Below, one piece after another: positions 1-64,000 of a stretch of DNA of 64,000 bases. The notes beneath the pieces were generated by a model, which saw nothing but the letters and a program-made list of their open reading frames with translations, did no database searches and was not told the DNA's origin. The position numbers and the translations under genes are program-made. Position 1 is the stretch's first letter. Each line of letters begins with the position of its first letter. Origin of the DNA: Sphingobacteriia bacterium (GTDB lineage: Bacteria; Bacteroidota; Bacteroidia; Bacteroidales; UBA7960). The stretch lies in the NCBI GenBank assembly GCA_011390785.1, contig JAABRR010000003.1, forward strand, positions 62,001 through 126,000. Direction: 5' to 3'.

Positions 1-412
1 ACTCAATGGTAACAGGCAAAATTTCGTTTATAAACTTTTCTGAATAATCTAAAAGTCCCGATGTAGCAAGTTTGGGTTTCCCGTTGTTATCTTTTTTTAC
101 ATCATATCCCAGAATATAACGATAACCACCTACTATTTCTTCTTCTGACGGATCCCAAACAAACAATTGCTTATAGGGTACTTCGTCAGTATCATAATTG
201 TCGATATCAGCAGAATGCCCTGTGCCACCTCCTGCCGCCCGAAATGATATTTCTCTTAACCGCCCGATTTCTTTCATTATATTTGGCGAATCGTGATGGG
301 TAATCACATAAATCTCATTATTCCCATTGTTTGTTGTTCGTAAAAATCTCTCTTTGGTAAGCTCTTTCTTCAGTAATTCCCTGTCAAGGGCTTGTATTAT
401 CTCTTCCTTCAT
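1..412 (-). CDS. glsB: GNAT-type N-acyltransferase, probable GlsB/OlsB (partial, C-terminus outside window)
   Basis: Seen: an open frame reads leftward from ATG at 410-412 off the window edge, giving 137 codons. It contains FRAAGGGTG followed by DIDNYD, then LFVWDPSEEEIVGGYRY. This spacing (FR, then a D-x-D-x-Y-D segment, then a GG-Y-R strand) is typical of the acyl-ACP-dependent N-acyltransferases (Acetyltransf_5/OlsB family) that attach a 3-hydroxy fatty acid to the amino group of ornithine or glycine. Context: it lies 48 bp downstream of a PlsC-like O-acyltransferase on the same strand. In Bacteroides this pairing (GlsB + GlsA) makes glycine lipids and related aminolipids; that role is inferred here. 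The fold assignment is fairly firm; the amino acid substrate cannot be read from the sequence. Confidence 0.72.
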   Translation of the reverse strand, partial: MKEEIIQALDRELLKKELTKERFLRTTNNGNNEIYVITHHDSPNIMKEIGRLREISFRAAGGGTGHSADIDNYDTDEVPYKQLFVWDPSEEEIVGGYRYILGYDVKKDNNGKPKLATSGLLDYSEKFINEILPVTIE

Positions 413-460
413 GTTTCTTGCTTTTTTAATGGGGAAATATTTATAAAATATTTACATGTT

Positions 461-1330
461 TTAAATTTCAGGTTCCTTTGCCATTTCATATACTTTCTCT
501 TTCATCCATTGCGCCCACTCTTTATGGTTTTTACTCTTTGTGAAAAAAGTATAAGGAATAGGTTTTCCAAAAGTAATGGTCATCTTTTTATCTGCCTGCT
601 TAAACACCTCATCGGGTAAATAAAGCATTTCAATATTGAAATTGATGCCAATTCTTTTACGAAATCTTGAAAGATTATAGAAGAATTCTGAATTTCTTCC
701 ATCAATATAGACAGGTACAATATCTCGTTTGTGCTGAATGGACTTGGTAATAAAACTTTTTTTCCATTCAAGATCTTTTATAGTACCACCTTTTTGTTTT
801 CTTGAAACCAAACCTGCAGGAAAAATAAGAACAAGCTGATCTGATTCATACAATTCTTCAATAATCCGAACATTTTCATGGTTGGTTCGGCCATGTTTAT
901 TTACCGGTACAAAAAGGTTTTTCAGGTTGGGTAACTCTAAAAGGATATCGTTGGCAAAAAACTTAAGGTCTGTGCGTGTTTTTCCGATTACGTGCATCAA
1001 TGCCATTCCATCTAATCCGCCGAGCGGGTGATTTGAAGCTATTATATAACGACCGTCTTTGGGTATATTCTCTTCATTTATTACTTCTATATCTACGGTA
1101 AAACGTTCTGTTAGGATGGAATTTAGAAAGTCAAAATCAAGTTTATCTGAGTAAATACGCAAAATATCATTCAACTCATTTTCATGAATAGTTTTTTTTA
1201 AATAACGGATTAAAAATTTTGGAATAAAATGATATAGTTTTCCTCCCTTTTTACGGAATACTTTATTGATATCAATGAAAGGTATCTCGTCTGGTAAGGT
1301 GTGATTTGTGCCTTTGCTCTCTAACTGCAT
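461..1330 (-). CDS. glsA: PlsC/GlsA-like O-acyltransferase
   Basis: This 289-residue protein is a lysophospholipid-type acyltransferase. It shows the acceptor motif SNHPLGGLDG around residues 99-108 (H101 and D107, the expanded NHPLGGxDG form common in Bacteroidota) and the second motif FPAGLVSRK. Family knowledge: such proteins add a second acyl chain to a monoacylated head group at the inner face of the cytoplasmic membrane. Next to the N-acyltransferase just downstream it is best read as GlsA, which O-acylates the hydroxy fatty acid of glycine/ornithine lipids. A general 1-acylglycerol-3-phosphate acyltransferase remains possible. It is probably the first gene of the two-gene operon, with a TAATTTTG element 27 bp ahead of its start. 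Confidence 0.78.
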   Translation of the reverse strand: MQLESKGTNHTLPDEIPFIDINKVFRKKGGKLYHFIPKFLIRYLKKTIHENELNDILRIYSDKLDFDFLNSILTERFTVDIEVINEENIPKDGRYIIASNHPLGGLDGMALMHVIGKTRTDLKFFANDILLELPNLKNLFVPVNKHGRTNHENVRIIEELYESDQLVLIFPAGLVSRKQKGGTIKDLEWKKSFITKSIQHKRDIVPVYIDGRNSEFFYNLSRFRKRIGINFNIEMLYLPDEVFKQADKKMTITFGKPIPYTFFTKSKNHKEWAQWMKEKVYEMAKEPEI

Positions 1331-1689
1331 GCTTATATTTTTTACTGCCTTAGCAACAAAATTAAGGATAATTTTTCGAAACTTGCATGTTTTTGTTTAC
1401 CTGCTATGCTTAAGGATTATGATGTAAAGCACAATATTTCTTAGCCATTAATTATTTACTTAGCCGGCAATAATTAAATTGTAAAATATCCTCTCCTTAT
1501 TTCTCTATAATTTTCGAAATCTTTTTATAGCATTTTTCTAAATATATGATTAATATTAATGTAATTATCTGTCAGGGGTTTATATTTTTTCCTGTCAGCT
1601 TTAAAATATTCAAGTTATTGATAATGAAACATATAAATACATTCGATTAGGGTTAAACATAATCCCTGGCTAAAAAGTTATCAACAAAG
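1331..1689. other. AT-rich intergenic region between divergent glsA and mraZ
   Basis: About 360 bases with no credible coding frame. It separates the divergent aminolipid operon and the dcw cluster, and must hold both promoters. Apart from the -7-like element for glsA near its left end I see no structured RNA or repeat. Confidence 0.6.
1357..1364 (-). promoter_or_regulatory. Candidate -7 element (TAATTTTG) for glsA
   Basis: Read on the minus strand this is TAATTTTG, a full match to the Bacteroidota -7 consensus TAnnTTTG, 27 bp before the glsA start. No clear -33 TTG partner is visible, so this is a moderate-to-weak call. Confidence 0.35.
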
Positions 1690-1714
1690 TGGGGAAAAGT
1701 GGTAAAATGTGGGA
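1690..1714 (+). promoter_or_regulatory. MraZ operator: three TGGnn repeats with 10-bp period
   Basis: Seen: TGGGG at 1690, TGGTA at 1700 and TGGGA at 1710, each followed by a 5-bp spacer. This is the TGGGN-N5-TGGGN-N5-TGGGN arrangement to which MraZ binds in E. coli and Mycoplasma to autoregulate the dcw cluster. It lies 48-72 bp upstream of the mraZ start and directly upstream of a candidate -7 element, where bound MraZ would control transcription of the whole division operon. Confidence 0.75.
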
Positions 1715-1724
1715 AAAAACTCCT

Positions 1725-1732
1725 TATATTTA
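1725..1732 (+). promoter_or_regulatory. Candidate -7 element (TATATTTA) of the dcw operon
   Basis: TATATTTA matches TAnnTTTG except for the last base. It begins 11 bp after the MraZ repeats and ends 29 bp before the mraZ ATG. The position suits the operon promoter; the motif alone is weak in such AT-rich DNA. Confidence 0.3.
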
Positions 1733-1761
1733 CACTTTAAAACTGTACAGTGTAAGTCTAT

Positions 1762-2223
1762 ATGGCAAATCTCTTTGGTGAATATGTATGCAAACTTGAC
1801 GCTAAAGGCAGGTTCATGTTACCTGCCGGGCTTAAGAAGCAGCTGCCGGAAGCTGACCAGGAGCGTTTTGTCCTTAACAGGGGTTTCGAAAAGAATTTAA
1901 CCTTATACCCTGACAGTGAATGGCAGAAAATAACCAAAGAAATCAATTCGCTTAATCTGTACAATAAGAAAAACAGAGAATTTGTGAGGTATTTCTATCG
2001 AGGTGCATCAGAAGTTGTTTGTGATGGAGCAAGCCGGTTGTTATTGCCTAAAACCCTTGCTGAGTATGCTGGGGTTGACAAGCAGCTGGTTCTTTTTGCT
2101 TATGGAAACAGAATTGAGATATGGTCGAAAGAGTTATATGAAGCTACCATGGATGCTGAACCTGAAGAGTTTTCTGATTTGGCCGAAGAAGTGATGGGTA
2201 AGATTAACGATAATATTATGTAG
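1762..2223 (+). CDS. mraZ: Transcriptional regulator MraZ
   Basis: This 153-residue protein has the two SpoVT/AbrB-like half-domains of MraZ, each marked by the D-x3-R motif: DAKGR at residues 13-17 and DGASR at 88-92. MraZ forms a ring-shaped DNA-binding oligomer that represses or modulates the division and cell-wall cluster it heads. The operator repeats 48 bp upstream support direct autoregulation here. It is the first gene of the long plus-strand operon and its stop is 3 bp from the rsmH start. Length and position are typical. Confidence 0.95.
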   Translation: MANLFGEYVCKLDAKGRFMLPAGLKKQLPEADQERFVLNRGFEKNLTLYPDSEWQKITKEINSLNLYNKKNREFVRYFYRGASEVVCDGASRLLLPKTLAEYAGVDKQLVLFAYGNRIEIWSKELYEATMDAEPEEFSDLAEEVMGKINDNIM

Positions 2224-2226
2224 AAG

Positions 2227-3123
2227 ATGACATATCATATTCCCGTTTTGGCAAAAGAATCTATTAATGGCCTGAATGTAAAGGGTAACGGGATTTATGT
2301 TGATGCAACTTACGGTGGGGGAGGACATTCGAGGCTGATTCTGGAAAAGCTTCAGGAAGGAAAAATTCTTGCGTTTGATCAGGATAATGATGCGATTAAA
2401 AATTTGGTAAAAGATACAAGGCTGATTTTTGTGAACGAAAATTTTCGTTATCTGAAGAACTTCGCCAAGCTTTATGGGTTTGTGCCATCTGATGGGATTT
2501 TGGCTGATCTGGGTATTTCGTCATGGCAAATTGATACGGCCGAAAGAGGTTTTTCAACGCGGTTTGACGGCCCCCTTGATATGAGAATGAATAAGAATGG
2601 CAACCGAACCGCAGCATGGGTGGTCAATAATTATGAGTATGATGAATTGACTGAGATTTTTAAATTGTATGGTGAATTGCGGAATGCCCGGAAAATTGCC
2701 GACGAGATAGTTTTTCACCGAAAAAACAACCCTATTGAAACCACTGATACATTAAAAGTGGTTTTAACAAAACTGGCACCAAGGGGTAAAGAGAGTAAGT
2801 TTTTTGCCCAGATTTTTCAGGCATTGCGGATTGAAGTGAACAATGAGCTTGATGTCTTAAAAGATTTTTTAAAACAATGCACTGATGTTTTAAAAGTTGG
2901 TGGGAGATTGGTAGTAATTTCCTACCACTCGCTGGAAGACAGGTTGGTAAAGAATTACATGCGCTCTGGAAATTTTAAAGGAGAAGCTGAGAAGGATTTT
3001 TTTGGTAATGTTATTTCCCCAATAAAGCCGGTTGGGAAATTTATTGTTCCTACCCAGAATGAGCAGGAAGAAAATCCCAGATCACGAAGTGCAAAACTTA
3101 GAATTGCAGAAAAAATAGCTTAG
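2227..3123 (+). CDS. rsmH: 16S rRNA (cytosine(1402)-N(4))-methyltransferase RsmH
   Basis: RsmH (MraW) uses S-adenosylmethionine to methylate N4 of C1402 in 16S rRNA, in the decoding centre. The 298-residue product starts MTYHIPVLAKE, has the SAM-binding loop DATYGGGGHS near residue 27, the LADLGISSWQ segment and the catalytic-region motif YHSLEDR near residue 236. It follows mraZ by 3 bp and precedes ftsL by 2 bp, so it is almost certainly cotranslated in the dcw operon. Length and motifs are normal for the family. Confidence 0.96.
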   Translation: MTYHIPVLAKESINGLNVKGNGIYVDATYGGGGHSRLILEKLQEGKILAFDQDNDAIKNLVKDTRLIFVNENFRYLKNFAKLYGFVPSDGILADLGISSWQIDTAERGFSTRFDGPLDMRMNKNGNRTAAWVVNNYEYDELTEIFKLYGELRNARKIADEIVFHRKNNPIETTDTLKVVLTKLAPRGKESKFFAQIFQALRIEVNNELDVLKDFLKQCTDVLKVGGRLVVISYHSLEDRLVKNYMRSGNFKGEAEKDFFGNVISPIKPVGKFIVPTQNEQEENPRSRSAKLRIAEKIA

Positions 3124-3125
3124 TT

Positions 3126-3545
3126 ATGGCAGAAAATATATTGAAAGAGACCCAAAAAACAGCACAAGATAGAACCAACGGAAAAAAGAAAAGTGGATTT
3201 ATCCTTTCCTTGTTTAACGGTAACTTTCTTACATACGAAAAGTCGCCTGGTTTGCTAAATTTTCTTCTGTTTATTTCTGCTCTGGCAGTTTTATTAATTG
3301 CCAATAACTACATGGCAGAGAAAAAAGTTAGAAGAATTGAAAATTTAAGAAATGAAGTTACAGAATTAAGAACCATTTATATTTCAAATAAAGCTGAATT
3401 AATGTATTTAAGCAATCAGTCTGATATAGCCCGGCGGCTGGAAGATAAAGGCTTTGTTGAATCAACGGTTCCACCCCGGATTATTCGTAAAGAAAAAAAC
3501 CGGAGTTTTTTACTGAGAATTTTTCATCCTCGCAATCAGCATTGA
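3126..3545 (+). CDS. ftsL: Cell division protein FtsL (FtsL-like)
   Basis: The 139-residue protein has a basic cytoplasmic tail of about 35 residues, one membrane segment (LLNFLLFISALAVLLIANNY), then a short charged coiled-coil-like stretch (RRIENLRNEVTELRTIYISN). This is the bitopic FtsL layout; FtsL joins FtsB and FtsQ and activates FtsWI septal synthesis. FtsL is poorly conserved, so the identification rests on topology and on the fixed position between rsmH and the class B PBP gene. A 43-bp gap follows before ftsI. Confidence 0.85.
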   Translation: MAENILKETQKTAQDRTNGKKKSGFILSLFNGNFLTYEKSPGLLNFLLFISALAVLLIANNYMAEKKVRRIENLRNEVTELRTIYISNKAELMYLSNQSDIARRLEDKGFVESTVPPRIIRKEKNRSFLLRIFHPRNQH

Positions 3546-3588
3546 CAAGTAAGAAATATTAAATTAACCCGAAAAGGCAAATAACCAA

Positions 3589-5697
3589 ATGACCCCCAAA
3601 AATGGTGACATATTATGGCGAATGTACCTGGTATATTTTATCACGGTAGTATTTGCTATGGGCATACTGGGTAGGGTAGTTTATATTCAGTTTGTGGAGG
3701 GAGATCATTGGAAACAAATGGCCCGAAATGCTACTATGCGTTATATGAATATTGATGCAGTAAGAGGAGATATTCTTGCTGATGATGGTCGTTTACTCGC
3801 TACCAGCGTACCTGTTTATGAAATCAGGATGGACCTGCATCGAAGTGTTATTTCCGATCAGGTTTTTTCAAGGGGGATTGACTCTTTGGCATTACAATTA
3901 TCACAATTGTTTAGAGATAGATCCAAGGCAGAATATAAAAGAATACTAACTGCTGCACGTAGAAACCAGGAAAGATATTATCTGGTTAAACGTAGTGTGT
4001 CTTATCATCAGCTTATTGAGCTTAGGGATTTTACGATTTTTCGTTTGGGACGGTTTAAGGGTGGTCTCCTTGTTGAAGAGCGCAACAGGCGTGAAACTCC
4101 ATTTAAATCTCTCGCATCGAGAACTATTGGTTATGAACGCGAAGGTGTTTATGTAGGATTGGAAGGAGCTTACAGGCAATATCTGGAAGGGGTACAGGGA
4201 AAAAGGCTGATGCAAAGAATTAGTGGTGGTAACTGGATGCCTATTAACGATGAGAACGAAATAAAGCCACAGAATGGAAAGGATATTATCACAACTATCA
4301 ATATCAATATGCAGGATATTGTTGAAAGTGCTTTAATGAAACAATTACAAAAATTCCACGCAGGCCATGGAACAGCTGTTGTAATGGAAGTTTCTACAGG
4401 TAAGATCAAAGCAATCAGCAATCTTACACGAAATTCATATGGTGGTTATGAAGAAACATTTAATTATGCAATAGGTGAAAGTGCTGAACCCGGCTCAACT
4501 TTTAAGCTCGCAAGCATGATTGCTTTGCTTGAAGATGGGGCAGTATCACCCGACGATTTTATTCAAACCGGTGATGGTACCTACAGATTTGCTGACCGTA
4601 TTATGCGCGATTCAAGAGAAGGGGGTCTTGGTACCATTACTGTAAAAGACGTTTTTGCCCACTCTTCAAATGTGGGTACGTCCATACTAGTAAATGATGC
4701 TTTTGGATCTAATCCGGAAAAATTTATACGTCATCTTGACAACTTACTGATCACTAGGCCTCTGGGCATAGAAATTAAAGGAGAGGGAGAACCTAAAATT
4801 CCAACTCCTGATGATCCATCCTGGTCAGGTGTAACGTTGCCATGGATGTCTATTGGATACAGTTTATCTCTTACACCTCTGCAAACGTTATCTCTTTATA
4901 ATGCTGTTGCCAACGATGGCATATATATGAAACCGATGTTTGTGGAAGAAGTAAGACAAACCGGTAGATCTGTAAGAAGATTTGAGCCTCAGGTACTTAA
5001 ACGATCAATCTGTTCGTCATCAACATTACATATTGTTCAGGATATGCTAAAAGAAGTCGTTGAAACAGGAACGGCCTTTGGCATAAGAACTCCAGTTTTT
5101 TCTATTGCAGGAAAAACCGGAACAGCACAATTTACCAGCAGCAGTGCAGGCTATCGTTCTACCAACAGAATTATCTACAGGGCTTCATTTGCGGGGTATT
5201 TTCCTGCTGATGAGCCACTTTATTCAATGATTGTTGTGGTACACGACCCCAAAGGTTGGATTTACACTGGAAGCCAGGTTGCCGCACCTGTTTTCAGAGA
5301 AATTGCGGATAAAATATTTGCTACGCAGTTAAATGTTAACGACAATTATTTGCAGGCATCAGTAATGCAATCGCTACCCATAGGGTTTCTGGGTAGTATC
5401 AACGATGTTAAATCTGTTTATCAGGAATTTAATGCGCAGTTATTTGAAGAAGATTTAGCCGGTTTCTGGGCCAGGGCAAAAGTAGAAGATCTTGATACTG
5501 TTATGATCTTTAATCATGAAGTCATTCCAAACCTGGTACCCAACGTAGTGGGCATGGGGCTGAGTGATGCACTTTATTTGTTAGAGAATGCAGGTTTAAA
5601 AGTACGTTTTTCGGGGCGTGGTGCCGTAAAATCACAAAGTTTAAGAGCTGGTACCCGCATATTGGCCGGTAGCGAAATTTATATTCATTTATCCTAA
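3589..5697 (+). CDS. ftsI: Penicillin-binding protein FtsI (PBP3-type transpeptidase) with PASTA domain
   Basis: A 702-residue class B penicillin-binding protein that crosslinks septal peptidoglycan with FtsW. Visible in order: an N-terminal membrane anchor (about residues 12-30), a pedestal domain, then the transpeptidase with active-site GSTFK (S303), HSSNVG (SxN motif) and GKTGTAQF (KTG at 509-511). The last about 65 residues (PNLVPNVVGMGLSDALYLLE onward) form one PASTA domain, a module that can bind muropeptides or lipid II. Its place between ftsL and murE fits FtsI rather than the elongation PBP2. The ATG at 3589 places the membrane anchor normally. Confidence 0.94.
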   Translation: MTPKNGDILWRMYLVYFITVVFAMGILGRVVYIQFVEGDHWKQMARNATMRYMNIDAVRGDILADDGRLLATSVPVYEIRMDLHRSVISDQVFSRGIDSLALQLSQLFRDRSKAEYKRILTAARRNQERYYLVKRSVSYHQLIELRDFTIFRLGRFKGGLLVEERNRRETPFKSLASRTIGYEREGVYVGLEGAYRQYLEGVQGKRLMQRISGGNWMPINDENEIKPQNGKDIITTININMQDIVESALMKQLQKFHAGHGTAVVMEVSTGKIKAISNLTRNSYGGYEETFNYAIGESAEPGSTFKLASMIALLEDGAVSPDDFIQTGDGTYRFADRIMRDSREGGLGTITVKDVFAHSSNVGTSILVNDAFGSNPEKFIRHLDNLLITRPLGIEIKGEGEPKIPTPDDPSWSGVTLPWMSIGYSLSLTPLQTLSLYNAVANDGIYMKPMFVEEVRQTGRSVRRFEPQVLKRSICSSSTLHIVQDMLKEVVETGTAFGIRTPVFSIAGKTGTAQFTSSSAGYRSTNRIIYRASFAGYFPADEPLYSMIVVVHDPKGWIYTGSQVAAPVFREIADKIFATQLNVNDNYLQASVMQSLPIGFLGSINDVKSVYQEFNAQLFEEDLAGFWARAKVEDLDTVMIFNHEVIPNLVPNVVGMGLSDALYLLENAGLKVRFSGRGAVKSQSLRAGTRILAGSEIYIHLS

Positions 5698-5708
5698 CAG
5701 ATATTTAT

Positions 5709-7160
5709 TTGAAAGTTTTAAGCGACATATTATATAAATGCGAATTGCAAACCATAATAGGCTCTATTGATAAGAGAATAGGGCAAATAACTATGGATTC
5801 GCGCAAGGTTAAAAAAGATGCTCTGTTTATAGCCATTCAGGGTGGGCAGTATGACGGTCATAGTTTTATTGAATTAGCTATTAAAGCCGGTGCAAGCTGT
5901 GTAGTTTGCAATAATATTCCCCAAAATATTTCTCCTGATGTAACCTATGTAAAAGTTAGCGATTCAGTAATGGCTATGGCGGTAATTGCGGCTAATTATT
6001 TTGAACATCCGTCTGATAAAATAAATGTGATTGGTGTATCAGGTACAAATGGTAAAACTACGGTAGCTACTTTGCTTTATAATATGTTTCAGAAAGCTGG
6101 GTTTAAATGTGGGTTGATCTCTACTATTCAAAACCTCATTGGCAACCAGGTCCTTCCATCAACCCATACCACACCTGATGTAATAAGCCTGAACAAACTG
6201 CTTTGGGATATGGTAGAAAACGGTTGTGAGTATTGCTTTATGGAGGTAAGCTCTCACGCAATACACCAAAAAAGAGTTGAAGGTATCAACTTTGCAGGGG
6301 GTATATTTACCAATCTTACACATGATCATATTGATTATCATGGGTCTTTCAGGAATTACCTTATGGCTAAAAAAGAGTTTTTTGATCATCTCGGTAAAAA
6401 TGCATTTGCTCTTACCAATAGCGATGATAAAAACGGACAGGTAATGTTGCAAAATACCCGTGCAAGAAAGTATTCTTTTGGATTGAAAAATCTTGCTGAT
6501 TATAAAGGTAAGGTTGTGGAGAATTTGCTTACCGGCCTCATGATGCATATTGACGGAAGAGATGTTTTTTGTCGAATGGTAGGTGAGTTTAACGCATCAA
6601 ACTTAATGGCTATCTATGCCTGCAGCAGATTACTGGGGCTGGAGACTGATGTGGCACTTACTTTATTGAGTGAACTGGCTCCCGTAGAAGGGAGGTTCGA
6701 TTTTTTTATCAGCCCTAACCAGGTAACAGGTATCGTTGATTATGCTCATACTCCTGATGCGCTCGAAAATGTATTAAAAACTATTCAGAGTTTACGAAAG
6801 GGCAACGAAAATGTAATTACTGTAGTAGGTTGTGGTGGAAACAGGGATACTGAAAAAAGGCCTGCCATGGCTGCTATTGCCGTTAATTTTAGCAACAAAA
6901 TAATCCTGACAAGCGATAATCCCAGATTTGAAGATCCTTATGCAATTCTTGATGACATGAAAAAGGGAATAGAGCTTACTGCTACTAAAAAAACGCTTGT
7001 AATCGAAAACAGACTTGAAGCAATAAAAACAGCTTCTGCATTGGCAAGATCAGGAGATATTATTCTTGTAGCAGGAAAAGGTCATGAAAAATACCAGGAG
7101 ATAAAGGGTGTTAAACATCCCTTCGATGATAAGTTAATACTTAAAGAAGCATTGGATTAA
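5709..7160 (+). CDS. murE: UDP-MurNAc-tripeptide synthetase MurE (meso-DAP adding)
   Basis: MurE adds the third residue to the UDP-MurNAc dipeptide in the cytoplasm. The 483-residue protein carries the Mur ligase P-loop [10 protein letters not shown] near residue 113, the HTTPD and SSHAI segments, and DNPR at residues 403-406. DNPR is the meso-diaminopimelate specificity signature (lysine-adding enzymes differ), so the wall should be meso-DAP type. The start is a TTG; no ATG upstream is in frame and the product begins like other MurE proteins (LKVLSDILY). It lies 11 bp after ftsI in the same operon. Confidence 0.95.
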
Positions 7161-7180
7161 TCAGTAAAAATCACAATACT

Positions 7181-8437
7181 ATGTTGTACTATTTGTTTTC
7201 ATACATAGATAGCTTAATAGACCTTCCCGGAGCAGGTTTGTTTCAGTATATCTCTTTCCGTGCAGCCATGTCTGTGATATTTTCTTTAATCATATCCATG
7301 GTTATTGGTAAAAGAATAATTCATATGCTTCAGAAAAAGCAGGTGGGCGAAGTAATAAGAAATCTGGGACTCGAAGGGCAAATGCAAAAACAAGGTACTC
7401 CAACCATGGGGGGGCTCATAATTATTGGTTCTATTGTTGTTCCGGTGCTTTTATTTGCGAGGCTCGATAATATATACGTTATTTTGCTTCTTTTCTCTAC
7501 CTTATGGCTTGGTACCATTGGTTTTCTTGATGATTATATAAAGGTTTTCCTTAAAAATAAAAAGGGTCTTCATGGCAGATTTAAAATTTTAGGGCAGGTA
7601 GGATTGGGAATTATTGTGGGAAGTGTCTTGTATTTTAATAACTCGGTGGTTATCCGCGAAAAAAATATTCCGGATTATCAATATGTAACAAGTAATGAAT
7701 TGCTTGAACTTGATACCGAAGTGAAAGGAGAATCGGAAGTTGTAACCCGAACGGTAAAATCTACCAAAACAACCATCCCCTTTTTTAAGGACAATGAATT
7801 TGATTATTCTGTATTACTTAAATGGATGGGTGAAGGTTACCCGAAATGGAGTTTTCTGATATTTATTCCTGTAGTTATTTTGATCATAACTGCAGTTTCA
7901 AATGGTGCAAATATGACCGATGGGTTAGATGGTCTTGCTACCGGTACTTCAGCCATAATAGGCGTTGCACTTGGTGTATTAGCCTACGTTTCGGGGAATG
8001 TGATTTTTTCTGATTATCTCAATATAATGTATATACCTAACACCGGTGAAATGGTGGTCTTTATCGCTGCTTTTGTAGGTGCCTGCATTGGTTTTATGTG
8101 GTATAATTCTTATCCGGCCCAGGTTTTTATGGGAGATACCGGGAGTTTAGCGCTGGGTGGAATAATTGCCGTTTTTGCTATCAGCATAAGAAAGGAGTTG
8201 TTGATTCCTATAATGTGCGGGATATTCCTGGTAGAAAGTCTTTCTGTTATGATGCAGGTTGGCTGGTTTAAGTTTACAAAAAAGAGGTTTGGACAGGGGC
8301 GCAGAATTTTTAAAATGGCCCCCTTACATCACCATTACCAGGTATTAGGATATCATGAAGCAAAAATTGTTCAGCGGTTTCTCATTGTTGGGATATTGCT
8401 GGCCATTATTTCGATTATAACACTCAAAGTCAGGTAA
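7181..8437 (+). CDS. mraY: Phospho-MurNAc-pentapeptide translocase MraY
   Basis: MraY transfers phospho-MurNAc-pentapeptide to undecaprenyl phosphate to make lipid I. The 418-residue polytopic membrane protein has [11 protein letters not shown], the acidic FLDDYIKV motif, [15 protein letters not shown] and the HHHYQ loop near the C-terminus. It is longer than the E. coli enzyme (360) because of a hydrophilic insertion near residues 163-220 (containing [15 protein letters not shown]), which is usual in Bacteroidota. It lies 20 bp after murE and 5 bp before murD. Confidence 0.96.
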
Positions 8438-8442
8438 TTATT

Positions 8443-9786
8443 ATGCCTGGCTACGATATAGTAATACTTGGAGCCGGAGAAAGTGGAACAGGAGCCGCCC
8501 TATTGGCAAGAAAGAAAGGTCTTTCAGTATTTGTGTCTGATTTGGGTATAATCGGCCAAAAGTATAAAAACGTTCTTTTAAATCATGGTATTTTTTGGGA
8601 AGAAGGTTGTCATTCTTCTGATGTTATTCTATGTGCCGGCGAAATCGTGAAAAGCCCGGGCATTCCTGATCATGCAAAAATAGTTGCACAGGCCAGAAAA
8701 AAGGGTATTGGTGTAATCTCTGAAATTGAATTTGCCGCCCGTTATACTAATGCAAAGAAGATTTGTATTACCGGAAGCAACGGCAAAACCACCACCACCT
8801 TGCTCACTTACCATATTTTACGCAAAGCCGGATTAAATGTTGCAGTTGGCGGAAATATTGGTAAAAGTTTTGCCTGGCAGGTGGCGGAAGGTAAATTCGA
8901 CTATTATGTTCTGGAAATATCCAGCTTTCAACTTGATGGTATGTTCGATTTTCGGGCGGATGTTTCAGTTCTACTGAATATTACACCAGACCATCTTGAT
9001 AGGTATGAATATAATTTTTCCAGGTACGTGGAGTCGAAATTCAGAATAATCCAAAATCAGACATCTGATGATGCTTTCGTTTATTTTGCTGACGACCCGG
9101 TGATAGATGAATACCTGGCTAAAAACCACATTCTGCCCCGAAGATTACCTTTTACAGCGACTAATCAATCTGATTGTGCTGCTTATTACAATAATGAATC
9201 AACTTTTACAATAAATATAAACTCTGATAAACTAAAAATGGAAATAAAAGATCTGTCGTTACCAGGTAGGCAAAATGTTTATAACTCTATGGCTGCCGGA
9301 ATTTCTTCCAGATTGGTTGATATTCGTAAAGACATTATAAAACAAAGTCTTACTGAATTTGAAAACATTGAACATCGCCTTGAACATGTGACTGTTGTGC
9401 GCGGAATTGAGTTTGTCAATGATAGTAAGGCAACTAATATTAATTCAACATGGTATGCCCTTGAAAGTATTAAAAAACCAGTGGTTTGGATTGTAGGCGG
9501 TATTGATAAGGGCAATGATTATGGTCCTTTGATAGAGTTGGTGGAGAAGAAAGTTAAGGCAATCATTTGTTTGGGAACCGATAATAGCAGAATAGTCCGG
9601 ACTTTTGGTTTGCTCGTTCCTACTCTGGTAGAAACCTCTTCAATGGCAGAAGCTGTTAAAGCAGCATACTATCTGGCCGAAAGTGGCGATGCAGTCTTGT
9701 TATCGCCTGCTTGTGCGAGTTTTGATCTGTTCGAAAATTTTGAAGACAGAGGTAATCAGTTTAAGAAAGAAGTTTTTGATTTATAA
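8443..9786 (+). CDS. murD: UDP-MurNAc-L-alanine:D-glutamate ligase MurD
   Basis: MurD adds D-glutamate to UDP-MurNAc-L-Ala. The 447-residue protein has an N-terminal Rossmann-like UDP-binding domain (IVILGAGESGTGAALLA), the ATP P-loop ITGSNGKTTTT near residue 110, the LDRYEYN segment and the C-terminal FVNDSKATN motif that binds the D-Glu product. Length and motif order are typical. Starts 5 bp after mraY; a 58-bp gap follows before ftsW. Confidence 0.96.
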   Translation: MPGYDIVILGAGESGTGAALLARKKGLSVFVSDLGIIGQKYKNVLLNHGIFWEEGCHSSDVILCAGEIVKSPGIPDHAKIVAQARKKGIGVISEIEFAARYTNAKKICITGSNGKTTTTLLTYHILRKAGLNVAVGGNIGKSFAWQVAEGKFDYYVLEISSFQLDGMFDFRADVSVLLNITPDHLDRYEYNFSRYVESKFRIIQNQTSDDAFVYFADDPVIDEYLAKNHILPRRLPFTATNQSDCAAYYNNESTFTININSDKLKMEIKDLSLPGRQNVYNSMAAGISSRLVDIRKDIIKQSLTEFENIEHRLEHVTVVRGIEFVNDSKATNINSTWYALESIKKPVVWIVGGIDKGNDYGPLIELVEKKVKAIICLGTDNSRIVRTFGLLVPTLVETSSMAEAVKAAYYLAESGDAVLLSPACASFDLFENFEDRGNQFKKEVFDL

Positions 9787-9844
9787 TTTGATATAGAGAA
9801 GCTTTTATTGTGAATGTTTGATTTAATTGTTTAACACCATATTT

Positions 9845-11005
9845 ATGAAGGTAATACTTTCCAGGTTGCAGGGAGATAAGGTTATTTGGTTTATAGTGGC
9901 ATTTTTGTCATTATTTTCCATCCTTGCTGTATATAGCTCTACCGGTACTCTGGCATACAGATTTCAGGCTGGGAATACTGAGTATTATCTTATCAAACAC
10001 TTTCTAATTCTTGTAATGGGCCTTGTACTTATGTACTTTGCGCACAAAATAAAATACACTTATTATTCACGATTGTCTCAACTGGCATTGTTTATTGCCA
10101 TCCCATTATTGGCTGTAACATTGGTTATGGGAACCAATATTAATGAAGCCAATCGCTGGCTTACCCTTCCTGTTATAAATGTTAGTTTTCAAAGTTCAGA
10201 TTTTGCCAAGCTTGCTTTGATCATGTATATTGCAAGAGCTCTGAATAAGAAACAGGATCAGATTAATGATCTTAAATCCGCATTCATACCTATCATTTTG
10301 CCTGTTATAATTGTCAGCGGACTTATTTTACCGGCTAATCTCTCTACTGCAGCCATTCTTTTTGCTACATCGGTGGTTTTGATGTTTATTGGCCGTATCA
10401 GTATAAAGTATATAATGGCTACAATTAGCATAGGAGTAATCATATTGACTATATTTTTGCTGGTGTTAATAAATGTGGGCTCAGCAGGCCGTTTTGATAC
10501 GTGGAAAGCACGTATTGAAAGATTTGTTGATAAAGAGAATTCTGATACTTATCAGTCTGACCAATCCAAAATAGCCATTGCAACGGGGGGTATTACCGGG
10601 AAAATGCCCGGAAACTCAGTGCAAAGGAATTTTTTACCACAGGCATACTCAGATTTTATTTATTCTATAATTATTGAAGAATATGGTCTTTTAGGAGGGT
10701 TTGTTATATTAATGCTATACCTGATTTTATTTTACCGGGGTGTACGGATTGCCCAGAGAAGCCCGGGAACATATGGTGCTTTTTTAGCGGTGGGGCTAAC
10801 GTTTAGTCTTGTTTTTCAAGGTATGATCAACATGGCTGTTGCCGTTGATCTTCTTCCGGTTACCGGTCAGCCACTTCCGCTGGTAAGCATGGGAGGGACA
10901 TCCTTGTGGTTTACCAGTTTGGCTATTGGAATAATTTTGAGTGTTAGCCGAAAGGTAGAAGAAATTCAAAAGGAGAAAGGAGGAGATTATGTCTCAGCAA
11001 CCTGA
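9845..11005 (+). CDS. ftsW: Lipid II polymerase FtsW (SEDS family)
   Basis: FtsW is the SEDS glycosyltransferase that polymerises septal glycan with FtsI. The protein (386 residues from ATG 9845) is polytopic, begins with a cytoplasmic stretch and has NEANRWLTLP, the PANLSTA segment and the terminal PLPLVSMGGTS motif characteristic of FtsW/RodA. The frame is open to a TTG at 9827, but the ATG at 9845 (MKVILSRLQGDK) gives a more usual amino end. The gene overlaps murG by 17 bp. Confidence 0.93.
   Translation: MKVILSRLQGDKVIWFIVAFLSLFSILAVYSSTGTLAYRFQAGNTEYYLIKHFLILVMGLVLMYFAHKIKYTYYSRLSQLALFIAIPLLAVTLVMGTNINEANRWLTLPVINVSFQSSDFAKLALIMYIARALNKKQDQINDLKSAFIPIILPVIIVSGLILPANLSTAAILFATSVVLMFIGRISIKYIMATISIGVIILTIFLLVLINVGSAGRFDTWKARIERFVDKENSDTYQSDQSKIAIATGGITGKMPGNSVQRNFLPQAYSDFIYSIIIEEYGLLGGFVILMLYLILFYRGVRIAQRSPGTYGAFLAVGLTFSLVFQGMINMAVAVDLLPVTGQPLPLVSMGGTSLWFTSLAIGIILSVSRKVEEIQKEKGGDYVSAT
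10976..10983 (+). promoter_or_regulatory. Strong Shine-Dalgarno-like site for murG inside ftsW
   Basis: AAAGGAGG sits 5 bp before the murG ATG, within the last codons of ftsW. Bacteroidota rarely use such sites, so it stands out. It may aid translational coupling, or only reflect the Lys-Glu-Lys-Gly-Gly codons. Confidence 0.4.
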
Positions 11006-12101
11006 TCCTTTAAAAGTAATCATCGCCGGTGGTGGTACAGGGGGACATGTCTTCCCTGCCATTGCTATTGCTAATGCTATTCGCGATAAGGTCTTCAATG
11101 CACAAATCCTTTTTGTTGGTGCCAGGGGTAAAATGGAAATGCAAAAAGTGCCAGCTGCCGGTTATCATATCCTGGGTCTTAACATAGCAGGTTTGCAAAG
11201 AAGATTTACCTGGAAAAACCTTTTAGTGCCTTTTAAGCTCTTTGATAGTATAATACGCTCCAGGAATATTGTGAAAAGGTATAAACCCCATGTAGTTATT
11301 GGTGTTGGTGGATATGCCAGTGGCCCACTTGTAAGGGCAGCTGCAAAACTTGGTGTTCCCACATTAATCCAGGAACAAAACTCTTTTCCCGGTATCACCA
11401 ATAAACTCCTTGCCAAAAAGGTTGATAAGATTTGTGTTGCTTACGAGGGTATGGAAAGGTTTTTTCCAAAACATAAAATATTTCTTACCGGAAATCCCGT
11501 CAGACATGATATCCTTCTGGCTAATGAAAAAAAAGATGAAGCACTCAGGTACTTTTCATTTACATCCAAAAAGAAGGTTTTGCTAGTGGTAGGAGGAAGT
11601 TTGGGAGCCCTAAGCATAAATCAGGCAATGAGCCTGAATATTGAAAAACTCTTAAACGCAGGCCTTCAGGTTATATGGCAAACAGGCCAGGGATATTATG
11701 AATTAGCTAATGCAAAAGCTTTATTATTAAAAGATTCTGCTTTAAGCGTTCATGCTTTTATAGATCGGATGGATCTGGCTTATGCTTCCAGTGATATGAT
11801 TGTATCAAGAGCCGGGGCAATAGCCATTAGTGAAATTTGCGCTTTGCAGCGGCCTGCTATTTTGGTACCTTCTCCTTACGTAGCAGAAGATCATCAGACC
11901 AAGAATGCAATGGCTTTGGTAAATATGCATGCAGCTGTTTTGCTTGCCGAAACAGAAGTAAGAGAAGAACTTGCGGTTGTTGTAATAAACCTGATAAGTA
12001 ATGATGATAATTTACATAAACTAAAACAAAATATTACCCGATTATTCTATCGTGATTCCGCCAATAATATTGCCGGAGTTGCTTTAAGTCTTGTTAAATA
12101 G
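10989..12101 (+). CDS. murG: UDP-GlcNAc:lipid I GlcNAc transferase MurG
   Basis: MurG converts lipid I to lipid II at the inner face of the cytoplasmic membrane. The 370-residue GT28 protein has the N-terminal GGGTGGHVFPA loop, GVGGYASGP, QEQNSFPG and the C-domain donor site (SRAGAIAISEI). It overlaps the ftsW end by 17 bp with a purine-rich site 5 bp upstream, suggesting translational coupling of lipid II synthesis and its polymerase. Followed by murC after 9 bp. Confidence 0.96.
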   Translation: MSQQPDPLKVIIAGGGTGGHVFPAIAIANAIRDKVFNAQILFVGARGKMEMQKVPAAGYHILGLNIAGLQRRFTWKNLLVPFKLFDSIIRSRNIVKRYKPHVVIGVGGYASGPLVRAAAKLGVPTLIQEQNSFPGITNKLLAKKVDKICVAYEGMERFFPKHKIFLTGNPVRHDILLANEKKDEALRYFSFTSKKKVLLVVGGSLGALSINQAMSLNIEKLLNAGLQVIWQTGQGYYELANAKALLLKDSALSVHAFIDRMDLAYASSDMIVSRAGAIAISEICALQRPAILVPSPYVAEDHQTKNAMALVNMHAAVLLAETEVREELAVVVINLISNDDNLHKLKQNITRLFYRDSANNIAGVALSLVK

Positions 12102-12110
12102 GTTATTAAT

Positions 12111-13487
12111 ATGGATTTCACCCAGGTAAAAACTATATACTTTTTGGGCATTGGAGGCATCGGAATGAGTGCCCTGGCAAGGTATTTCCTTTATTTGGGT
12201 AAAGATATTTATGGCTACGATCGCTTATCAACAGACCTTACCAGGCAACTGGAAAAGGAAGGTGCCAAAATAGGATTTAGTGATGATGTTAATTTGATTC
12301 CTGATGCAATTGATCTGGTAATCTATACCCCGGCCTTTCAAAAAGACAGTATAATCCTAAATTTTTTACAGAACTCTGGTATCCCAATTTATAAGCGTGC
12401 TCAGGTTTTGGGTTTTATTGCCCAAAAACAAAAAACCATTGCTATTGCAGGTACTCATGGTAAGACAAGTATTACAGCTATGGTGGCTCATTTATTTAAG
12501 GTTGCTGATATGCAATTTGCAGCATTTTTGGGAGGCATAAGCACAAACTATCAAACTAATTTTCTTTTGTCCGGTAAACCTCAGTGGATTATTGTGGAAG
12601 CTGATGAATACGATAGATCATTTCTTGCTCTAAATCCTGATATTGCTGTAGTATCGTCGGTTGATGCCGACCATCTGGATATTTATGGTTCCGTTGAAGC
12701 GCTCGAAGATTCATTCCGTCTTTTTGTTAATCGTATAAAACCAAATGGTGTTCTCATCGCAAAGGATAATATTACTTCTGTGAAAGGGATTGTTAAAAAT
12801 AACCTTACCTATAGTCTTACAGAAGAATCTGATTTTTATGCATCTGAAATCTCTGCAATTGATGGAAAGTATTCCTGTATGCTACATCTTACTGGAAACT
12901 TATCCGATAAGACTAATTATAACAATGTTTCTGTTGAATTTGGATGGGCCGGACGGCACAACCTCGAAAATGCTATAGCTGCAAGTGCTGTAGCACATCT
13001 TGCAGGTATTGGTAATGAGCAAGTCAAAGAAGGTCTTGCTTCATTTAAAGGGGTTAAGAGAAGGTTTGAAACAATTGTGACCAACCAAAAGGTAACGTAT
13101 ATTGATGATTATGCTCATCATCCTAAAGAAATATATGCCTGTATTAAATCAGTGAGAGAGTTGTTTCCCATGAAAAAGATTGCAGCTATTTTTCAACCTC
13201 ATCTTTACACGCGGACACGCGATCTGGCAAGGGAATTTGGAGAAGCCCTCAGTATGTTGGATGATGTTGTTGTGATGGATATTTACCCAGCCCGTGAAAA
13301 ACCCATTGAAGGAGTCTCTGCATTTTCTATCCTTGATTATATTAAGATTTCTAATAAATCGTATCTCATTAAAGAAGAAATATTTGATTTTGTTAAGGAA
13401 GGTAGTTTTGATGTCTTACTGACTCTGGGAGCCGGCAATATTGACAACCTGGTAAATCCAATAAAAGAATTATTGAAAAATGATTAA
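12111..13487 (+). CDS. murC: UDP-MurNAc:L-alanine ligase MurC
   Basis: MurC adds L-alanine to UDP-MurNAc, the first step of the stem peptide. The 458-residue protein has GIGGIGMSALA at the N-terminus, the P-loop GTHGKTSIT near residue 120, VEADEYDRSF and the C-terminal DDYAHHPKEI segment. All are MurC hallmarks rather than Mpl (the murein tripeptide ligase), supported by the dcw position. Its stop overlaps the ftsQ start by 8 bp. No ddl gene lies between murC and ftsQ, which is usual for this phylum. Confidence 0.95.
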   Translation: MDFTQVKTIYFLGIGGIGMSALARYFLYLGKDIYGYDRLSTDLTRQLEKEGAKIGFSDDVNLIPDAIDLVIYTPAFQKDSIILNFLQNSGIPIYKRAQVLGFIAQKQKTIAIAGTHGKTSITAMVAHLFKVADMQFAAFLGGISTNYQTNFLLSGKPQWIIVEADEYDRSFLALNPDIAVVSSVDADHLDIYGSVEALEDSFRLFVNRIKPNGVLIAKDNITSVKGIVKNNLTYSLTEESDFYASEISAIDGKYSCMLHLTGNLSDKTNYNNVSVEFGWAGRHNLENAIAASAVAHLAGIGNEQVKEGLASFKGVKRRFETIVTNQKVTYIDDYAHHPKEIYACIKSVRELFPMKKIAAIFQPHLYTRTRDLAREFGEALSMLDDVVVMDIYPAREKPIEGVSAFSILDYIKISNKSYLIKEEIFDFVKEGSFDVLLTLGAGNIDNLVNPIKELLKND

Positions 13488-14271
13488 AAGAATCACACAT
13501 ATTAGTCTTTACATTATTATCCCATTAGGGCTGATGATTTTACTCGGGTTTGCGGTTGAAAATAACCGAACTGCCAGTTGTAAAGGATTGGTTGTGGAAA
13601 TAAAAGATCGTGAAAAACTTTCTTTTATTGATTCTCTGCAGGTCTTATCACAGGTCTATAAAGTAATGGATACTTTGAATGGGAAGAGTTTAAAAAAAGT
13701 ATCTCTCAACAAAATTGAAGAACTTGTGAATACAATGTATTATGTTGAAAGTTCTCAGGTTTACAGGCAAATTGATGGGTATATCGTGGTTAATATAATA
13801 CAAAGAGAACCCATTGCAAGGGTTGTAAACTCCTTTAATGAGTCTTATTATATTGATAAAAATGGAAGGCTTATGAAGTTAAGTACTTCCTATTCTGCCC
13901 GCGTTCCTGTTGTAACGGGTTTTATCGGTACACGATACTCGCCAGGTAAGAATATTTATGAAATCTCTGATGAAACATCTTTTTCTCATCAAGAAACAGT
14001 ACTTGTAGATGTAAATAAATTGATTCAGTTTATTGCCTCAGATGCCTTTCTAAATGCGTGGATTGACCAGATTTATGTTACCAGAAGAGGTGAGTTTGAA
14101 TTGGTACCCCGAAATGGAGTGCATACCATAGAATTTGGGAAAGCTGAAGATATGGAAAAGAAATTTGAGAAGTTAATGAAGTTTTACAAAGACGGGCTTG
14201 CCAACGTTGGTTGGGGTAGTTACAAAAAAATTAACATAAAGTTTAAAAATCAGGTTGTTTGTTCAAAATAA
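13480..14271 (+). CDS. ftsQ: Cell division protein FtsQ
   Basis: The 263-residue bitopic protein has one N-terminal membrane segment (SLYIIIPLGLMILLGFAV) and a periplasmic part with a POTRA-like stretch (VESSQVYRQIDGYIVVNIIQREPIARV) followed by the FtsQ beta domain (about residues 125-255). FtsQ scaffolds FtsB/FtsL and recruits the septal synthase. Sequence conservation is low; topology and position between murC and ftsA decide the call. It overlaps murC by 8 bp and ends 8 bp before the chosen ftsA ATG. Confidence 0.9.
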   Translation: MIKRITHISLYIIIPLGLMILLGFAVENNRTASCKGLVVEIKDREKLSFIDSLQVLSQVYKVMDTLNGKSLKKVSLNKIEELVNTMYYVESSQVYRQIDGYIVVNIIQREPIARVVNSFNESYYIDKNGRLMKLSTSYSARVPVVTGFIGTRYSPGKNIYEISDETSFSHQETVLVDVNKLIQFIASDAFLNAWIDQIYVTRRGEFELVPRNGVHTIEFGKAEDMEKKFEKLMKFYKDGLANVGWGSYKKINIKFKNQVVCSK

Positions 14272-14279
14272 ATGCTAAC

Positions 14280-15554
14280 ATGGTACCATCAGAAATAATT
14301 GTAGGTTTAGATATTGGTTCAACAAAAATTGCTTGTATTGTTGGCCGTAAAAATGAATATGGTAAAATAGAAATTCTTGGATTAGGAAAAAGCCCTTCCT
14401 TAGGTGTTAGCAGGGGTGTTGTAGCCAATATACAACATACTGTTGACTCTATAAGAGCTGCTGTTACTGAAGCTGAACAACGGTCAGGAGTGGAAATAAG
14501 GGTTGTAAATGTGGGCATTGCCGGCCAGCACATCAGAAGTTTACAACATCGTGGCAGTATTATGCGTAATTCTATGGATGATGAAATTGATCAGAATGAT
14601 GTCGATGATCTGATAGAAAACATGTATAAACTGGTTCTTCCTCCTGGTGAAGATATTATCCATGTTATACCTCAGGATTACATTATTGATAATGAGCATG
14701 GTATAAGAGCGCCCATTGGGCATTCTGGCAGATGTCTTGAGGCAAATTTCCATATTATTACCGGGCAACTGGCAGCAGCTAAAAATATTGAGAAATGTGT
14801 TTCCAAAGCAGGGCTTGAGATTGATGATCTCATTTTGGAACCACTGGCGTCATCTGAAGCGGTATTGAGTGCCGAAGAGAAAGAAGCAGGGGTGGTTTTG
14901 GTTGATATAGGTGGAGGAACAACAGATATTGCCATTTTCCAGGATGATATTATCAGACATACGGCCGTTATCCCTTTGGGGGGCAACGTTGTTACCGACG
15001 ATATAAAAGAAGGTTGTTCTATTATCAGAGGTCAGGCTGAAGCACTAAAAGTGAATTTTGGTTCTGCCCTGGCAAGTGAAAACCGTGATGAGGAAATTGT
15101 TTCTATTCCAGGGTTGAAGGGACGTGAGCCCAAAGAAATTTCTTTGAGAAATCTTGCCAGTATTATACAGGCACGGACCGAGGAAATTGTTGAACATGTT
15201 CATTACGAAATACGCAATTCGGGTTTTGAAAATAAACTGATTGCCGGTATTGTACTTACCGGTGGTGGAAGTCAGATGAAGCATATTGCGCAGCTTACAT
15301 CCTTCATCACCGGCATGGATACCCGAATTGGTTATCCCAGTGAGCATCTGGCCAAAGCACCATCCGACGAAGTATCCAAACCAATGCATGCAACAGGTGT
15401 GGGTCTGGTTATTCAGGGGTTTAAAAATGCTGAAAAACAAAAACGGCGCAAAGACTCTAAAGTAGCCAATCATTCCCAGAAAAATAAAGGCAACTTTTTT
15501 GATGTTATCCTTAAGAAAGGGAAGCAGTTTTTTGAGAATGATGGTGCAGATTAA
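14280..15554 (+). CDS. ftsA: Cell division protein FtsA
   Basis: FtsA is an actin-like ATPase that tethers FtsZ filaments to the membrane. Visible: phosphate-1 motif GLDIGSTKIACIVG, the 1C insertion, DIGGGTTDIAIF (phosphate 2), LTGGGSQM (adenosine) and a basic C-terminal tail (GFKNAEKQKRRKDSK) with a possible amphipathic end. The frame is open to a TTG at 14259 inside ftsQ, but ATG 14280 gives MVPSEIIVGLDIG, the usual amino end, so I use it (424 residues). ftsZ follows after 98 bp. Confidence 0.95.
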   Translation: MVPSEIIVGLDIGSTKIACIVGRKNEYGKIEILGLGKSPSLGVSRGVVANIQHTVDSIRAAVTEAEQRSGVEIRVVNVGIAGQHIRSLQHRGSIMRNSMDDEIDQNDVDDLIENMYKLVLPPGEDIIHVIPQDYIIDNEHGIRAPIGHSGRCLEANFHIITGQLAAAKNIEKCVSKAGLEIDDLILEPLASSEAVLSAEEKEAGVVLVDIGGGTTDIAIFQDDIIRHTAVIPLGGNVVTDDIKEGCSIIRGQAEALKVNFGSALASENRDEEIVSIPGLKGREPKEISLRNLASIIQARTEEIVEHVHYEIRNSGFENKLIAGIVLTGGGSQMKHIAQLTSFITGMDTRIGYPSEHLAKAPSDEVSKPMHATGVGLVIQGFKNAEKQKRRKDSKVANHSQKNKGNFFDVILKKGKQFFENDGAD

Positions 15555-15652
15555 CAGCGCTTTATTAACAGAAAAGCCTGATATTCTGTTGAAAACTAAC
15601 TTATGTAAATAATTATTCATTTTTTTAAATAACTACCTTAGAAACAGATAAT

Positions 15653-17209
15653 ATGAACTCAGACATGATAACTTTCGATTTGCCAAAAAACCAGTCTTCC
15701 GATATTAAAGTACTAGGAGTAGGGGGCGGAGGCAGTAATGCTGTCAACTACATGTTTAAGCAAGGTATTGAAGGAGTGGACTTTGTTGTTTGTAATACAG
15801 ACTCTCAAGCCCTTGATATAAGCCCTGTTCCAAATAAAGTTCAATTGGGCGTTAGCCTTACTGATGGTAAAGGAGCCGGAAGCATTCCATCTGTTGGAAA
15901 AAATGCCGCCATCGAAGACCTCGACCGGGTGAGAGAAATTCTCGAAAAGAATACCAAAATGCTCTTTATAACAGCAGGTATGGGTGGAGGAACAGGCACA
16001 GGTGCCGCACCTGTTATTGCCAAAGTGAGCCGCGAGCTTAATATCCTGACAGTAGGTATCGTTACCATTCCTTTTGCTTTTGAAGGGCGTAAGCGCCGGC
16101 TTCAGGCCGAAGAAGGGATCAATGAGCTAAAAGAGAATGTTGATGCGCTTATTGTTATATGCAATGATAAACTACGTGAATTGTATGGCAATCTTTCAGT
16201 TACTGATGCATTTTCTAAAGCTGATAACGTTTTAACAACAGCAGCCAAAGGTATCGCTGAGATCATTACCCTTACCGGTGGAGTAAATGTTGATTTTGCC
16301 GACGTTAAAACGGTAATGTCTAACAGTGGAGTTGCTATTATGGGCAGTGGCAGTTCAGAAGGCGATAATCGAGCCATTAAAGCTGTGGAAATGGCACTTG
16401 CCTCCCCACTTCTTAACGACAACAATATTAGGGGTGCAAGCAATGTATTGCTCAATATTGTTAGTGGTAAGGAAGAGATTCTTATGGATGAGATTACTGA
16501 AATTACCGATTATATACAGATGGAAGCCGGATCTACAGCCGATATTATCTGGGGCTATGGCAAAGATGAAAGCCTGGAAAATAAAATCAACGTCATTATT
16601 GTTGCAACCGGTTTTGGAGAAAATTCTGATCTTGGTTATAACCTTGAAATCAGTAAACCCGCCCAAAAAAAGGTAGTTTCACTTGAGAAAAAGCAAAATG
16701 AGGATGAGAAGGAGCAGCATGAAAATGATCAGGAACATGGCATTAAAATGGTTCGTAAGGTTTCTGCTCAGAAATCAGTTGGATCAGATCAGCAGTTGGA
16801 TATTAATGAAAAGAGACAAACTCAAATACCCGTTGATTTTGACCCATCATTATCATCTAAGAACCCTTTTATACCAAATTTTGTTAATAAAACCTCAATA
16901 GATAATCCTTCAGATACAGAATCCAGACAACAGGATCAAAAGCAAAAACCACCGATTCAGGATAACGATATTATGCAATCCAAAGCCATTGAGAGAGAGC
17001 AGAGACTTCGCGAGTTGAGTCTGAAGCTTAAAACCCCTGAAGGTTTGCTCGATCTTGAAAAGGAACCTGCATATTTACGTCGAAATGTACCACTGAACAA
17101 TGTGCCGGCAAGTGATGAATCGCATGTTTCAAGATACACTCTATTTGACGGAGATGGTAAAACGCAGATAAAATCAAATAACTCTTTTTTGCATGATAAT
17201 GTTGATTAA
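15653..17209 (+). CDS. ftsZ: Cell division GTPase FtsZ
   Basis: FtsZ is the tubulin-like GTPase that forms the division ring. The 518-residue product has GVGGGGSNAVN, the tubulin signature GMGGGTGTGAAPV near residue 108, and the T7 region NVDFADVKTVM. After the core (about residue 340) comes a long charged linker rich in Lys, Glu, Gln and Asp and a C-terminal region (RYTLFDGDGKTQIKS) in place of the classical DIPxFL peptide. The long tail explains its length over E. coli FtsZ (383) and is common in Bacteroidota. Last gene of the dcw operon; a hairpin terminator follows. Confidence 0.97.
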   Translation: MNSDMITFDLPKNQSSDIKVLGVGGGGSNAVNYMFKQGIEGVDFVVCNTDSQALDISPVPNKVQLGVSLTDGKGAGSIPSVGKNAAIEDLDRVREILEKNTKMLFITAGMGGGTGTGAAPVIAKVSRELNILTVGIVTIPFAFEGRKRRLQAEEGINELKENVDALIVICNDKLRELYGNLSVTDAFSKADNVLTTAAKGIAEIITLTGGVNVDFADVKTVMSNSGVAIMGSGSSEGDNRAIKAVEMALASPLLNDNNIRGASNVLLNIVSGKEEILMDEITEITDYIQMEAGSTADIIWGYGKDESLENKINVIIVATGFGENSDLGYNLEISKPAQKKVVSLEKKQNEDEKEQHENDQEHGIKMVRKVSAQKSVGSDQQLDINEKRQTQIPVDFDPSLSSKNPFIPNFVNKTSIDNPSDTESRQQDQKQKPPIQDNDIMQSKAIEREQRLRELSLKLKTPEGLLDLEKEPAYLRRNVPLNNVPASDESHVSRYTLFDGDGKTQIKSNNSFLHDNVD

Positions 17210-17238
17210 GGAACAACTGCAATTCTCTCAACATCAGA

Positions 17239-17267
17239 AAGCCTCATTTTGCATGGGGCTTTTTTTT
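17239..17267 (+). terminator. Rho-independent terminator of the dcw operon
   Basis: AAGCCTC (17239-17245) pairs with GGGGCTT (17255-17261) with one G-U pair around a 9-base loop, followed by a T-run to 17267. It begins 30 bp after the ftsZ stop. Confidence 0.75.
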
Positions 17268-17282
17268 GTTTATAGCTTTTTA

Positions 17283-17290
17283 TAATTTTG
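17283..17290 (+). promoter_or_regulatory. Candidate -7 element (TAATTTTG) for yqeY
   Basis: Full match to TAnnTTTG, 23 bp before the ATG at 17314 and just after the ftsZ terminator. It implies that yqeY has its own promoter and that the in-frame TTG at 17266, upstream of the element, is not used. Confidence 0.5.
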
Positions 17291-17313
17291 CGTTTTATCT
17301 AAAAATAAAAACT

Positions 17314-17763
17314 ATGAGTTTACTTGAAAAAATTGATCAGGATATTAAAAAAGCCATGTTGGCTAAGGAAAGGGATAAACTGGAAGCTCTAAGAGCCGTA
17401 AAAAATGCTCTGCTGGTGCAAAAAACCGAAAAAGGAGCATCAGGTTTAATTGCCGATGATGCTGAAATAAAAATTCTTAAAAGGCTTGTAAAACAGAGAA
17501 AGGAAGCAGCTGATCTTTATATCCAACAGAAGAGAAAAGATCTTGCTGATGTTGAGATGTTTCAGGCAGGTATTATTGAAACCTATTTGCCGGATCAATT
17601 ATCAGAAGAGGAGATCAGAACCATCATAAAATCGTTGATTACAGAAATTGGAGCTAAAGATATGAAAGATATGGGTAAGGTTATGGGACAGGCTACGAAA
17701 AAACTGGCTGGAAAGGCAGATAATAAAATGATTTCATCTTTTGTAAAGGAACTGCTTTCATAG
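17314..17763 (+). CDS. yqeY: GatB/YqeY domain protein
   Basis: A 149-residue protein of the GatB/YqeY family: helical, starting MSLLEKIDQDIKKAMLAKER, with DKLEALRAVKNAL, IIETYLPDQLSEEE and the closing KDMGKVMGQATKKLAGKAD. The YqeY fold matches the tRNA-interacting tail domain of the GatB amidotransferase subunit. The function of stand-alone YqeY is not well established; a tRNA-related role is a family inference. Length is exactly that of typical YqeY from the ATG at 17314. It follows ftsZ but is separated by a terminator and a likely promoter. Confidence 0.9.
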   Translation: MSLLEKIDQDIKKAMLAKERDKLEALRAVKNALLVQKTEKGASGLIADDAEIKILKRLVKQRKEAADLYIQQKRKDLADVEMFQAGIIETYLPDQLSEEEIRTIIKSLITEIGAKDMKDMGKVMGQATKKLAGKADNKMISSFVKELLS

Positions 17764-17808
17764 ATAAATCAGCCTGAAATATTTCTTTGCCTGGTTTTTA
17801 GAAATTTG

Positions 17809-17840
17809 AAAAAAAGCCACCCAAACGGATGGCTTTTTTT
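17809..17840. terminator. Bidirectional terminator between yqeY and the SprB-repeat protein
   Basis: A-tract plus GCCACCC, a short AAA loop region and GGATGGC plus T-tract form a hairpin with A-run on one side and T-run on the other, between two convergent genes. It can serve both strands. Confidence 0.75.
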
Positions 17841-17858
17841 AATATTAATCAGGATTGA

Positions 17859-20800
17859 TTATCTGGTAATAACCACTCTGTCGTTGAAGATATATCCACC
17901 GGCAGTAAGTTTGTAGATATATATACCATTGGGGAGTGATGCTGTATTGAAAGTAACTTTGTTATTTTCAAATGCATTTACAGTTCCCTGGAATACAACA
18001 GCTACTCTTTCACCAATCAGGTTGTAAACTTCCAGTGTAACATCAGCAGTCTGAGTAAGGTTGAATTCAAATGTTGCCTGAGTTTTGAATGGATTGGGAT
18101 AAACCTTCACCTTGGAATCTTCTATACTCATAAGATGTTCAGAAAGATGGGTTTCGTCCTTGTAGTCATCGTCAGCTATTATGGCTACTTCAACACATTC
18201 CATCAATGTGCAACCATTCTGATCTACTACTCTAATCATATAATTACCGGCAGATAACCCCCAATACATTATACTCATAGATTTATCCAGGCTTTCTCCC
18301 AGCTTGGTGTCGTCTACAGTACATTTTGTAAACAGACATACATTATAAGGACCAACACCGCCAGAGATCATACCTGTTATGCGTCCCGTCCATTCATCTT
18401 CATCGCTTAAGTTTGTAATGGTAAGGTCTACGGTAAGTTCTTCGGGTTCAGTAATTGTAATCATATCAGAATCGGTAGAACATCCGTTGGCATCTGTTAT
18501 GGTAATTACATAATCACCAGCTAAAAGTTCTGTAAACAAGCCGCTAACCTGTGCTTCATTACCATTTATTGAGTAAGTAAGATCACCAGTTCCGCCAGAA
18601 GCAGATACTTCTATGATGCCAGTATCGGCGCCGTAGCAAAGAATCATTCCGGTTTCAACAGAAGCTTCTAATACTTCAGGTTCGCCAACAGTAAAGGTAA
18701 CTTCGCTCATACAATCATTGGCATCAATAATTATATAAGTATAAGTACCGGCAGAAAGGTTATTGATATTTTGTGTTGGAGTATCTTTCTGCTCGGATAA
18801 CATGCTATCATAAATTAATTCGTAGGGACTTGTTCCTCCAGAAATGGTTATTTCTGCAAATCCATCAGTGTCACCATTGCAGAATACGTCTGTTACAACA
18901 GCTGCGGCCTCAATAGGCTCAGGGAAAGAAGGTACTATGAACTCTACAGGAGAAGATGAGCAATCATCTGCTGTTAATACCAGAGTGTATGTTCCTGGAA
19001 GTAATCCGTCAAGTTCGGTACTGTTAGATACAGAGATTAAAGAATCATCTAACATTACCGTAAATACCGGAGATATTCCTTCGCTAACACCTGAAAATGA
19101 AAATGTAGCAGAAGCAGTAAGAGTACCGCTACCGGCTGTATTAAGAATTTCAATGCCGTTAAGGTCAAAACCATCACCATTGTTAAAATCAGTCAGGGCT
19201 GTAACATCGGTTATCCTTACAAATCTTGCAGTTGACAGTACAAAGGGAGCACCGGTTTCATCTTTGCCGGTGGCAAGGTCAGCACCACCAGTAAGACAGT
19301 TAACACCTAATATTGACCATGGCCCATCTTCAAATTGAGAAACAGCTATTTCTGCTTTTTCAGGATAGTTGTCACAATTGGTCTGACCATAGGAAGTCTC
19401 AACAACTATCAGATCATCGCCCTGACCGTCTATAATATTGCAACCTAATTCAACTATCATATGGCCTCCAAAGCCAAGAGTTGTAAAGGTTATGCCATTA
19501 TTTCCACTGTTACTGTAATCGGGAGCTCCCAATACATTTTCAATAATTTTTCTGTTTTCAGCAACCATGCCACCACCATATTGTGCAGTGCCAACTTCAT
19601 ATTCTAATACTTCTGTAATAAATGGTTCTTCACATCCTGCAAAGTTCTCAGGAACACATAGTGGAACTTCAATATCATCAACATTAACAATGAGTTTTTC
19701 GGGCTGGCCTATCATGAAGCTTGTTTCTATATGGCATTGGTTTGCATCGTATATTTTAACATCATAACTTTCGGCTGCAAGATTATCAATTTCTAACATG
19801 TCAATAGTAAAGGTTCCCATATCAGAAGTGTAAGGAGCTGTCCCAGCTGTAACTGAAATCCAGGCTATACCATCTTCTGAACCAAAACATGATACATCTT
19901 GTGTTGCAATTTCAGAAACTTCAAGAGGTTCAGGTTCAGTAAGTCTAAATGATATAACAGCAGGTTCGCAACCGTGATAATCGCTTATTGTCCAGTTATA
20001 ATCGCCAGCACCAATAGCAAGAGTAAATTCATTATCAAAAGTTCCCACTGCTTCATTATGTTCATTGAAGAGAGTGTAAGGAGGATTACTGCCCATACCA
20101 GTAACAGTTACATTGGTTCTTTCACCGTTGCAAAGAATGTCTGCATAGGTCAATTCAAAAGAAACAGGATCTGGTTCACCAACAGTTACACATTCTTTAA
20201 ATACGCAGCCATTACCATCAACTATCGTAATATTGTAAGAGCCGGGAAGAAGTCCATTATAAGTATAAATAGAAGTTTTAAGATGTGTAAGTTCTTCTTC
20301 ATTATAATCAGTGTCGCATCCAAAGCTAATACAGGCATTAAAAGGTTTTGCACCGTTAAGTATTAATTCGATAATCCCATCTTCATCTCCCGGGCAGCTA
20401 ACATTAACTACATTAACGGTAACTACTTCGGCAAATTCCGGACATGGATCAGGTTCCGGGGTTACAGAACGAAAAACGATATCATCGATACCGAAATCAT
20501 TACCATTTTTAATGGTTGATGTTTCAATAATAGTAATGGTAGCATTTTCTGATTTGTCTATTGCAGTCCATGTGTGGTGAAACCATTGCCCTGGAGTGCC
20601 GTAAGCATAGTCATCAAGGGTTACTTCACTTAAAGTATCACCATTGATTACAACCGTAATATTCAGATCAGCAATAACATCAGGATTTTGGGTGGAGATA
20701 CCGGTAAGCATAAACGAAAATTCATACTCTTTACCCTGTTCAATATTAACATCCTGTTGCCAAACAATCCAATTTACATTACATTGATTGGAATTAGTTG

Positions 20801-21119
20801 CTCCAGGACACATTTCTTTATATGTTGCTCCATTTACGAACATGAAGTTTCCACGGTCAGGATGAGCGCCTACCCAGTCCGCTTTGAACAAACTTGGGTC
20901 TGAAGCAACAGTATATGTGCCTTCTTGAGACATAATGCCTTGAACCGGATTTTCGGCATCAATATAGTTGTATTCGGTAAAAAAATCTATATTACCATTG
21001 GAAAAGTCACCATTTACAACCAGGTTAGGACCATAAAACTGAGCTGATAAGCTGGTACTGAAGCTCATACTCATCACCATCAGTGCAACGGCCATAGTAA
21101 ATAAGTTGATTTTTTTCAT
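17859..21119 (-). CDS. T9SS-exported surface protein with SprB repeats
   Basis: Predicted outer-membrane-exported adhesin-like protein, 1086 residues from the ATG at 21119. That start gives a clean signal peptide (MKKINLFTMAVALMVM... ending SLSAQ); the frame stays open to 21161. Next comes a carbohydrate-binding-like beta domain (LVVNGDFSNGNIDF), then about six SprB-type repeats (VSCPGDEDGIIEL, VSCFGSEDGIAWI, VFCNGDTDGFAEI, ILCYGADTGIIEV and relatives), interrupted near residues 490-660 by a separate domain containing GGHMIVELGCNI and GFDLNGIEILN. The last about 80 residues (VYPNPFKTQATFEF to VVITR) are a type A T9SS sorting domain. SprB repeats occur in gliding and surface adhesins; the substrate is unknown. 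Monocistronic, convergent with yqeY. Confidence 0.9.
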   Translation of the reverse strand: MKKINLFTMAVALMVMSMSFSTSLSAQFYGPNLVVNGDFSNGNIDFFTEYNYIDAENPVQGIMSQEGTYTVASDPSLFKADWVGAHPDRGNFMFVNGATYKEMCPGATNSNQCNVNWIVWQQDVNIEQGKEYEFSFMLTGISTQNPDVIADLNITVVINGDTLSEVTLDDYAYGTPGQWFHHTWTAIDKSENATITIIETSTIKNGNDFGIDDIVFRSVTPEPDPCPEFAEVVTVNVVNVSCPGDEDGIIELILNGAKPFNACISFGCDTDYNEEELTHLKTSIYTYNGLLPGSYNITIVDGNGCVFKECVTVGEPDPVSFELTYADILCNGERTNVTVTGMGSNPPYTLFNEHNEAVGTFDNEFTLAIGAGDYNWTISDYHGCEPAVISFRLTEPEPLEVSEIATQDVSCFGSEDGIAWISVTAGTAPYTSDMGTFTIDMLEIDNLAAESYDVKIYDANQCHIETSFMIGQPEKLIVNVDDIEVPLCVPENFAGCEEPFITEVLEYEVGTAQYGGGMVAENRKIIENVLGAPDYSNSGNNGITFTTLGFGGHMIVELGCNIIDGQGDDLIVVETSYGQTNCDNYPEKAEIAVSQFEDGPWSILGVNCLTGGADLATGKDETGAPFVLSTARFVRITDVTALTDFNNGDGFDLNGIEILNTAGSGTLTASATFSFSGVSEGISPVFTVMLDDSLISVSNSTELDGLLPGTYTLVLTADDCSSSPVEFIVPSFPEPIEAAAVVTDVFCNGDTDGFAEITISGGTSPYELIYDSMLSEQKDTPTQNINNLSAGTYTYIIIDANDCMSEVTFTVGEPEVLEASVETGMILCYGADTGIIEVSASGGTGDLTYSINGNEAQVSGLFTELLAGDYVITITDANGCSTDSDMITITEPEELTVDLTITNLSDEDEWTGRITGMISGGVGPYNVCLFTKCTVDDTKLGESLDKSMSIMYWGLSAGNYMIRVVDQNGCTLMECVEVAIIADDDYKDETHLSEHLMSIEDSKVKVYPNPFKTQATFEFNLTQTADVTLEVYNLIGERVAVVFQGTVNAFENNKVTFNTASLPNGIYIYKLTAGGYIFNDRVVITR

Positions 21120-21963
21120 TAGGTTAGATTTAATTAAAAAATAATTCGATTTTTTTCTCATCGAAAAAGACTCTGTGTTTTTTCCTTTTGTTCGTGAATC
21201 TTGTCGGATAATGATGATTTGAAATTTAAAAGATTTTGTTGCATAAAGGTTGAAATTTTATGCGGCCTGAATATTTTTAGTCTACATAAAATATCTATTT
21301 ATAGTCGTTAAAATTTTATTAGTATAAAAGTATTTTTGTTTTACTATGGAATCAATTAGCAATTAGACGCATTTTACAGTACGGGAAAACCCCTAGGATA
21401 GGCTTTAGTAATTTCTCTAAACAGTTGATAGATAATATTATAATAATTAATTTAATAAAAATTAACGTTATTTTTCTTTTTGTTTTTATTCATGTCTCAA
21501 CTTAAAAAGAAGAAAAAAAATCGATAGAAAATTGTATGAATACTTTTAAACGTATAAATGGTTGTTTAAATTAAATTTTCTTACGCCTTTTTTTAAAATT
21601 TAGTTCAAATATTTGTATCTGGATTTATATAATAAGATCTATTATTTTAGAATACATTTTAATTTACTTGATTATCTGGCATTTAACAGGAAGTCATTAA
21701 TAGTTACATATTTTGATAGACTTAACTTTTCCGCCTACCATAATTTCTTAGATTATTTTTTGTAGGAGAATGATGATAGGTATGACACAAAAATCTTAAC
21801 AGGTAAATATTTTGAAGATATTAAAGTGATTGATTTCCCCCATTAGCACGCTCATCTGCATCACTGGCTTCAGAAAGCAAATATTATTATGCAGGTTCAC
21901 CTTGTCGCTCTGCATCTTTCGCAATATTTTTTTCAGTTTCCCCTAAGTATTGAAAAGTTAAAG
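21120..21963. other. Long AT-rich intergenic region upstream of the SprB-repeat gene
   Basis: About 840 bases without an intact gene. It holds a short hairpin (GCATAAA at 21241 pairing with TTTATGC ending 21263), a GC-richer patch near 21381-21400, and a second GC-richer islet near 21840-21945 where the minus strand reads like a decayed coding segment. I found no clear TAnnTTTG element close to the SprB-repeat gene start. Confidence 0.6.
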
Positions 21964-21964
21964 C
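21821..21964 (-). pseudogene. Possible decayed fragment of an AAA+ ATPase-like gene
   Basis: On the minus strand one frame reads FQYLGETEKNIAKDAERQG, then two adjacent stops, then LLSEASDADERANGGN, then another stop. YLGETEKNI resembles the conserved Y-x-GETEKN segment that follows Walker A in a group of bacterial AAA+ ATPases. The patch is richer in G+C than its surroundings. No start, Walker A or Walker B is present. The match is short and judged by eye, so this is tentative; a small RNA or chance is possible. Confidence 0.25.
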
Positions 21965-22000
21965 AAAAAAAAACCGGTTAGAGACTAACCGGCTTTTTGA
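21964..22000 (-). terminator. Rho-independent terminator of gapA
   Basis: CCGGTTAG and CTAACCGG form a perfect 8-bp stem around AGA, with A-rich sequence to the left that becomes a T-run on the minus strand. It lies just beyond the gapA stop. Confidence 0.85.
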
Positions 22001-22017
22001 TTGATTAAAATAAAGAT

Positions 22018-23028
<1,011 letters not shown>

Positions 23029-23056
23029 TTATTTTTTAAGGTTATAAAATCAGGTG

Positions 23057-23064
23057 CAAAGATA
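23057..23064 (-). promoter_or_regulatory. Candidate -7 element (TATCTTTG) of gapA
   Basis: The minus strand reads TATCTTTG followed by CACC, 34 bp before the gapA ATG. TATCTTTG is a full consensus match and the form most often seen at strong Bacteroidota promoters. No clear -33 TTG is present. Confidence 0.55.
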
Positions 23065-23302
23065 AACATTTTTGCCGTATATTTTAAGATATTATTGTGA
23101 TGCTTTTGTTGTTATTTTTTTGTTAATCATTTTCTTGTATAAGCTGCTTTTCTGAGTGTTTATTCTATAATTTTGACAAAAATTTGATAGCATGCTATAC
23201 ATGCAACCAGCTTAATCAACAAGAATTGTTTTTGTTGATGTTGATTTATCGAAATCTTTATTAGGTAAGTAAAAACATTACTGTCTTTAAATTATTAAGA
23301 TT

Positions 23303-24436
23303 ATGAATTTTATGAATGATGAATTAGTGAACTGGATGAATCAATCCTGGCTCGGAAACTCTTTCTGGCAATATACCTATGTATTAGTTATTCTGTTATT
23401 AGGTGTTTTATTCCATCGTATTGTTTCAAAGTATTCCAACAGGCTCTTATTCCGGTTATTTAAAAAGCATGCCCCGGATTTTCTTTGGCAGGATTTCCTT
23501 AAATTAATGCATAAACCGGTATCATATTCAATAATGCTGCTGGTTGTATATGTTGCATTTTCACGCGTCAGTTTTCCTGACGTATGGGGTCTGGTTCCGA
23601 GAGATGAGTTTGGTGTAAGAATGGTTTTACACAAAGGCTATTTTGTTTTTTTCTACGCCAGTATTGTTTGGGTGTGTTTAAGGCTGTCTGATTTTTTTGG
23701 TGTGATATTACTTGCCAGGGCTGAAAAATCAGACAATAAATATTCAGGGCAGATCATACCGTTTTTTATCGATTTCATTAAGGTAATCGTTATCATATTT
23801 GGGACGCTAATTTTGCTTGGGTCAATTTTTGGTGTTAACATTGGTACATTGGTTGCCGGTTTGGGTATCGGGGGTTTGGCCATTGCATTGGCATCAAAAG
23901 AAACGCTTGAAAATCTTCTGGGGTCATTTACTATTTTTCTGGACAAGCCTTTTGTGGTGGGCGATCTGGTCAGGGTAGCGGGCATTATCGGTGTTATTGA
24001 AAAGGTTGGGTTTAGAAGTACCCGTATCAGAACCCTTGAAAAGAGTTACGTTACTTTGCCAAACAAGAAGATGGTTGATTCGGAACTCGACAATCTAACT
24101 TTACGCACTTTCAGGCGGGCTGAGTTTTTCGTGGGTGTAACCTACAGCACATCAATACAGCAGATAAAAGCGATTGTAGCAGATATTCAAAATTATATTG
24201 ATAATCATCCCAACACAAATAGTGATGGCCAGGTTAAATTACACCAATTCGGGAGCAGCAGCCTTGATATTATGGTATTATTCTTTGTTGATACAGTGGA
24301 CTGGGCCGTTTACCTTGATGTAAAACAAGAAATAATGTATCGCATTATAGAAATATTACAAAGTCATGGTGCTGAATTCGCCTTTCCATCTACAAGTGTT
24401 TACATTGAAAAAAATACTAACAATATGAATAGCTGA
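23303..24436 (+). CDS. MscS-family small-conductance mechanosensitive channel
   Basis: A 377-residue membrane channel that releases solutes on hypo-osmotic shock. Three or four hydrophobic segments occupy the first about 190 residues, followed by the pore helix GIGGLAIALASKETLENLLG and the MscS beta-domain start IFLDKPFVVGD. The Gly/Ala-packed pore helix and FxxPFxVGD are the MscS signatures. The C-terminal part (to about residue 372) forms the vestibule. It could belong to the YnaI/YbdG-like longer subgroup. It stands alone, divergent from gapA; no -7 element is clear. Confidence 0.9.
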   Translation: MNFMNDELVNWMNQSWLGNSFWQYTYVLVILLLGVLFHRIVSKYSNRLLFRLFKKHAPDFLWQDFLKLMHKPVSYSIMLLVVYVAFSRVSFPDVWGLVPRDEFGVRMVLHKGYFVFFYASIVWVCLRLSDFFGVILLARAEKSDNKYSGQIIPFFIDFIKVIVIIFGTLILLGSIFGVNIGTLVAGLGIGGLAIALASKETLENLLGSFTIFLDKPFVVGDLVRVAGIIGVIEKVGFRSTRIRTLEKSYVTLPNKKMVDSELDNLTLRTFRRAEFFVGVTYSTSIQQIKAIVADIQNYIDNHPNTNSDGQVKLHQFGSSSLDIMVLFFVDTVDWAVYLDVKQEIMYRIIEILQSHGAEFAFPSTSVYIEKNTNNMNS

Positions 24437-24469
24437 TAAGGCATTTTAACTATAAAACAAAACATTTAT

Positions 24470-24477
24470 TACTTTTG
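24470..24477 (+). promoter_or_regulatory. Candidate -7 element (TACTTTTG) of the exbB-exbD-tonB operon
   Basis: TACTTTTG followed by CACC matches TAnnTTTG, 68 bp before the exbB ATG. The extended TTTGCACC context also occurs at the gapA element. Confidence 0.5.
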
Positions 24478-24545
24478 CACCATCATAATAATTCTGTTCA
24501 TTATCAGTTATTAACCCAAAAGAAATAGATAAATTTTATTCTTAG

Positions 24546-25250
24546 ATGATAAATTCGATATTATTGCAGGTACAATTAGGTAGTCAGGCTGTTGCCGACA
24601 CCACCGTAGTGGATATGCCCACCGAAGAAACCCTGAACTTTATTACGCTGGCCTTTAAAGGTGGTTTAGTTATGATACCCCTTTTTATCCTTTCTATAGT
24701 GGCTATTTATATTTTTATTGAAAGGTATATGGCCATTAGCAAGGCATCAAAGGAAGAAGCCAATTTTATGAATAATATCCGTGATTTTATTCACGAAGGA
24801 CGCATAGATAGTGCCAAATCACTTTGCCGAAACAACCAATCGCCACTGGCAAGAATGATTGCTAAAGGTATTACCCGTATTGGAAGGCCTTTGAGCGACA
24901 TCAATGCAGCCATTGAAAATGTTGGCAAACTCGAAGTCTCTAAACTTGAAAAGAACATTGCATTTTTGTCAACCGTTGCCGGCGCTGCCCCAATGCTTGG
25001 GTTTCTGGGCACTGTAATGGGTATGGTAAAGGCATTTTATAATATGTCAATGGCTGGCAATAATATTGACATCAGCCTGCTTGCAGGTGGTATTTATGAA
25101 GCCATGATTACAACCATTGCGGGTTTAATTGTTGGTATTATTGGTTATATATGCTACAATATTCTTGTTTCACGCATTGAAAAAGTAGTTTTTATGTTAG
25201 AAGCAAGAGCTACTGAATTTATGGATTTATTGCACGAACCCGCATCATAA
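24546..25250 (+). CDS. exbB: MotA/TolQ/ExbB proton channel protein
   Basis: ExbB forms the pentameric stator of the proton-driven TonB or Tol machine. The 234-residue protein has a first membrane segment (GLVMIPLFILSIVAIYIFIERY) with the conserved ERY, a cytoplasmic helical domain, then two membrane helices with FLSTVAGAAPMLGFLGTVMGM and AMITTIAGLIVGIIGYICYN. The TVAxxAPxLGLxGTV-type signature is clear. It is followed by exbD after 13 bp and a TonB-like gene 3 bp further on, so the three form a unit. Whether it serves TonB transporters or a Tol-like system cannot be decided from ExbB alone. Confidence 0.93.
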   Translation: MINSILLQVQLGSQAVADTTVVDMPTEETLNFITLAFKGGLVMIPLFILSIVAIYIFIERYMAISKASKEEANFMNNIRDFIHEGRIDSAKSLCRNNQSPLARMIAKGITRIGRPLSDINAAIENVGKLEVSKLEKNIAFLSTVAGAAPMLGFLGTVMGMVKAFYNMSMAGNNIDISLLAGGIYEAMITTIAGLIVGIIGYICYNILVSRIEKVVFMLEARATEFMDLLHEPAS

Positions 25251-25263
25251 TAAATATTCCCCT

Positions 25264-25677
25264 ATGGCAATAAAACTTAGAAATCCCAGGAAAGCAGAAT
25301 TCAACATGGCATCCATGTCTGACCTTGTGTTTTTACTGCTGATATTTTTTATGCTCACATCAACACTGGTGGCTCCCAATGCTATAAAATTACTTCTGCC
25401 TAGTAGTGAAAGTCGCACCATGGCAAGACAAACTGTAACAGTTTATATCAATGCAGAAAAAGATATTTTTCTGGAAGAGAATCCTGTTGATTTGCGGGCA
25501 TTAGAGATGGGTCTGGTTACTGCTTTACAAGGTCAGGTAGATGGGTCGGTTGTTTTAAGAGCCGATCAAACTGTTCCGGTGCAACAAATAGTAAGTGTTA
25601 TAGATGTGGTAAATAAAATCAATGGGCAGTCTCAAACCCAGCATAAAGTAATTTTGGCTACCCAGCCAGGCAGATAG
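25264..25677 (+). CDS. exbD: ExbD/TolR-family biopolymer transport protein
   Basis: The 137-residue protein has a short cytoplasmic tail (MAIKLRNPRKAEFNMASM), one membrane helix starting SDLVFLLLIFFML with the conserved Asp that carries protons, and a periplasmic domain with VVLRADQTVPVQQIVSVIDV. This is the ExbD/TolR layout. It partners ExbB to energise the TonB-like protein encoded 3 bp downstream. Length is typical. Confidence 0.93.
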   Translation: MAIKLRNPRKAEFNMASMSDLVFLLLIFFMLTSTLVAPNAIKLLLPSSESRTMARQTVTVYINAEKDIFLEENPVDLRALEMGLVTALQGQVDGSVVLRADQTVPVQQIVSVIDVVNKINGQSQTQHKVILATQPGR

Positions 25678-25680
25678 TAT

Positions 25681-26481
25681 ATGGAAGAAGAGAAAAAAAA
25701 ATATAATAACAAAGCCCTTTTGGGAACCATGCTTTTTCATGGTGCCCTATTGTTGGTGTTTTTCTTTTTTGGCCTTACTACCCCACTTCCCTTGCCCGAA
25801 GAACAAGGAGTAATGGTAAGCCTGGGAGCGATGGATCAGGGTATGGGTGTTAGTCAGCCGGTAAGAGCAACACCACCCCCACCACAACCACAGCCAACAC
25901 AATCTGATCAACCTGCCGAAGATGTGGTAACCCAAAATACCGAAGAATCGGTTTCAATACCAGATTCTCCAAGAGACAGAACTCCGCAGGAAACTACTAC
26001 TCCCCAGCCAACACCTCCTCAACCCCAACCTGTGCCTGAGCCAGAACCGGATCCAGAGCCGCAGGTAGATCCACGTGCCTTATTCCCTGGTCCAGGCAAT
26101 CAGGGGAGCTCCAGTCAGAGTCAGGGTAGTACTGCGCAATCCGGAAATCAGGGTAGCCCAGATGGAGATCCGGAAGGTACAAGTCCTACTGGTGGCGGCG
26201 ATGGCGGGGTTCAGTTCAATCTCTCCGGAAGAAGCCCCAACAGTCTGCCCCTGCCAGAATATAATTCATCTGCTACAGGGAAAGTGGTTGTTACCATTAC
26301 AGTAAACCGAAATGGAGAGGTAATAAGAGCCATTGCCGGAGCGCGGGGAACTACTATCAGTGATCGTACACTGTGGGAGGCTGCAAAAGAGGCTGCTTTG
26401 AGATCAAGGTTTAATTCGACAACGGATGAGGCACATGAGCAAATCGGTACCATTACCTACAATTTCATCAGACTGAATTGA
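25681..26481 (+). CDS. tonB: TonB-family energy transducer
   Basis: The 266-residue protein has a cytoplasmic N-terminus, one membrane helix (GTMLFHGALLLVFFFFGL) that includes the TonB/TolA-type His, a proline-rich periplasm-spanning region (PPPPQPQPTQ, PTPPQPQPVPEPEPDPEPQ) and a Gly/Ser linker, then a C-terminal TonB domain (GKVVVTITVNRNGEVIRAIAG). It should contact TonB boxes of outer-membrane transporters, powered by the upstream ExbBD pair. The low-complexity linker makes a TolA-like alternative possible, but the C-terminal domain looks like TonB. Confidence 0.88.
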   Translation: MEEEKKKYNNKALLGTMLFHGALLLVFFFFGLTTPLPLPEEQGVMVSLGAMDQGMGVSQPVRATPPPPQPQPTQSDQPAEDVVTQNTEESVSIPDSPRDRTPQETTTPQPTPPQPQPVPEPEPDPEPQVDPRALFPGPGNQGSSSQSQGSTAQSGNQGSPDGDPEGTSPTGGGDGGVQFNLSGRSPNSLPLPEYNSSATGKVVVTITVNRNGEVIRAIAGARGTTISDRTLWEAAKEAALRSRFNSTTDEAHEQIGTITYNFIRLN

Positions 26482-26505
26482 TAGCCTGTTTAATACCCCA
26501 ATGAC

Positions 26506-27804
26506 ATGACTTACCAACAAACACTGGACTATCTGTATTCGCAGCTGCCCATGTTTCATCGTATTGGTAAAGCAGCTTATAAGGCAGACCTGAACAACTC
26601 GCTTCATCTCTCTCAATATTTGGGCAATCCTGAAAAGAAATTTCGCAGTATTCATATTGCCGGAACCAATGGCAAAGGGTCGGTGGCTCATATGCTGGCA
26701 TCTGTTTTTCAGGAAGCAGGTTATAAAACAGGATTGTGCACATCACCCCATTTAAAAGATTTTAGAGAGCGTTTCCGGATTAATGGTGAGATGATGCCTC
26801 GCGATTTTTTGATGAAGTTTGTAGAAAAGCATAAACCCTTCTTTCAAAAGATTCAACCTTCCTTCTTTGAAATGACCATTGCTATGACTTTTGACTATTT
26901 TGCCCGGGAAAAGGTTGATGTAGCCATTATTGAAACCGGATTAGGAGGAAGGCTTGATTCAACCAATATTATTACCCCTGAACTATCGATAATAACAAAC
27001 ATAGGGTTAGATCATACCAATTTACTCGGAGATACAATAGAAGCCATTGCTTTTGAAAAGGCTGGTATAATTAAAGATTCTGTGCCTGTAGTGGTAGGTA
27101 AAACCAGAATGGGTGCAAGGAAAGTAATTGAAGAAAGAGCCAGAGAGTGTCATTCAGAAATATTTTTTGCTGACGAAGAATATACTGTAATGAATCCGGC
27201 AGGAATTTTCGAAAATAATTCTCCGTTGCTTCGGGTTTCATTAAAAGGCAAGGGAAAAACAAGAGAGATGATCAGCTCTCTTACAGGAACCTATCAATTT
27301 GAGAATATTTGTACCGTAGCAACAGCTGTGGATATAATCAATCAACAAAGCAGGTACAAAATAGCTGAAAACAGTTTCAGCCAGGGATTGAAAAATACTG
27401 TAATCAACACTGGAATATCAGGACGTTGGCAGCTATTATCAAAAAACCCAACCGTAATCTGTGATACCGGGCATAATCCTGACGGAATAGAAAAAGTTTT
27501 AGAAAATATTGCAGGTATTCAATTTGAAAAACTCCATTTTGTTTTAGGTATGATGGCCGACAAAGATGTATCAGAAATATTAAAATTTCTGCCTAAAAAA
27601 AATACTACCTATTATTATTGTAAGCCAGAGGTGCCAAGGGGGTTGAATGTAGATACATTACTCAGATACGCTACAGAAAAGGGTATGACGGGGTCTTCGT
27701 ACCAGTCAGTTACAGACGCTTACAAAGCGGCCGTAAATAATGCCAATAATAATGATCTTGTATTTATTGGGGGAAGCTCTTTTGTGGTAGCAGAAGTTGT
27801 TTAA
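26506..27804 (+). CDS. folC: Folylpolyglutamate synthase / dihydrofolate synthase FolC
   Basis: FolC adds glutamate to dihydropteroate and to folates. The 432-residue Mur-ligase-fold protein has the P-loop AGTNGKGSVAHML near residue 54, the TSPHLKDFRERFRING motif, ETGLGGRLDSTN and CDTGHNPDGIEKVL in the C-terminal domain. All are FolC hallmarks. It begins 24 bp after the TonB gene and may be cotranscribed. Its stop overlaps by 4 bp the end of a convergent small gene. Confidence 0.95.
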   Translation: MTYQQTLDYLYSQLPMFHRIGKAAYKADLNNSLHLSQYLGNPEKKFRSIHIAGTNGKGSVAHMLASVFQEAGYKTGLCTSPHLKDFRERFRINGEMMPRDFLMKFVEKHKPFFQKIQPSFFEMTIAMTFDYFAREKVDVAIIETGLGGRLDSTNIITPELSIITNIGLDHTNLLGDTIEAIAFEKAGIIKDSVPVVVGKTRMGARKVIEERARECHSEIFFADEEYTVMNPAGIFENNSPLLRVSLKGKGKTREMISSLTGTYQFENICTVATAVDIINQQSRYKIAENSFSQGLKNTVINTGISGRWQLLSKNPTVICDTGHNPDGIEKVLENIAGIQFEKLHFVLGMMADKDVSEILKFLPKKNTTYYYCKPEVPRGLNVDTLLRYATEKGMTGSSYQSVTDAYKAAVNNANNNDLVFIGGSSFVVAEVV

Positions 27805-28049
27805 TGCTGTAAGGCGTATTCTTGCTGGGTTCTCTGCCAAATCTGGTCTATAGTTAGAAGAGAATTAGGCATTACAAAATCAGGGCAATATCCATTAATA
27901 TTTTCGAAGGTGTATCGTTTGCATTGCTTCCATTTTTCGGTTTGGCTAAGGCAATAATGATATTTATACATTATAGCCACATCTTCAGGAAGGCTTATTT
28001 TACCTTTGAAAAGATTACACTGAAAGCAAAAAGTACATTGGTTTTTCAT
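27801..28049 (-). CDS. Small cysteine-rich protein of unknown function
   Basis: An 82-residue soluble protein I cannot name. It has six cysteines in the pattern C-x2-C-x2-C (CTFCFQC), then YC (HYCLSQ), CKRY and CPDF. Similar short bacterial proteins with a leading cysteine group, a YC and a C-x-R-Y motif are widespread and look like metal- or iron-sulfur-binding proteins; that is an inference. Reasons to believe it: it is convergent with folC with only a 4-bp overlap, it carries a perfect TACTTTTG element 20 bp before its ATG, and the composition is protein-like. A redox or metal-binding regulatory role is possible but unproven. Confidence 0.65.
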   Translation of the reverse strand: MKNQCTFCFQCNLFKGKISLPEDVAIMYKYHYCLSQTEKWKQCKRYTFENINGYCPDFVMPNSLLTIDQIWQRTQQEYALQH

Positions 28050-28068
28050 AAAACTACTTTTCCAGCAT

Positions 28069-28076
28069 CAAAAGTA
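28069..28076 (-). promoter_or_regulatory. Candidate -7 element (TACTTTTG) of the cysteine-rich small gene
   Basis: Full match to TAnnTTTG on the minus strand, 19 bp before the ATG at 28049. It supports the reality of that small gene. Confidence 0.45.
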
Positions 28077-28173
28077 ATTAAATAATTATTAAAACCAAGT
28101 AAAAAGTAAAATAAAATATTAATAAGATACGATGCAATTATGAAATAATCCTATAAGACTCTTTTATTATTCT

Positions 28174-28923
28174 TTATTTAAAATATTTCAGACTTAAATC
28201 TGTGCCATTGAAAACAGCATAAGAAAAACTTTTCACCCATTCTCCGGTATTTATGTAGCGCGACTTTTCTCCGATTTTAATATCCAATGGAAGATGTCTG
28301 TGGCCAAAAATAAAGTAATCAAAGTGTTTTTCCAAAAGAATTTCTTTACAAAATTGAACCAGTGTTTCTTTTTCCTCACCGAGAAATATTTCATCTTTAG
28401 CTTTATTAGCCAATCTGCTTTTTTGCGAGAAATACAAAGCAAGAGATGTTCCAAATCCTGGGTGAAATAATGAAAAAAGCTTTTTACTGATTTTAGCTGA
28501 AAATATTTTTTTTATCAACTTATAGCCTCTGTCACCTTTTCCCAAACCATCTCCATGAGCAATATAAAAGGTTTTACCATTTTTTTTAAATTCAAAGGGC
28601 TCCCGGTGCATAATAACCCCCAGTTCCTGGCTAAAATAGTTGAAAATCCACATATCATGATTTCCAGTAAAGTAATGAATAGGAATACCCGAATCAGTAA
28701 TTTGCGCAATTTTTCCCAATAGTCTTACATAACCTTTTGGAACCACACTTTTATATTCGAACCAAAAATCAAAAATATCGCCTAAAAGAAAAATTTCTGA
28801 TGCTTCGGTTGATGCTATATCGAGCAGGGTAACAAGTTTTTTTTCCCTTTCGAGGCTATGTGAATAATCCGGAATTCCCAGATGGGCGTCAGATATAAAA
28901 TAGACTTTGTTTTTTACTTCCAA
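28174..28923 (-). CDS. lpxH: UDP-2,3-diacylglucosamine diphosphatase LpxH
   Basis: LpxH hydrolyses UDP-2,3-diacylglucosamine to lipid X in lipid A synthesis. The calcineurin-like phosphoesterase has its metal ligands in FISDAHLG, LLGDIFDFWFEY, TGNHDMW, IAHGDGLGKGDRGYK and FGHRHLPLD. The inserted helical segment before FGHRHLP is typical of LpxH. The frame extends to TTG 28932, but a TATCTTTG element at 28940-28947 would place transcription start about there, so the TTG at 28923 (LEVKNKVYFISD) is the more likely start, giving 249 residues. It stands alone on the minus strand. Confidence 0.9.
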   Translation of the reverse strand: MEVKNKVYFISDAHLGIPDYSHSLEREKKLVTLLDIASTEASEIFLLGDIFDFWFEYKSVVPKGYVRLLGKIAQITDSGIPIHYFTGNHDMWIFNYFSQELGVIMHREPFEFKKNGKTFYIAHGDGLGKGDRGYKLIKKIFSAKISKKLFSLFHPGFGTSLALYFSQKSRLANKAKDEIFLGEEKETLVQFCKEILLEKHFDYFIFGHRHLPLDIKIGEKSRYINTGEWVKSFSYAVFNGTDLSLKYFK

Positions 28924-28939
28924 GAGTATCAATTTTTGG

Positions 28940-28947
28940 CAAAGATA
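28940..28947 (-). promoter_or_regulatory. Candidate -7 element (TATCTTTG) of lpxH
   Basis: Perfect TAnnTTTG on the minus strand. It ends 7 bp before the longest possible lpxH start, so it favours the next TTG start at 28923 or a leaderless message. Confidence 0.5.
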
Positions 28948-29048
28948 TTAAATCGATTTTAATAGTAGGCTAACAGAAAATGCTAATGTTAATTACTAAA
29001 CCATTCTCAAGAATATGGAATATGAAAAATGGGGTTATGGGCTGCGAC

Positions 29049-29056
29049 TATTTTTG
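29049..29056 (+). promoter_or_regulatory. Candidate -7 element (TATTTTTG) of the cysteine dioxygenase-like gene
   Basis: Full TAnnTTTG match, 147 bp before the ATG at 29204. The long leader and the lack of a -33 TTG make it weak. Confidence 0.3.
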
Positions 29057-29086
29057 TAACTTTAGCCCCTTAATTACTTGTTGTTT

Positions 29087-29101
29087 TTGTTGCTAAAAAA
29101 G
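29087..29101 (+). repeat. 15-bp direct repeat, left copy
   Basis: TTGTTGCTAAAAAAG occurs here and again exactly at 29799-29813, flanking only the cysteine dioxygenase-like gene. See the right copy and the finding. Confidence 0.5.
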
Positions 29102-29203
29102 TCTTGAAAGCACTGAACTATTTTTTTTAAGAATATTTTTCATTGCTTCATCGTTCAACTCCTTTGTAAAGGGATTCATTATTTACCTAAAAATATTTAA
29201 TTA

Positions 29204-29791
29204 ATGAAAAGAGTTATTGAAAAGCTAAAAAAGCTTGAATCTAAAATTATTGAGCCAAATATTTTAAAAACTACACTTGACTCTTTTGATTTTTCCAATG
29301 TTGATTATATGCAATATCTGGATGAGAAGAATTTTGATAAATACCATCGTATACCCCTTATGGATTCACCATTGAAAGTTTTTTTAACTGTATGGCCTGC
29401 TGAACATTTAGTATCTACACATCAGCATAATAATTTCTGGGGTTATGTGGCTGTATTAAAAGGGTTACTAACAGAAACATTTTTTGTTTTTGATCCTGAT
29501 GATTCACAGCTTTCTTGTCATCCGCCAAAAAGTTACTGTAAGGGAGAAGTGGTTTTTGAACCTTTAAGTGTTATTCATCATATCCAAAATCCATCTCCAT
29601 CCAAACCTTTGGTAACAGCGCATTTTTATTATCCTACGGTATACGATTACAACGGTGTAATGATTTTTGATATTAAAAACCGGCGTTTGGCCGAACTGAA
29701 CGAAAAAGCACCGGGTGTATCATGGAATCATCCTGCAGAATACTATAGCAGGATTGAAGAAAATGCATTTTCTGTTGTTAACCTTTGGTAA
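29204..29791 (+). CDS. Cysteine dioxygenase-like cupin protein
   Basis: The 195-residue protein looks like a type I cysteine dioxygenase, which oxidises cysteine to cysteine sulfinate with a mononuclear iron. Seen: the cupin metal motif THQHNNFWG (H73 and H75), a following acidic/aromatic strand (LTETFFVFDPDD) and a third histidine in VIHHIQNP near residue 125. Family knowledge: three His ligands with H-x-H first. The N-terminal helices and YYP strand also fit. Another thiol dioxygenase is possible. The gene stands alone, divergent from lpxH, and is bracketed by a 15-bp direct repeat, which may indicate insertion. Confidence 0.65.
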   Translation: MKRVIEKLKKLESKIIEPNILKTTLDSFDFSNVDYMQYLDEKNFDKYHRIPLMDSPLKVFLTVWPAEHLVSTHQHNNFWGYVAVLKGLLTETFFVFDPDDSQLSCHPPKSYCKGEVVFEPLSVIHHIQNPSPSKPLVTAHFYYPTVYDYNGVMIFDIKNRRLAELNEKAPGVSWNHPAEYYSRIEENAFSVVNLW

Positions 29792-29798
29792 AAGCCTG

Positions 29799-29813
29799 TT
29801 GTTGCTAAAAAAG
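29799..29813 (+). repeat. 15-bp direct repeat, right copy
   Basis: TTGTTGCTAAAAAAG again, starting 8 bp after the cysteine dioxygenase-like stop and running into the stop codon of the convergent M1 peptidase gene. It also forms a TTGTTGC/GCAACAA hairpin with the bases that follow. Confidence 0.5.
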
Positions 29814-32800
29814 CAACAAATGTAAATTTCTTCTGGCATTTAAGGGGTTTATCTTATCAAAATTTATATAAAAAGTGATTTTTTGGTGATAATCGCTGAG
29901 CTTATTGAGCCCGGCGATTCTTTTTATATCTCCTGATGTTTTTACAGGAAAGTTTATCAATACTATATTATTAAACAGACTTGCCTGAATACCCGCAACA
30001 TAAGGAAACTGACTGGTATTTATAATAGCCCTGGAAGCATTATGATATGTTCCGGTATCCAGAAATACTCTTAAGGGTAGTTTAGGAATATCTAAAATGA
30101 GATTTAATGCTGTTAGCCAGTTCCAGTTCAGTCCAAGGGGGGTAGGATACTTAAAAGCACCCTGGTTCTCGAAAATCTGATTTCCGGCCAATGTGCCAGG
30201 GGGTTGATTATACCCTAAATAAATTTGGTCGTAAGAAATTGCTCTGCTGCTGGTATTTCCCTGAAGGCTAAAACGAAAGTCGGGTCCGGATGGATTATCA
30301 GGGGTTAAGAAAAATTTCCCGGTAAATAACCTTGCACGGAAGCCTTTTTCAGCTTCCCAAATCGGATGAAATATGCTTACTTCGACTTTGGTTTTCAGCA
30401 ATTTATTGGCTTGCAATAAATCAATTCGGATTTGGTAGGGATTAAAAACTGACTGATTGGAATGTTCAAACCGTAATTGATTAAAATAGTAATTCTCCTT
30501 TTTAAGAAACGCACTTTCTTCAACATAACTCAATTGGTCTCTATTAATCCAGAATGTGGAAAACTCAAAGAAAGTTTCCTTCCTCTTATCTGATAATGAA
30601 GGACTCAGGGTTGCCTTAATTGATGAATTAAGTTGTGTGTATGCCCTCGATAACCTGCCTTTACTGAGCCCGAAAGATTTAAAGGTTGCGCCTCCTCTTA
30701 ATGAATGGATAAAGGTATTTTCCGGATAGTATTCATGATAAAACCATGCGGTACCTGCAAGAGCATCTCTATGAGTGCTGTAGAGTGGCATAATAAAAAG
30801 GTCGTTTTTTACGGCAGGGAAAACATAATTGTATAGTGCAAATCCGGTAAGTAATCCATCGTTTATATTATAGGCTGGTACAGGTACCCAGAAAATTCTG
30901 GATTGTTGCGGGTTTGTTATGTTTCCCAAAAACTGAAATTTCGGATAATTTCTTTTTCTGAAAACCCCTTCTGTTTTGAAGTAATTGTTTTGACGGCGTA
31001 TTTCCGGTATAATATTATCATGATCAATAGTGAAGAGATCGTAGTTTGTCCCTTCAAAGAAAATTTCTTTTTTTTTACTAAATCCTTCAATCCAAATCTT
31101 TTTCTGTTCGTTTTCCCTATTAAAACCAGATATACTTAGGGGGAGTATTGCTCTGCCTTTATTGCGGAGTGTAAGATAATAACCTGAATCAGTTTCTTTT
31201 ACTGAAGATATAGTAAAATCGGCTTTTTTATTGCTTCCAATCAGGTCAGAAAAAAACCAGTCCAGATTTTTATTGCTATGATCTTCAAATATACTTTGGA
31301 TATCTTCTGCTTTGGGATGGGCAAATTGCCAGTGTTGAAATAACTGACCAATTGCAGAATCAAAATTATCTACTCCCAGATATTCTTCAAGCATTTTAAT
31401 TGCCATGGCAGACTTAAAATATGCCATAGCAAAATAATTAATTTCTGAAAACTCAACAGATTTGGTTGCAGGCGCCTGATCAAGGTTCTGTGAAGCTTTT
31501 AGTAAATACATGAAATGGAATAGTTGGCTGTATGGAATTTCGGAAATATTGAAAAAAGAAGCAATAGTGCTGTTGGCAAAGTTGCCAGCCAACTTTTGAT
31601 TTTTGTACTTTTCTTCAAAAAATCTGTTTTCGTAATATGTAGTAAACCCTTCATCAATCCAGGGTTCGTCTCTTTCATTACTTGCCAGTATTCCGTAAAA
31701 CCAATTATGAATGGCCTCGTGTACAATAACCCTTTCAAGCTCCATATCGTTGTTTTTCTCTCCAATAATGGTTATGCCCGGGTACTCCATGTTGGCACCT
31801 CCACTCTTTATACCTTGTGCGGCAGAAATCTGGCCCCACGGATAAGGGCCTACCCGATGCCACATATATAATGTAATTTCAGAAAGATAGTTGTTTACGT
31901 TTTTCCAAAGTGTGTCTTGTTGGGTAAAATAGGAATAGATGTTTAATTTTTCCCCGTCAGGCAGGGTTACGGTATCGGCTAACACCTTGTATTCCTTATC
32001 GGCCACCCAGGTAAAATCATGAACGTTCTCTTGTGTAAAATGTAAAGTTTTTTTAGCTGATGAATATTGGTTGATTTGCATTTCGGGAGAAATATTCCGA
32101 AGGATATTTTCCCTTGTATTTTCTGAGAGCTGTTGAATAAATTTAATTTCTGAAGCGGTTTGTAGAATTCCTGTCGATGCCACTACATATTTGTCCGGAA
32201 GAGTTAAGAAGAGTTCTACGTTTCCAAATTCACTAAAAAACTCACCTCTATGCAAGTAAGGCATCGAATGCCAGCCTTGTGAAGAATAAACAGCAGGCTT
32301 TGGATACCATTGGGTTGCATAGTATGCTCCGTCAGCATGTCCAAACCTTGAAAACCTGGCATCAGGAAAAATTAGTGTAAAATCAATATTTATTGTTGTG
32401 CTGTTTGAAGGTTCTAGCGGTTTGGCCAGGTGTAAAACGGCAATATCTGAATGGTTTTGCCATGACTCCCAAAATAATATTTTACCTGATTGAGTAAAGT
32501 AGATTTCTTTATACCCTCCTCTTTGGGTCTCATCAGCAAAATGAAAATCATAATTTCCACTTTCAATTAATTGCCTCGCAAAAGCACTGTTGATATCCTT
32601 GTAGGCATTTGCCCATAAATGTATAATAATCTCTTTCAGTGTGTCATTGCTGTTATTGAAGTATTTTATTGTTTGTGTAGCTTGAAGGGTTTGAATGGAA
32701 TCAATTAATTCTGCTTTAATAACCATATCAACCTTTTGTTGAAAGGTTGCAAAGCCTGTATTGAGCAGAAGCAGGAAAAGAAGAGAAGAAAGGATAAGAA

Positions 32801-32825
32801 GTCTCAAAATTGACTTTTTCATCAA
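29805..32825 (-). CDS. M1-family metallopeptidase (gluzincin), envelope
   Basis: A 1006-residue secreted or periplasmic zinc peptidase. It has a signal peptide (KKSILRLLILSSLLFLLLL... GFA), an M1-like N-terminal beta domain, the exopeptidase region SGGANMEYPG and the zinc motif HEAIHNWFY (H369, H373) with a third ligand in WIDEGFTTYYE (E392, HExxH-x18-E). M1 enzymes are mostly aminopeptidases. The about 450 residues after the catalytic domain are unusual; they are rich in aromatic strands and end in NLHLLLF, so they might form an outer-membrane barrel-like part. Such long M1 proteins are common in Bacteroidota, function unassigned. Has a TAATTTTG element just upstream. Confidence 0.87.
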   Translation of the reverse strand: MMKKSILRLLILSSLLFLLLLNTGFATFQQKVDMVIKAELIDSIQTLQATQTIKYFNNSNDTLKEIIIHLWANAYKDINSAFARQLIESGNYDFHFADETQRGGYKEIYFTQSGKILFWESWQNHSDIAVLHLAKPLEPSNSTTINIDFTLIFPDARFSRFGHADGAYYATQWYPKPAVYSSQGWHSMPYLHRGEFFSEFGNVELFLTLPDKYVVASTGILQTASEIKFIQQLSENTRENILRNISPEMQINQYSSAKKTLHFTQENVHDFTWVADKEYKVLADTVTLPDGEKLNIYSYFTQQDTLWKNVNNYLSEITLYMWHRVGPYPWGQISAAQGIKSGGANMEYPGITIIGEKNNDMELERVIVHEAIHNWFYGILASNERDEPWIDEGFTTYYENRFFEEKYKNQKLAGNFANSTIASFFNISEIPYSQLFHFMYLLKASQNLDQAPATKSVEFSEINYFAMAYFKSAMAIKMLEEYLGVDNFDSAIGQLFQHWQFAHPKAEDIQSIFEDHSNKNLDWFFSDLIGSNKKADFTISSVKETDSGYYLTLRNKGRAILPLSISGFNRENEQKKIWIEGFSKKKEIFFEGTNYDLFTIDHDNIIPEIRRQNNYFKTEGVFRKRNYPKFQFLGNITNPQQSRIFWVPVPAYNINDGLLTGFALYNYVFPAVKNDLFIMPLYSTHRDALAGTAWFYHEYYPENTFIHSLRGGATFKSFGLSKGRLSRAYTQLNSSIKATLSPSLSDKRKETFFEFSTFWINRDQLSYVEESAFLKKENYYFNQLRFEHSNQSVFNPYQIRIDLLQANKLLKTKVEVSIFHPIWEAEKGFRARLFTGKFFLTPDNPSGPDFRFSLQGNTSSRAISYDQIYLGYNQPPGTLAGNQIFENQGAFKYPTPLGLNWNWLTALNLILDIPKLPLRVFLDTGTYHNASRAIINTSQFPYVAGIQASLFNNIVLINFPVKTSGDIKRIAGLNKLSDYHQKITFYINFDKINPLNARRNLHLLLF

Positions 32826-32836
32826 ATTTTTTTTGG

Positions 32837-32844
32837 CAAAATTA
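32837..32844 (-). promoter_or_regulatory. Candidate -7 element (TAATTTTG) of the M1 peptidase gene
   Basis: TAATTTTG on the minus strand, 11 bp before the ATG at 32825, implying a very short leader or use of the ATG one codon later. Confidence 0.4.
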
Positions 32845-32945
32845 GTTAAGATATTCTGTGTATGCAGAAAAAGTATTTTTGAGATTGGATATGTTGATAA
32901 GCAACGATTTTTTTGGGGTGGTTTTTGGCAGGCCTTAATAAAGGG

Positions 32946-34127
32946 TTACAGATTTTCTTTTAACAGGCGCTCCAATTCATGAATCCTGAAGTTTCTTGCA
33001 ATAATTCTGCGATCGCGGTCTAAAAGGATGTAGTGTGGCACTTCTGTAACCATATATAAACTGACTACGGGCGAATTCATAAAACGTAGATCGCTAACCT
33101 GCTTCCAGGTAATGCTGTCTTTTGCAATGGCTTTTAACCATTGTTCGCGGGTACGATCTAAAGAAACAGCATAAATTTCGAACCCTTTTTCCTTATTTTG
33201 TGCATAAAGGTCCTTAAGGATATGATTGGCTTCTCTGCATGGAGGACACCAGGCGGCCCAAAAATCTATTAAAACAATATTACCATCCAATGAAGAGAGA
33301 CTGAGCGAATTTCCAGAAGGATCAGGAAGGGTTATGTCTGGTGCAATATTTCCAGGTTCCAGATTTTGCTCGTTTTTTAAGCGTTCAGTGTTATGCCTTT
33401 TAATATCACTTACCCGTTTTTTTAAATTGATAACGTGTTTATTAGATGGATAATTGGAACACAATGTTTTGCTGAGTTTCTCAAAATATTCGAAATGAGC
33501 GGTATCACTTAGCAGAGCATTGTCTTCAAAATACTGGTAAAGAGCGAGTATTGATGCCAGTGATTCTGGATTTTTTTCAATAATGCTGATGGCATATTTT
33601 TCCTGTTGCTCAATAATTTGATTATACTGACTCTGCAGGTCTTGCTTAACATTATGAAACTGGCTATTAAATCGATATTCATGATAAATAGTCCTGAGAG
33701 AATCTGCCTTGGCAATGCCATCCAATATTTTATTGTTAAGTCGCCATAATATTTGCGAGCCATCTGAGCCCGAAACAGTATAGGTTTCTTTTAGTTGATC
33801 TGAATCTGCATTAATATGGATATTTTCACCAGGTTCCATCGCAAGGGTAATAAAATCGACATGTGTAGTTCTTAGTCTGTAAAACCCGGCATTTTTAACT
33901 TGTAAAGAATGTGTGAAGCCCCCTTCATGGTTGGTTATAATGGTGTCAAGGGGAATTATTTCTGACGGTGTAAGTTCTTCAAGGAAAAAAGTAACAGGAT
34001 GATTCCCTTCTATGTTACCAGTAAGAAGAACAGATTCTTCATGGGTTTCGTTATCATTTCTGTTACACCCAAAAACAACTAATAAACTTAGAAGTAAAGA
34101 AAAATATCCGGGAGGAATTTTAATCAT
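32946..34127 (-). CDS. Thiol-disulfide oxidoreductase lipoprotein, TlpA/ResA-like with DUF4369-type N-domain
   Basis: A 393-residue lipoprotein: signal peptide with lipobox VVFGC, an N-terminal beta domain of the DUF4369 kind (VLLTGNIEGNHPVTFFLEEL), a helical middle, then a thioredoxin domain from about residue 255 with active site WAAWCPPCRE. Such proteins reduce disulfides in the periplasm, for example in cytochrome c maturation or outer-membrane protein quality control; the exact partner is unknown. A cis-Pro segment (TEVPHYILLD) is present. Stands between the M1 peptidase and the mre genes on the same strand, with its own -7 element. Confidence 0.88.
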   Translation of the reverse strand: MIKIPPGYFSLLLSLLVVFGCNRNDNETHEESVLLTGNIEGNHPVTFFLEELTPSEIIPLDTIITNHEGGFTHSLQVKNAGFYRLRTTHVDFITLAMEPGENIHINADSDQLKETYTVSGSDGSQILWRLNNKILDGIAKADSLRTIYHEYRFNSQFHNVKQDLQSQYNQIIEQQEKYAISIIEKNPESLASILALYQYFEDNALLSDTAHFEYFEKLSKTLCSNYPSNKHVINLKKRVSDIKRHNTERLKNEQNLEPGNIAPDITLPDPSGNSLSLSSLDGNIVLIDFWAAWCPPCREANHILKDLYAQNKEKGFEIYAVSLDRTREQWLKAIAKDSITWKQVSDLRFMNSPVVSLYMVTEVPHYILLDRDRRIIARNFRIHELERLLKENL

Positions 34128-34164
34128 ACTTTGTTTTCCAATAATTTTATTTTAATCAATACAG

Positions 34165-34172
34165 CAAAAATA
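34165..34172 (-). promoter_or_regulatory. Candidate -7 element (TATTTTTG) of the TlpA-like gene
   Basis: TATTTTTG on the minus strand, 37 bp before the ATG at 34127. Confidence 0.4.
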
Positions 34173-34328
34173 TGGTAATGGAAGATTGATAGAGATTGAT
34201 TAAGATAATTTAACCCCTAATTTATGTTTTGATAAGGTAAAATGCATTGAAATGTTAATAATTATGATGGGTTTTTAACTAAGATTATTCAGGAAAGAAA
34301 GTAGTGGGCAATTGTTTTTTGAGTAATC

Positions 34329-34859
34329 CTATTTTGCTGCTCTGCTTTTTTTGCTAATAAGCAAATAGATAATCATAATAAGTGCTGTTGAAAAAATACC
34401 ACTTAAAAGAGATCTGATAATAATATGCACAAAATCATCAGTTCTGAAAGCTTCGATAAAGAATAAAAAAGTATGGTGAATAAGAATCAAAATTAGAGAG
34501 TAGATAAGTGTCCAAACTACTCCATTATTAACCGGGTTAGGTTCGGTGCCTGCATCAAAATCTGTTTTTCCTGAAACAAATCTGATGATGGATGGCCTCA
34601 TAAATGCCATAAATGTTGTTGCAGCTGTATGCATACCCATAGTGTCAGAAAACATATCTATTGATAGGCCCATGGCAAATGCCGATAGCAATAGCACGGA
34701 ACCGTTTACAGAAAATGGCAGGAGTAAAATAAAAATAGGATATATGAAGGGGGTTATAAAACCACCCAAATAAAATTGATTTACTATAACAACCTGCAAG
34801 GCAATTAAAATGATAAATCTAATAATATGCCTGATAATATTCAAATCCATGATTTTCAC
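34329..34859 (-). CDS. mreD: Rod shape-determining protein MreD
   Basis: A 176-residue protein with about five membrane helices (IIRFIILIALQVVIVNQFYL at the start, ALIMIIYLLIS at the end). Little else is conserved in MreD; the identification rests on size, topology and position after mreC. MreD works with MreC and MreB to organise lateral wall synthesis. It is the last mre gene here; the elongation PBP2 (mrdA) and rodA genes that commonly follow in Bacteroidota are absent, and a TlpA-like gene comes next after 200 bp. Confidence 0.85.
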   Translation of the reverse strand: MKIMDLNIIRHIIRFIILIALQVVIVNQFYLGGFITPFIYPIFILLLPFSVNGSVLLLSAFAMGLSIDMFSDTMGMHTAATTFMAFMRPSIIRFVSGKTDFDAGTEPNPVNNGVVWTLIYSLILILIHHTFLFFIEAFRTDDFVHIIIRSLLSGIFSTALIMIIYLLISKKSRAAK

Positions 34860-34953
34860 TATTAAAAATGAAATTTGGAATATGTTCCTTTCTATTACAA
34901 CCTACTCCAAAGCTAACTTTGGGAAATCTTAAGCTTCTATTGGGATTTCCTGG

Positions 34954-35781
34954 TTAATTCTGGGTTATATTTTCTAAATCCGTGAGCTCTTCTTTATAAA
35001 TATTGCTTACCACATATACAAAATTAAGTTTGTTAAAATCAACTGACAGGTCAAGGTCAATGGTAAAAAAATTATCGCCCCTTTTTATTTCATATTCGGC
35101 AATGGTCCCAATCATGATACCTTCAGGGAAAATGCTTGAAAAACCGCTGGTAATAATTGTGTCCCCATGGCTCAGTTGTACATGTGGAGGAATGTATAGC
35201 ATGGTTGCTTTTTTGTAATCGTACCCTTCCCACAAAATAGTACCTAACTGATCGTTCTTTTTTATTTTGGCACTTATTTGAACATCAGAGTGTAATAATG
35301 AGATAACAGAGCTGAAATTTCCCGAAACTTCTTTTACAATACCAATAACTCCCTGGGGTGTAATAACCCCCATATCAGGCTTAATGCCATGAATACGACC
35401 TTTGTTAAGCGTAATGTAGTTATTTCTGTTTCTTACAGAATTATTAATGACTTTAGCATTATAATAACTAAATTGCTTTCGGTATTGCTTATCCGAAAGG
35501 GTAAATATCTGCTGGTCAGTTTGTAAAAAAGTTCCGGGTATGCTTTCAAGAAGCACAGTATTTTGATGAGCCAGCTGTTCGTTTATTTGCTTAAGATTAA
35601 AATAGTTAGTTATGTTGCTTCTCAAATTATAGATATTGCCTGCAATATAGTTAGATGAGTTTACGAATGCTGATCGTTGGTAGAAGTTATTTTGAAAGAT
35701 CATTGCAAATGCTATTACCTGCAAGGCAACAAACAGGAAAAAGAAATAATGCCTGGCTATGAAGTTGAATAGATTGCGCAT
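34954..35781 (-). CDS. mreC: Rod shape-determining protein MreC
   Basis: A 275-residue bitopic protein: one N-terminal membrane helix (YFFFLFVALQVIAFAMIF), a coiled-coil stretch (about residues 55-80), then the MreC beta domains with NKGRIHGIKPDMGVITPQGV and VSGNFSSVISLLHSDVQISA. MreC couples MreB filaments to PBP2/RodA in the periplasm. It begins 24 bp after mreB; 94 bp separate it from mreD. Normal family length. Confidence 0.93.
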   Translation of the reverse strand: MRNLFNFIARHYFFFLFVALQVIAFAMIFQNNFYQRSAFVNSSNYIAGNIYNLRSNITNYFNLKQINEQLAHQNTVLLESIPGTFLQTDQQIFTLSDKQYRKQFSYYNAKVINNSVRNRNNYITLNKGRIHGIKPDMGVITPQGVIGIVKEVSGNFSSVISLLHSDVQISAKIKKNDQLGTILWEGYDYKKATMLYIPPHVQLSHGDTIITSGFSSIFPEGIMIGTIAEYEIKRGDNFFTIDLDLSVDFNKLNFVYVVSNIYKEELTDLENITQN

Positions 35782-35805
35782 AGGTAATTGTGAACCTGGT
35801 ATTCA

Positions 35806-36828
35806 TTACTTAATCAGGAAGGGGAACTTGTCAAAGTTTTTAAGTGCAATTCCTGTTCCCCTGGCAACAGCCCTTAAAGGATCTTCTGCCACATGGACCG
35901 GTAACTTGGTTTTATGAGAAATTCTCTTATCCAGACCTCTTAAGAGTGAACCTCCACCAGCCATGTAAATACCAGTTCGATAAATATCGGCTGCTAATTC
36001 AGGAGGTGTCATTTCCAAAGCGGTAAGAACGGCTGCTTCTATTTTAGAAATGGATTTATCAAGACATTGGGCAATTTCAGTATAGCCTACTATGATTTCT
36101 TTTGGAATACCAGTCATCATATCTCTGCCGTGAACTGCAATATCTGCGGGAGGGTTTTCAAGCTCAGTAGTGGCGGCACCTACTTCAATTTTAATTCTTT
36201 CTGCAGTACGCTCACCAATAAGGATGTTATGCTGCTTACGCATATATTCTTCAATATCGTAGTTGAAATCGTCGCCGGCAATTCTGATAGATTTATTACA
36301 AACAATACCTCCAAGAGCAATTACTGCAATTTCGCTGGTACCACCCCCAATGTCTATCACAATATTTCCGGTAGGCTCTAACACGTCAATACCAATGCCA
36401 ATGGCTGCTGCCATGGGTTCGTGAATAAGCCTTACTTCTTTGGCACCGGCTTGCTCGCACGAGTCGCGTACAGCTCTTTCTTCAACTTCCGTGATACCCG
36501 AAGGAATGCAAATAACCATTTTTAAGGAAGGAGGGAAGAATGGTTTTTTTGTTTCGGTCATTTTGATCATTTCTCTGATCATAGATTCCGCAGCCTGAAA
36601 ATCAGCTATCACTCCATCTCTTAACGGACGAAGAGTCTTTATGTTTTCATGGGTTTTACCATGCATCATCATTGCTTTTCGGCCTACGGCAATTACTTTG
36701 TTACTTGATCGCTCAATGGCAACTATGGAAGGTTCTTCCACTACCACTTTATCGTTATGAATAATAATTGTATTGGCCGTTCCAAGGTCAATTGCTATTT
36801 CTTTGGTCAGGAAGGAAAATAAGCCCAT
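35806..36828 (-). CDS. mreB: Rod shape-determining protein MreB
   Basis: MreB is the actin-like filament former that directs lateral wall synthesis. The 340-residue protein has AIDLGTANTIIIHN (phosphate 1), VEEPSIVAI, HEPMAAAIGIG, DIGGGTSEIAVI (phosphate 2) and YMAGGGSLLRGLD (adenosine). It starts 27 bp after purH and is followed closely by mreC, so purH-mreB-mreC-mreD is probably one transcript. Length and motifs are standard. Confidence 0.96.
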   Translation of the reverse strand: MGLFSFLTKEIAIDLGTANTIIIHNDKVVVEEPSIVAIERSSNKVIAVGRKAMMMHGKTHENIKTLRPLRDGVIADFQAAESMIREMIKMTETKKPFFPPSLKMVICIPSGITEVEERAVRDSCEQAGAKEVRLIHEPMAAAIGIGIDVLEPTGNIVIDIGGGTSEIAVIALGGIVCNKSIRIAGDDFNYDIEEYMRKQHNILIGERTAERIKIEVGAATTELENPPADIAVHGRDMMTGIPKEIIVGYTEIAQCLDKSISKIEAAVLTALEMTPPELAADIYRTGIYMAGGGSLLRGLDKRISHKTKLPVHVAEDPLRAVARGTGIALKNFDKFPFLIK

Positions 36829-36855
36829 TTGTCTGGTAGTTTAAAATAAGTGATT

Positions 36856-38385
36856 TTAGTGTTTAAAATGTCTGATTGATGTCATTACCATGCTCATTGA
36901 ATGTTTGTTGCAATAATCTACCGACTCATGATCGCGAAGCGAGCCTCCGGGCTGTATTACCGAAGTAATTCCGGCATTGTCTGCAATTTCAACACAATCG
37001 GGAAATGGAAAAAATGCATCAGAAGCCATTACCGCGCCTTTTAATGAGTGTTTAAACTCATTGGCTTTAACGATGGCTTGTTTTAGTGCATCTACCCTTG
37101 ATGTTTGACCGGTTCCGGATGCCAAAAGCTGTTTGTTGCCTGCCAAAACAATTGCGTTCGATTTGGTGTGTTTCACTATTTTGTTGGCAAACAGAAGGTC
37201 TTCTGCTGTTTTTTCGTCGGGAGTTAATTCTGTGGCAATTTTCCAGCTTTCTGGCTTTGTTTGGACCTGGTTGGCTGTTTGCAACAAAACTCCGTTCAGT
37301 GCCGAACGAAAAATAGTATCAGGGCTTTCGGTATTAATAATCTTTAAGATGATCCGATTTTTCTTTTGCTTTAAGATATTAAGGGCATCTTCATGATAAT
37401 CGGGTGCAAGTATTACTTCAAAGAACAATTCATTGATATGATACGCAGTATTGCCATCAATGTTACGGTTGGCAATTAAAATTCCGCCGAAAGCTGAAAC
37501 CGGATCTGAAGCCAGTGCTTCGCGGTATGCTTCACCAATGGTTTGGCGGCTGGCAACTCCACAGGCATTGGTATGCTTGATGATGGCAAAGGTGGGGTCT
37601 TCAAATTCTTTGATCAGCGAAACAGCACCGTCAACATCGAGTATATTGTTGTATGATAATTCTTTGCCATGTAGTTGGGTAAATACCTTTTCCAGATCCC
37701 CATAAAAAAAACCTTGTTGGTGGGGATTTTCACCATATCGCAACTCTTTTGATTTATGGATACTTTTCTTAAAAGTTGCCTGGCTACCGGAACTCATATA
37801 TTGGAAAATGGCAGTGTCATAATGAGATGAAACTCCAAAGGCATGGGCCGCAAACTCTTTCCGCTGACTGGGAGTGGTAGTTAATCCTTGTTTGTCAATA
37901 ATCTCAAGAGCAGGTTGATACATTTCTGATGAAGCTAAAACCCAGGTGCTTTCAAAATTTTTGGCAGCAGCACGAATAAGAGAAATGCCTCCAATATCAA
38001 TTTTTTCGATTATTTCCTGGGGTGTAGCTTTTTTCTCAAGGGTTTGCTCAAATGGATACAAATCTACAATAACCATATCGATGGGTGGAATCTCAAATTC
38101 ATTAAGTTCCTTAATGTCTGATTCCATTTGACGGCGGTACAAGATTCCGCCAAATATTTTCGGATGAAGGGTTTTTACCCTGCCCCCAAATACAGAAGGG
38201 TATTCAGTGAGTGTCTCTACTGGAGTAGCTTCATATCCCATTTTTTGAATATAATCAAGGGTACCACCTGTTGAATAAAGCTTTATGCCAGATTCTACCA
38301 GCTTTTGAATCAATTCTTTAGCCGGGTCTTTAAAAAATAAACTGATGAGTGCTGAGCGCACAGGAGTAAGGTTTTGGTTGTCCAT
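36856..38385 (-). CDS. purH: Bifunctional AICAR transformylase / IMP cyclohydrolase PurH
   Basis: PurH catalyses the last two steps of IMP synthesis. The 509-residue protein has the N-terminal IMP cyclohydrolase domain (LYSTGGTLDYIQ, GRVKTLHPKIFGGIL, IGGISLIRAAAKN) and the C-terminal transformylase domain with LRYGENPHQQ, AIIKHTNACGVA and SDPVSAFGGI, ending in QPGGSLRDHE. Motifs and length are typical. First gene of the purH-mreBCD set, with a -33/-7 pair upstream, divergent from yitT. Confidence 0.96.
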   Translation of the reverse strand: MDNQNLTPVRSALISLFFKDPAKELIQKLVESGIKLYSTGGTLDYIQKMGYEATPVETLTEYPSVFGGRVKTLHPKIFGGILYRRQMESDIKELNEFEIPPIDMVIVDLYPFEQTLEKKATPQEIIEKIDIGGISLIRAAAKNFESTWVLASSEMYQPALEIIDKQGLTTTPSQRKEFAAHAFGVSSHYDTAIFQYMSSGSQATFKKSIHKSKELRYGENPHQQGFFYGDLEKVFTQLHGKELSYNNILDVDGAVSLIKEFEDPTFAIIKHTNACGVASRQTIGEAYREALASDPVSAFGGILIANRNIDGNTAYHINELFFEVILAPDYHEDALNILKQKKNRIILKIINTESPDTIFRSALNGVLLQTANQVQTKPESWKIATELTPDEKTAEDLLFANKIVKHTKSNAIVLAGNKQLLASGTGQTSRVDALKQAIVKANEFKHSLKGAVMASDAFFPFPDCVEIADNAGITSVIQPGGSLRDHESVDYCNKHSMSMVMTSIRHFKH

Positions 38386-38418
38386 TATTATTTTGCCTTA
38401 TGGGGGTTAATCAAAAGG

Positions 38419-38447
38419 CAAAAGTAATAATAATGCCTGCAATTCAA
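38419..38447 (-). promoter_or_regulatory. Candidate promoter of purH-mreBCD (TTG -18 bp- TACTTTTG)
   Basis: On the minus strand a TTG at 38445-38447 is followed after 18 bp by TACTTTTG at 38419-38426, close to the Bacteroidota -33/-7 arrangement. It ends 33 bp before the purH ATG. Confidence 0.5.
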
Positions 38448-38495
38448 TGCGTATAAATACCTAAAAAAACACCACTTTTCATCAGAAAAACTGTT

Positions 38496-38503
38496 TACCT
38501 TTG
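38496..38503 (+). promoter_or_regulatory. Candidate -7 element (TACCTTTG) of the yitT-like gene
   Basis: TACCTTTG followed by CGC, 43 bp before the ATG at 38547. Full consensus match, divergent from the purH promoter. Confidence 0.5.
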
Positions 38504-38546
38504 CGCGAAAATTTTTTCAACCTAACCCTTAAATATTCAAACTGTT

Positions 38547-39452
38547 ATGGCTTATGTATCAAAGGAAAAACTGTTTTCCAGAAAATGGTTTTATGCTTAT
38601 TCACTTATTTTGGTGGGTTCTTTTGTAATGGCTGCCGGATTTGTTTTTTTTATTACACCTTATAAACTGGTGCCCGGGGGGGTGTATGGTATCGGGATTG
38701 TATTATATCATATCACCGATGAGCTTATTCCGGTTGGACTTACCGGCCTTGCTTTTAATATACCGCTCACTATAATAGGGGTAAAATTACTTGGGCCACG
38801 TTTTGGTGTAAAAACCATTGTAGGTTTTATCATGGCATCCGTTTTTATGGACGGACTTACCTGGTTTTGGGGAAACAGGCCTTTGGTTGAAGATGAAGCC
38901 CTGTTATCTTCTATTTTTGGTGGTATTTTGGTAGGTTTTGGGCTGGGACTAGTTTTTAAAGCAAAAGCGTCTTCGGGCGGGTCAACTATCATGGCTATGA
39001 TAGCAACGAAATATACCAGAGTGCCTATTGGTCAAACCCTTATGGTTATTGACTCAATTATTGTTCTCTTTGGACTTATTGCTTTCAGGCAGTGGGATAT
39101 CCCCTTGTATTCATGGATTGTTATCTTCATTACTGCCAAAATGATTGATGTTACAATGGAAGGTTTTAGTTATGAAAAGACCTTATTTATCATTTCAGAT
39201 AGGTATCAGGATATCAGTAATAAGATACTCAATGATCTAAAAAGAGGCGGTACTCTTTTGGATGGGAAAGGGATGTATAATAATGCAGAGAAGAAGATCA
39301 TCTTTGTAAATGTTTCAAGAAGAGAACTTTCTATCCTAACTGAATACATTAACGAAATCGATCCCAGAGCATTTTTAACAGTTATTGAAGCTTCAGAAAT
39401 ATTAGGAGAAGGGTTCAAGTCTTTAGAAAGCAAAGTGACTGATAGTCACTAA
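38547..39452 (+). CDS. YitT-family membrane protein
   Basis: A 301-residue protein with the YitT layout: about five membrane helices (first VGSFVMAAGFVFFITPYKLVPGG, with the conserved PGGVYGIG loop), FKAKASSGGSTIMAMI, then a soluble C-terminal DUF2179 domain from about residue 215 (YEKTLFIISDRYQDISNKI to FLTVIEASEILG). Function is not established for the family; a small-molecule transporter is a guess. It has its own promoter and its stop overlaps the convergent MFS gene by 4 bp. Confidence 0.92.
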   Translation: MAYVSKEKLFSRKWFYAYSLILVGSFVMAAGFVFFITPYKLVPGGVYGIGIVLYHITDELIPVGLTGLAFNIPLTIIGVKLLGPRFGVKTIVGFIMASVFMDGLTWFWGNRPLVEDEALLSSIFGGILVGFGLGLVFKAKASSGGSTIMAMIATKYTRVPIGQTLMVIDSIIVLFGLIAFRQWDIPLYSWIVIFITAKMIDVTMEGFSYEKTLFIISDRYQDISNKILNDLKRGGTLLDGKGMYNNAEKKIIFVNVSRRELSILTEYINEIDPRAFLTVIEASEILGEGFKSLESKVTDSH

Positions 39453-40687
39453 CCAATAGTTTTCTTTTTTTGCTTTTTAAAACCCCGGATAACAAATATC
39501 ATATTGGCAATAATTACGCCTGTAACAAGGTAATGTACCTGATTATAATTATACCCTAAGTTTAGCAGGTTGCTGTAAACGATGGGTCCTGCTGCTGTTG
39601 AGCTTATCATAACAAAGGTAAAAATGCTTCTTATGCTTCCCAGGCTTTTTACACCGTAGGTTTCGGCATATAAAGAATTGCCGGTAGTGGGATTTGCTCC
39701 GGCACTTACGCCGGTAAGAAACCAGAAAATTACGGCTGCTATGGGATGGTTAAACAAAGACAAAACCATTAATCCAATAGCCAGAGGTAAAAGAACAAAC
39801 GGGAATAACTTGCGGGCAGTAAAAATATCAATTAACTGGCCGGTGATTATTGAGAAACTCAGCGAACCAACTGCATAGGCTGTAATGCTTAATGCCATCC
39901 ATTCAACGGACCATCCCTTGTATTCGGCAATAAAAGTTTGGAAAAAAAACAAAGATGTTAGTGTAAAACCAACGATAAAAACTGTGGGAGAATAAATATA
40001 AAAGTTAAGATCGCCAATAATCTCTTTTTGGCTCCATTCCTTATCTGCTTTTTGGTCCGCTTCTGAGTTCTTGGTCTTTGATTGACGCAGCTCTTTAATA
40101 TTATTTTTACTAAATTTCCTTAGCAGCAGCCAAACAATCGGAATAAGAGATAGGGCAATAAAAAGACCACTTATAAGAAAAGATTCTCTCCAACCTGTAA
40201 AGGTAATTAATGATACTATGGAAATGGGGAAGATGGCTTCAGCCAAAGGATAACCGAGGTAGGCTAAGCTAAGGGCTTTTCCTCTTGAGTGCGTAAAATA
40301 TTTCCCCATAGCGGTCATGGATGTGTGAGACAATAGCCCTTGCCCAAAAAATCTCAGCATAAAAAAACTAAAGAAAATCATGACAAGATTTACGGAAAGA
40401 CCTGCCAGCAAATGAGCTACAATAAAACCACCTGCAACAACCATGGCAAATCTTATTAAGCGAACGCGATCAATTATTTTGCCTGCAAAAATAATGGTAA
40501 TGCCACTTGTTAAGGTAGCCAATGCATACAGAGTGCTAAAAAACGATTGGCTGATCTGGAAATCAGCTATTATTTCGGGTATGTAAAAAGATAAGAGAAA
40601 GGTTTGACCAAACCCTGAGTAAAAAGTTAACAAAATGGCAAACAACAGAATTTTTGTATTTGCCTTAAAAAACTGAAGATAGTTCAT
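39449..40687 (-). CDS. Major facilitator superfamily transporter
   Basis: A 412-residue protein with twelve predicted membrane helices in two halves, separated by a charged loop near residues 195-225 (RQSKTKNSEADQKADKEW). The segment GKIIDRVRLIRF after helix 2 is an MFS motif A relative. It resembles the oxalate/formate or monocarboxylate-type antiporters in general layout, but the substrate cannot be read. Convergent with the yitT gene (4-bp overlap), upstream of prfC on the map but with no shared promoter seen. Confidence 0.85.
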   Translation of the reverse strand: MNYLQFFKANTKILLFAILLTFYSGFGQTFLLSFYIPEIIADFQISQSFFSTLYALATLTSGITIIFAGKIIDRVRLIRFAMVVAGGFIVAHLLAGLSVNLVMIFFSFFMLRFFGQGLLSHTSMTAMGKYFTHSRGKALSLAYLGYPLAEAIFPISIVSLITFTGWRESFLISGLFIALSLIPIVWLLLRKFSKNNIKELRQSKTKNSEADQKADKEWSQKEIIGDLNFYIYSPTVFIVGFTLTSLFFFQTFIAEYKGWSVEWMALSITAYAVGSLSFSIITGQLIDIFTARKLFPFVLLPLAIGLMVLSLFNHPIAAVIFWFLTGVSAGANPTTGNSLYAETYGVKSLGSIRSIFTFVMISSTAAGPIVYSNLLNLGYNYNQVHYLVTGVIIANMIFVIRGFKKQKKKTIG

Positions 40688-40776
40688 TTAAACATTCTTT
40701 GACTATGATTGAGCGCCTGATTAGCCAATGGGTCATCTGGAATCTGATCCTATCTGCAATTTTTAATAGTTGGCAA

Positions 40777-42423
40777 CTAAACCACTTCCCACGAAAAGTG
40801 AAATTCAAGATCAGGGAAATTCTCCATTGATCTTTTTAGCATCCATTCTGATTCGGCAAGGAAAACGTTATTGTTGTATTTGTCAATGGCTATATTGCGA
40901 TGTTTCTGGTTAATAAAATCGCGAAGCTGAGCATTGTTGGATGATGTAACCCATACGGCTTTGTAAAAGTTCAGGAAGTCGAAACGGCATGAAGCACCAT
41001 ACTCCTGTAACAATCTGAATTGGATAACTTCAAACTGAAGTTCGCCCACCGTGCCGATTATGCGTCTGTTACCAGGTTGCTGGGTAAAAAGCTGTGCCAC
41101 ACCTTCATCAGTAAGCTGCCTGATTCCCTTTTCCAGTTGCTTGGCTTTCATGGGATCGGTATTGATCAGTTCCTTGAAAATTTCGGGTGAGAAAGTAGGA
41201 ATTCCTTTGAATATGTATTTCTCACCTTCTGTTAGCGTATCTCCTATCCTGAAATTCCCCGTATCATAAAGTCCCACAATATCACCTGGAAAGGCTTCGT
41301 CAATCACCGACTTATCATTGGCCATAAAGCTGGTAGGATTGCTGAATTTAAAAGTTTTTCCCTGCTTTACGTGCAAATAATTCTTGTTGCGCTCAAATTT
41401 TCCAGAGCAAACCCTTACAAAAGCAATTCTGTCCCTATGACGTGGATCGAGATTGGCATGTATTTTAAAAACGAAACCAGAGAACTTTTCTTCGTGAGGT
41501 TCAATATCGCGGAGGTCTGTTTTGCGCGGGGCAGGGTAGGGAGCAATTTGAATAAATGTTTCAAGCAATTCTTTTACTCCAAAGTTATTTAGCGCGCTTC
41601 CGAAAAAAACCGGGGCTACTTGTCCTGATAAATAATCCTTAACATCGAAAGGGTCATACACACCATCTATTAATTCGGCTTCTTCTCTTAAATAATCGGC
41701 ATATCTGGGGATTAATTCATCAAGCAGTGGGTCATTTAAGGAGCTGATATGGGTAATATCGTCCTCCAGCCTTTGTTTATTGGGTTTAAAAAAGTTGATA
41801 TTTTTATTTATAAGGTGATAAACGCCCTGAAATTCTCTGCCCATGCTTATAGGCCATGTAAGGGGTCTAACCTTAATATCGAGTTTTTCTTCAATCTCGT
41901 CAAGAATATCAAAAGGGCCTTGTCCTTCTCTGTCGAGTTTATTCACAAAAATAATAACTGGGGTATTGCGCATTCTGCAAACCTGCATTAGTTTTTCGGT
42001 TTGGGTTTCAACCCCTTTTGCTACATCGATTACCAGGATGACGCTGTCTACAGCAGTAAGTGTTCGATAGGTGTCTTCAGCAAAATCCTGGTGACCAGGG
42101 GTGTCGAGAAGATTTATTTTTACACCTCCGTATTCGAAGCCCATAACAGAAGTTGCCACAGAAATGCCACGCTGGCGTTCAATTTCCATAAAGTCGGATG
42201 TGGCTCCCTGTTTTATCTTATTCGATTTAACGGCTCCGGCAGTCTGAATGGCGCCTCCAAAGAGTAATAGTTTTTCTGTCAGTGTTGTTTTTCCTGCATC
42301 GGGGTGGCTGATAATACCAAAAGTCCTTCTTCTTTCTATTTCTTTTATTAAAGGATTTTTCTTTATTTTTCCTTGTAAAGTATTCGGTTCCAAATTGTTT
42401 CTTTTTAAATAGGATAATGCCAA
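40777..42423 (-). CDS. prfC: Peptide chain release factor 3 (RF3)
   Basis: RF3 is the GTPase that recycles RF1/RF2 from the ribosome. The 548-residue protein has the P-loop [15 protein letters not shown] near residue 39, the switch region [28 protein letters not shown] (G3), NKLDREG (G4) and the RF3 C-terminal domains with [13 protein letters not shown]. It is about 20 residues longer at the amino end than E. coli RF3; no closer start fits better. A TAGCTTTG element lies upstream. Confidence 0.95.
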
Positions 42424-42454
42424 GAACTGAATTTGAGCTCTTTCAAATTTTTTG

Positions 42455-42462
42455 CAAAGCTA
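42455..42462 (-). promoter_or_regulatory. Candidate -7 element (TAGCTTTG) of prfC
   Basis: TAGCTTTG on the minus strand, 31 bp before the prfC ATG; full consensus match. Confidence 0.45.
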
Positions 42463-42582
42463 CAAAATAAAAAGGAAGGAATAAGGGCGGAGATAAGGGT
42501 AGCCTTTCAGGTTTTTCAGAGCAATTTCTGTTCGGGTAAAATGCCAGTTAAAGTTTATGTGCAGCATTACAATAAAGCTTTG

Positions 42583-42590
42583 TAAATTTG
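42583..42590 (+). promoter_or_regulatory. Candidate -7 element (TAAATTTG) of the M14 peptidase gene
   Basis: Full match to TAnnTTTG. Transcription would begin near 42597, so the in-frame TTG/ATG at 42588/42591 could not serve as starts; ATG 42633 or TTG 42717 would. Confidence 0.45.
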
Positions 42591-42632
42591 ATGATCTTTT
42601 TATATCATACTTATTCGCTCTTAATTCCTTCT

Positions 42633-45161
42633 ATGTTAAAAATTAGTACTTCTGTATCTCCTTTAAATAGTGAGATTCATGATTTTAATCCGGCAAAAGA
42701 TTGCACCATACCTGTTTTGAAAACTCCAAACCATTTTATCATTTTTGCTTTGGTAAGTATTTTTTTGCTTCTCAATATAACAGTATCTTATGGGCAAAGT
42801 AAGAAAGTAAACAGTGCCATAGGTGTTTTGCATGAAAACTCTCAGGTATATTTGAGTATCCCAGCCAGCAAATTAGACCCTTACCTTTCAGATATTGTTT
42901 CTATTGACTATTTCGAAAGAAACAGGGTATACCTCTACGCAAACCAGTCAGGGTTTGAGTATATCCTCTCAACAGGGATTGATTTCAGGCTTGAAAAAAG
43001 TCCGGGAATTGTTGATTTTGACCTGAATATGGTGGATGCCGGTGAACTTCTGAATAAAGACCTTACCAACAGTTGGGATTTTTATCCTACCTACGAAGCT
43101 TACATAGCCCTGATGAACAAGTTTGAAACTGATCATCCTGATCTGGTTAAAATTCATAATATCGGAACCACGGTATTGGGGCGTAGCCTTCTATTTGCCC
43201 AGATTGGGCCCAATGTAGAAGTTCCCAGGGCTGTGCCACAATTCATGTACACATCTACCATGCATGGCGACGAAACAACCGGTTTTATTGTTTCCCTGCG
43301 CCTTATTCATCATTTAATATCTTCTTATGGTGTTGATGAAGAGATAACTGATTTGATGAATAGTGTAGAAATATGGATTTGCCCCAACGAAAACCCAGAT
43401 GGAACCTACACAAACAACAACTCCACGGTTAATGGTGCTACCCGTTTTAATGCCAACAGCAAAGATTTGAACCGGAATTATCCCACTGTATTGCCTGGTA
43501 GCCCAAGCCCGCCCGAAACACCCATACAGCCCGAAACACAGGCCATGATGGATTTTGTATCCACGAAAAATTTTTCTCTGTCGGCCAATATGCATGGAGG
43601 TATTGAGCTGGTAAATTACCCGTTCGATGCGTGGTTGTCATCGCAGCAGTTACATGCCGATAACGATTGGTGGGAATTTACCATGAATGAGTTTGTTGAC
43701 ACTGTTCATGCCTATTCACCTTTGGGTTATATGACCGGGCAGGGTGGTGGTGTTACCCACGGTGGCGATTGGTATGTGGTATATGGGGGAAGGCAGGATT
43801 ACATGAACTGGTTTCATGGTTGCCGTGAGTTTACCCTTGAAATGAGTAACCAGAAACTCCTTAATCCCACGTTGTTACCTGCCCATTGGGAGTACAACTA
43901 TCGTTCATTGATTAATTACATACGGCATGCTACCTATGGATTTCAGGGTTTTGTAAAAAGTGCGGAAACAGAGGAGCCTGTCTTTGCTACCATTGAGCTT
44001 ACCGGGCATGATATCTATAATTCGGAAGTAAGCACCAGTATGCCTTTTGGTAATTTCAGCCGGCCCGTTTACGCAGGTACCTACGATCTTACCGTTATTG
44101 CTGATGGTTATCCAAATGCTACAATGGAAAATCTGGAAATTACAAACTACGAAAGGATTGATCTAAATATATTTCTGGGTGAAAATGCCGTCCCTGTTTA
44201 TGTTTATTCTTCCGATCATAGTGGTGGAAGCGTTGCTGGTTCAGGTATTTATCCGCCAGATTATAGTCTAACCATAAGTGCTGCACCCGCCGAAGGTTAT
44301 GAATTTCTCTATTGGGAAAATGAAGATGGTGAAGTGGTAAGCGAAGAGCAGGAATTTACGCTTACCGTATCTGATTCTGAAATCGTTTTCTATGCTATCT
44401 TTACTGTTATCCCCACGCAGTTTGCCATCCATTTTGCAACCGGTGCCGGCCAGGGAATTGTGAATGCCTTTGTGAATGGCAATTTAATAAACACAGGTTT
44501 TGTTGCTGATATTGGTTCTGATGTCTTGTTCAGTGCTATTCCGGCTACCGGCTATGCGGTGGAATCATGGGAGATAAATGGAAGCATAATCCCAGAATTT
44601 ACTGATAATGAGTATCTTGTTTCTGATCTTCATGAGATTATCAACCTGGAAACTAATTTTACCCTTGCGAATTATGAAGTTGTCGTAAATATAATGGATG
44701 AAACCGGTGGAAGTGTCATTGTTAGTCCGGAAAACGATACTTTCCATTATGGAGAATCGGTTACCTTAACCGCTGTTGCTGATGAAGGGTATTTCTTCCA
44801 CAGCTGGCTCAACGAACTGGGTGAGATACTTTCTAATTATGATAGTTATAGCTTTTCTATGCCCGCCAACAATCTGATCTTTGGCGCCCGTTTCGAACTG
44901 TTAAGTTCAGTAGCAGATTATGAAATGAATTCGGATGTAAAGATTTATCCCAATCCTGCAGAAAATCAACTAACCGTTGAGTCAGACTTTGAAATCAACT
45001 CTTACGAATTATATGATGAAAGTGGACGACTTGTATTGAGAAGGAGTGATTTGTCTGATCGTAATGCAGTAATAAACCTGGAAATGGCCTCTTCAGGATT
45101 TTATTTTATCAGAATCATTGGAAGTAAAAAATCAGTTACCAGCAAAATTCAGATTTTTTAA
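42633..45161 (+). CDS. T9SS-exported M14 zinc carboxypeptidase with InlB-like repeats
   Basis: Secreted M14 metallocarboxypeptidase. Zinc ligands appear in TMHGDETTG (H..E) and, about 100 residues on, in ANMHGGIE; the substrate/catalytic segments NENPDGTY, NRNYP and FTLEMSNQK (general-base Glu) follow in the usual order. After the catalytic domain come a carboxypeptidase regulatory-like beta domain (GFQGFVKSAETEEPVFATIEL), three divergent InlB-type repeats (with GYEFLYWENEDG, GYAVESWEING, GYFFHSWLNELG) and a T9SS sorting domain (VKIYPNPAENQLTVE onward). Start is uncertain: a TTG at 42717 gives the best signal peptide (KTPNHFIIFALVSIFLLL... VSYGQ); ATG 42633 is used here. Stands alone, convergent with panB. 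Confidence 0.88.
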   Translation: MLKISTSVSPLNSEIHDFNPAKDCTIPVLKTPNHFIIFALVSIFLLLNITVSYGQSKKVNSAIGVLHENSQVYLSIPASKLDPYLSDIVSIDYFERNRVYLYANQSGFEYILSTGIDFRLEKSPGIVDFDLNMVDAGELLNKDLTNSWDFYPTYEAYIALMNKFETDHPDLVKIHNIGTTVLGRSLLFAQIGPNVEVPRAVPQFMYTSTMHGDETTGFIVSLRLIHHLISSYGVDEEITDLMNSVEIWICPNENPDGTYTNNNSTVNGATRFNANSKDLNRNYPTVLPGSPSPPETPIQPETQAMMDFVSTKNFSLSANMHGGIELVNYPFDAWLSSQQLHADNDWWEFTMNEFVDTVHAYSPLGYMTGQGGGVTHGGDWYVVYGGRQDYMNWFHGCREFTLEMSNQKLLNPTLLPAHWEYNYRSLINYIRHATYGFQGFVKSAETEEPVFATIELTGHDIYNSEVSTSMPFGNFSRPVYAGTYDLTVIADGYPNATMENLEITNYERIDLNIFLGENAVPVYVYSSDHSGGSVAGSGIYPPDYSLTISAAPAEGYEFLYWENEDGEVVSEEQEFTLTVSDSEIVFYAIFTVIPTQFAIHFATGAGQGIVNAFVNGNLINTGFVADIGSDVLFSAIPATGYAVESWEINGSIIPEFTDNEYLVSDLHEIINLETNFTLANYEVVVNIMDETGGSVIVSPENDTFHYGESVTLTAVADEGYFFHSWLNELGEILSNYDSYSFSMPANNLIFGARFELLSSVADYEMNSDVKIYPNPAENQLTVESDFEINSYELYDESGRLVLRRSDLSDRNAVINLEMASSGFYFIRIIGSKKSVTSKIQIF

Positions 45162-45192
45162 CCGAATATTCACTTTTTTGCCTGCAAGCTGT

Positions 45193-46005
45193 TTAGTATT
45201 GTTCCCTTTCGTTCGGGAAATCCAGACTCTTCACATCGTGGATGTACATTTCTACCGCACCTTTCATCTCATCAAAAAGGTTATGGTATCTTCTTAAAAA
45301 TCTTGGAGAAAAATCGTGATTGATTCCCAGCATATCATGAATGACCAGAACCTGCCCATCCACATGATTTCCTGCGCCAATACCTATGGTTGGTATTTTT
45401 ATACTTTCGGTAACTTCTTTGGCCAGTGCCGATGGGATTTTTTCCAGAACAATTGAAAAACAGCCTGCTTCTTCGAGCAATTTAGCATCTTCGCGCAAAC
45501 AGTTGGCTTCTTCTTCTTCACGTGCACGAACCACGTAAGTTCCAAATTTATTGATAGATTGTGGCGTAAGCCCTAAATGGCCCATAACGGGGATGCCAGC
45601 AGAAAGGATCCGATCGATAGAATCTTTGATCTCTCGTCCACCTTCCATTTTTACGGCATTGGCATTCGATTCTTTCATGATGCGAATGGCTGAGCTGAGT
45701 GCTTCGCGGCTGTTCCCCTGGTAAGTGCCAAAAGGTAGATCAACCACAACCAATGCTCTTTCAACAGCACGCATTACCGAACTGGCATGATAGATCATTT
45801 CGTTGAGGGTTATGGGCAAAGTCGTTTTATGTCCGGCCATAACATTCGATGCACTGTCGCCAACCAAAATAACATCAATACCAGCAAAATCAATAATTTT
45901 TGCCATAGAATAATCATAGGCGGTAAGCATGGCAATTTTTTCACCCTTTAGCTTCATTTCCTGTAGCACATGGGTGGTAATCTTAGGAAAATTAGATGTT
46001 TTCAT
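45193..46005 (-). CDS. panB: 3-methyl-2-oxobutanoate hydroxymethyltransferase PanB
   Basis: PanB makes ketopantoate from alpha-ketoisovalerate and methylene-tetrahydrofolate in pantothenate synthesis. The 270-residue TIM-barrel protein has [60 protein letters not shown] and [18 protein letters not shown]. All are PanB signatures and the length is typical. It lies 32 bp after the ferritin-like gene on the same strand, so the two may be cotranscribed. Confidence 0.96.
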
Positions 46006-46037
46006 TGCAATTTATTTCCTTATGTTAGGTCTGCTTA

Positions 46038-46541
46038 TTAAAATGGCCAGAAATTATTGTCGTACCATACTTTTTCTGTAAGCTGCTTATTGAGTTCCTG
46101 CAATAGTTTATGATGGCCTTTTTCCCAATCGGCAAGCCACTGATACAATTCTTTTTCGTTGGTATCGGTTGAATCATTGGCCCTTTTTTCGTAAACTTCA
46201 ATGGATTTATTCTCCATATCAATAGCAGCAGAAATAGCTGCTGATTCAAAACCAGCTCCGGAGATATCTTTTTTGATCTTTTCGGTAAGTATGCTATTGG
46301 CAATGGCGTCTTCGGCGGCTACTTTTTCCAGTTCGTTGGTGTCAAAAGTTTTGTTTTTCTTATAAAAAGCAAATTGTTTGGTCAGAAATTCAATATGAAC
46401 CTGCTCTTCATCGGCCATGGTTTTAAATATATTCTTTACCTCGGCACTGGGGGTTTGGTCTGCAACCATCTGATAAAGGCTTTTGCCGCGGTTTTCCATT
46501 ATAATGGCCTGCTTAAGAATGTCTGTTACCTGATTTTCCAT
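46038..46541 (-). CDS. Rubrerythrin-like ferritin-superfamily protein (no rubredoxin domain)
   Basis: A 167-residue four-helix protein with the di-iron pattern of the rubrerythrin/ferritin-like group: Glu in IIMENRGKSLY, DEEQVHIEFL, IDMENKSIEVYEK and a final KGHHKLLQEL. There is no C-terminal rubredoxin C-x2-C pair, unlike classical rubrerythrin. Family members reduce peroxide or store iron in anaerobes and microaerophiles. It is divergent from a Crp/Fnr gene and upstream of panB. A TATGTTTG element precedes it. Confidence 0.82.
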   Translation of the reverse strand: MENQVTDILKQAIIMENRGKSLYQMVADQTPSAEVKNIFKTMADEEQVHIEFLTKQFAFYKKNKTFDTNELEKVAAEDAIANSILTEKIKKDISGAGFESAAISAAIDMENKSIEVYEKRANDSTDTNEKELYQWLADWEKGHHKLLQELNKQLTEKVWYDNNFWPF

Positions 46542-46590
46542 GATGTGAATTTTTATAGGATGTATGAATCTTATGGTTTAATAATTATAT

Positions 46591-46598
46591 CAAACATA
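46591..46598 (-). promoter_or_regulatory. Candidate -7 element (TATGTTTG) of the ferritin-like gene
   Basis: TATGTTTG on the minus strand, 49 bp before the ATG at 46541. Confidence 0.45.
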
Positions 46599-46702
46599 GT
46601 GGTTTTTTGCGAATTGATGGTAAAAAGTTTCCGGTATTTTTTTAAGTTTACCTTCTACGCATGTAATTGGTATTGTAGTATAAGTTTAGAATTTTTCACT
46701 AC

Positions 46703-46758
46703 CTGATTACCCCTTTGAAGGCGGCCAGGGGGATGTTTTAACCTATAAGAAACATCCC
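46703..46758. repeat. REP-like intergenic palindromic element
   Basis: A G+C-rich patch in AT-rich DNA: CCCCTTTGAAGG followed by GGCCAGGGGGATGT, and a perfect 9-bp hairpin GGGATGTTT (46730) / AAACATCCC (ending 46758). Runs of the form CCCCTTTGAAGGGGG...GGGGGATGT are common as dispersed intergenic elements in Bacteroidota genomes as I recall them; this would be a degenerate copy. Only one copy is in the window. Confidence 0.4.
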
Positions 46759-46828
46759 AGTACGATTGGCTTCGCCGAACCCTAAAGAGTTTAATTACAA
46801 TTTACTTCTTTGCCCAAGGTAAAGTTTA

Positions 46829-46836
46829 TAACTTTG
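46829..46836 (+). promoter_or_regulatory. Candidate -7 element (TAACTTTG) of the Crp/Fnr gene at 46863
   Basis: TAACTTTG, 26 bp before the ATG at 46863. A TTTG at 46809 lies only 16 bp upstream, shorter than the usual -33 spacing. Confidence 0.45.
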
Positions 46837-46862
46837 ATAACGAAACATTTAATCCTGTTACC

Positions 46863-47480
46863 ATGAATAATTTTAAAACGCAGTTTTCTTTTCTGGAAGG
46901 AGAACTCAGAGATGATATATTATCGGTCTCTTCCATAAAAACGTTTGAAAAGAATGTTGAAATACTGAAAGAAGAGCAATACATAAAGGTGCTCCCATTG
47001 GTACTTAAGGGTTTGGTTAAAGTGTTCTCGCGATTTGGTGACAAAGAGCTTCTCTTGTACTATATTCAGCCCATGCAAAGCTGCGTAATGTCTTTTGCTG
47101 CTTTGTTAAAGAACCGTCCCAGCCGGGTGTTTGCCATTACGGAGGAAGAAACGGAAATTCTTCTTCTCCCTGCTGAAAAAATTCCGGGGTGGATCAAGAC
47201 CTTCCCCTCTTTTAATGAGTTGTTTTACCAGCAGTATGATATGCGATATACCGATCTTTTAGATACCATTGAGCATATTTTGGTGAATAAAATGGATGTA
47301 AGGCTTTATGATTATTTGCTAAGAAAAGCTGAAATAGCAGAAGATAAAAGTCTTAAGATCTCACACGGGCAAATAGCCAATGAGTTGGGGACTGCCAGGG
47401 AAGTGATAACCCGCGTTATCAAAAAACTGGAATCAGAAGGAAAAGTTAAACAATCAAAAAATGGCATCGTTTTACTCTAA
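46863..47480 (+). CDS. Crp/Fnr-family transcriptional regulator
   Basis: A 205-residue regulator with an N-terminal cyclic-nucleotide-binding-like beta roll (LPLVLKGLVKVFSRFGDKELLLYYIQPMQSCVMSF) and a C-terminal winged helix with recognition segment ANELGTAREVITRVIKKLESEG. It lacks the FNR cysteine cluster, so it probably senses something other than oxygen through an Fe-S centre; similar Bacteroidota proteins often sit beside DUF2892, rhodanese or ferritin-like genes. Here it is divergent from a ferritin-like gene and upstream of a DUF2892 gene, with a GTGAC dyad just after its stop that may be its own or a relative's operator. Confidence 0.9.
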   Translation: MNNFKTQFSFLEGELRDDILSVSSIKTFEKNVEILKEEQYIKVLPLVLKGLVKVFSRFGDKELLLYYIQPMQSCVMSFAALLKNRPSRVFAITEEETEILLLPAEKIPGWIKTFPSFNELFYQQYDMRYTDLLDTIEHILVNKMDVRLYDYLLRKAEIAEDKSLKISHGQIANELGTAREVITRVIKKLESEGKVKQSKNGIVLL

Positions 47481-47482
47481 TG

Positions 47483-47496
47483 GTGACCTTAGTCAC
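47483..47496. promoter_or_regulatory. Candidate Crp/Fnr-type operator GTGAC-N4-GTCAC
   Basis: GTGAC CTTA GTCAC is a perfect 5-bp dyad with the 4-bp spacing of FNR-type sites. Its centre is about 43 bp upstream of the start point predicted from a near-consensus -7 element (GAACTTTG, 47519-47526), close to the -41.5 position of class II activator sites. The target would be the DUF2892 gene. Confidence 0.45.
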
Positions 47497-47707
47497 TGCA
47501 AAGCCATAATGCAATAACGAACTTTGTATTGTTATTAGAAGTCAAAGCGTGGAAATAAAATTTGAAAAGACTTCTGTTCCAATAGAAAGATAACATGATA
47601 AATAGTAAAATTGTGAAGTTTATTCTTGCTTGCTTTTTATGTATTTCGGTTATTTATTTCATTGTATTTTTAATTCATCAGATTGTTTACAGGTAAACTT
47701 TTTAAAC

Positions 47708-47920
47708 ATGAAAAAAAACATGGGTAGTGCAGACAAAGTAATCAGATTACTTATTGCTGCCGTAATTGCTGTTCTTTATTTTACCAATGTTGTTACAGGT
47801 ACATTGGGCATAGTTTTGTTGGTTTTGGCAGGAGTATTCGTGCTTACCAGCCTGGTAAGTTTTTGTCCGCTATACGCCCCTTTCGGGTTGAGCACCTGCA
47901 AGGTAAAAGACAAAAGCTGA
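47708..47920 (+). CDS. DUF2892 (YgaP-like transmembrane domain) protein
   Basis: A 70-residue membrane protein with two hydrophobic helices (VIRLLIAAVIAVLYF and LGIVLLVLAGVFVLTSLVSF) followed by CPLYAPFGLSTC. The opening KKNMGSADKVIRLL and the CPLYxxxGxxTC ending are the DUF2892 signature, a domain that in YgaP is fused to a rhodanese sulfurtransferase. Function alone is unknown; a link to sulfur or thiol metabolism is inferred from relatives. The frame is open to 47630, but ATG 47708 starts the family domain. It is followed by a long-stem terminator. Confidence 0.87.
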   Translation: MKKNMGSADKVIRLLIAAVIAVLYFTNVVTGTLGIVLLVLAGVFVLTSLVSFCPLYAPFGLSTCKVKDKS

Positions 47921-47951
47921 TCTTTGCCCTGGCAATCTTAACATCTTAAAG

Positions 47952-47990
47952 AAAAACTCCACAAAAAGTACTGCTGTTTGTGGAGTTTTT
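47952..47990 (+). terminator. Rho-independent terminator after the DUF2892 gene
   Basis: AAAAACTCCACAAA pairs with TTTGTGGAGTTTTT, a 14-bp perfect stem around an 11-base loop. It begins 31 bp after the stop. Confidence 0.85.
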
Positions 47991-48024
47991 AGTTGTGTGG
48001 CTTTCAATTTCAATATTTTAAAGC

Positions 48025-48032
48025 TAATTTTG
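48025..48032 (+). promoter_or_regulatory. Candidate -7 element (TAATTTTG) of the M3 peptidase gene
   Basis: Full TAnnTTTG match, 81 bp before the ATG at 48114. Confidence 0.4.
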
Positions 48033-48113
48033 AAGTCTTGAAAACAAATCTGTTTTTTTGTTTCTAAAGCATCTAAACTTCAAACAATCCATCCACAACA
48101 AAAAACAATCTTT

Positions 48114-50225
48114 ATGAAAAAAATTGCATTTTTAATTTTAATGACAATCATTATGGCGTCCTGTAATACTACAGAACAAACTGACAATCCGTTTTTTACT
48201 GATTACGAAACTCCTTTTGGTGTGCCTCCCTTCGATCAGATAGAAAATGAGCACTTTCTGCCTGCCTTTGAGGAAGGAATAAAACAGCATGAAGAAAAAA
48301 TTGCCGAAATCATTGTCAATCCCGATGCACCAACCTTTGAAAATACCATAGCAGCACTTGATTATAGTGCACCTCTTCTGGGTAAGGTTGGGGCCGTTTT
48401 TTATAACTTTACTTCCTGCCTTATTACCGAAGAATTGCAGGCCATTGCCCAGGAAGTGGCTCCCATGATGTCGGCCCATCAGGATAATGTAAGCCTCAAT
48501 ATGGATCTTTTTGCCAGGGTAAAAGCCGTTTACGAGCAAAAAGACCAGCTTGATCTTACCGAAGAACAAGCCATGCTGCTAAAAGTTACCTATGAAAATT
48601 TTGTAAGAAACGGTGCTGACCTTCCTGCCGAAAAACAGGCTCGTTTTCGCGAAATTAATGAGCAATTGGCTTTGCTTACCCTCGAGTTTAGCCAAAATGT
48701 ATTGGGCGATGTAAATACCTGGAAGATGTATATTGATAATGAAGCTGATCTGGCGGGACTCCCGCAGCCGGTGATTGATGCTGCTGCCGAAGCCGCCACT
48801 GCCGATGGCAAAGAAGGCCAATGGCTTTTTACCCTTCAGAATCCCAGTGTAATGCCTTTTCTGTCATACGCAGAAAATCGTGAACTGAGAGAAAAAATGA
48901 ATATTGCCTACATCAACAGGGGGAACATGGGTAATGAAAACGACAACAAACAGAACATCAACGATATTGTAAGGTTACGCATCGAACGCTCTCAAATGCT
49001 CGGGTTTGAAGATTTTGCCGCTTTTAACCTCGACCCCCGTATGGCAAAAAATGAAGAAACCGTAATGAATTTCCTGAATGAACTATGGAGCAAAGCCCTG
49101 CCCATTGCCCGCGATGAAGCTGTTCTAATGCAACAACAGATCGAAAAGGATGGTCATGATTATGAACTCGCTTTCTGGGATTGGAGATATTATGCTGAGA
49201 AAGTTCGTAAAGAAATGTACAATGTTGATGAATCGGAAATAAGTGAATATTTTGAGATCAATAACGTACGGGATGGTATTTTTATGGTGGTTGAAAAACT
49301 TTGGGGTTTACAGTTTGTGGAACGCAATGATGTGCCTGTTTACCATCCTGAAGCCACAGCCTGGGAAGTACTGGAAGCCGATGGCACACACCGTGGAATT
49401 ATGTATATGGATATGCACCCCAGAGCAAGCAAAAGGCCAGGTGCGTGGATGAGCAGCTACAGAAGCCAGCAAATTGACGAAAATGGTAAGTATGTTCATC
49501 CGATAGTTACCATTGTTTGCAATTTTACTGCCCCAACCGGCAATCAGCCTGCTTTGCTTACTTTTGACGAAATGACAACCTTTTTTCACGAGTTTGGACA
49601 TGCCCTGCATGGCTTAATGGCCGATACACATTACCAAAGCCTTTCAGGTACAAGCACCCCAACAGATTTTGTTGAACTCCCGTCGCAGGTAATGGAAAAC
49701 TGGGCCAAGCACCCTGAAGTGATGAAAATGTTTGCCAAACATTTTGAAACCGGCGAAGCCATACCTGATGAGCTGATCAACAAGATCACTGAGAGCTCGA
49801 ACTTCAACCAGGGTTTTGCCACTGTTGAGTTTCTGGCTTCAGGACTGCTGGATATGGAGTACCACACGTTAACAGAATTTCAGCCTATCGACGTAATGGA
49901 ATTTGAAGATAAGGTTCAGGCAAAGTATGATATGATGGATGAGATCTATTTCCGTCATGGAAGTCCCCATTTCAACCATATTTTCTCCAGCGACTTTTAC
50001 GCAGCTGGCTACTACAGCTACATTTGGTCAGGAGTACTGGACGCCGATGCATTTGAAGCTTTTGTTGAAACCGGCGATTTGTTTGACCAGGAAACAGCCC
50101 GTAAATTCCGCGAAGAGATCCTTTCCAAAGGTGGCACCCGCGAAGCCATGGATATGTATGTAAACTTCCGTGGAAAAGAACCCGGTATTGAACCACTGCT
50201 GAAACAACGTGGTTTGGTAAGATAG
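48114..50225 (+). CDS. M3-family peptidyl-dipeptidase (Dcp-like) lipoprotein
   Basis: A 703-residue zinc oligopeptidase of the M3 family, closest to peptidyl-dipeptidase Dcp, which removes C-terminal dipeptides. It has a lipoprotein signal (KKIAFLILMTIIMASC), the M3 N-terminal helical domain (FDQIENEHFLPAFEEGI) and the zinc site FFHEFGHALHG (H492, H496) with the third ligand Glu in VELPSQVMENW. The lipobox places it in the envelope, facing the periplasm. Monocistronic between a DUF2892 gene and a long gap, with its own terminator. Confidence 0.93.
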   Translation: MKKIAFLILMTIIMASCNTTEQTDNPFFTDYETPFGVPPFDQIENEHFLPAFEEGIKQHEEKIAEIIVNPDAPTFENTIAALDYSAPLLGKVGAVFYNFTSCLITEELQAIAQEVAPMMSAHQDNVSLNMDLFARVKAVYEQKDQLDLTEEQAMLLKVTYENFVRNGADLPAEKQARFREINEQLALLTLEFSQNVLGDVNTWKMYIDNEADLAGLPQPVIDAAAEAATADGKEGQWLFTLQNPSVMPFLSYAENRELREKMNIAYINRGNMGNENDNKQNINDIVRLRIERSQMLGFEDFAAFNLDPRMAKNEETVMNFLNELWSKALPIARDEAVLMQQQIEKDGHDYELAFWDWRYYAEKVRKEMYNVDESEISEYFEINNVRDGIFMVVEKLWGLQFVERNDVPVYHPEATAWEVLEADGTHRGIMYMDMHPRASKRPGAWMSSYRSQQIDENGKYVHPIVTIVCNFTAPTGNQPALLTFDEMTTFFHEFGHALHGLMADTHYQSLSGTSTPTDFVELPSQVMENWAKHPEVMKMFAKHFETGEAIPDELINKITESSNFNQGFATVEFLASGLLDMEYHTLTEFQPIDVMEFEDKVQAKYDMMDEIYFRHGSPHFNHIFSSDFYAAGYYSYIWSGVLDADAFEAFVETGDLFDQETARKFREEILSKGGTREAMDMYVNFRGKEPGIEPLLKQRGLVR

Positions 50226-50249
50226 TTTTTCGGTTATTATACCTTTAAA

Positions 50250-50287
50250 AAAAAGGGAGATTCTGTGATGCGGAACCTCCCTTTTTT
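50250..50287 (+). terminator. Rho-independent terminator of the M3 peptidase gene
   Basis: AAAAGGGAG and CTCCCTTTT pair with an inner GATTC/GAAC-like extension, followed by a T-run. It begins 25 bp after the stop. Confidence 0.75.
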
Positions 50288-50495
50288 ACTGTTTACGAAT
50301 TATTCTCCGCAAATTTAAAGGGATTAATGCAGGTATTCTCCGCATGAATTATTTTTCGGAGATAGCGTGTTTTGCTTGATACCTGCGATATTCCTTTGCC
50401 GTTGGATTCAATCATCGGATTACACCACGACTAGACAAAACAACACCCTTTCTGATTCATTTTACACCTACGAGAGGAAACCCTATGAAATACAT

Positions 50496-50708
50496 TTACA
50501 AATAAATGCAAAACCAACGACTGATTTTGTTAATTTCACTTTTCGTTTTTCCTGTTTCATACATTCCATATTCAATTAACTTCGAAAAGTCGTTTTTATC
50601 AAAGTAATCATAGACAAAAAGTTTGTAACCTGCAAAATGTTTGATAGGTACAAACTCGTCCACAACTGCAATACGCGGGAGCTTTTCTGAGTGGGCTTTT
50701 TAAGGCAT
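50496..50708 (-). pseudogene. Truncated or nonsense-mutated gene remnant, unknown family
   Basis: On the minus strand ATG CCT is followed immediately by a TAA stop, after which the same frame stays open for 67 codons with protein-like composition: KAHSEKLPRIAVVDEF, then HFAGYKLFVYDYFDK, then LIEYGMYETGKTKSE, ending at TAA 50498. No alternative start precedes the conserved-looking part. I do not recognise the family. It looks like the N-terminal remnant of a gene lost by mutation, or a real gene with an error at the third codon. Confidence 0.4.
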
Positions 50709-50742
50709 GAAAAGTATATTATAGGCATATAGCACGATATCT

Positions 50743-53169
50743 ATGAACATAAAATCTACCTTACTTATCATCATTACTTCGTCAATGTTTGCATCCTGTG
50801 GCAGGAGCGATGATGGCGCACAATCATTCAACCGTACCCGTAAATTCAACGATGAATGGGTTTTTATCAATCAGGATGTTGAAAATGGCTGGCGCCCTGC
50901 CTATGATGATTCTGAATGGCAGCCGGTTGATCTGCCCCATGATTGGAGCATTACCGAGCCCTACCATCCTGATAATCCGGGCGGGCATGGAACTTCATAC
51001 ATGATAGGTGGCGTTGGTTGGTATCGCAAAACGTTTGAACTACCCTACGATTACGCCAACAAGAGGGTGGAAATTACCTTCGATGGGGTGTATCAGAACA
51101 GCACTGTCTGGATTAACGGGCATGAACTGGTCACACGTCCGTTTGGGTACATCTCTTTCCGCTATGATCTAACTCCTTATCTTAACCAGGATGTCGAAAA
51201 TGTTATTACGGTTAGGGTAGATAATTCAAAACAACCCAATTCTCGCTGGTATTCCGGTTCAGGTATTTACCGCAACGTTTGGCTTACTGTTACAGGCAAA
51301 CAATATCTTGATCCGTGGGATTTATTTATTCATACCCCGAAAGTAAACGAACAAACTGCCACTGTAAGTTTTGAAGGAGAGTTAGCCAATGATGATACGG
51401 AAGCGGTAAATGTTAATCTTGTAACCCGTGTTTTTGATCCCGCTGGTTTGGAAATAAGAAAGTCGGAAAGTACGGTTTTGATTCCGTTATTGTCCAAAGC
51501 TTCTTTTCAGCAGGAATTTGAAGTTGCTGAACCCAACCTTTGGTCGGTGAATGATCCGGCATTGTATAAGGTGAAATTCACCCTTTTAGACGGAAAAAGG
51601 GTTGTGGATGAATTAGAAACCACTTTTGGTATTCGTCATTTTCATTTTGATGCGGATGCGGGTTTCTTTTTGAATGAAAAGCCTTTGAAAATAAAGGGAG
51701 TATGCATGCATCATGACCTTGGGGCGCTTGGGGCAGCTGTGAATACCCGTGCTATAGAAAGACAACTGGAAATTCTTCGCGATATGGGTGTTAATGCCAT
51801 TCGCACGGCCCACAATCCACCCGCCCCTGAGTTATTGCATCTTTGCGATAAAATGGGATTTCTGGTGATGAACGAGACCTTCGATGAGTGGGCTATGGGA
51901 AAAACAAAACATGGCTATGCGGAAATCTGGGAGCAATGGCACGAGCAGGATCTGCAGGATCATATCCGGCGCGACCGCAATCACCCCAGCGTTATCATCT
52001 GGAGCATCGGCAACGAAATTCTTGAGCAATGGCACCCGCAGGGTACTGAAATGACCCAAAAACTCGTGGCCATCGTAAAAAATCTTGATCCAACACGGCC
52101 CATTACCGCAGGAAACAACGATCCTGTACCAGCCAATACGCTTATTAGGAGCGGGTTGTTGGATCTGATTGGATACAATTACAAGCATCATACGTTTAAG
52201 AACTTTCCAACGGCATTTCCCACCAAAGCTTTTATTGCTACGGAAACTACCTCGGCTCTTGCCACCCGGGGAAGTTACGATCTCCCATCTGACAGCATGC
52301 GAATCTGGCCTGTTCGTTGGGATGTAAAATTTGAAGATGGCAATCCCGACAACACCTGTTCTGCTTACGACAACTGCCATACACCCTGGGGTTCATCGCA
52401 TCAGGCCAGCTGGTTGCCGGTTAAAGAACATGATTTTCTATCCGGCCTGTTTATCTGGACAGGTTTTGATTACCTGGGTGAGCCCACTCCCTACCAGTGG
52501 CCTTCACGGAGTTCCTACTTTGGTATTGTTGACCTGGCCGGATTTCCCAAGGATGCGTACTACATGTACAAAAGTGAATGGACCGAAGATACGGTATTGC
52601 ATGTTTTTCCACATTGGAACTGGCAACCCGGGCAGATGGTGGATGTATGGGCTTATTTTAACCATGCAGATGAAGTAGAACTGTTTGTCAATGATGTATC
52701 GAAGGGCATTCGGAAGCGTGAAGACCAAAATCTACATGCAATGTGGCGATTGCCTTTCGAACCCGGAACGGTAAAAGCAGTTTCGCGCAATGAGGGTACT
52801 TTGGTGAAGGAAGTTCTATCGATCACTGCCGGGAAACCTGCCCGCATTATGGCCACTGCCGATCGCGAAATTCTTTCAAAAGGGGGTGATGATCTGTCTT
52901 TTATCACCATAGATATAACTGATGAAAATGGTGTTTTGGTTCCTGATGCATCAAATTCTGTTTCTATAGCCATTTCGGGTGATGCTTCGGTTGCCGGTGT
53001 TGATAATGGCGATCCTACCAGTCATCATAATTTCCAGGCAACTGCAATCACGGCTTTTCATGGCAAATGCCTGGCTATAGTCCGGGCCGGGAAAACGAAA
53101 GGAAAGGTTTACATAACCTTCAAATCGGAGGGGTTGTCTTCCACAACTGTAGCACTGGATATTTTTTAG
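50743..53169 (+). CDS. Glycoside hydrolase family 2 enzyme (beta-galactosidase-like), lipoprotein
   Basis: An 808-residue GH2 enzyme. Lipoprotein signal (KSTLLIIITSSMFASC), then the sugar-binding jelly roll (FNDEWVFINQD, VDLPHDWSI, GGVGWYRKTFELP), the Ig-like domain, and the TIM barrel with GVCMHHDLGALGAAV, NAIRTAHNPPAPELL, acid/base Glu in WSIGNEILEQ and the nucleophile Glu in FIATETTS. C-terminal beta domains follow (about residues 600-808). GH2 members cleave beta-galactosides, glucuronides or mannosides; beta-galactosidase is the best guess. GH31 follows 65 bp after its stop, so the pair is probably an operon. Confidence 0.9.
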   Translation: MNIKSTLLIIITSSMFASCGRSDDGAQSFNRTRKFNDEWVFINQDVENGWRPAYDDSEWQPVDLPHDWSITEPYHPDNPGGHGTSYMIGGVGWYRKTFELPYDYANKRVEITFDGVYQNSTVWINGHELVTRPFGYISFRYDLTPYLNQDVENVITVRVDNSKQPNSRWYSGSGIYRNVWLTVTGKQYLDPWDLFIHTPKVNEQTATVSFEGELANDDTEAVNVNLVTRVFDPAGLEIRKSESTVLIPLLSKASFQQEFEVAEPNLWSVNDPALYKVKFTLLDGKRVVDELETTFGIRHFHFDADAGFFLNEKPLKIKGVCMHHDLGALGAAVNTRAIERQLEILRDMGVNAIRTAHNPPAPELLHLCDKMGFLVMNETFDEWAMGKTKHGYAEIWEQWHEQDLQDHIRRDRNHPSVIIWSIGNEILEQWHPQGTEMTQKLVAIVKNLDPTRPITAGNNDPVPANTLIRSGLLDLIGYNYKHHTFKNFPTAFPTKAFIATETTSALATRGSYDLPSDSMRIWPVRWDVKFEDGNPDNTCSAYDNCHTPWGSSHQASWLPVKEHDFLSGLFIWTGFDYLGEPTPYQWPSRSSYFGIVDLAGFPKDAYYMYKSEWTEDTVLHVFPHWNWQPGQMVDVWAYFNHADEVELFVNDVSKGIRKREDQNLHAMWRLPFEPGTVKAVSRNEGTLVKEVLSITAGKPARIMATADREILSKGGDDLSFITIDITDENGVLVPDASNSVSIAISGDASVAGVDNGDPTSHHNFQATAITAFHGKCLAIVRAGKTKGKVYITFKSEGLSSTTVALDIF

Positions 53170-53234
53170 AAATTGTGTAATACCGTATTGCTTTGTTTTA
53201 CTTGCTGATTCTTAATTATTTAAATATAAAAAAC

Positions 53235-55652
53235 ATGAAGAAGATAACAATGAAAATGTATTTGCCTGCTATGGTATTTATTCTTGTCATGGCTGCTATT
53301 TTGCCCGCCAATGCCCAGTTGCAGGGCTTTAACCTGCTCAATGAACCGGTGGATATTTCGGAAGATTTCCATTCGTTTCACAATACTTACTATTTTGCCG
53401 ATCATATGGTAGATTTTGATCCGGAAACTGCTACAGGAAAAATTGTGTATGAACGGCATAACTATCAGTCTATGATGGCATTCAACAATATGCTGGGTGC
53501 ATTGATGCCGGCAAATGCCAACGAATTTCCCGGGTCTGAGTATGAAGCTTCACCTACGCTACCTTTTTCCATTCACTTCATCTCTTCCAAAACCATACGC
53601 ATAAGGGCTCAATCGGGATTTGTGGTGCCCAATGTTGCAGCAGAACCATCGCTAATGCTGGTGAATAATGACATGCCCCAAAGTAAGGATTGGCAATATT
53701 CCAAAGAGGGAGACAATCATGTTTATACCAGTGAGCATGCCCGGCTTGTGATGAGTGAAAAACCCTGGAAAATTGAAATTTTTGATACTGAGGGAAAGTT
53801 ATTAACCAGTACCAACCATAAATCAGATAATTCTACAACCTGGACGCCCCTGATGCCTTTTTCCTGGGTACGAAGAGCAGCAGATTACAGCCGGAGTTTT
53901 AATGCTGTTTTCAATCTGCAGCCCGATGAACGCATTTTCGGATTTGGTGAACAGTTTACAGAGTTTAACAAACGTGGACAGAAAGTGGTACTGTTTACTG
54001 ATGACGCTAATGGCACCCAAAATGAAGGGACCTACAAGCCCATTCCCTTTTTTATGAGCAGCAGGGGATACGGTATGTTTATTCACACATCTACCCCCAT
54101 TACAGCTGATGTGGGCAAATATTTCAGCGGAATCAATTCTCTTATGATTGGCGACGAAGAGCTCGATCTTTTTATATTTACCGGAGATCCCAAAGACATT
54201 CTTGACGAATATACCAACGTAACCGGTAAACCAGAAATGCCACCCCTTTGGTCTTTCGGTTTCTGGATGAGTCGCATTACTTACTTCTCTGAAGCGGAAG
54301 GCCGCGAAGCTGCCCGTTTGTTGCGCGAGAACAAGATACCTGCTGATGTGATTAACTTTGATACGGGTTGGTTTGAAGTGGATTGGAGATGTGATTATGA
54401 GTTTGCCGAATCGCGGTTCGATGATGCCGAAAAGATGATTGCCGATCTAAAGGCAGATGGTTTTCATACCTGCTTATGGCAGTTGCCCTATTTTACGCCC
54501 CGTAACCGGCTCTTTTCCGAAATTATTGAACAAGGTCTTTTTGTGAAAAACAGCAAAGGAAATATTCCTTATGAAGATGCCGTGCTTGATTTTACCAACC
54601 CAGATGCTATTGCCTGGTACGAAAGCAAAATTGAAGGGCTGCTGAAAATGGGAGTGGGTTCTATAAAGGTAGATTTTGGTGAAGCAGCGCCCTTTTATGG
54701 TATCTATCACAATGGGCGTACCGGCTTTTATGAGCATAACCTGTATCCGTTGCGGTACAATAAAATTGTGGCCGATCTTACCAAAAAGATCAATGGAGAA
54801 AATATTATCTGGGCACGTAGCACCTGGGCCGGCAGTCAGCGGTATCCCTTACATTGGGGTGGTGATTCAGAGCCAACCAATTCGGGTATGAAAGCTACCC
54901 TGCGTGCTGGGTTGAGCATTGGCCTGAGTGGTTTTTCATTCTGGAGTCATGATGTGGGTGGTTTTATTAAGCAAACCCCTGAAAATCTTTACCGCCGTTG
55001 GCTGGGCTTTGGTGTTTTGTCATCCCATACACGCGCACATGGGCAGCCACCCAAAGAACCCTGGGAGTACAGTCCTGAGTTTCTCAACCTTTTCAGAGAT
55101 GCCATGAATATGCGTTATGAAATGATGCCTTATATCTACGCTCAGTCGAAAGTTGCTACCGAAAACGGACTCCCCATAATGAGGGCTTTGTTTGTCGAGT
55201 ATCCTGACGATCCGGGCGCATGGCTGGTTGATGATCAGTACATGTTTGGATCCGATATGCTGGTTGCTCCCCTTCTTGAAGAAGTGAATGTGCGGAATGT
55301 TTACCTGCCCGGTAACCACAAATGGATTGATTACCAAACCCTAAAGGTTTACAATCCTGGTTGGAACTCCATTGAAGCGGGAAGCATTCCTACGATAATT
55401 CTGGTTAGAGATGGTGCCGCCATACCCCACATAGCATTGGCTCAAAATACCAATGAAATGAATTGGAATGAATTGGAAATTAAGGTGTTTGCTGACCAGG
55501 AATCACAGACATCAAGTTTCATCTGTTTGCCTGATGATAATATGCTAAAGCAAATGAACCTGACAAAAAGAGGAAGCAGGTTTGTAACTACTGACAATAC
55601 AAATGATCTGAATACTCAAATAAAGGTTACCACCGTAAGAACACGAAGGTAA
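53235..55652 (+). CDS. Glycoside hydrolase family 31 enzyme (alpha-xylosidase/alpha-glucosidase-like)
   Basis: An 805-residue secreted GH31 enzyme. ATG 53235 gives a signal peptide (KKITMKMYLPAMVFILVMA... ANAQ); the frame is open to 53193. Seen: FGFGEQFTEFNKRG in the N-terminal domain, NFDTGWFEVDWRCDYEF, the catalytic nucleophile Asp in IKVDFGEAAPFYG, and SFWSHDVGGF in the barrel. The KxDFGE form of the nucleophile motif is seen in YicI-type alpha-xylosidases, so xyloside or xyloglucan side chains are plausible; alpha-glucosidase is the alternative. Follows the GH2 gene, likely cotranscribed, and is convergent with the metallopeptidase gene. Confidence 0.9.
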   Translation: MKKITMKMYLPAMVFILVMAAILPANAQLQGFNLLNEPVDISEDFHSFHNTYYFADHMVDFDPETATGKIVYERHNYQSMMAFNNMLGALMPANANEFPGSEYEASPTLPFSIHFISSKTIRIRAQSGFVVPNVAAEPSLMLVNNDMPQSKDWQYSKEGDNHVYTSEHARLVMSEKPWKIEIFDTEGKLLTSTNHKSDNSTTWTPLMPFSWVRRAADYSRSFNAVFNLQPDERIFGFGEQFTEFNKRGQKVVLFTDDANGTQNEGTYKPIPFFMSSRGYGMFIHTSTPITADVGKYFSGINSLMIGDEELDLFIFTGDPKDILDEYTNVTGKPEMPPLWSFGFWMSRITYFSEAEGREAARLLRENKIPADVINFDTGWFEVDWRCDYEFAESRFDDAEKMIADLKADGFHTCLWQLPYFTPRNRLFSEIIEQGLFVKNSKGNIPYEDAVLDFTNPDAIAWYESKIEGLLKMGVGSIKVDFGEAAPFYGIYHNGRTGFYEHNLYPLRYNKIVADLTKKINGENIIWARSTWAGSQRYPLHWGGDSEPTNSGMKATLRAGLSIGLSGFSFWSHDVGGFIKQTPENLYRRWLGFGVLSSHTRAHGQPPKEPWEYSPEFLNLFRDAMNMRYEMMPYIYAQSKVATENGLPIMRALFVEYPDDPGAWLVDDQYMFGSDMLVAPLLEEVNVRNVYLPGNHKWIDYQTLKVYNPGWNSIEAGSIPTIILVRDGAAIPHIALAQNTNEMNWNELEIKVFADQESQTSSFICLPDDNMLKQMNLTKRGSRFVTTDNTNDLNTQIKVTTVRTRR

Positions 55653-55799
55653 TATAAAGGCTAACTCAAAGAAGGTTTGGTGCATCAAATGCAAAGAATC
55701 AGTCCCTTGTTAATTTTCATTTTTCGCAACAGATTCAAAAAGGCAGATGATGCACTAAAACTTCTTCAGAAGGCATAGCTTGTCTAAGTTCTCATGCTG

Positions 55800-57845
55800 T
55801 TATTTTACTACCCGCAAAGCTTTCTCAACAGCTGCAAAGATAGGCTCGTTGCTGATTTGTGAACCTACAGCGCGTTTCATCCAATGGCGGGGGGTGAGTT
55901 GGCCAAGGGAATAAATCCGCATGATTTCCTCTGCAAAGTCTTTATCCTCCATGTAATCTTCCAGCTGAAACATGATTAATCTTCCATACGGATAGTTCAT
56001 AAGGTATAATGGAGATTGTATCATATGGGAATAGATGGCCAGGATGGGCGTATCTTCTATTCCAAAGACATCAGCATAATATTCATTCCATATTTCTTTG
56101 GCAATACTGGTAACGGCTTCTTTTAGTTGTTGTGCTGTGGCGTCAGGATTGTCATAGAGCCACTTCCAAACCTCCATATCTACCAGAGAAACCCCCATCA
56201 TTTCGTAGTTATCCCAGAAAATATCAAGTACATCCAGATGTTCCATCATTGGGTCGGTTTGGTCGATGCCGAGTAATTGCAGGTCGCGTTTTTGAAACAT
56301 AAAGGCAATGGCTTCTGTAAAGGCGGTGTTAGGTATTCCATTGATAAAGTAATTGTCAACAAAATGGTTGCTGATGGTTTGCTCTACGTTGTGGCCAAAT
56401 TCATGCACCGCAATGTTGTAACCTTTGTAGTCCATTCCATCAGCAGCAATACGTGTGCGCAGATGCGATGGCATTGAGCGCATAGAAGCCCGCATGGCGT
56501 GACCTGATCCGCGTGCAGCATCCACATCAATTTTAGAAGCCAGAAAATCTGCCATTTGGTCATCAAAACCCAATTCTCTCAACTGACGGTCGAGGTCATC
56601 ATCTAATGCTGCGGCGTCAGGATAGCGTGTTTTGGTTATTTGATCGAGTTGCGATTCAGATATGCCGCCACGACCAATAAATCCGTTGTACCAAAGGTCG
56701 AACGGGCGCAAGTCGCGGCCCAAACGTTCACTGATTAGTTTGCCCACATCGCGCAGAAGGGGAGAAGAGGCGTATTCTTTGAACAGGCCTGATACTTCTT
56801 CGTAGGGTATTTCCATGCTGTTTTCAAAACGTCTTTTTATATAAGTATCAAGATTGCTGTAGTAAGGGTCAACCTTTCTGTTTGCATTAAAATTGTCGAG
56901 AAGTACCTGGTAACGACGAATATCTTCGGGCTCAACATTAATTTTCTCGTCATCCTTAAAAACTTCGTTTGAGAAAGGGTTCCACCTTAGCTCAGGATTG
57001 TTAATCACATCTACAGGTATATCCTGGTTAATAATGCGCAGCATTACCTGGTAAAGCATTTCCTGTTTTGGCAGTCCATTGGCTTCGGCATAATTAGATT
57101 TTATCTCATCGCGAATGTTCCAATGAGCCAACAGGCGCATGTTTTCGGGGAAAAGCGTTTCTGCGTTATCATTTAAAAGGTTGCCAGCAAAAATATTGTA
57201 TTCAGAAATATAAAGGCGCCCGGCACTGTAAACACTACTGTTTTCCTGAATGATATTTGCCGGGATTCTGGCACTGTAGGCATCTCCCAAACGGGCAAAA
57301 CCCCATTGGCGGCCATCCCAGTCATCACCAAACTCATTTTTTTCGTCAAGAGAAAAATTGGGAAAGTTAAGCACTATGATAAAAGCAACTTTATTGTTGA
57401 AGAAGTCATCCTGAAGGTGGGCTCCGGGGTTGTATGCTCCAAAAAGTTGATCGATTGGTAAAATGGGTCCTCGATCTTCGTGTATCTGGCGGTTGAGCTC
57501 CACACCAATACGGCCCATATGCCCGTATAGATACTCAAAATTATTGGCCAGACGATCGAAAACCTGATCTAATTGATCCTGATCAGCAATAAAATTGCTG
57601 GTGCAAAATTCTTCAAAATCTTTTTCAGAGCCATCAGAATCTCTCCATAATTCAGCTGCGCGGGTTACTCCCCGTTCAATGCGGAAGGTATGCGCCATTC
57701 CGTGGGTTTCCTTTAACTGGTCTATTACTTTGTTTACGGTTACTTCGCTAACCGGTGTTCCGGTAGTTTCATCCTGGGTGGGTTGATTGTTCTGGCAGGA
57801 AGTGATCATTAAGATAAAAAATAGCAGGTACAAAATACTTTTCAT
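55800..57845 (-). CDS. Clan MA zinc metallopeptidase lipoprotein, family uncertain (M2/M3-like)
   Basis: A 681-residue lipoprotein (lipobox LMITSC) whose ATG at 57845 is supported by a TAGGTTTG element at 57879-57886, which rules out the earlier in-frame start at 57881. The zinc site is VHEFGHNVEQ (H481, E482, H485) with a likely third ligand in FTEAIAFMF (E511; HExxH-x25-E). That spacing resembles the M2/M3 oligopeptidase group rather than dipeptidyl-peptidase III, which needs HExxxH. The mostly helical, acidic rest fits a large oligopeptidase. The substrate is unknown. Stands alone, convergent with GH31. Confidence 0.8.
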   Translation of the reverse strand: MKSILYLLFFILMITSCQNNQPTQDETTGTPVSEVTVNKVIDQLKETHGMAHTFRIERGVTRAAELWRDSDGSEKDFEEFCTSNFIADQDQLDQVFDRLANNFEYLYGHMGRIGVELNRQIHEDRGPILPIDQLFGAYNPGAHLQDDFFNNKVAFIIVLNFPNFSLDEKNEFGDDWDGRQWGFARLGDAYSARIPANIIQENSSVYSAGRLYISEYNIFAGNLLNDNAETLFPENMRLLAHWNIRDEIKSNYAEANGLPKQEMLYQVMLRIINQDIPVDVINNPELRWNPFSNEVFKDDEKINVEPEDIRRYQVLLDNFNANRKVDPYYSNLDTYIKRRFENSMEIPYEEVSGLFKEYASSPLLRDVGKLISERLGRDLRPFDLWYNGFIGRGGISESQLDQITKTRYPDAAALDDDLDRQLRELGFDDQMADFLASKIDVDAARGSGHAMRASMRSMPSHLRTRIAADGMDYKGYNIAVHEFGHNVEQTISNHFVDNYFINGIPNTAFTEAIAFMFQKRDLQLLGIDQTDPMMEHLDVLDIFWDNYEMMGVSLVDMEVWKWLYDNPDATAQQLKEAVTSIAKEIWNEYYADVFGIEDTPILAIYSHMIQSPLYLMNYPYGRLIMFQLEDYMEDKDFAEEIMRIYSLGQLTPRHWMKRAVGSQISNEPIFAAVEKALRVVK

Positions 57846-57878
57846 AATCTGTAGAGTTAGAGTGATTGTTTTTGTTGA

Positions 57879-57886
57879 CAAACCTA
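57879..57886 (-). promoter_or_regulatory. Candidate -7 element (TAGGTTTG) of the metallopeptidase gene
   Basis: Full TAnnTTTG match on the minus strand, 33 bp before the ATG at 57845. Confidence 0.45.
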
Positions 57887-57908
57887 CGGAAATTTTCTGA
57901 TATCTTTC

Positions 57909-58811
57909 TTAAAAATGCCAGTAAATACCCATTGAAATATCTGTTTGGCGAAACAAATGATCAGGGCTGGCAATATCTTCAGAAGACTCATTGCTTTCTG
58001 TCCAGGCACGCAGAAAGCGGGTGTAATTGATCTGTCTTTTACCCGAGTAGAAACTCATCTGCATTTGCAATCCCATTTTCATATTATTGTATTTCAAAAT
58101 GTTAATTCCAGCGGCTACATCAGGGAAGAAAAAGAAGTTGGATGAAGGGGTGGTCTTATAGACTACCTGTTGTCTCAGATTGCCATTTATGAGCTTTTGA
58201 TTAAAGGTTTCAACCTTCGGCAAAAGGCTATTGTATGCCAGGTGAAAACGGACAGATAGAAAACCCAAATTACTTTTTAGGTTTAATACTGGTCCGGCTG
58301 ACAAAACAAAATCGTTGAAAGTGGTTTGCCTTAGATTTGCATAGGGTCCACCATCTGTATAAAAATCAGGATGGTTTTGTTTGTAGAACTCTTCGTAACC
58401 GGTGATGAGAAATGGATATTGCATTAAACCGCCACTTATGCCCAACCATGATAAAACGGGATACTGAAGGTCTATACGAAAACTTGTTGGGATAATATCA
58501 TCAGAAGTAAAAACATCAAGGGAAACTTTTAGAGAATTTCTTATAACCCCACTCCAGCTTATGCCTGCCAGATAATACTCTCCTATATTATAATTATCAG
58601 CATAATTAAGAAAGTCGAGCGATTCTGTGAACAAGTTTTGATTAACAATTTCCAAAGACCGGGTACCAAACCATACCGATGCTTTCTCCGTTTTTAGAAA
58701 AGGTTCTTCTGCATGAATACTATGGTTTGTAATGCTGACAAAGAAAAGCGAAACCAGCAACCGGAAAAAGATACGTTTTTTTTTACAGAGACTACCTAAC
58801 GCCAGATTCAT
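57909..58811 (-). CDS. Hypothetical outer-membrane beta-barrel-like protein
   Basis: I do not recognise this 300-residue protein. It has a hydrophobic N-terminal stretch (IFFRLLVSLFFVSITNHS) that can act as a signal peptide with cleavage near HAEE. The rest alternates hydrophobic and polar residues with many aromatics and ends in SMGIYWHF, a terminal Phe typical of outer-membrane barrels. It overlaps by 20 bp the end of the preceding gene on the same strand, so the two are probably translated together. A role in the outer membrane is inferred from these traits only. Confidence 0.7.
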   Translation of the reverse strand: MNLALGSLCKKKRIFFRLLVSLFFVSITNHSIHAEEPFLKTEKASVWFGTRSLEIVNQNLFTESLDFLNYADNYNIGEYYLAGISWSGVIRNSLKVSLDVFTSDDIIPTSFRIDLQYPVLSWLGISGGLMQYPFLITGYEEFYKQNHPDFYTDGGPYANLRQTTFNDFVLSAGPVLNLKSNLGFLSVRFHLAYNSLLPKVETFNQKLINGNLRQQVVYKTTPSSNFFFFPDVAAGINILKYNNMKMGLQMQMSFYSGKRQINYTRFLRAWTESNESSEDIASPDHLFRQTDISMGIYWHF

Positions 58812-59442
58812 CTTTTATATGTATTAATGGCGATTCAACATTGATGATTTTTCCATTTTCCAACTCGAAGATAATACGAAACTGAGCCATAGGAGCATGC
58901 ACTTTCGGCTCAAGAAAAAGGTAGAAATTATAGCCAGGCTCATTAAAGACTTCTAAATTCTGGTGTATGGATAAAGTTTGTTGCGGTGTAAAATAAAGAT
59001 CTTCATTATTAGGTTGCCATGATCCCTGCATATAAAATTGATCAGCTATGCTGCTGTCCGCCGGTAATTGCTCATTGATATCGAACAACGTAATTACATC
59101 GATTCGTTTTACATAAGATTGTGGACTGTATAACGGCTCACACTGATCTGCGAAGGTTTTTTGAATTAAACCCAATGAGTATAATGATTTTTGATTGAGT
59201 GCATAATCGTAATACTGAACCGTTGAATCGCCAAGCCAAACAGAGAAAGCAACGGCTTCTGCTGCAAGAGTGTCTGTGATAGTTTCTTGAATCCAGATAC
59301 CTGAATTGTTAAGCAAAGAAACTTCAGCGTTATTAAAACTTATGGGCAATGGTGACAGGTTGCAACGGTTGCATTGGGCAGAACCCAAAATCAATGCACC
59401 CATTAACAGTAACAGAATCTTTAATAATACCCGGAAGGTCAT
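58792..59442 (-). CDS. Hypothetical exported protein
   Basis: A 216-residue protein I cannot place. It has a signal peptide (RVLLKILLLLMGALILGSAQ) and a CNRC pair right after it; a lipobox is not convincing because the residue before the cysteine is Gln. The rest is beta-rich with motifs such as YVKRIDVITLFDINEQLP and FRIIFELENGKII. It has a full -33/-7 promoter upstream and overlaps the barrel-like gene downstream, so the two form a small envelope operon of unknown role. Confidence 0.7.
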   Translation of the reverse strand: MTFRVLLKILLLLMGALILGSAQCNRCNLSPLPISFNNAEVSLLNNSGIWIQETITDTLAAEAVAFSVWLGDSTVQYYDYALNQKSLYSLGLIQKTFADQCEPLYSPQSYVKRIDVITLFDINEQLPADSSIADQFYMQGSWQPNNEDLYFTPQQTLSIHQNLEVFNEPGYNFYLFLEPKVHAPMAQFRIIFELENGKIINVESPLIHIKDESGVR

Positions 59443-59479
59443 GATTTATTAGTTTTTGTTTTCCTGTTTTATTCTATTG

Positions 59480-59512
59480 CAAAGGTATCGATATTTGATC
59501 TGTATGGGCAAA
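59480..59512 (-). promoter_or_regulatory. Bacteroidota promoter (TTTG -21 bp- TACCTTTG) of the hypothetical envelope operon
   Basis: On the minus strand TTTG at 59509-59512, 21 bp, then TACCTTTG at 59480-59487, ending 37 bp before the ATG at 59442. Both boxes and the spacing fit the Bacteroidota consensus. The TTTG comes from the T-run of the cold-shock gene terminator. Confidence 0.6.
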
Positions 59513-59539
59513 AAAAAGTCTCGCTATTGCGAGACTTTT
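59511..59539 (-). terminator. Rho-independent terminator of the cold-shock gene
   Basis: AAAAGTCTCGC and GCGAGACTTTT form an 11-bp perfect stem around TATT; the minus strand continues in a T-run. It lies 33 bp after the cold-shock gene stop. Confidence 0.85.
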
Positions 59540-59571
59540 CCAGTACTAAATGTTATGAATGTATATCGGTA

Positions 59572-59763
59572 TTACGACAATTTCACGTTCACTGCATTTA
59601 AACCTTTTTTGCCATCCTGAAGGTCAAAAGTAACCTCGTCATTTTCCCTGATCTCATCGATAAGGCCAGTTGCGTGTACGAAGTATTCTTTGTCACTTCC
59701 TGTTTCTTTAATAAAACCAAATCCTTTGGTTTCGTTGAAAAATTTTACTGTTCCGGTATTCAT
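59572..59763 (-). CDS. Cold-shock domain protein (CspA family)
   Basis: A 63-residue single cold-shock domain with RNP1-like GFGFIKE and RNP2-like EYFVHATGL, and the opening GTVKFFNETKG. It binds single-stranded RNA and DNA and acts as an RNA chaperone. Slightly short but complete. It has a TATCTTTG element upstream and a strong terminator downstream, so it is an independent unit. Confidence 0.95.
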   Translation of the reverse strand: MNTGTVKFFNETKGFGFIKETGSDKEYFVHATGLIDEIRENDEVTFDLQDGKKGLNAVNVKLS

Positions 59764-59801
59764 AATAATGTAATAAAAATAAAAAATAATTTAATTCGTG
59801 G

Positions 59802-59809
59802 CAAAGATA
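59802..59809 (-). promoter_or_regulatory. Candidate -7 element (TATCTTTG) of the cold-shock gene
   Basis: Full consensus match on the minus strand, 38 bp before the ATG; the leader in between is very AT-rich. Confidence 0.5.
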
Positions 59810-59923
59810 CTATTAAAACAATATAAATCTCATTTATTTTCAGGAAATTATAAAAAAAAATCACTTTTTTATCTCGATTTATCCAGATTATAAGCTTCTT
59901 TAGGTGCTGCTATTATCTGGATT

Positions 59924-60616
59924 TTATCCTTTTCTGGCAATCTCTTCCAAATTATTACGATTGATTATTTCGAGTTTATTTCCCTCGATATTGATGATGT
60001 TATCATCCTTAAATTTTTTTAGCACACGGATGAGACTTTCTTTGGTCATACCTGATAAATCGGCCAAATCCTGCCTTGTTAGGCTAAGTAAGAAAGGATT
60101 GGTGTTGTAAATACCTGGATAAAGGTAAAGAAGGGTGTCTGCTACCCGTCCATAAACATGCTTTTGGGTACAGCTCGAAATCCGGTTGAATAAACTAACT
60201 GATTGGAGACTGATTTTTTTTATAAATTCATTCGCAAATTCGGTATTGGTTTTTATCAATTGTTTCATCACCTTCTCATCTATAAGACAGGCAGATGTTT
60301 CTTCGCAGGCAACTGCAGTTACATGATGATGGTGATCAACAAATGGGCCGGGCTCAAAAATATAATTGATAGGGCGTGTAAGACCAACAATTAAATTACG
60401 GCTGTTAACATGCTCTATATATAGTTTTACCAAGCCACTTGTTACGCAAACAAAATAATTTGCCGGTGCCCCCTGTTTAAAAATAATCTCTCCTGGTTTA
60501 TAAATGATGCTGGCTTTATTGCAATCTATCTTTTCAAGCTCACTTTCCTTTAAAACGTTGAAAATATCTGATGATTTTTTGCAAACCAAACATTTGGTGT
60601 CAAGTAAAACTGCCAT
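59924..60616 (-). CDS. FNR-type Crp/Fnr transcriptional regulator
   Basis: A 230-residue regulator with an N-terminal cysteine group (CLVCKK, C9 and C12, and C32), a cNMP-like beta roll (IIYKPGEIIFKQGAPANYFVCV), the dimer helix and a winged helix with recognition segment LADLSGMTKESLIRVLKKF. The cysteines suggest an oxygen- or NO-sensitive Fe-S cluster as in FNR, though the spacing differs from E. coli FNR. The E-x3-R of the recognition helix fits FNR-like half-sites TTGAT. It is divergent from the cytochrome cluster, and two such palindromes lie between them, so it is the probable regulator. Confidence 0.9.
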   Translation of the reverse strand: MAVLLDTKCLVCKKSSDIFNVLKESELEKIDCNKASIIYKPGEIIFKQGAPANYFVCVTSGLVKLYIEHVNSRNLIVGLTRPINYIFEPGPFVDHHHHVTAVACEETSACLIDEKVMKQLIKTNTEFANEFIKKISLQSVSLFNRISSCTQKHVYGRVADTLLYLYPGIYNTNPFLLSLTRQDLADLSGMTKESLIRVLKKFKDDNIINIEGNKLEIINRNNLEEIARKG

Positions 60617-60645
60617 GTAAAATAATTATTAAGATATTGTAGTAA

Positions 60646-60653
60646 CAAATGTA
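60646..60653 (-). promoter_or_regulatory. Candidate -7 element (TACATTTG) of the FNR-type gene
   Basis: Full TAnnTTTG match on the minus strand, 29 bp before the ATG at 60616. Confidence 0.45.
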
Positions 60654-60816
60654 GCCAAAAATTAAATCGGATGAAAAGATTTAGGCATTTTGTTACTTAA
60701 TTGCCTTTCCTGATTTGAATCTGATTTTTTAAATAATTCAAGGTGTAAATTATACGATTAATTCAAATCGAAATAATTGTTGTGGTTTCAATGTTTTCTG
60801 TTTTCTTTTTTCTGCG

Positions 60817-60830
60817 TTGATATATATCAA
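60817..60830. promoter_or_regulatory. Perfect FNR box TTGAT-N4-ATCAA
   Basis: TTGATATATATCAA is an exact match to the FNR consensus TTGAT-N4-ATCAA. It lies 200 bp before the FNR-type gene start and 266 bp before the cytochrome gene start, in the region they share. Confidence 0.65.
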
Positions 60831-60859
60831 TCAAAAGGCAGCTTAGAAACAACCAATGG

Positions 60860-60873
60860 TTGATTCATGTCAA
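60860..60873. promoter_or_regulatory. Near-perfect second FNR box TTGAT-N4-GTCAA
   Basis: TTGATTCATGTCAA differs from the FNR consensus at one base. Its centre is 43 bp (about four helical turns) from that of the perfect box, so both would lie on the same face of the helix. Confidence 0.5.
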
Positions 60874-61096
60874 TAAAAACATGATTAGAATCATTCATCA
60901 TCAGGGTGAATATCAGTCTCTGAAGCAGTGCTATTAAAGAATTTTTTCTTTGTTTTGTATATGTCTTATAAAGCTTGATTTATTACTTCTTAGTTTGAAA
61001 ATTTTCCTGAAAGATGAAGAGTATTTTTAAAAATGCTTATTAAAAAAGACCTAAATAAATTACAGAAAATCAAGAACCCAACAAATACTGATTATA

Positions 61097-61492
61097 ATGA
61101 AAATAACACAATATCGAAATAAATTAATTGGTAAACTTATCTCTGCTTTTATGGTAGCCTTTATTTTTATAGGGTGTGAATATGAAACCATAGAGTTTGA
61201 TTTACCCGATGAAAATGAGCCCGTAAGTTTTGCGGCAGATATTCTACCTATATTTAATAACGGGAATAATTGTACGGCATGTCATACTGCCGGATCAACT
61301 TCGCCAGATTTAACAACAGACCGTGCATATAATTCCATTGTACCAGCGCTTATAAATACCGATGAACCTGAGATGAGCAGGATTTATGAATTTCCCCATC
61401 CCTCATCAACAACACACGGTTTTAAAAAGTATACACAAGCTCAGGCCGCTCTGGTGCTTAACTGGATTAAACAAGGTGCTGAAAATAATTAA
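61097..61492 (+). CDS. Monohaem c-type cytochrome lipoprotein
   Basis: A 131-residue lipoprotein (lipobox IFIGC after a hydrophobic segment) with one haem-attachment site NCTACHTAG near residue 57. The segment VSFAADILPIFNNG before it is typical of small Bacteroidota cytochromes whose domain begins with an AxILPIF motif. Axial Met candidates include EPEMSRIY. It probably carries electrons in the periplasm or at the outer-membrane inner face. First gene of the cytochrome cluster; the barrel-like gene follows after 21 bp. Confidence 0.85.
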   Translation: MKITQYRNKLIGKLISAFMVAFIFIGCEYETIEFDLPDENEPVSFAADILPIFNNGNNCTACHTAGSTSPDLTTDRAYNSIVPALINTDEPEMSRIYEFPHPSSTTHGFKKYTQAQAALVLNWIKQGAENN

Positions 61493-61513
61493 CGAAAAAA
61501 ATATTAATTCGAT

Positions 61514-62383
61514 ATGAAACGAGCTTTCCTAATCTGGAGTATTTTATTACCCATTAGTTTTATGATTTACGGGCAGGACGAAGAACAGCCAAAAGATCTT
61601 CCCGTAAGAAGTCCTTTTGCCAGTGGCATTTTAATAGATAACCAAACCACAGTTATTTCCACTCCGGGTACCATGGAGTATTTTATTCAACATAAGTTTG
61701 GTAAGATGAATAATGGTATTTCTGATGTTTTTGGCATTTATGCTCCCGGAGCCAATATTCGCATGGCGCTTACCTATGTGCCGGTAAAAAACCTGCAGGT
61801 GGGTTATGGTCTCAGCCGCATCAATATGTATAGCGATTTTTCAGTAAAATATACTTTACTTGAACAAACACGCAAAAACACAATTCCTGTTGCCGTAGCA
61901 TTATATGGCAATATGGCTATTGACAGCCGTGAAGATGAAGCTTTTGGAAAAAATTACCAATTTACTAACCGTCTGTCTTATTTCTCTCAAATTATAATAG
62001 GCCGCAAATTTAACTATTGGCTATCCTTGCAGGCCAATGCAAGTTTTACCCATTACAACATTACCGAAGACCTTATAGATCATGATAAAATTTCGGTAGG
62101 TTTGAATGGCAGGGTAAATCTTTCACCCCGCTCGTCAATTATCTTTCAGTATGATATGCCTTTAAAAATAAAACAGATTACCGAATATCGTGAGTTTACC
62201 AACCCCGCAAAACCCAATATAGGATTGGGTTGGGAAATACGAACCAGCACACATGCTTTTAATATTTATATGTCGTCAACTGACGCCATGTTACCGCAAC
62301 ATACAGCAATGTTTAACCAAAATGATTTTACCAATGGCGATTTAATGTTTGGCTTTACCATTACCCGATTATGGAGCTTATAA
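61514..62383 (+). CDS. DUF5777-type beta-barrel protein
   Basis: A 289-residue exported protein: signal peptide (KRAFLIWSILLPISFMIYGQ), then a long barrel-like sequence with alternating strands and motifs IDNQTTVISTPGTMEYFIQHKFG and GIYAPGANIRMALTYVPVKNLQVGYG. Its ending, GDLMFGFTITRLWSL, fits the DUF5777 barrel family that is often found beside cytochrome c and YceI genes in Bacteroidota. Function is not known; an outer-membrane partner of the electron-transfer proteins is inferred from position. Lies 21 bp after the first cytochrome gene. Confidence 0.75.
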   Translation: MKRAFLIWSILLPISFMIYGQDEEQPKDLPVRSPFASGILIDNQTTVISTPGTMEYFIQHKFGKMNNGISDVFGIYAPGANIRMALTYVPVKNLQVGYGLSRINMYSDFSVKYTLLEQTRKNTIPVAVALYGNMAIDSREDEAFGKNYQFTNRLSYFSQIIIGRKFNYWLSLQANASFTHYNITEDLIDHDKISVGLNGRVNLSPRSSIIFQYDMPLKIKQITEYREFTNPAKPNIGLGWEIRTSTHAFNIYMSSTDAMLPQHTAMFNQNDFTNGDLMFGFTITRLWSL

Positions 62384-62446
62384 AACATCTAATTATAACT
62401 CAATTAACTTAGAAATAACCGATTGTTTCATTAAATATTTACTACT

Positions 62447-62863
62447 ATGAAAAATTCAATAATTATAACTCTGATGATGGCTTTCCTGGCAATTGTATTG
62501 ATTTCTTTTACACCTCTACAGGAAAAGAAAAAAGGAGGCCCCTGGCAAATACCTGCAGAATATAAGGCAAAGAAAAACCCACATGCTGATGATGAAGCCC
62601 TTGTAAGACTTGGACGAGCAGGTTATGGTCGTCATTGCAGATCATGCCACGGTAGAACCGGCCTGGGAGATGGGCCTATGGCCGCTCAACTGGAAACGGA
62701 TGCTGGTGATTTATCAGATGCAACCTGGCAGGCAAAATTCAACGATGGCGAACTATATTACATGTCATTTATAGGCCGAGATGAGATGCCCAATTTTGAA
62801 GATAAAATTACCGACGAGGAAGAAAGATGGGCTATTATCAACTTTATAAGAAGTTTAAAATAA
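62447..62863 (+). CDS. Monohaem c-type cytochrome (class I-like)
   Basis: A 138-residue exported protein with a signal peptide (KNSIIITLMMAFLAIVLIS) and a cytochrome c domain: haem site GRHCRSCHGRTGLGDGPMA near residue 63, and a likely axial Met in RDEMPNFEDKI. The C-terminal helix EERWAIINFIRSL is the usual closing helix of class I cytochromes. It is 63 bp after the barrel gene and 84 bp before the multihaem gene, in the same direction, so it likely shuttles electrons within this module. Confidence 0.9.
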   Translation: MKNSIIITLMMAFLAIVLISFTPLQEKKKGGPWQIPAEYKAKKNPHADDEALVRLGRAGYGRHCRSCHGRTGLGDGPMAAQLETDAGDLSDATWQAKFNDGELYYMSFIGRDEMPNFEDKITDEEERWAIINFIRSLK

Positions 62864-62947
62864 AAGGGATCGATCATTATCATGTTTTAAATACAGGTAA
62901 CCAGCCTGAAGAAAAGATTCCTTTAATAATTGTCAAAAATTGTTGTT

Positions 62948-64000
62948 ATGACAAAGTCTCAGATAAAAAAAACATCCAACCTAGTAAGATGGGGCATTCC
63001 TCTATTGCCTCTCTTTATAGCCTGGATGATTTCGGGTGCGGCAGCTGATAATATTGATACCAATGCCGATCTGGATGCTGAACGTGCAGCTGAGCTGGTT
63101 CCCGATGATGATGCTCTGGCTTGTCTCGAGTGCCATAGCAACCTGAGATACGATCTGGAAGACCCGTTTACCGGTGACATGGTTTCCATGAAAATGTATG
63201 AAGAACTGCGCATTGATCCTCATACTTATGCCAGTTCAACCCATGGGCATTTTACCTGCATTGATTGCCATTCAATGGATTATGAAATGCATCCACACCC
63301 TATTGAAGCCAAATTTGACTTTCAATATACCTGCCTGGATTGCCATGGTGCCGGCGAACAGTTTGCTGAATTTAATTTTGAAACCATCGAAAATGAATTT
63401 CAGGCAAGTGTACATGGAGATCATCTAATACCCAATTTTAGCTGCTGGAGCTGCCATAACCCACATACCTACAAATTGACCACCCGTGAGGGAGGTAGTA
63501 TTGTTGATATTGTAGCACATAACAATGCAATGTGTCTTGAATGTCATGGAGATATCAGTCACTATGAAGTGTTGATAGAGCGACAGCTTACCAATATGCT
63601 GTCAAAGCACAACTGGCTACCCAACCAAAGCCTTCACTTCAGAAAAGTAAGATGTATTGACTGCCATGCGCAGGTAAATGACGACATTCTCGTTGCCCAC
63701 CACGTGCTCCCGGCAGAAGGAGCTGTTAAAAACTGTGTTGATTGCCATTCTACCAATTCCATTCTTATGGCATCATTATATAAGCACCAGGTGCAGGAAA
63801 GAAGAAGCAGGTTTGGCTTCTTTAATCCATCGATCACCACTGATGCCTATATTATCGGGGCCAATCGCAACTACTATTTCAATGTAATAAGCATAGTGAT
63901 TTTTGGCCTGGTTTTGTTGGGTATTGCTATTCATGCCACATTAAGGTTTTTAAATAATAGAAAGAAGCGAAATGAACCGAGCCATGATAAAAATTTTAAC
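62948..64000 (+). CDS. Multihaem c-type cytochrome with C-terminal membrane helix (partial)
   Basis: The frame from ATG 62948 stays open for 351 codons to the window edge. It has an N-terminal hydrophobic segment (WGIPLLPLFIAWMISGAAA) and seven C-x2-C-H haem sites in order: CLECH, CIDCH, CLDCH, CWSCH, CLECH, CIDCH, CVDCH. Distal His candidates occur in STHGHF, SVHGDH and NPHTYK. After the seventh haem comes a membrane helix (YFNVISIVIFGLVLLGIAIHA) and a basic tail, so it is anchored with the haems in the periplasm. This resembles quinol-oxidising or electron-distributing multihaem cytochromes; no active-site CXXCK is present. The end, and possibly a cytochrome b partner, lie beyond the window. 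Confidence 0.9.
   Translation, partial: MTKSQIKKTSNLVRWGIPLLPLFIAWMISGAAADNIDTNADLDAERAAELVPDDDALACLECHSNLRYDLEDPFTGDMVSMKMYEELRIDPHTYASSTHGHFTCIDCHSMDYEMHPHPIEAKFDFQYTCLDCHGAGEQFAEFNFETIENEFQASVHGDHLIPNFSCWSCHNPHTYKLTTREGGSIVDIVAHNNAMCLECHGDISHYEVLIERQLTNMLSKHNWLPNQSLHFRKVRCIDCHAQVNDDILVAHHVLPAEGAVKNCVDCHSTNSILMASLYKHQVQERRSRFGFFNPSITTDAYIIGANRNYYFNVISIVIFGLVLLGIAIHATLRFLNNRKKRNEPSHDKNFN

Follow-up and report, generated by a model that had tools for sequence, protein, structure and literature searches.

Where would electrons flow from a group of cytochrome genes that lies back to back with an FNR-type regulator, and which signal would release them? The right end of the window, the whole 64,000-nucleotide stretch analysed here, raises this question. 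The Crp/FNR-type regulator gene (59924..60616, minus strand, 230 amino acids) faces two FNR-type boxes and a cytochrome operon on the plus strand. The operon starts with lipoC (61097..61492, 131 amino acids), a monohaem c-type lipoprotein with the motif CTACH, and continues with a DUF5777 outer-membrane beta barrel (61514..62383, 289 amino acids; Pfam 240.6 bits), the monohaem cytochrome c monoC (62447..62863, 138 amino acids, CRSCH), and a seven-haem cytochrome c (62948..64018) with a C-terminal hydrophobic stretch. The start of the last gene is the ATG at 62948, picked by eye, the mechanical call being TTG at 62930; its end lies at contig coordinate C97:126018, 18 bp past the window edge at 64000. 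The four genes named by a preceding sequence-only reading (monohaem lipoprotein, DUF5777 barrel, monohaem cytochrome, anchored seven-haem cytochrome) are all present. The window edge truncates the operon, which has further members to the right. Extending the sequence rightward, as that reading had advised, reveals a PhsC-like cytochrome b (C97: 126187-126876) and MHC6, a hexahaem lipoprotein with an OcwA fold (C97: 126897-127928), both outside the window. The set had been said to contain no recognizable terminal reductase; this holds only within the window; MHC6, beyond its edge, is a candidate.

Among 393 genomes sampled from the order, 81, its own included, carry the seven-haem protein (about one in five; five candidates scored per genome), whereas it is found in none of 34 genomes of the same genus or family. 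A sample of 296 genomes of the phylum (seven candidates scored per genome) yields four matches besides the own genome, one of them nearly full length. Absence from the 34 relatives suggests horizontal acquisition, which we do not claim; the GC content of the cluster (38.1%) is unremarkable next to that of the window (38.4%). Linkage is conserved: among the best 80 loci, most of them from uncultured genomes, the stretches of DNA retrieved contain cytochrome b at 76, DUF5777 at 74, lipoC at 69, monoC at 64, the FNR-type gene at 59, and MHC6 at 55. Genome-wide, MHC6 occurs in 68 of the 81 genomes with the seven-haem protein versus 24 of the 312 without it, counts not corrected for kinship. The other 13 of the 81 give no MHC6 match at E 1e-30 among the five candidates scored per genome.

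Candidate terminal cytochrome, quinol side and barrel

The MHC6 model is that of a homologue 62% identical to the protein of the window organism (pLDDT 90.6). The best Foldseek match of the model is OcwA (E 6.9e-6), and VIA-align places 228 residues on OcwA 279-525 at 3.6 Å (Z 15.3). The S-layer undecahaem cytochrome of Carboxydothermus ferrireducens ranks second (Z 14.1), and NrfA enzymes follow close behind OcwA (Z 12.6-13.9). A profile of the MHC6 family retrieves OcwA from the PDB at 1e-16 and NrfA/ONR at about 1e-12. A phmmer search of the PDB with the organism's own MHC6 returns no match at E 0.01; only the profile of the family and the fold comparison lead to OcwA. In 48 of 48 MHC6 proteins (alignment A4, 48 of 56 proteins), the lipid cysteine, all six haem motifs and five further histidines are aligned; H181 is invariant, and position 182 is histidine in 28/48 and tyrosine in 19/48. 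The CxxCK motif of the catalytic NrfA haem occurs in 0 of the 56 proteins. As modelled, MHC6 has an NrfA-superfamily fold with a C-terminal helix bundle; this and the absence of CxxCK are features of the OcwA type.

Both leading matches are multihaem surface proteins of iron reducers. OcwA, from Thermincola potens, is described as surface-exposed, with iron-reducing activity, and as a proposed terminal reductase (parts of PMC6703420 and PMC7829351). Two of its nine haems are open on the distal side, beneath a His-His motif, and these two are described as lacking CxxCK (PMC6703420), just as the 56 MHC6 proteins do. MHC6 differs from both matches in its six haems, not nine or eleven, in resembling only the C-terminal part of OcwA, and in its lipid anchor and collagen-like spacer; its phylum is diderm. 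We infer that MHC6 is exposed at the cell surface.

A periplasmic reductase chain with a soluble acceptor would account for much of the same evidence. MHC6 would then be an NrfA-superfamily enzyme, fed by the cytochrome b/seven-haem pair and acting on nitrite, hydroxylamine, a sulphur oxyanion or similar, while the barrel would be an ordinary substrate pore. The fold shared with NrfA and ONR is compatible with this, but the missing CxxCK and the lipid cysteine in every aligned MHC6 argue against it, as does the origin of the top two fold matches, by a small margin, in surface cytochromes of iron reducers. OcwA itself reduces nitrite, slowly (PMC6703420), the NrfH model matches the seven-haem protein weakly (39.2 bits, cut-off 134.2), the cytochrome b scores as PhsC-like, and DUF5777 resembles small channels, all of which favour the reductase; yet Labilibaculum filiforme 59.16B and L. 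manganireducens 59.10-2M, which both carry the cluster and MHC6, already possess a true NrfA and are described as not reducing nitrite in the presence of glucose (PMC5760507). We regard such a reductase as unlikely, though still deserving serious weight.

On the quinol side, the cytochrome b and the seven-haem protein recall the quinol oxidases CbcL, MtoC and MtrH of Geobacter and others, in which a multihaem c domain is joined to a HydC/FdnI-type cytochrome b and of which five homologues were counted in Bacteroidetes (PMC6295460, in part). The likeness is judged by layout: CbcL is a single fusion, whereas here separate adjoining genes encode seven haems and a PhsC-like cytochrome b. The pair is thus not a member of the CbcL group but may work like CbcL. 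In one relative (L042), a giant fusion of a 19-haem multihaem part and cytochrome b, CbcL-like in layout, adjoins the operon.

The DUF5777 model has 12 strands, is small for a multihaem plug, and is the sole barrel of the operon (alignment A5 holds the window's protein and 55 of 75 others). Its Foldseek matches are general barrels (FapF, OmpG, NanC) and give no functional clue. DUF5777 is named in no paper of the literature searched, which covered papers outside subscription. As in the porin-cytochrome complexes MtrABC and OmbB-OmaB-OmcB, one operon unites cytochrome genes with those for a barrel and a multihaem lipoprotein; here, however, the barrel has 12 predicted strands and the cytochromes encoded next to it carry a single haem each, the haem motif of lipoC being CX2CH or CX4CH. 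Cyc2, described as a cytochrome-porin fusion (PMC6344600, in part), pairs one haem with one barrel, an analogy only; two proteins here stand against one fusion there. A putative extracellular electron transfer (EET) cluster of the anode bacterium Bacteroidetes_1 (PMC8258643, in part), compared by description and not by sequence, also combines a barrel with cytochromes in the same phylum, but comprises seven genes, six of them multihaem. The passages of PMC7399161 examined contain nothing on the present cluster. lipoC and the barrel may provide for the crossing of the outer membrane.

The regulator and the direction of electron flow

The regulator consists of a cNMP-binding-like domain (PF00027, 57.1 bits) and a Crp-type helix-turn-helix (PF13545, 56.1 bits). 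The N-terminal cysteines noticed earlier are C9 and C12; together with C110 they align with C20, C23 and C122 of E. coli FNR, while the C29 position is D17. Because one of the four cluster cysteines is absent, we call the regulator FNR-like, not FNR. It also falls below the NCBIfam cut-offs for Fnr (44.3 bits, cut-off 228) and FnrL (46.7 bits, cut-off 300). In an alignment of 63 rows, 60 of them distinct (window included; three contigs, matched by their length, occur twice, G039=L059, G048=L083 and G047=L115), the C20, C23 and C122 positions are cysteine in 63/63 rows, D94 is kept in 60/63, and the C29 position is mostly D, P, N or E. With E. coli FNR, the regulator shares the Crp/FNR fold domains, three cluster cysteines and the TTGAT-N4-ATCAA box; it differs in its 21% identity, its missing C29 equivalent, and the phasing of its boxes at about 22 bp.

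An iron-sulphur cluster that senses oxygen is a plausible function of the three conserved cysteines. The same operon and palindrome could instead answer to nitric oxide, as with DNR, or to another redox signal. FNR and DNR have the TTGAT-N4-ATCAA motif in common, DNR is the second-best PDB sequence match (the best, 2gau, carries only a family name), and the C29 equivalent is missing. The invariance of the other three cysteine positions and the retention of D94 oppose such a signal, and the Fnr of B. subtilis is described with a cluster held by three cysteines and one aspartate, at other positions (PMC3520743, in part). A signal other than oxygen therefore seems rather improbable.

As for direction, electrons may flow outward. 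Inward flow, in which Fe(II), sulphide, electrodes or syntrophic cells would supply the electrons, or exchange between species, draws on the described capacity of known EET pathways to be bidirectional (PMC8258643, in part) and on the uncultured origin of most of the 80 loci. It is set against FNR-type control, which fits anaerobic acceptor use, and against the two cultured carriers with published physiology: both Labilibaculum strains are described as fermentative and as passing electrons to Fe(III), which both reduce, L. manganireducens also reducing Mn(IV) (PMC5760507, in part). We consider inward flow quite unlikely.

The phased array of FNR-type boxes

The classical FNR box of E. coli is TTGAT-N4-ATCAA. 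An exact copy (box 1, 60817..60830, TTGATATATATCAA) and a one-mismatch copy (box 2, 60860..60873, TTGATTCATGTCAA) lie where the sequence-only reading had seen them, 43 bp apart from start to start (2 x 21.5), in register with a conserved array spaced at about 22 bp. Judged by the window alone, the one-mismatch pattern says little: it has 15 matches against 7.07 expected, and 2 of 100 shuffles reach 15. Exact sites number 19 in the whole genome versus 4 for a reversed control, and 14 of the 18 others lie inside mechanically called open reading frames, so that genome counts prove no function and a genome-wide regulon was rejected.

Evidence that the boxes are functional comes instead from conservation in homologous promoters. 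Among all 5-mer palindromes with spacers of 0-8, TTGAT-N4-ATCAA is the commonest, present in 15 of 56 homologous intergenic regions between the FNR-type gene and the cluster (those of 64 FNR neighbourhoods that adjoin lipoC or MHC6 with a gap >60 bp); only its own frame shifts are comparable in frequency. Boxes with at most one mismatch number 2.2/kb in these regions, compared with 0.32/kb in the remaining intergenic DNA of the loci and 0.09/kb in their coding DNA; the reversed control has 0, 3 and 22 matches, respectively. Extra copies occur at +/-22 bp, and this phasing exceeds all 300 rotations (38 of 54 regions, those with intact TGA/TCA in a box of at most two mismatches, reduced to 30 by thinning). 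A PWM test covered 63 regions (60 of them distinct, with the window and the same doubled contigs), and 20 exact sites from these regions served to train the matrix. The palindromes, whose lack of conservation would have spoken against the earlier proposal, are thus conserved across homologous promoters, but a good part of the loci has only degenerate two- or three-mismatch boxes, and the cultured iron reducers are among them (L102 and L122, with two and three mismatches). That the palindromes are functionless matches of chance or coding composition, as the slight window-wide enrichment, the sites inside reading frames and the degenerate versions might suggest, is largely refuted by this conservation, namely the first rank, the seven-fold local enrichment with zero control matches and the phasing, and is very improbable.

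The -7 element of Bacteroidota is TAnnTTTG, and it was sought at class II distance from the box. On the operon side, it occurs within 60 bp of the box in 0 of 38 regions; on the FNR side, it is found at 30-39 bp in 9 of 38, six of them at 33 bp in one related group (L060-L071). The remaining box flanks show only single A/T columns above 60%. These results allow the regulator to be an activator or a repressor; we infer activation of the operon.

A proposed route for electrons

We postulate that the module couples anaerobically controlled quinol oxidation to extracellular electron transfer, a reading that we hold with slightly better than even confidence. Without oxygen, the regulator would carry an iron-sulphur cluster through C9, C12, C110 and a non-cysteine ligand, dimerize, and bind the row of TTGAT-N4-ATCAA sites on the same face of the DNA, thereby activating the divergent operon and, probably, the regulator gene itself. 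At the inner membrane, cytochrome b and the membrane-anchored seven-haem cytochrome would act together like a CbcL divided into two proteins and oxidize menaquinol, monoC would ferry electrons through the periplasm, and lipoC and the DUF5777 barrel would form or serve the outer-membrane crossing. MHC6 would finally pass electrons to an external acceptor such as Fe(III), Mn(IV), humics, an electrode or a partner cell. The uncharacterized oxygen-controlled respiratory or extracellular route suggested earlier gains support from the cytochrome b, MHC6 and the conserved boxes, with oxygen control and the extracellular role as its presumed parts. Counted against it are the closeness of the NrfA and OcwA scores, the 12-stranded barrel and the missing fourth cysteine, and also the NrfA and other multihaem proteins of Labilibaculum, the degenerate boxes of L102 and L122, the displaced MHC6 of L102 (opposite strand, >6 kb past the operon), the 13 genomes with no MHC6 match, and the operon-side regions, in which no canonical -7 element was found at a distance suited to activation.

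A more far-reaching version, which we find doubtful, is a new route across the outer membrane. Here a monohaem lipoprotein and a 12-stranded DUF5777 barrel would make up a conduit of two pieces that supplies a compact hexahaem lipoprotein of OcwA fold at the surface. The FNR-like regulator with its three cysteines would control the whole from operators in helical phase, and Bacteroidales would use the system generally to reduce metals or humics. An operon whose only barrel has 12 strands raises the question of how electrons cross the outer membrane. The locus further links a cytochrome operon of Bacteroidota with an FNR-type box of the classical form; an exact-term search of papers outside subscription returned none on such a link in this phylum. 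For metal reduction in Labilibaculum, a ferric reductase and NrfHA have been suggested, the gene system being unproven (PMC5760507, in part). The present cluster offers a conserved candidate for it in cultivable strains, one that comprises a regulator, a quinol-side module and a putative terminal cytochrome.

Extent and distribution of the gene set

The elements of the sequence-only reading, namely an FNR-type regulator (Crp/FNR family) divergent from cytochrome, barrel and multihaem genes with paired FNR-type boxes, each lie where that reading had placed them. The seven-haem gene ends 18 bp beyond the edge of the window (C97:62001-126000), and extending the sequence of this 4.82 Mb genome to the right revealed two further genes. 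These are a cytochrome b of 229 amino acids, which scores 78.7 bits with PF01292 and comes closest to the NCBIfam model PhsC (154.1 bits, below its cut-off of 204), and a hexahaem lipoprotein of 343 amino acids (MHC6), both in the same direction as the operon. Since the gene after MHC6 lies on the opposite strand, the unit consists of one regulator and six genes, which we infer to form a single transcript. Also to the right, a chimaeric ORF (C97:134630-135436 of the contig, L016:14630-15436) joins a beta-lactamase-type N-terminal part (PF00144) to a PfkB C-terminal end (PF00294), the latter nearly repeating the end of a kinase gene about 4 kb onward (L017:2-481).

A protein search of 59 genomes, including its own, located the seven-haem protein in its own genome and in 7 of 24 from other families of the order; none of the 34 sharing its genus or family gave a match. 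By profile search it occurs in 81 of 393 genomes sampled from the order, again counting its own; MHC6 is present in 68 of these 81, compared to 24 of the 312 lacking the seven-haem protein. A scan of named genomes gave 436 stretches encoding relatives. The best 80 of the 436 were retained, mostly titled Bacteroidales or Bacteroidetes, with one Chlorobiota, and including Labilibaculum and Marinifilum isolates. Around these best 80 loci we observed matches to cytochrome b (at least 76), the DUF5777 barrel (at least 74), the monohaem c-type lipoprotein (lipoC, at least 69), the monohaem cytochrome c (monoC, at least 64), FNR (at least 59), MHC6 (at least 55), a NapC-like six-haem protein and an Fe-S protein (at least 24 each) and NrfD (at least 22), all lower bounds because some contigs are short. 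Usually, FNR faces lipoC, DUF5777, an optional monoC, the seven-haem gene and cytochrome b in that order, with MHC6 often first or last. In about a quarter of loci (L036, L060, L062, L064, L068, L077, L105, L113 and others), cytochrome b is followed by the Fe-S protein, NrfD and a protein of about 297 amino acids without a Pfam match, possibly a second quinone module.

Regulator and predicted boxes

The regulator has a Crp/FNR fold and shares 21% identity with E. coli FNR. In an alignment of 63 rows (window included, three contigs represented twice), the counterparts of FNR C20, C23 and C122, namely C9, C12 and C110, never vary. Where FNR has its fourth ligand (C29), most rows show D, P, N or E, and D94 is conserved in 60 rows. 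B. subtilis Fnr is described as binding its cluster through three cysteines and one aspartate (PMC3520743), although at other positions. Given the conserved cysteines, D94 and this precedent, the regulator is likely an iron-sulphur oxygen sensor.

The palindrome is conserved in relatives with the same cluster. When all palindromes with 5-base arms and spacers of 0-8 were counted across the 56 intergenic regions between FNR and cluster, TTGAT-N4-ATCAA ranked first (15 regions); the only comparable ones were the same site in shifted frames (ATTGA-N6, 15; TGATA-N2, 14), the next best reaching 6. With 4-base arms, TGAT-N4-ATCA occurs in 28 of the 56. Scored with a weight matrix, 51 of the 63 regions exceeded the 95% null, the matrix having been trained on exact sites held by 20 of those 51, and a second site passed it in 12 of 63. 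Boxes are seven times as dense in these regions as in the remaining intergenic DNA of the same loci. On the other side of the balance, the boxes at L049-L056 (several of these loci bear the title Lentimicrobium) and at most loci from Labilibaculum/Marinifilum occur only in versions with two or three mismatches.

Around the main box in 30 non-redundant regions, the highest similarity outside it falls exactly 22 bp to either side, with a mean of 4.33 of 10 positions on each; 300 flank rotations gave 4.2 at most. ATCA half-sites repeat at -22 (6), +21 (9) and +44 (8), compared to a mean of 0.45 per offset, and the 43-bp pair of the window, whose exact copy is at 60817, corresponds to two steps of this register of about 22 bp. 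The natural reading is a row of predicted sites along one helix face. The box centre lies 105-150 bp upstream of the called operon start codon in 25 of 38 regions, the window, at 273 bp, being an outlier. In relatives, further boxes with at most one mismatch stand before cytochrome genes that have no FNR gene next to them (e.g. L035:11756), with 16 in 179 regions against 2 in the control, hinting at a small regulon.

Proposed quinol side, outer-membrane crossing and terminal cytochrome

The seven-haem protein, which carries a terminal hydrophobic stretch, looks together with cytochrome b like a split CbcL. CbcL, a Geobacter-type quinol oxidase, is described as a single protein uniting a HydC/FdnI-like b cytochrome with nine haems (PMC6295460), whereas the two parts are separate proteins here. 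A 19-haem protein adjoining the operon at L042:9366-12167 has a fused cytochrome b domain confirmed by Pfam. Judged from their BLAST label and the number of haems, very large 19-haem cytochromes lie beside the operon in L074, L081, L086, L100 and L116 too, where the fused domain is assigned from the best BLAST match; proteins with 14 to 23 haems occur close by in further loci.

The DUF5777 barrel model (12 strands, pLDDT 90.2) resembles general channels, and its modelled size is on the small side for a multihaem plug. It usually stands next to lipoC, with which it may serve the passage of electrons through the outer membrane; the haem motif of lipoC is CX2CH in 49 of 70 proteins and CX4CH in the other 21. 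This switch occurs within orthologous families, in lipoC (21/70) as in MHC6 (21/48), for example at L048, L049 and L053, and some loci have the CX4CH variant in both. Left of the operon in L060, L062, L064 and L066 lies a second DUF5777 gene, close to further cytochrome genes that are small or lipoC-like, a hint that the barrel may form a portable pair with the monohaem lipoprotein.

MHC6 was modelled on the L044 homologue (62% identical to that of the window organism) from 48 relatives, with a pLDDT of 90.6. Foldseek against the PDB ranked OcwA, a Thermincola potens surface cytochrome, first (E 6.9e-6) and the C. ferrireducens undecahaem S-layer cytochrome second (E 0.012). VIA-align gave OcwA Z 15.3 (228 residues, 3.6 A), the undecahaem cytochrome 14.1, and NrfA and octahaem nitrite reductases 12.6-13.9. 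With the latter so close behind, the model has an NrfA-superfamily fold, OcwA leading by a small margin; the family profile agrees (OcwA 1e-16, NrfA/ONR about 1e-12). The six haem motifs align in all 48 proteins (27 with six CX2CH, 21 with five CX2CH and one CX4CH-type); the lipid cysteine, H68, H117, H181, H232 and H322 are invariant, H208 is present in 46, and CxxCK was absent from all 56 MHC6 proteins searched. OcwA is described as surface-exposed and as having two open haems, its proposed role being that of a terminal reductase (PMC6703420). PDB 6qvm is, we infer, C. ferrireducens OmhA, a surface cytochrome reported at greatest abundance on ferrihydrite (PMC7829351).

A candidate extracellular electron route

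Putative extracellular electron transfer (EET) genes in Bacteroidetes were known previously, including a cluster of seven genes in a MAG from an anode (PMC8258643) and putative porin-cytochrome genes from humic lakes (PMC6344600). In the openly accessible literature searched, we found neither a mention of DUF5777 by name nor an earlier description of the operon, regulator and boxes. The operon and full MHC6 occur in L. filiforme 59.16B (L102) and L. manganireducens 59.10-2M (L122). According to their source paper, all four isolates reduced Fe(III) and 59.10-2M reduced Mn(IV), with either a ferric reductase or NrfHA suggested as the agent (PMC5760507). Both genomes also encode NrfA and other multihaem proteins, so the link between operon and metal reduction is a correlation in two strains. 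As a whole, the proposal of an oxygen-controlled respiratory or extracellular route is supported and sharpened: the most likely reading, which we favour by a modest degree over its main rival, a soluble-substrate reductase, is that the unit is an oxygen-controlled extracellular electron route.
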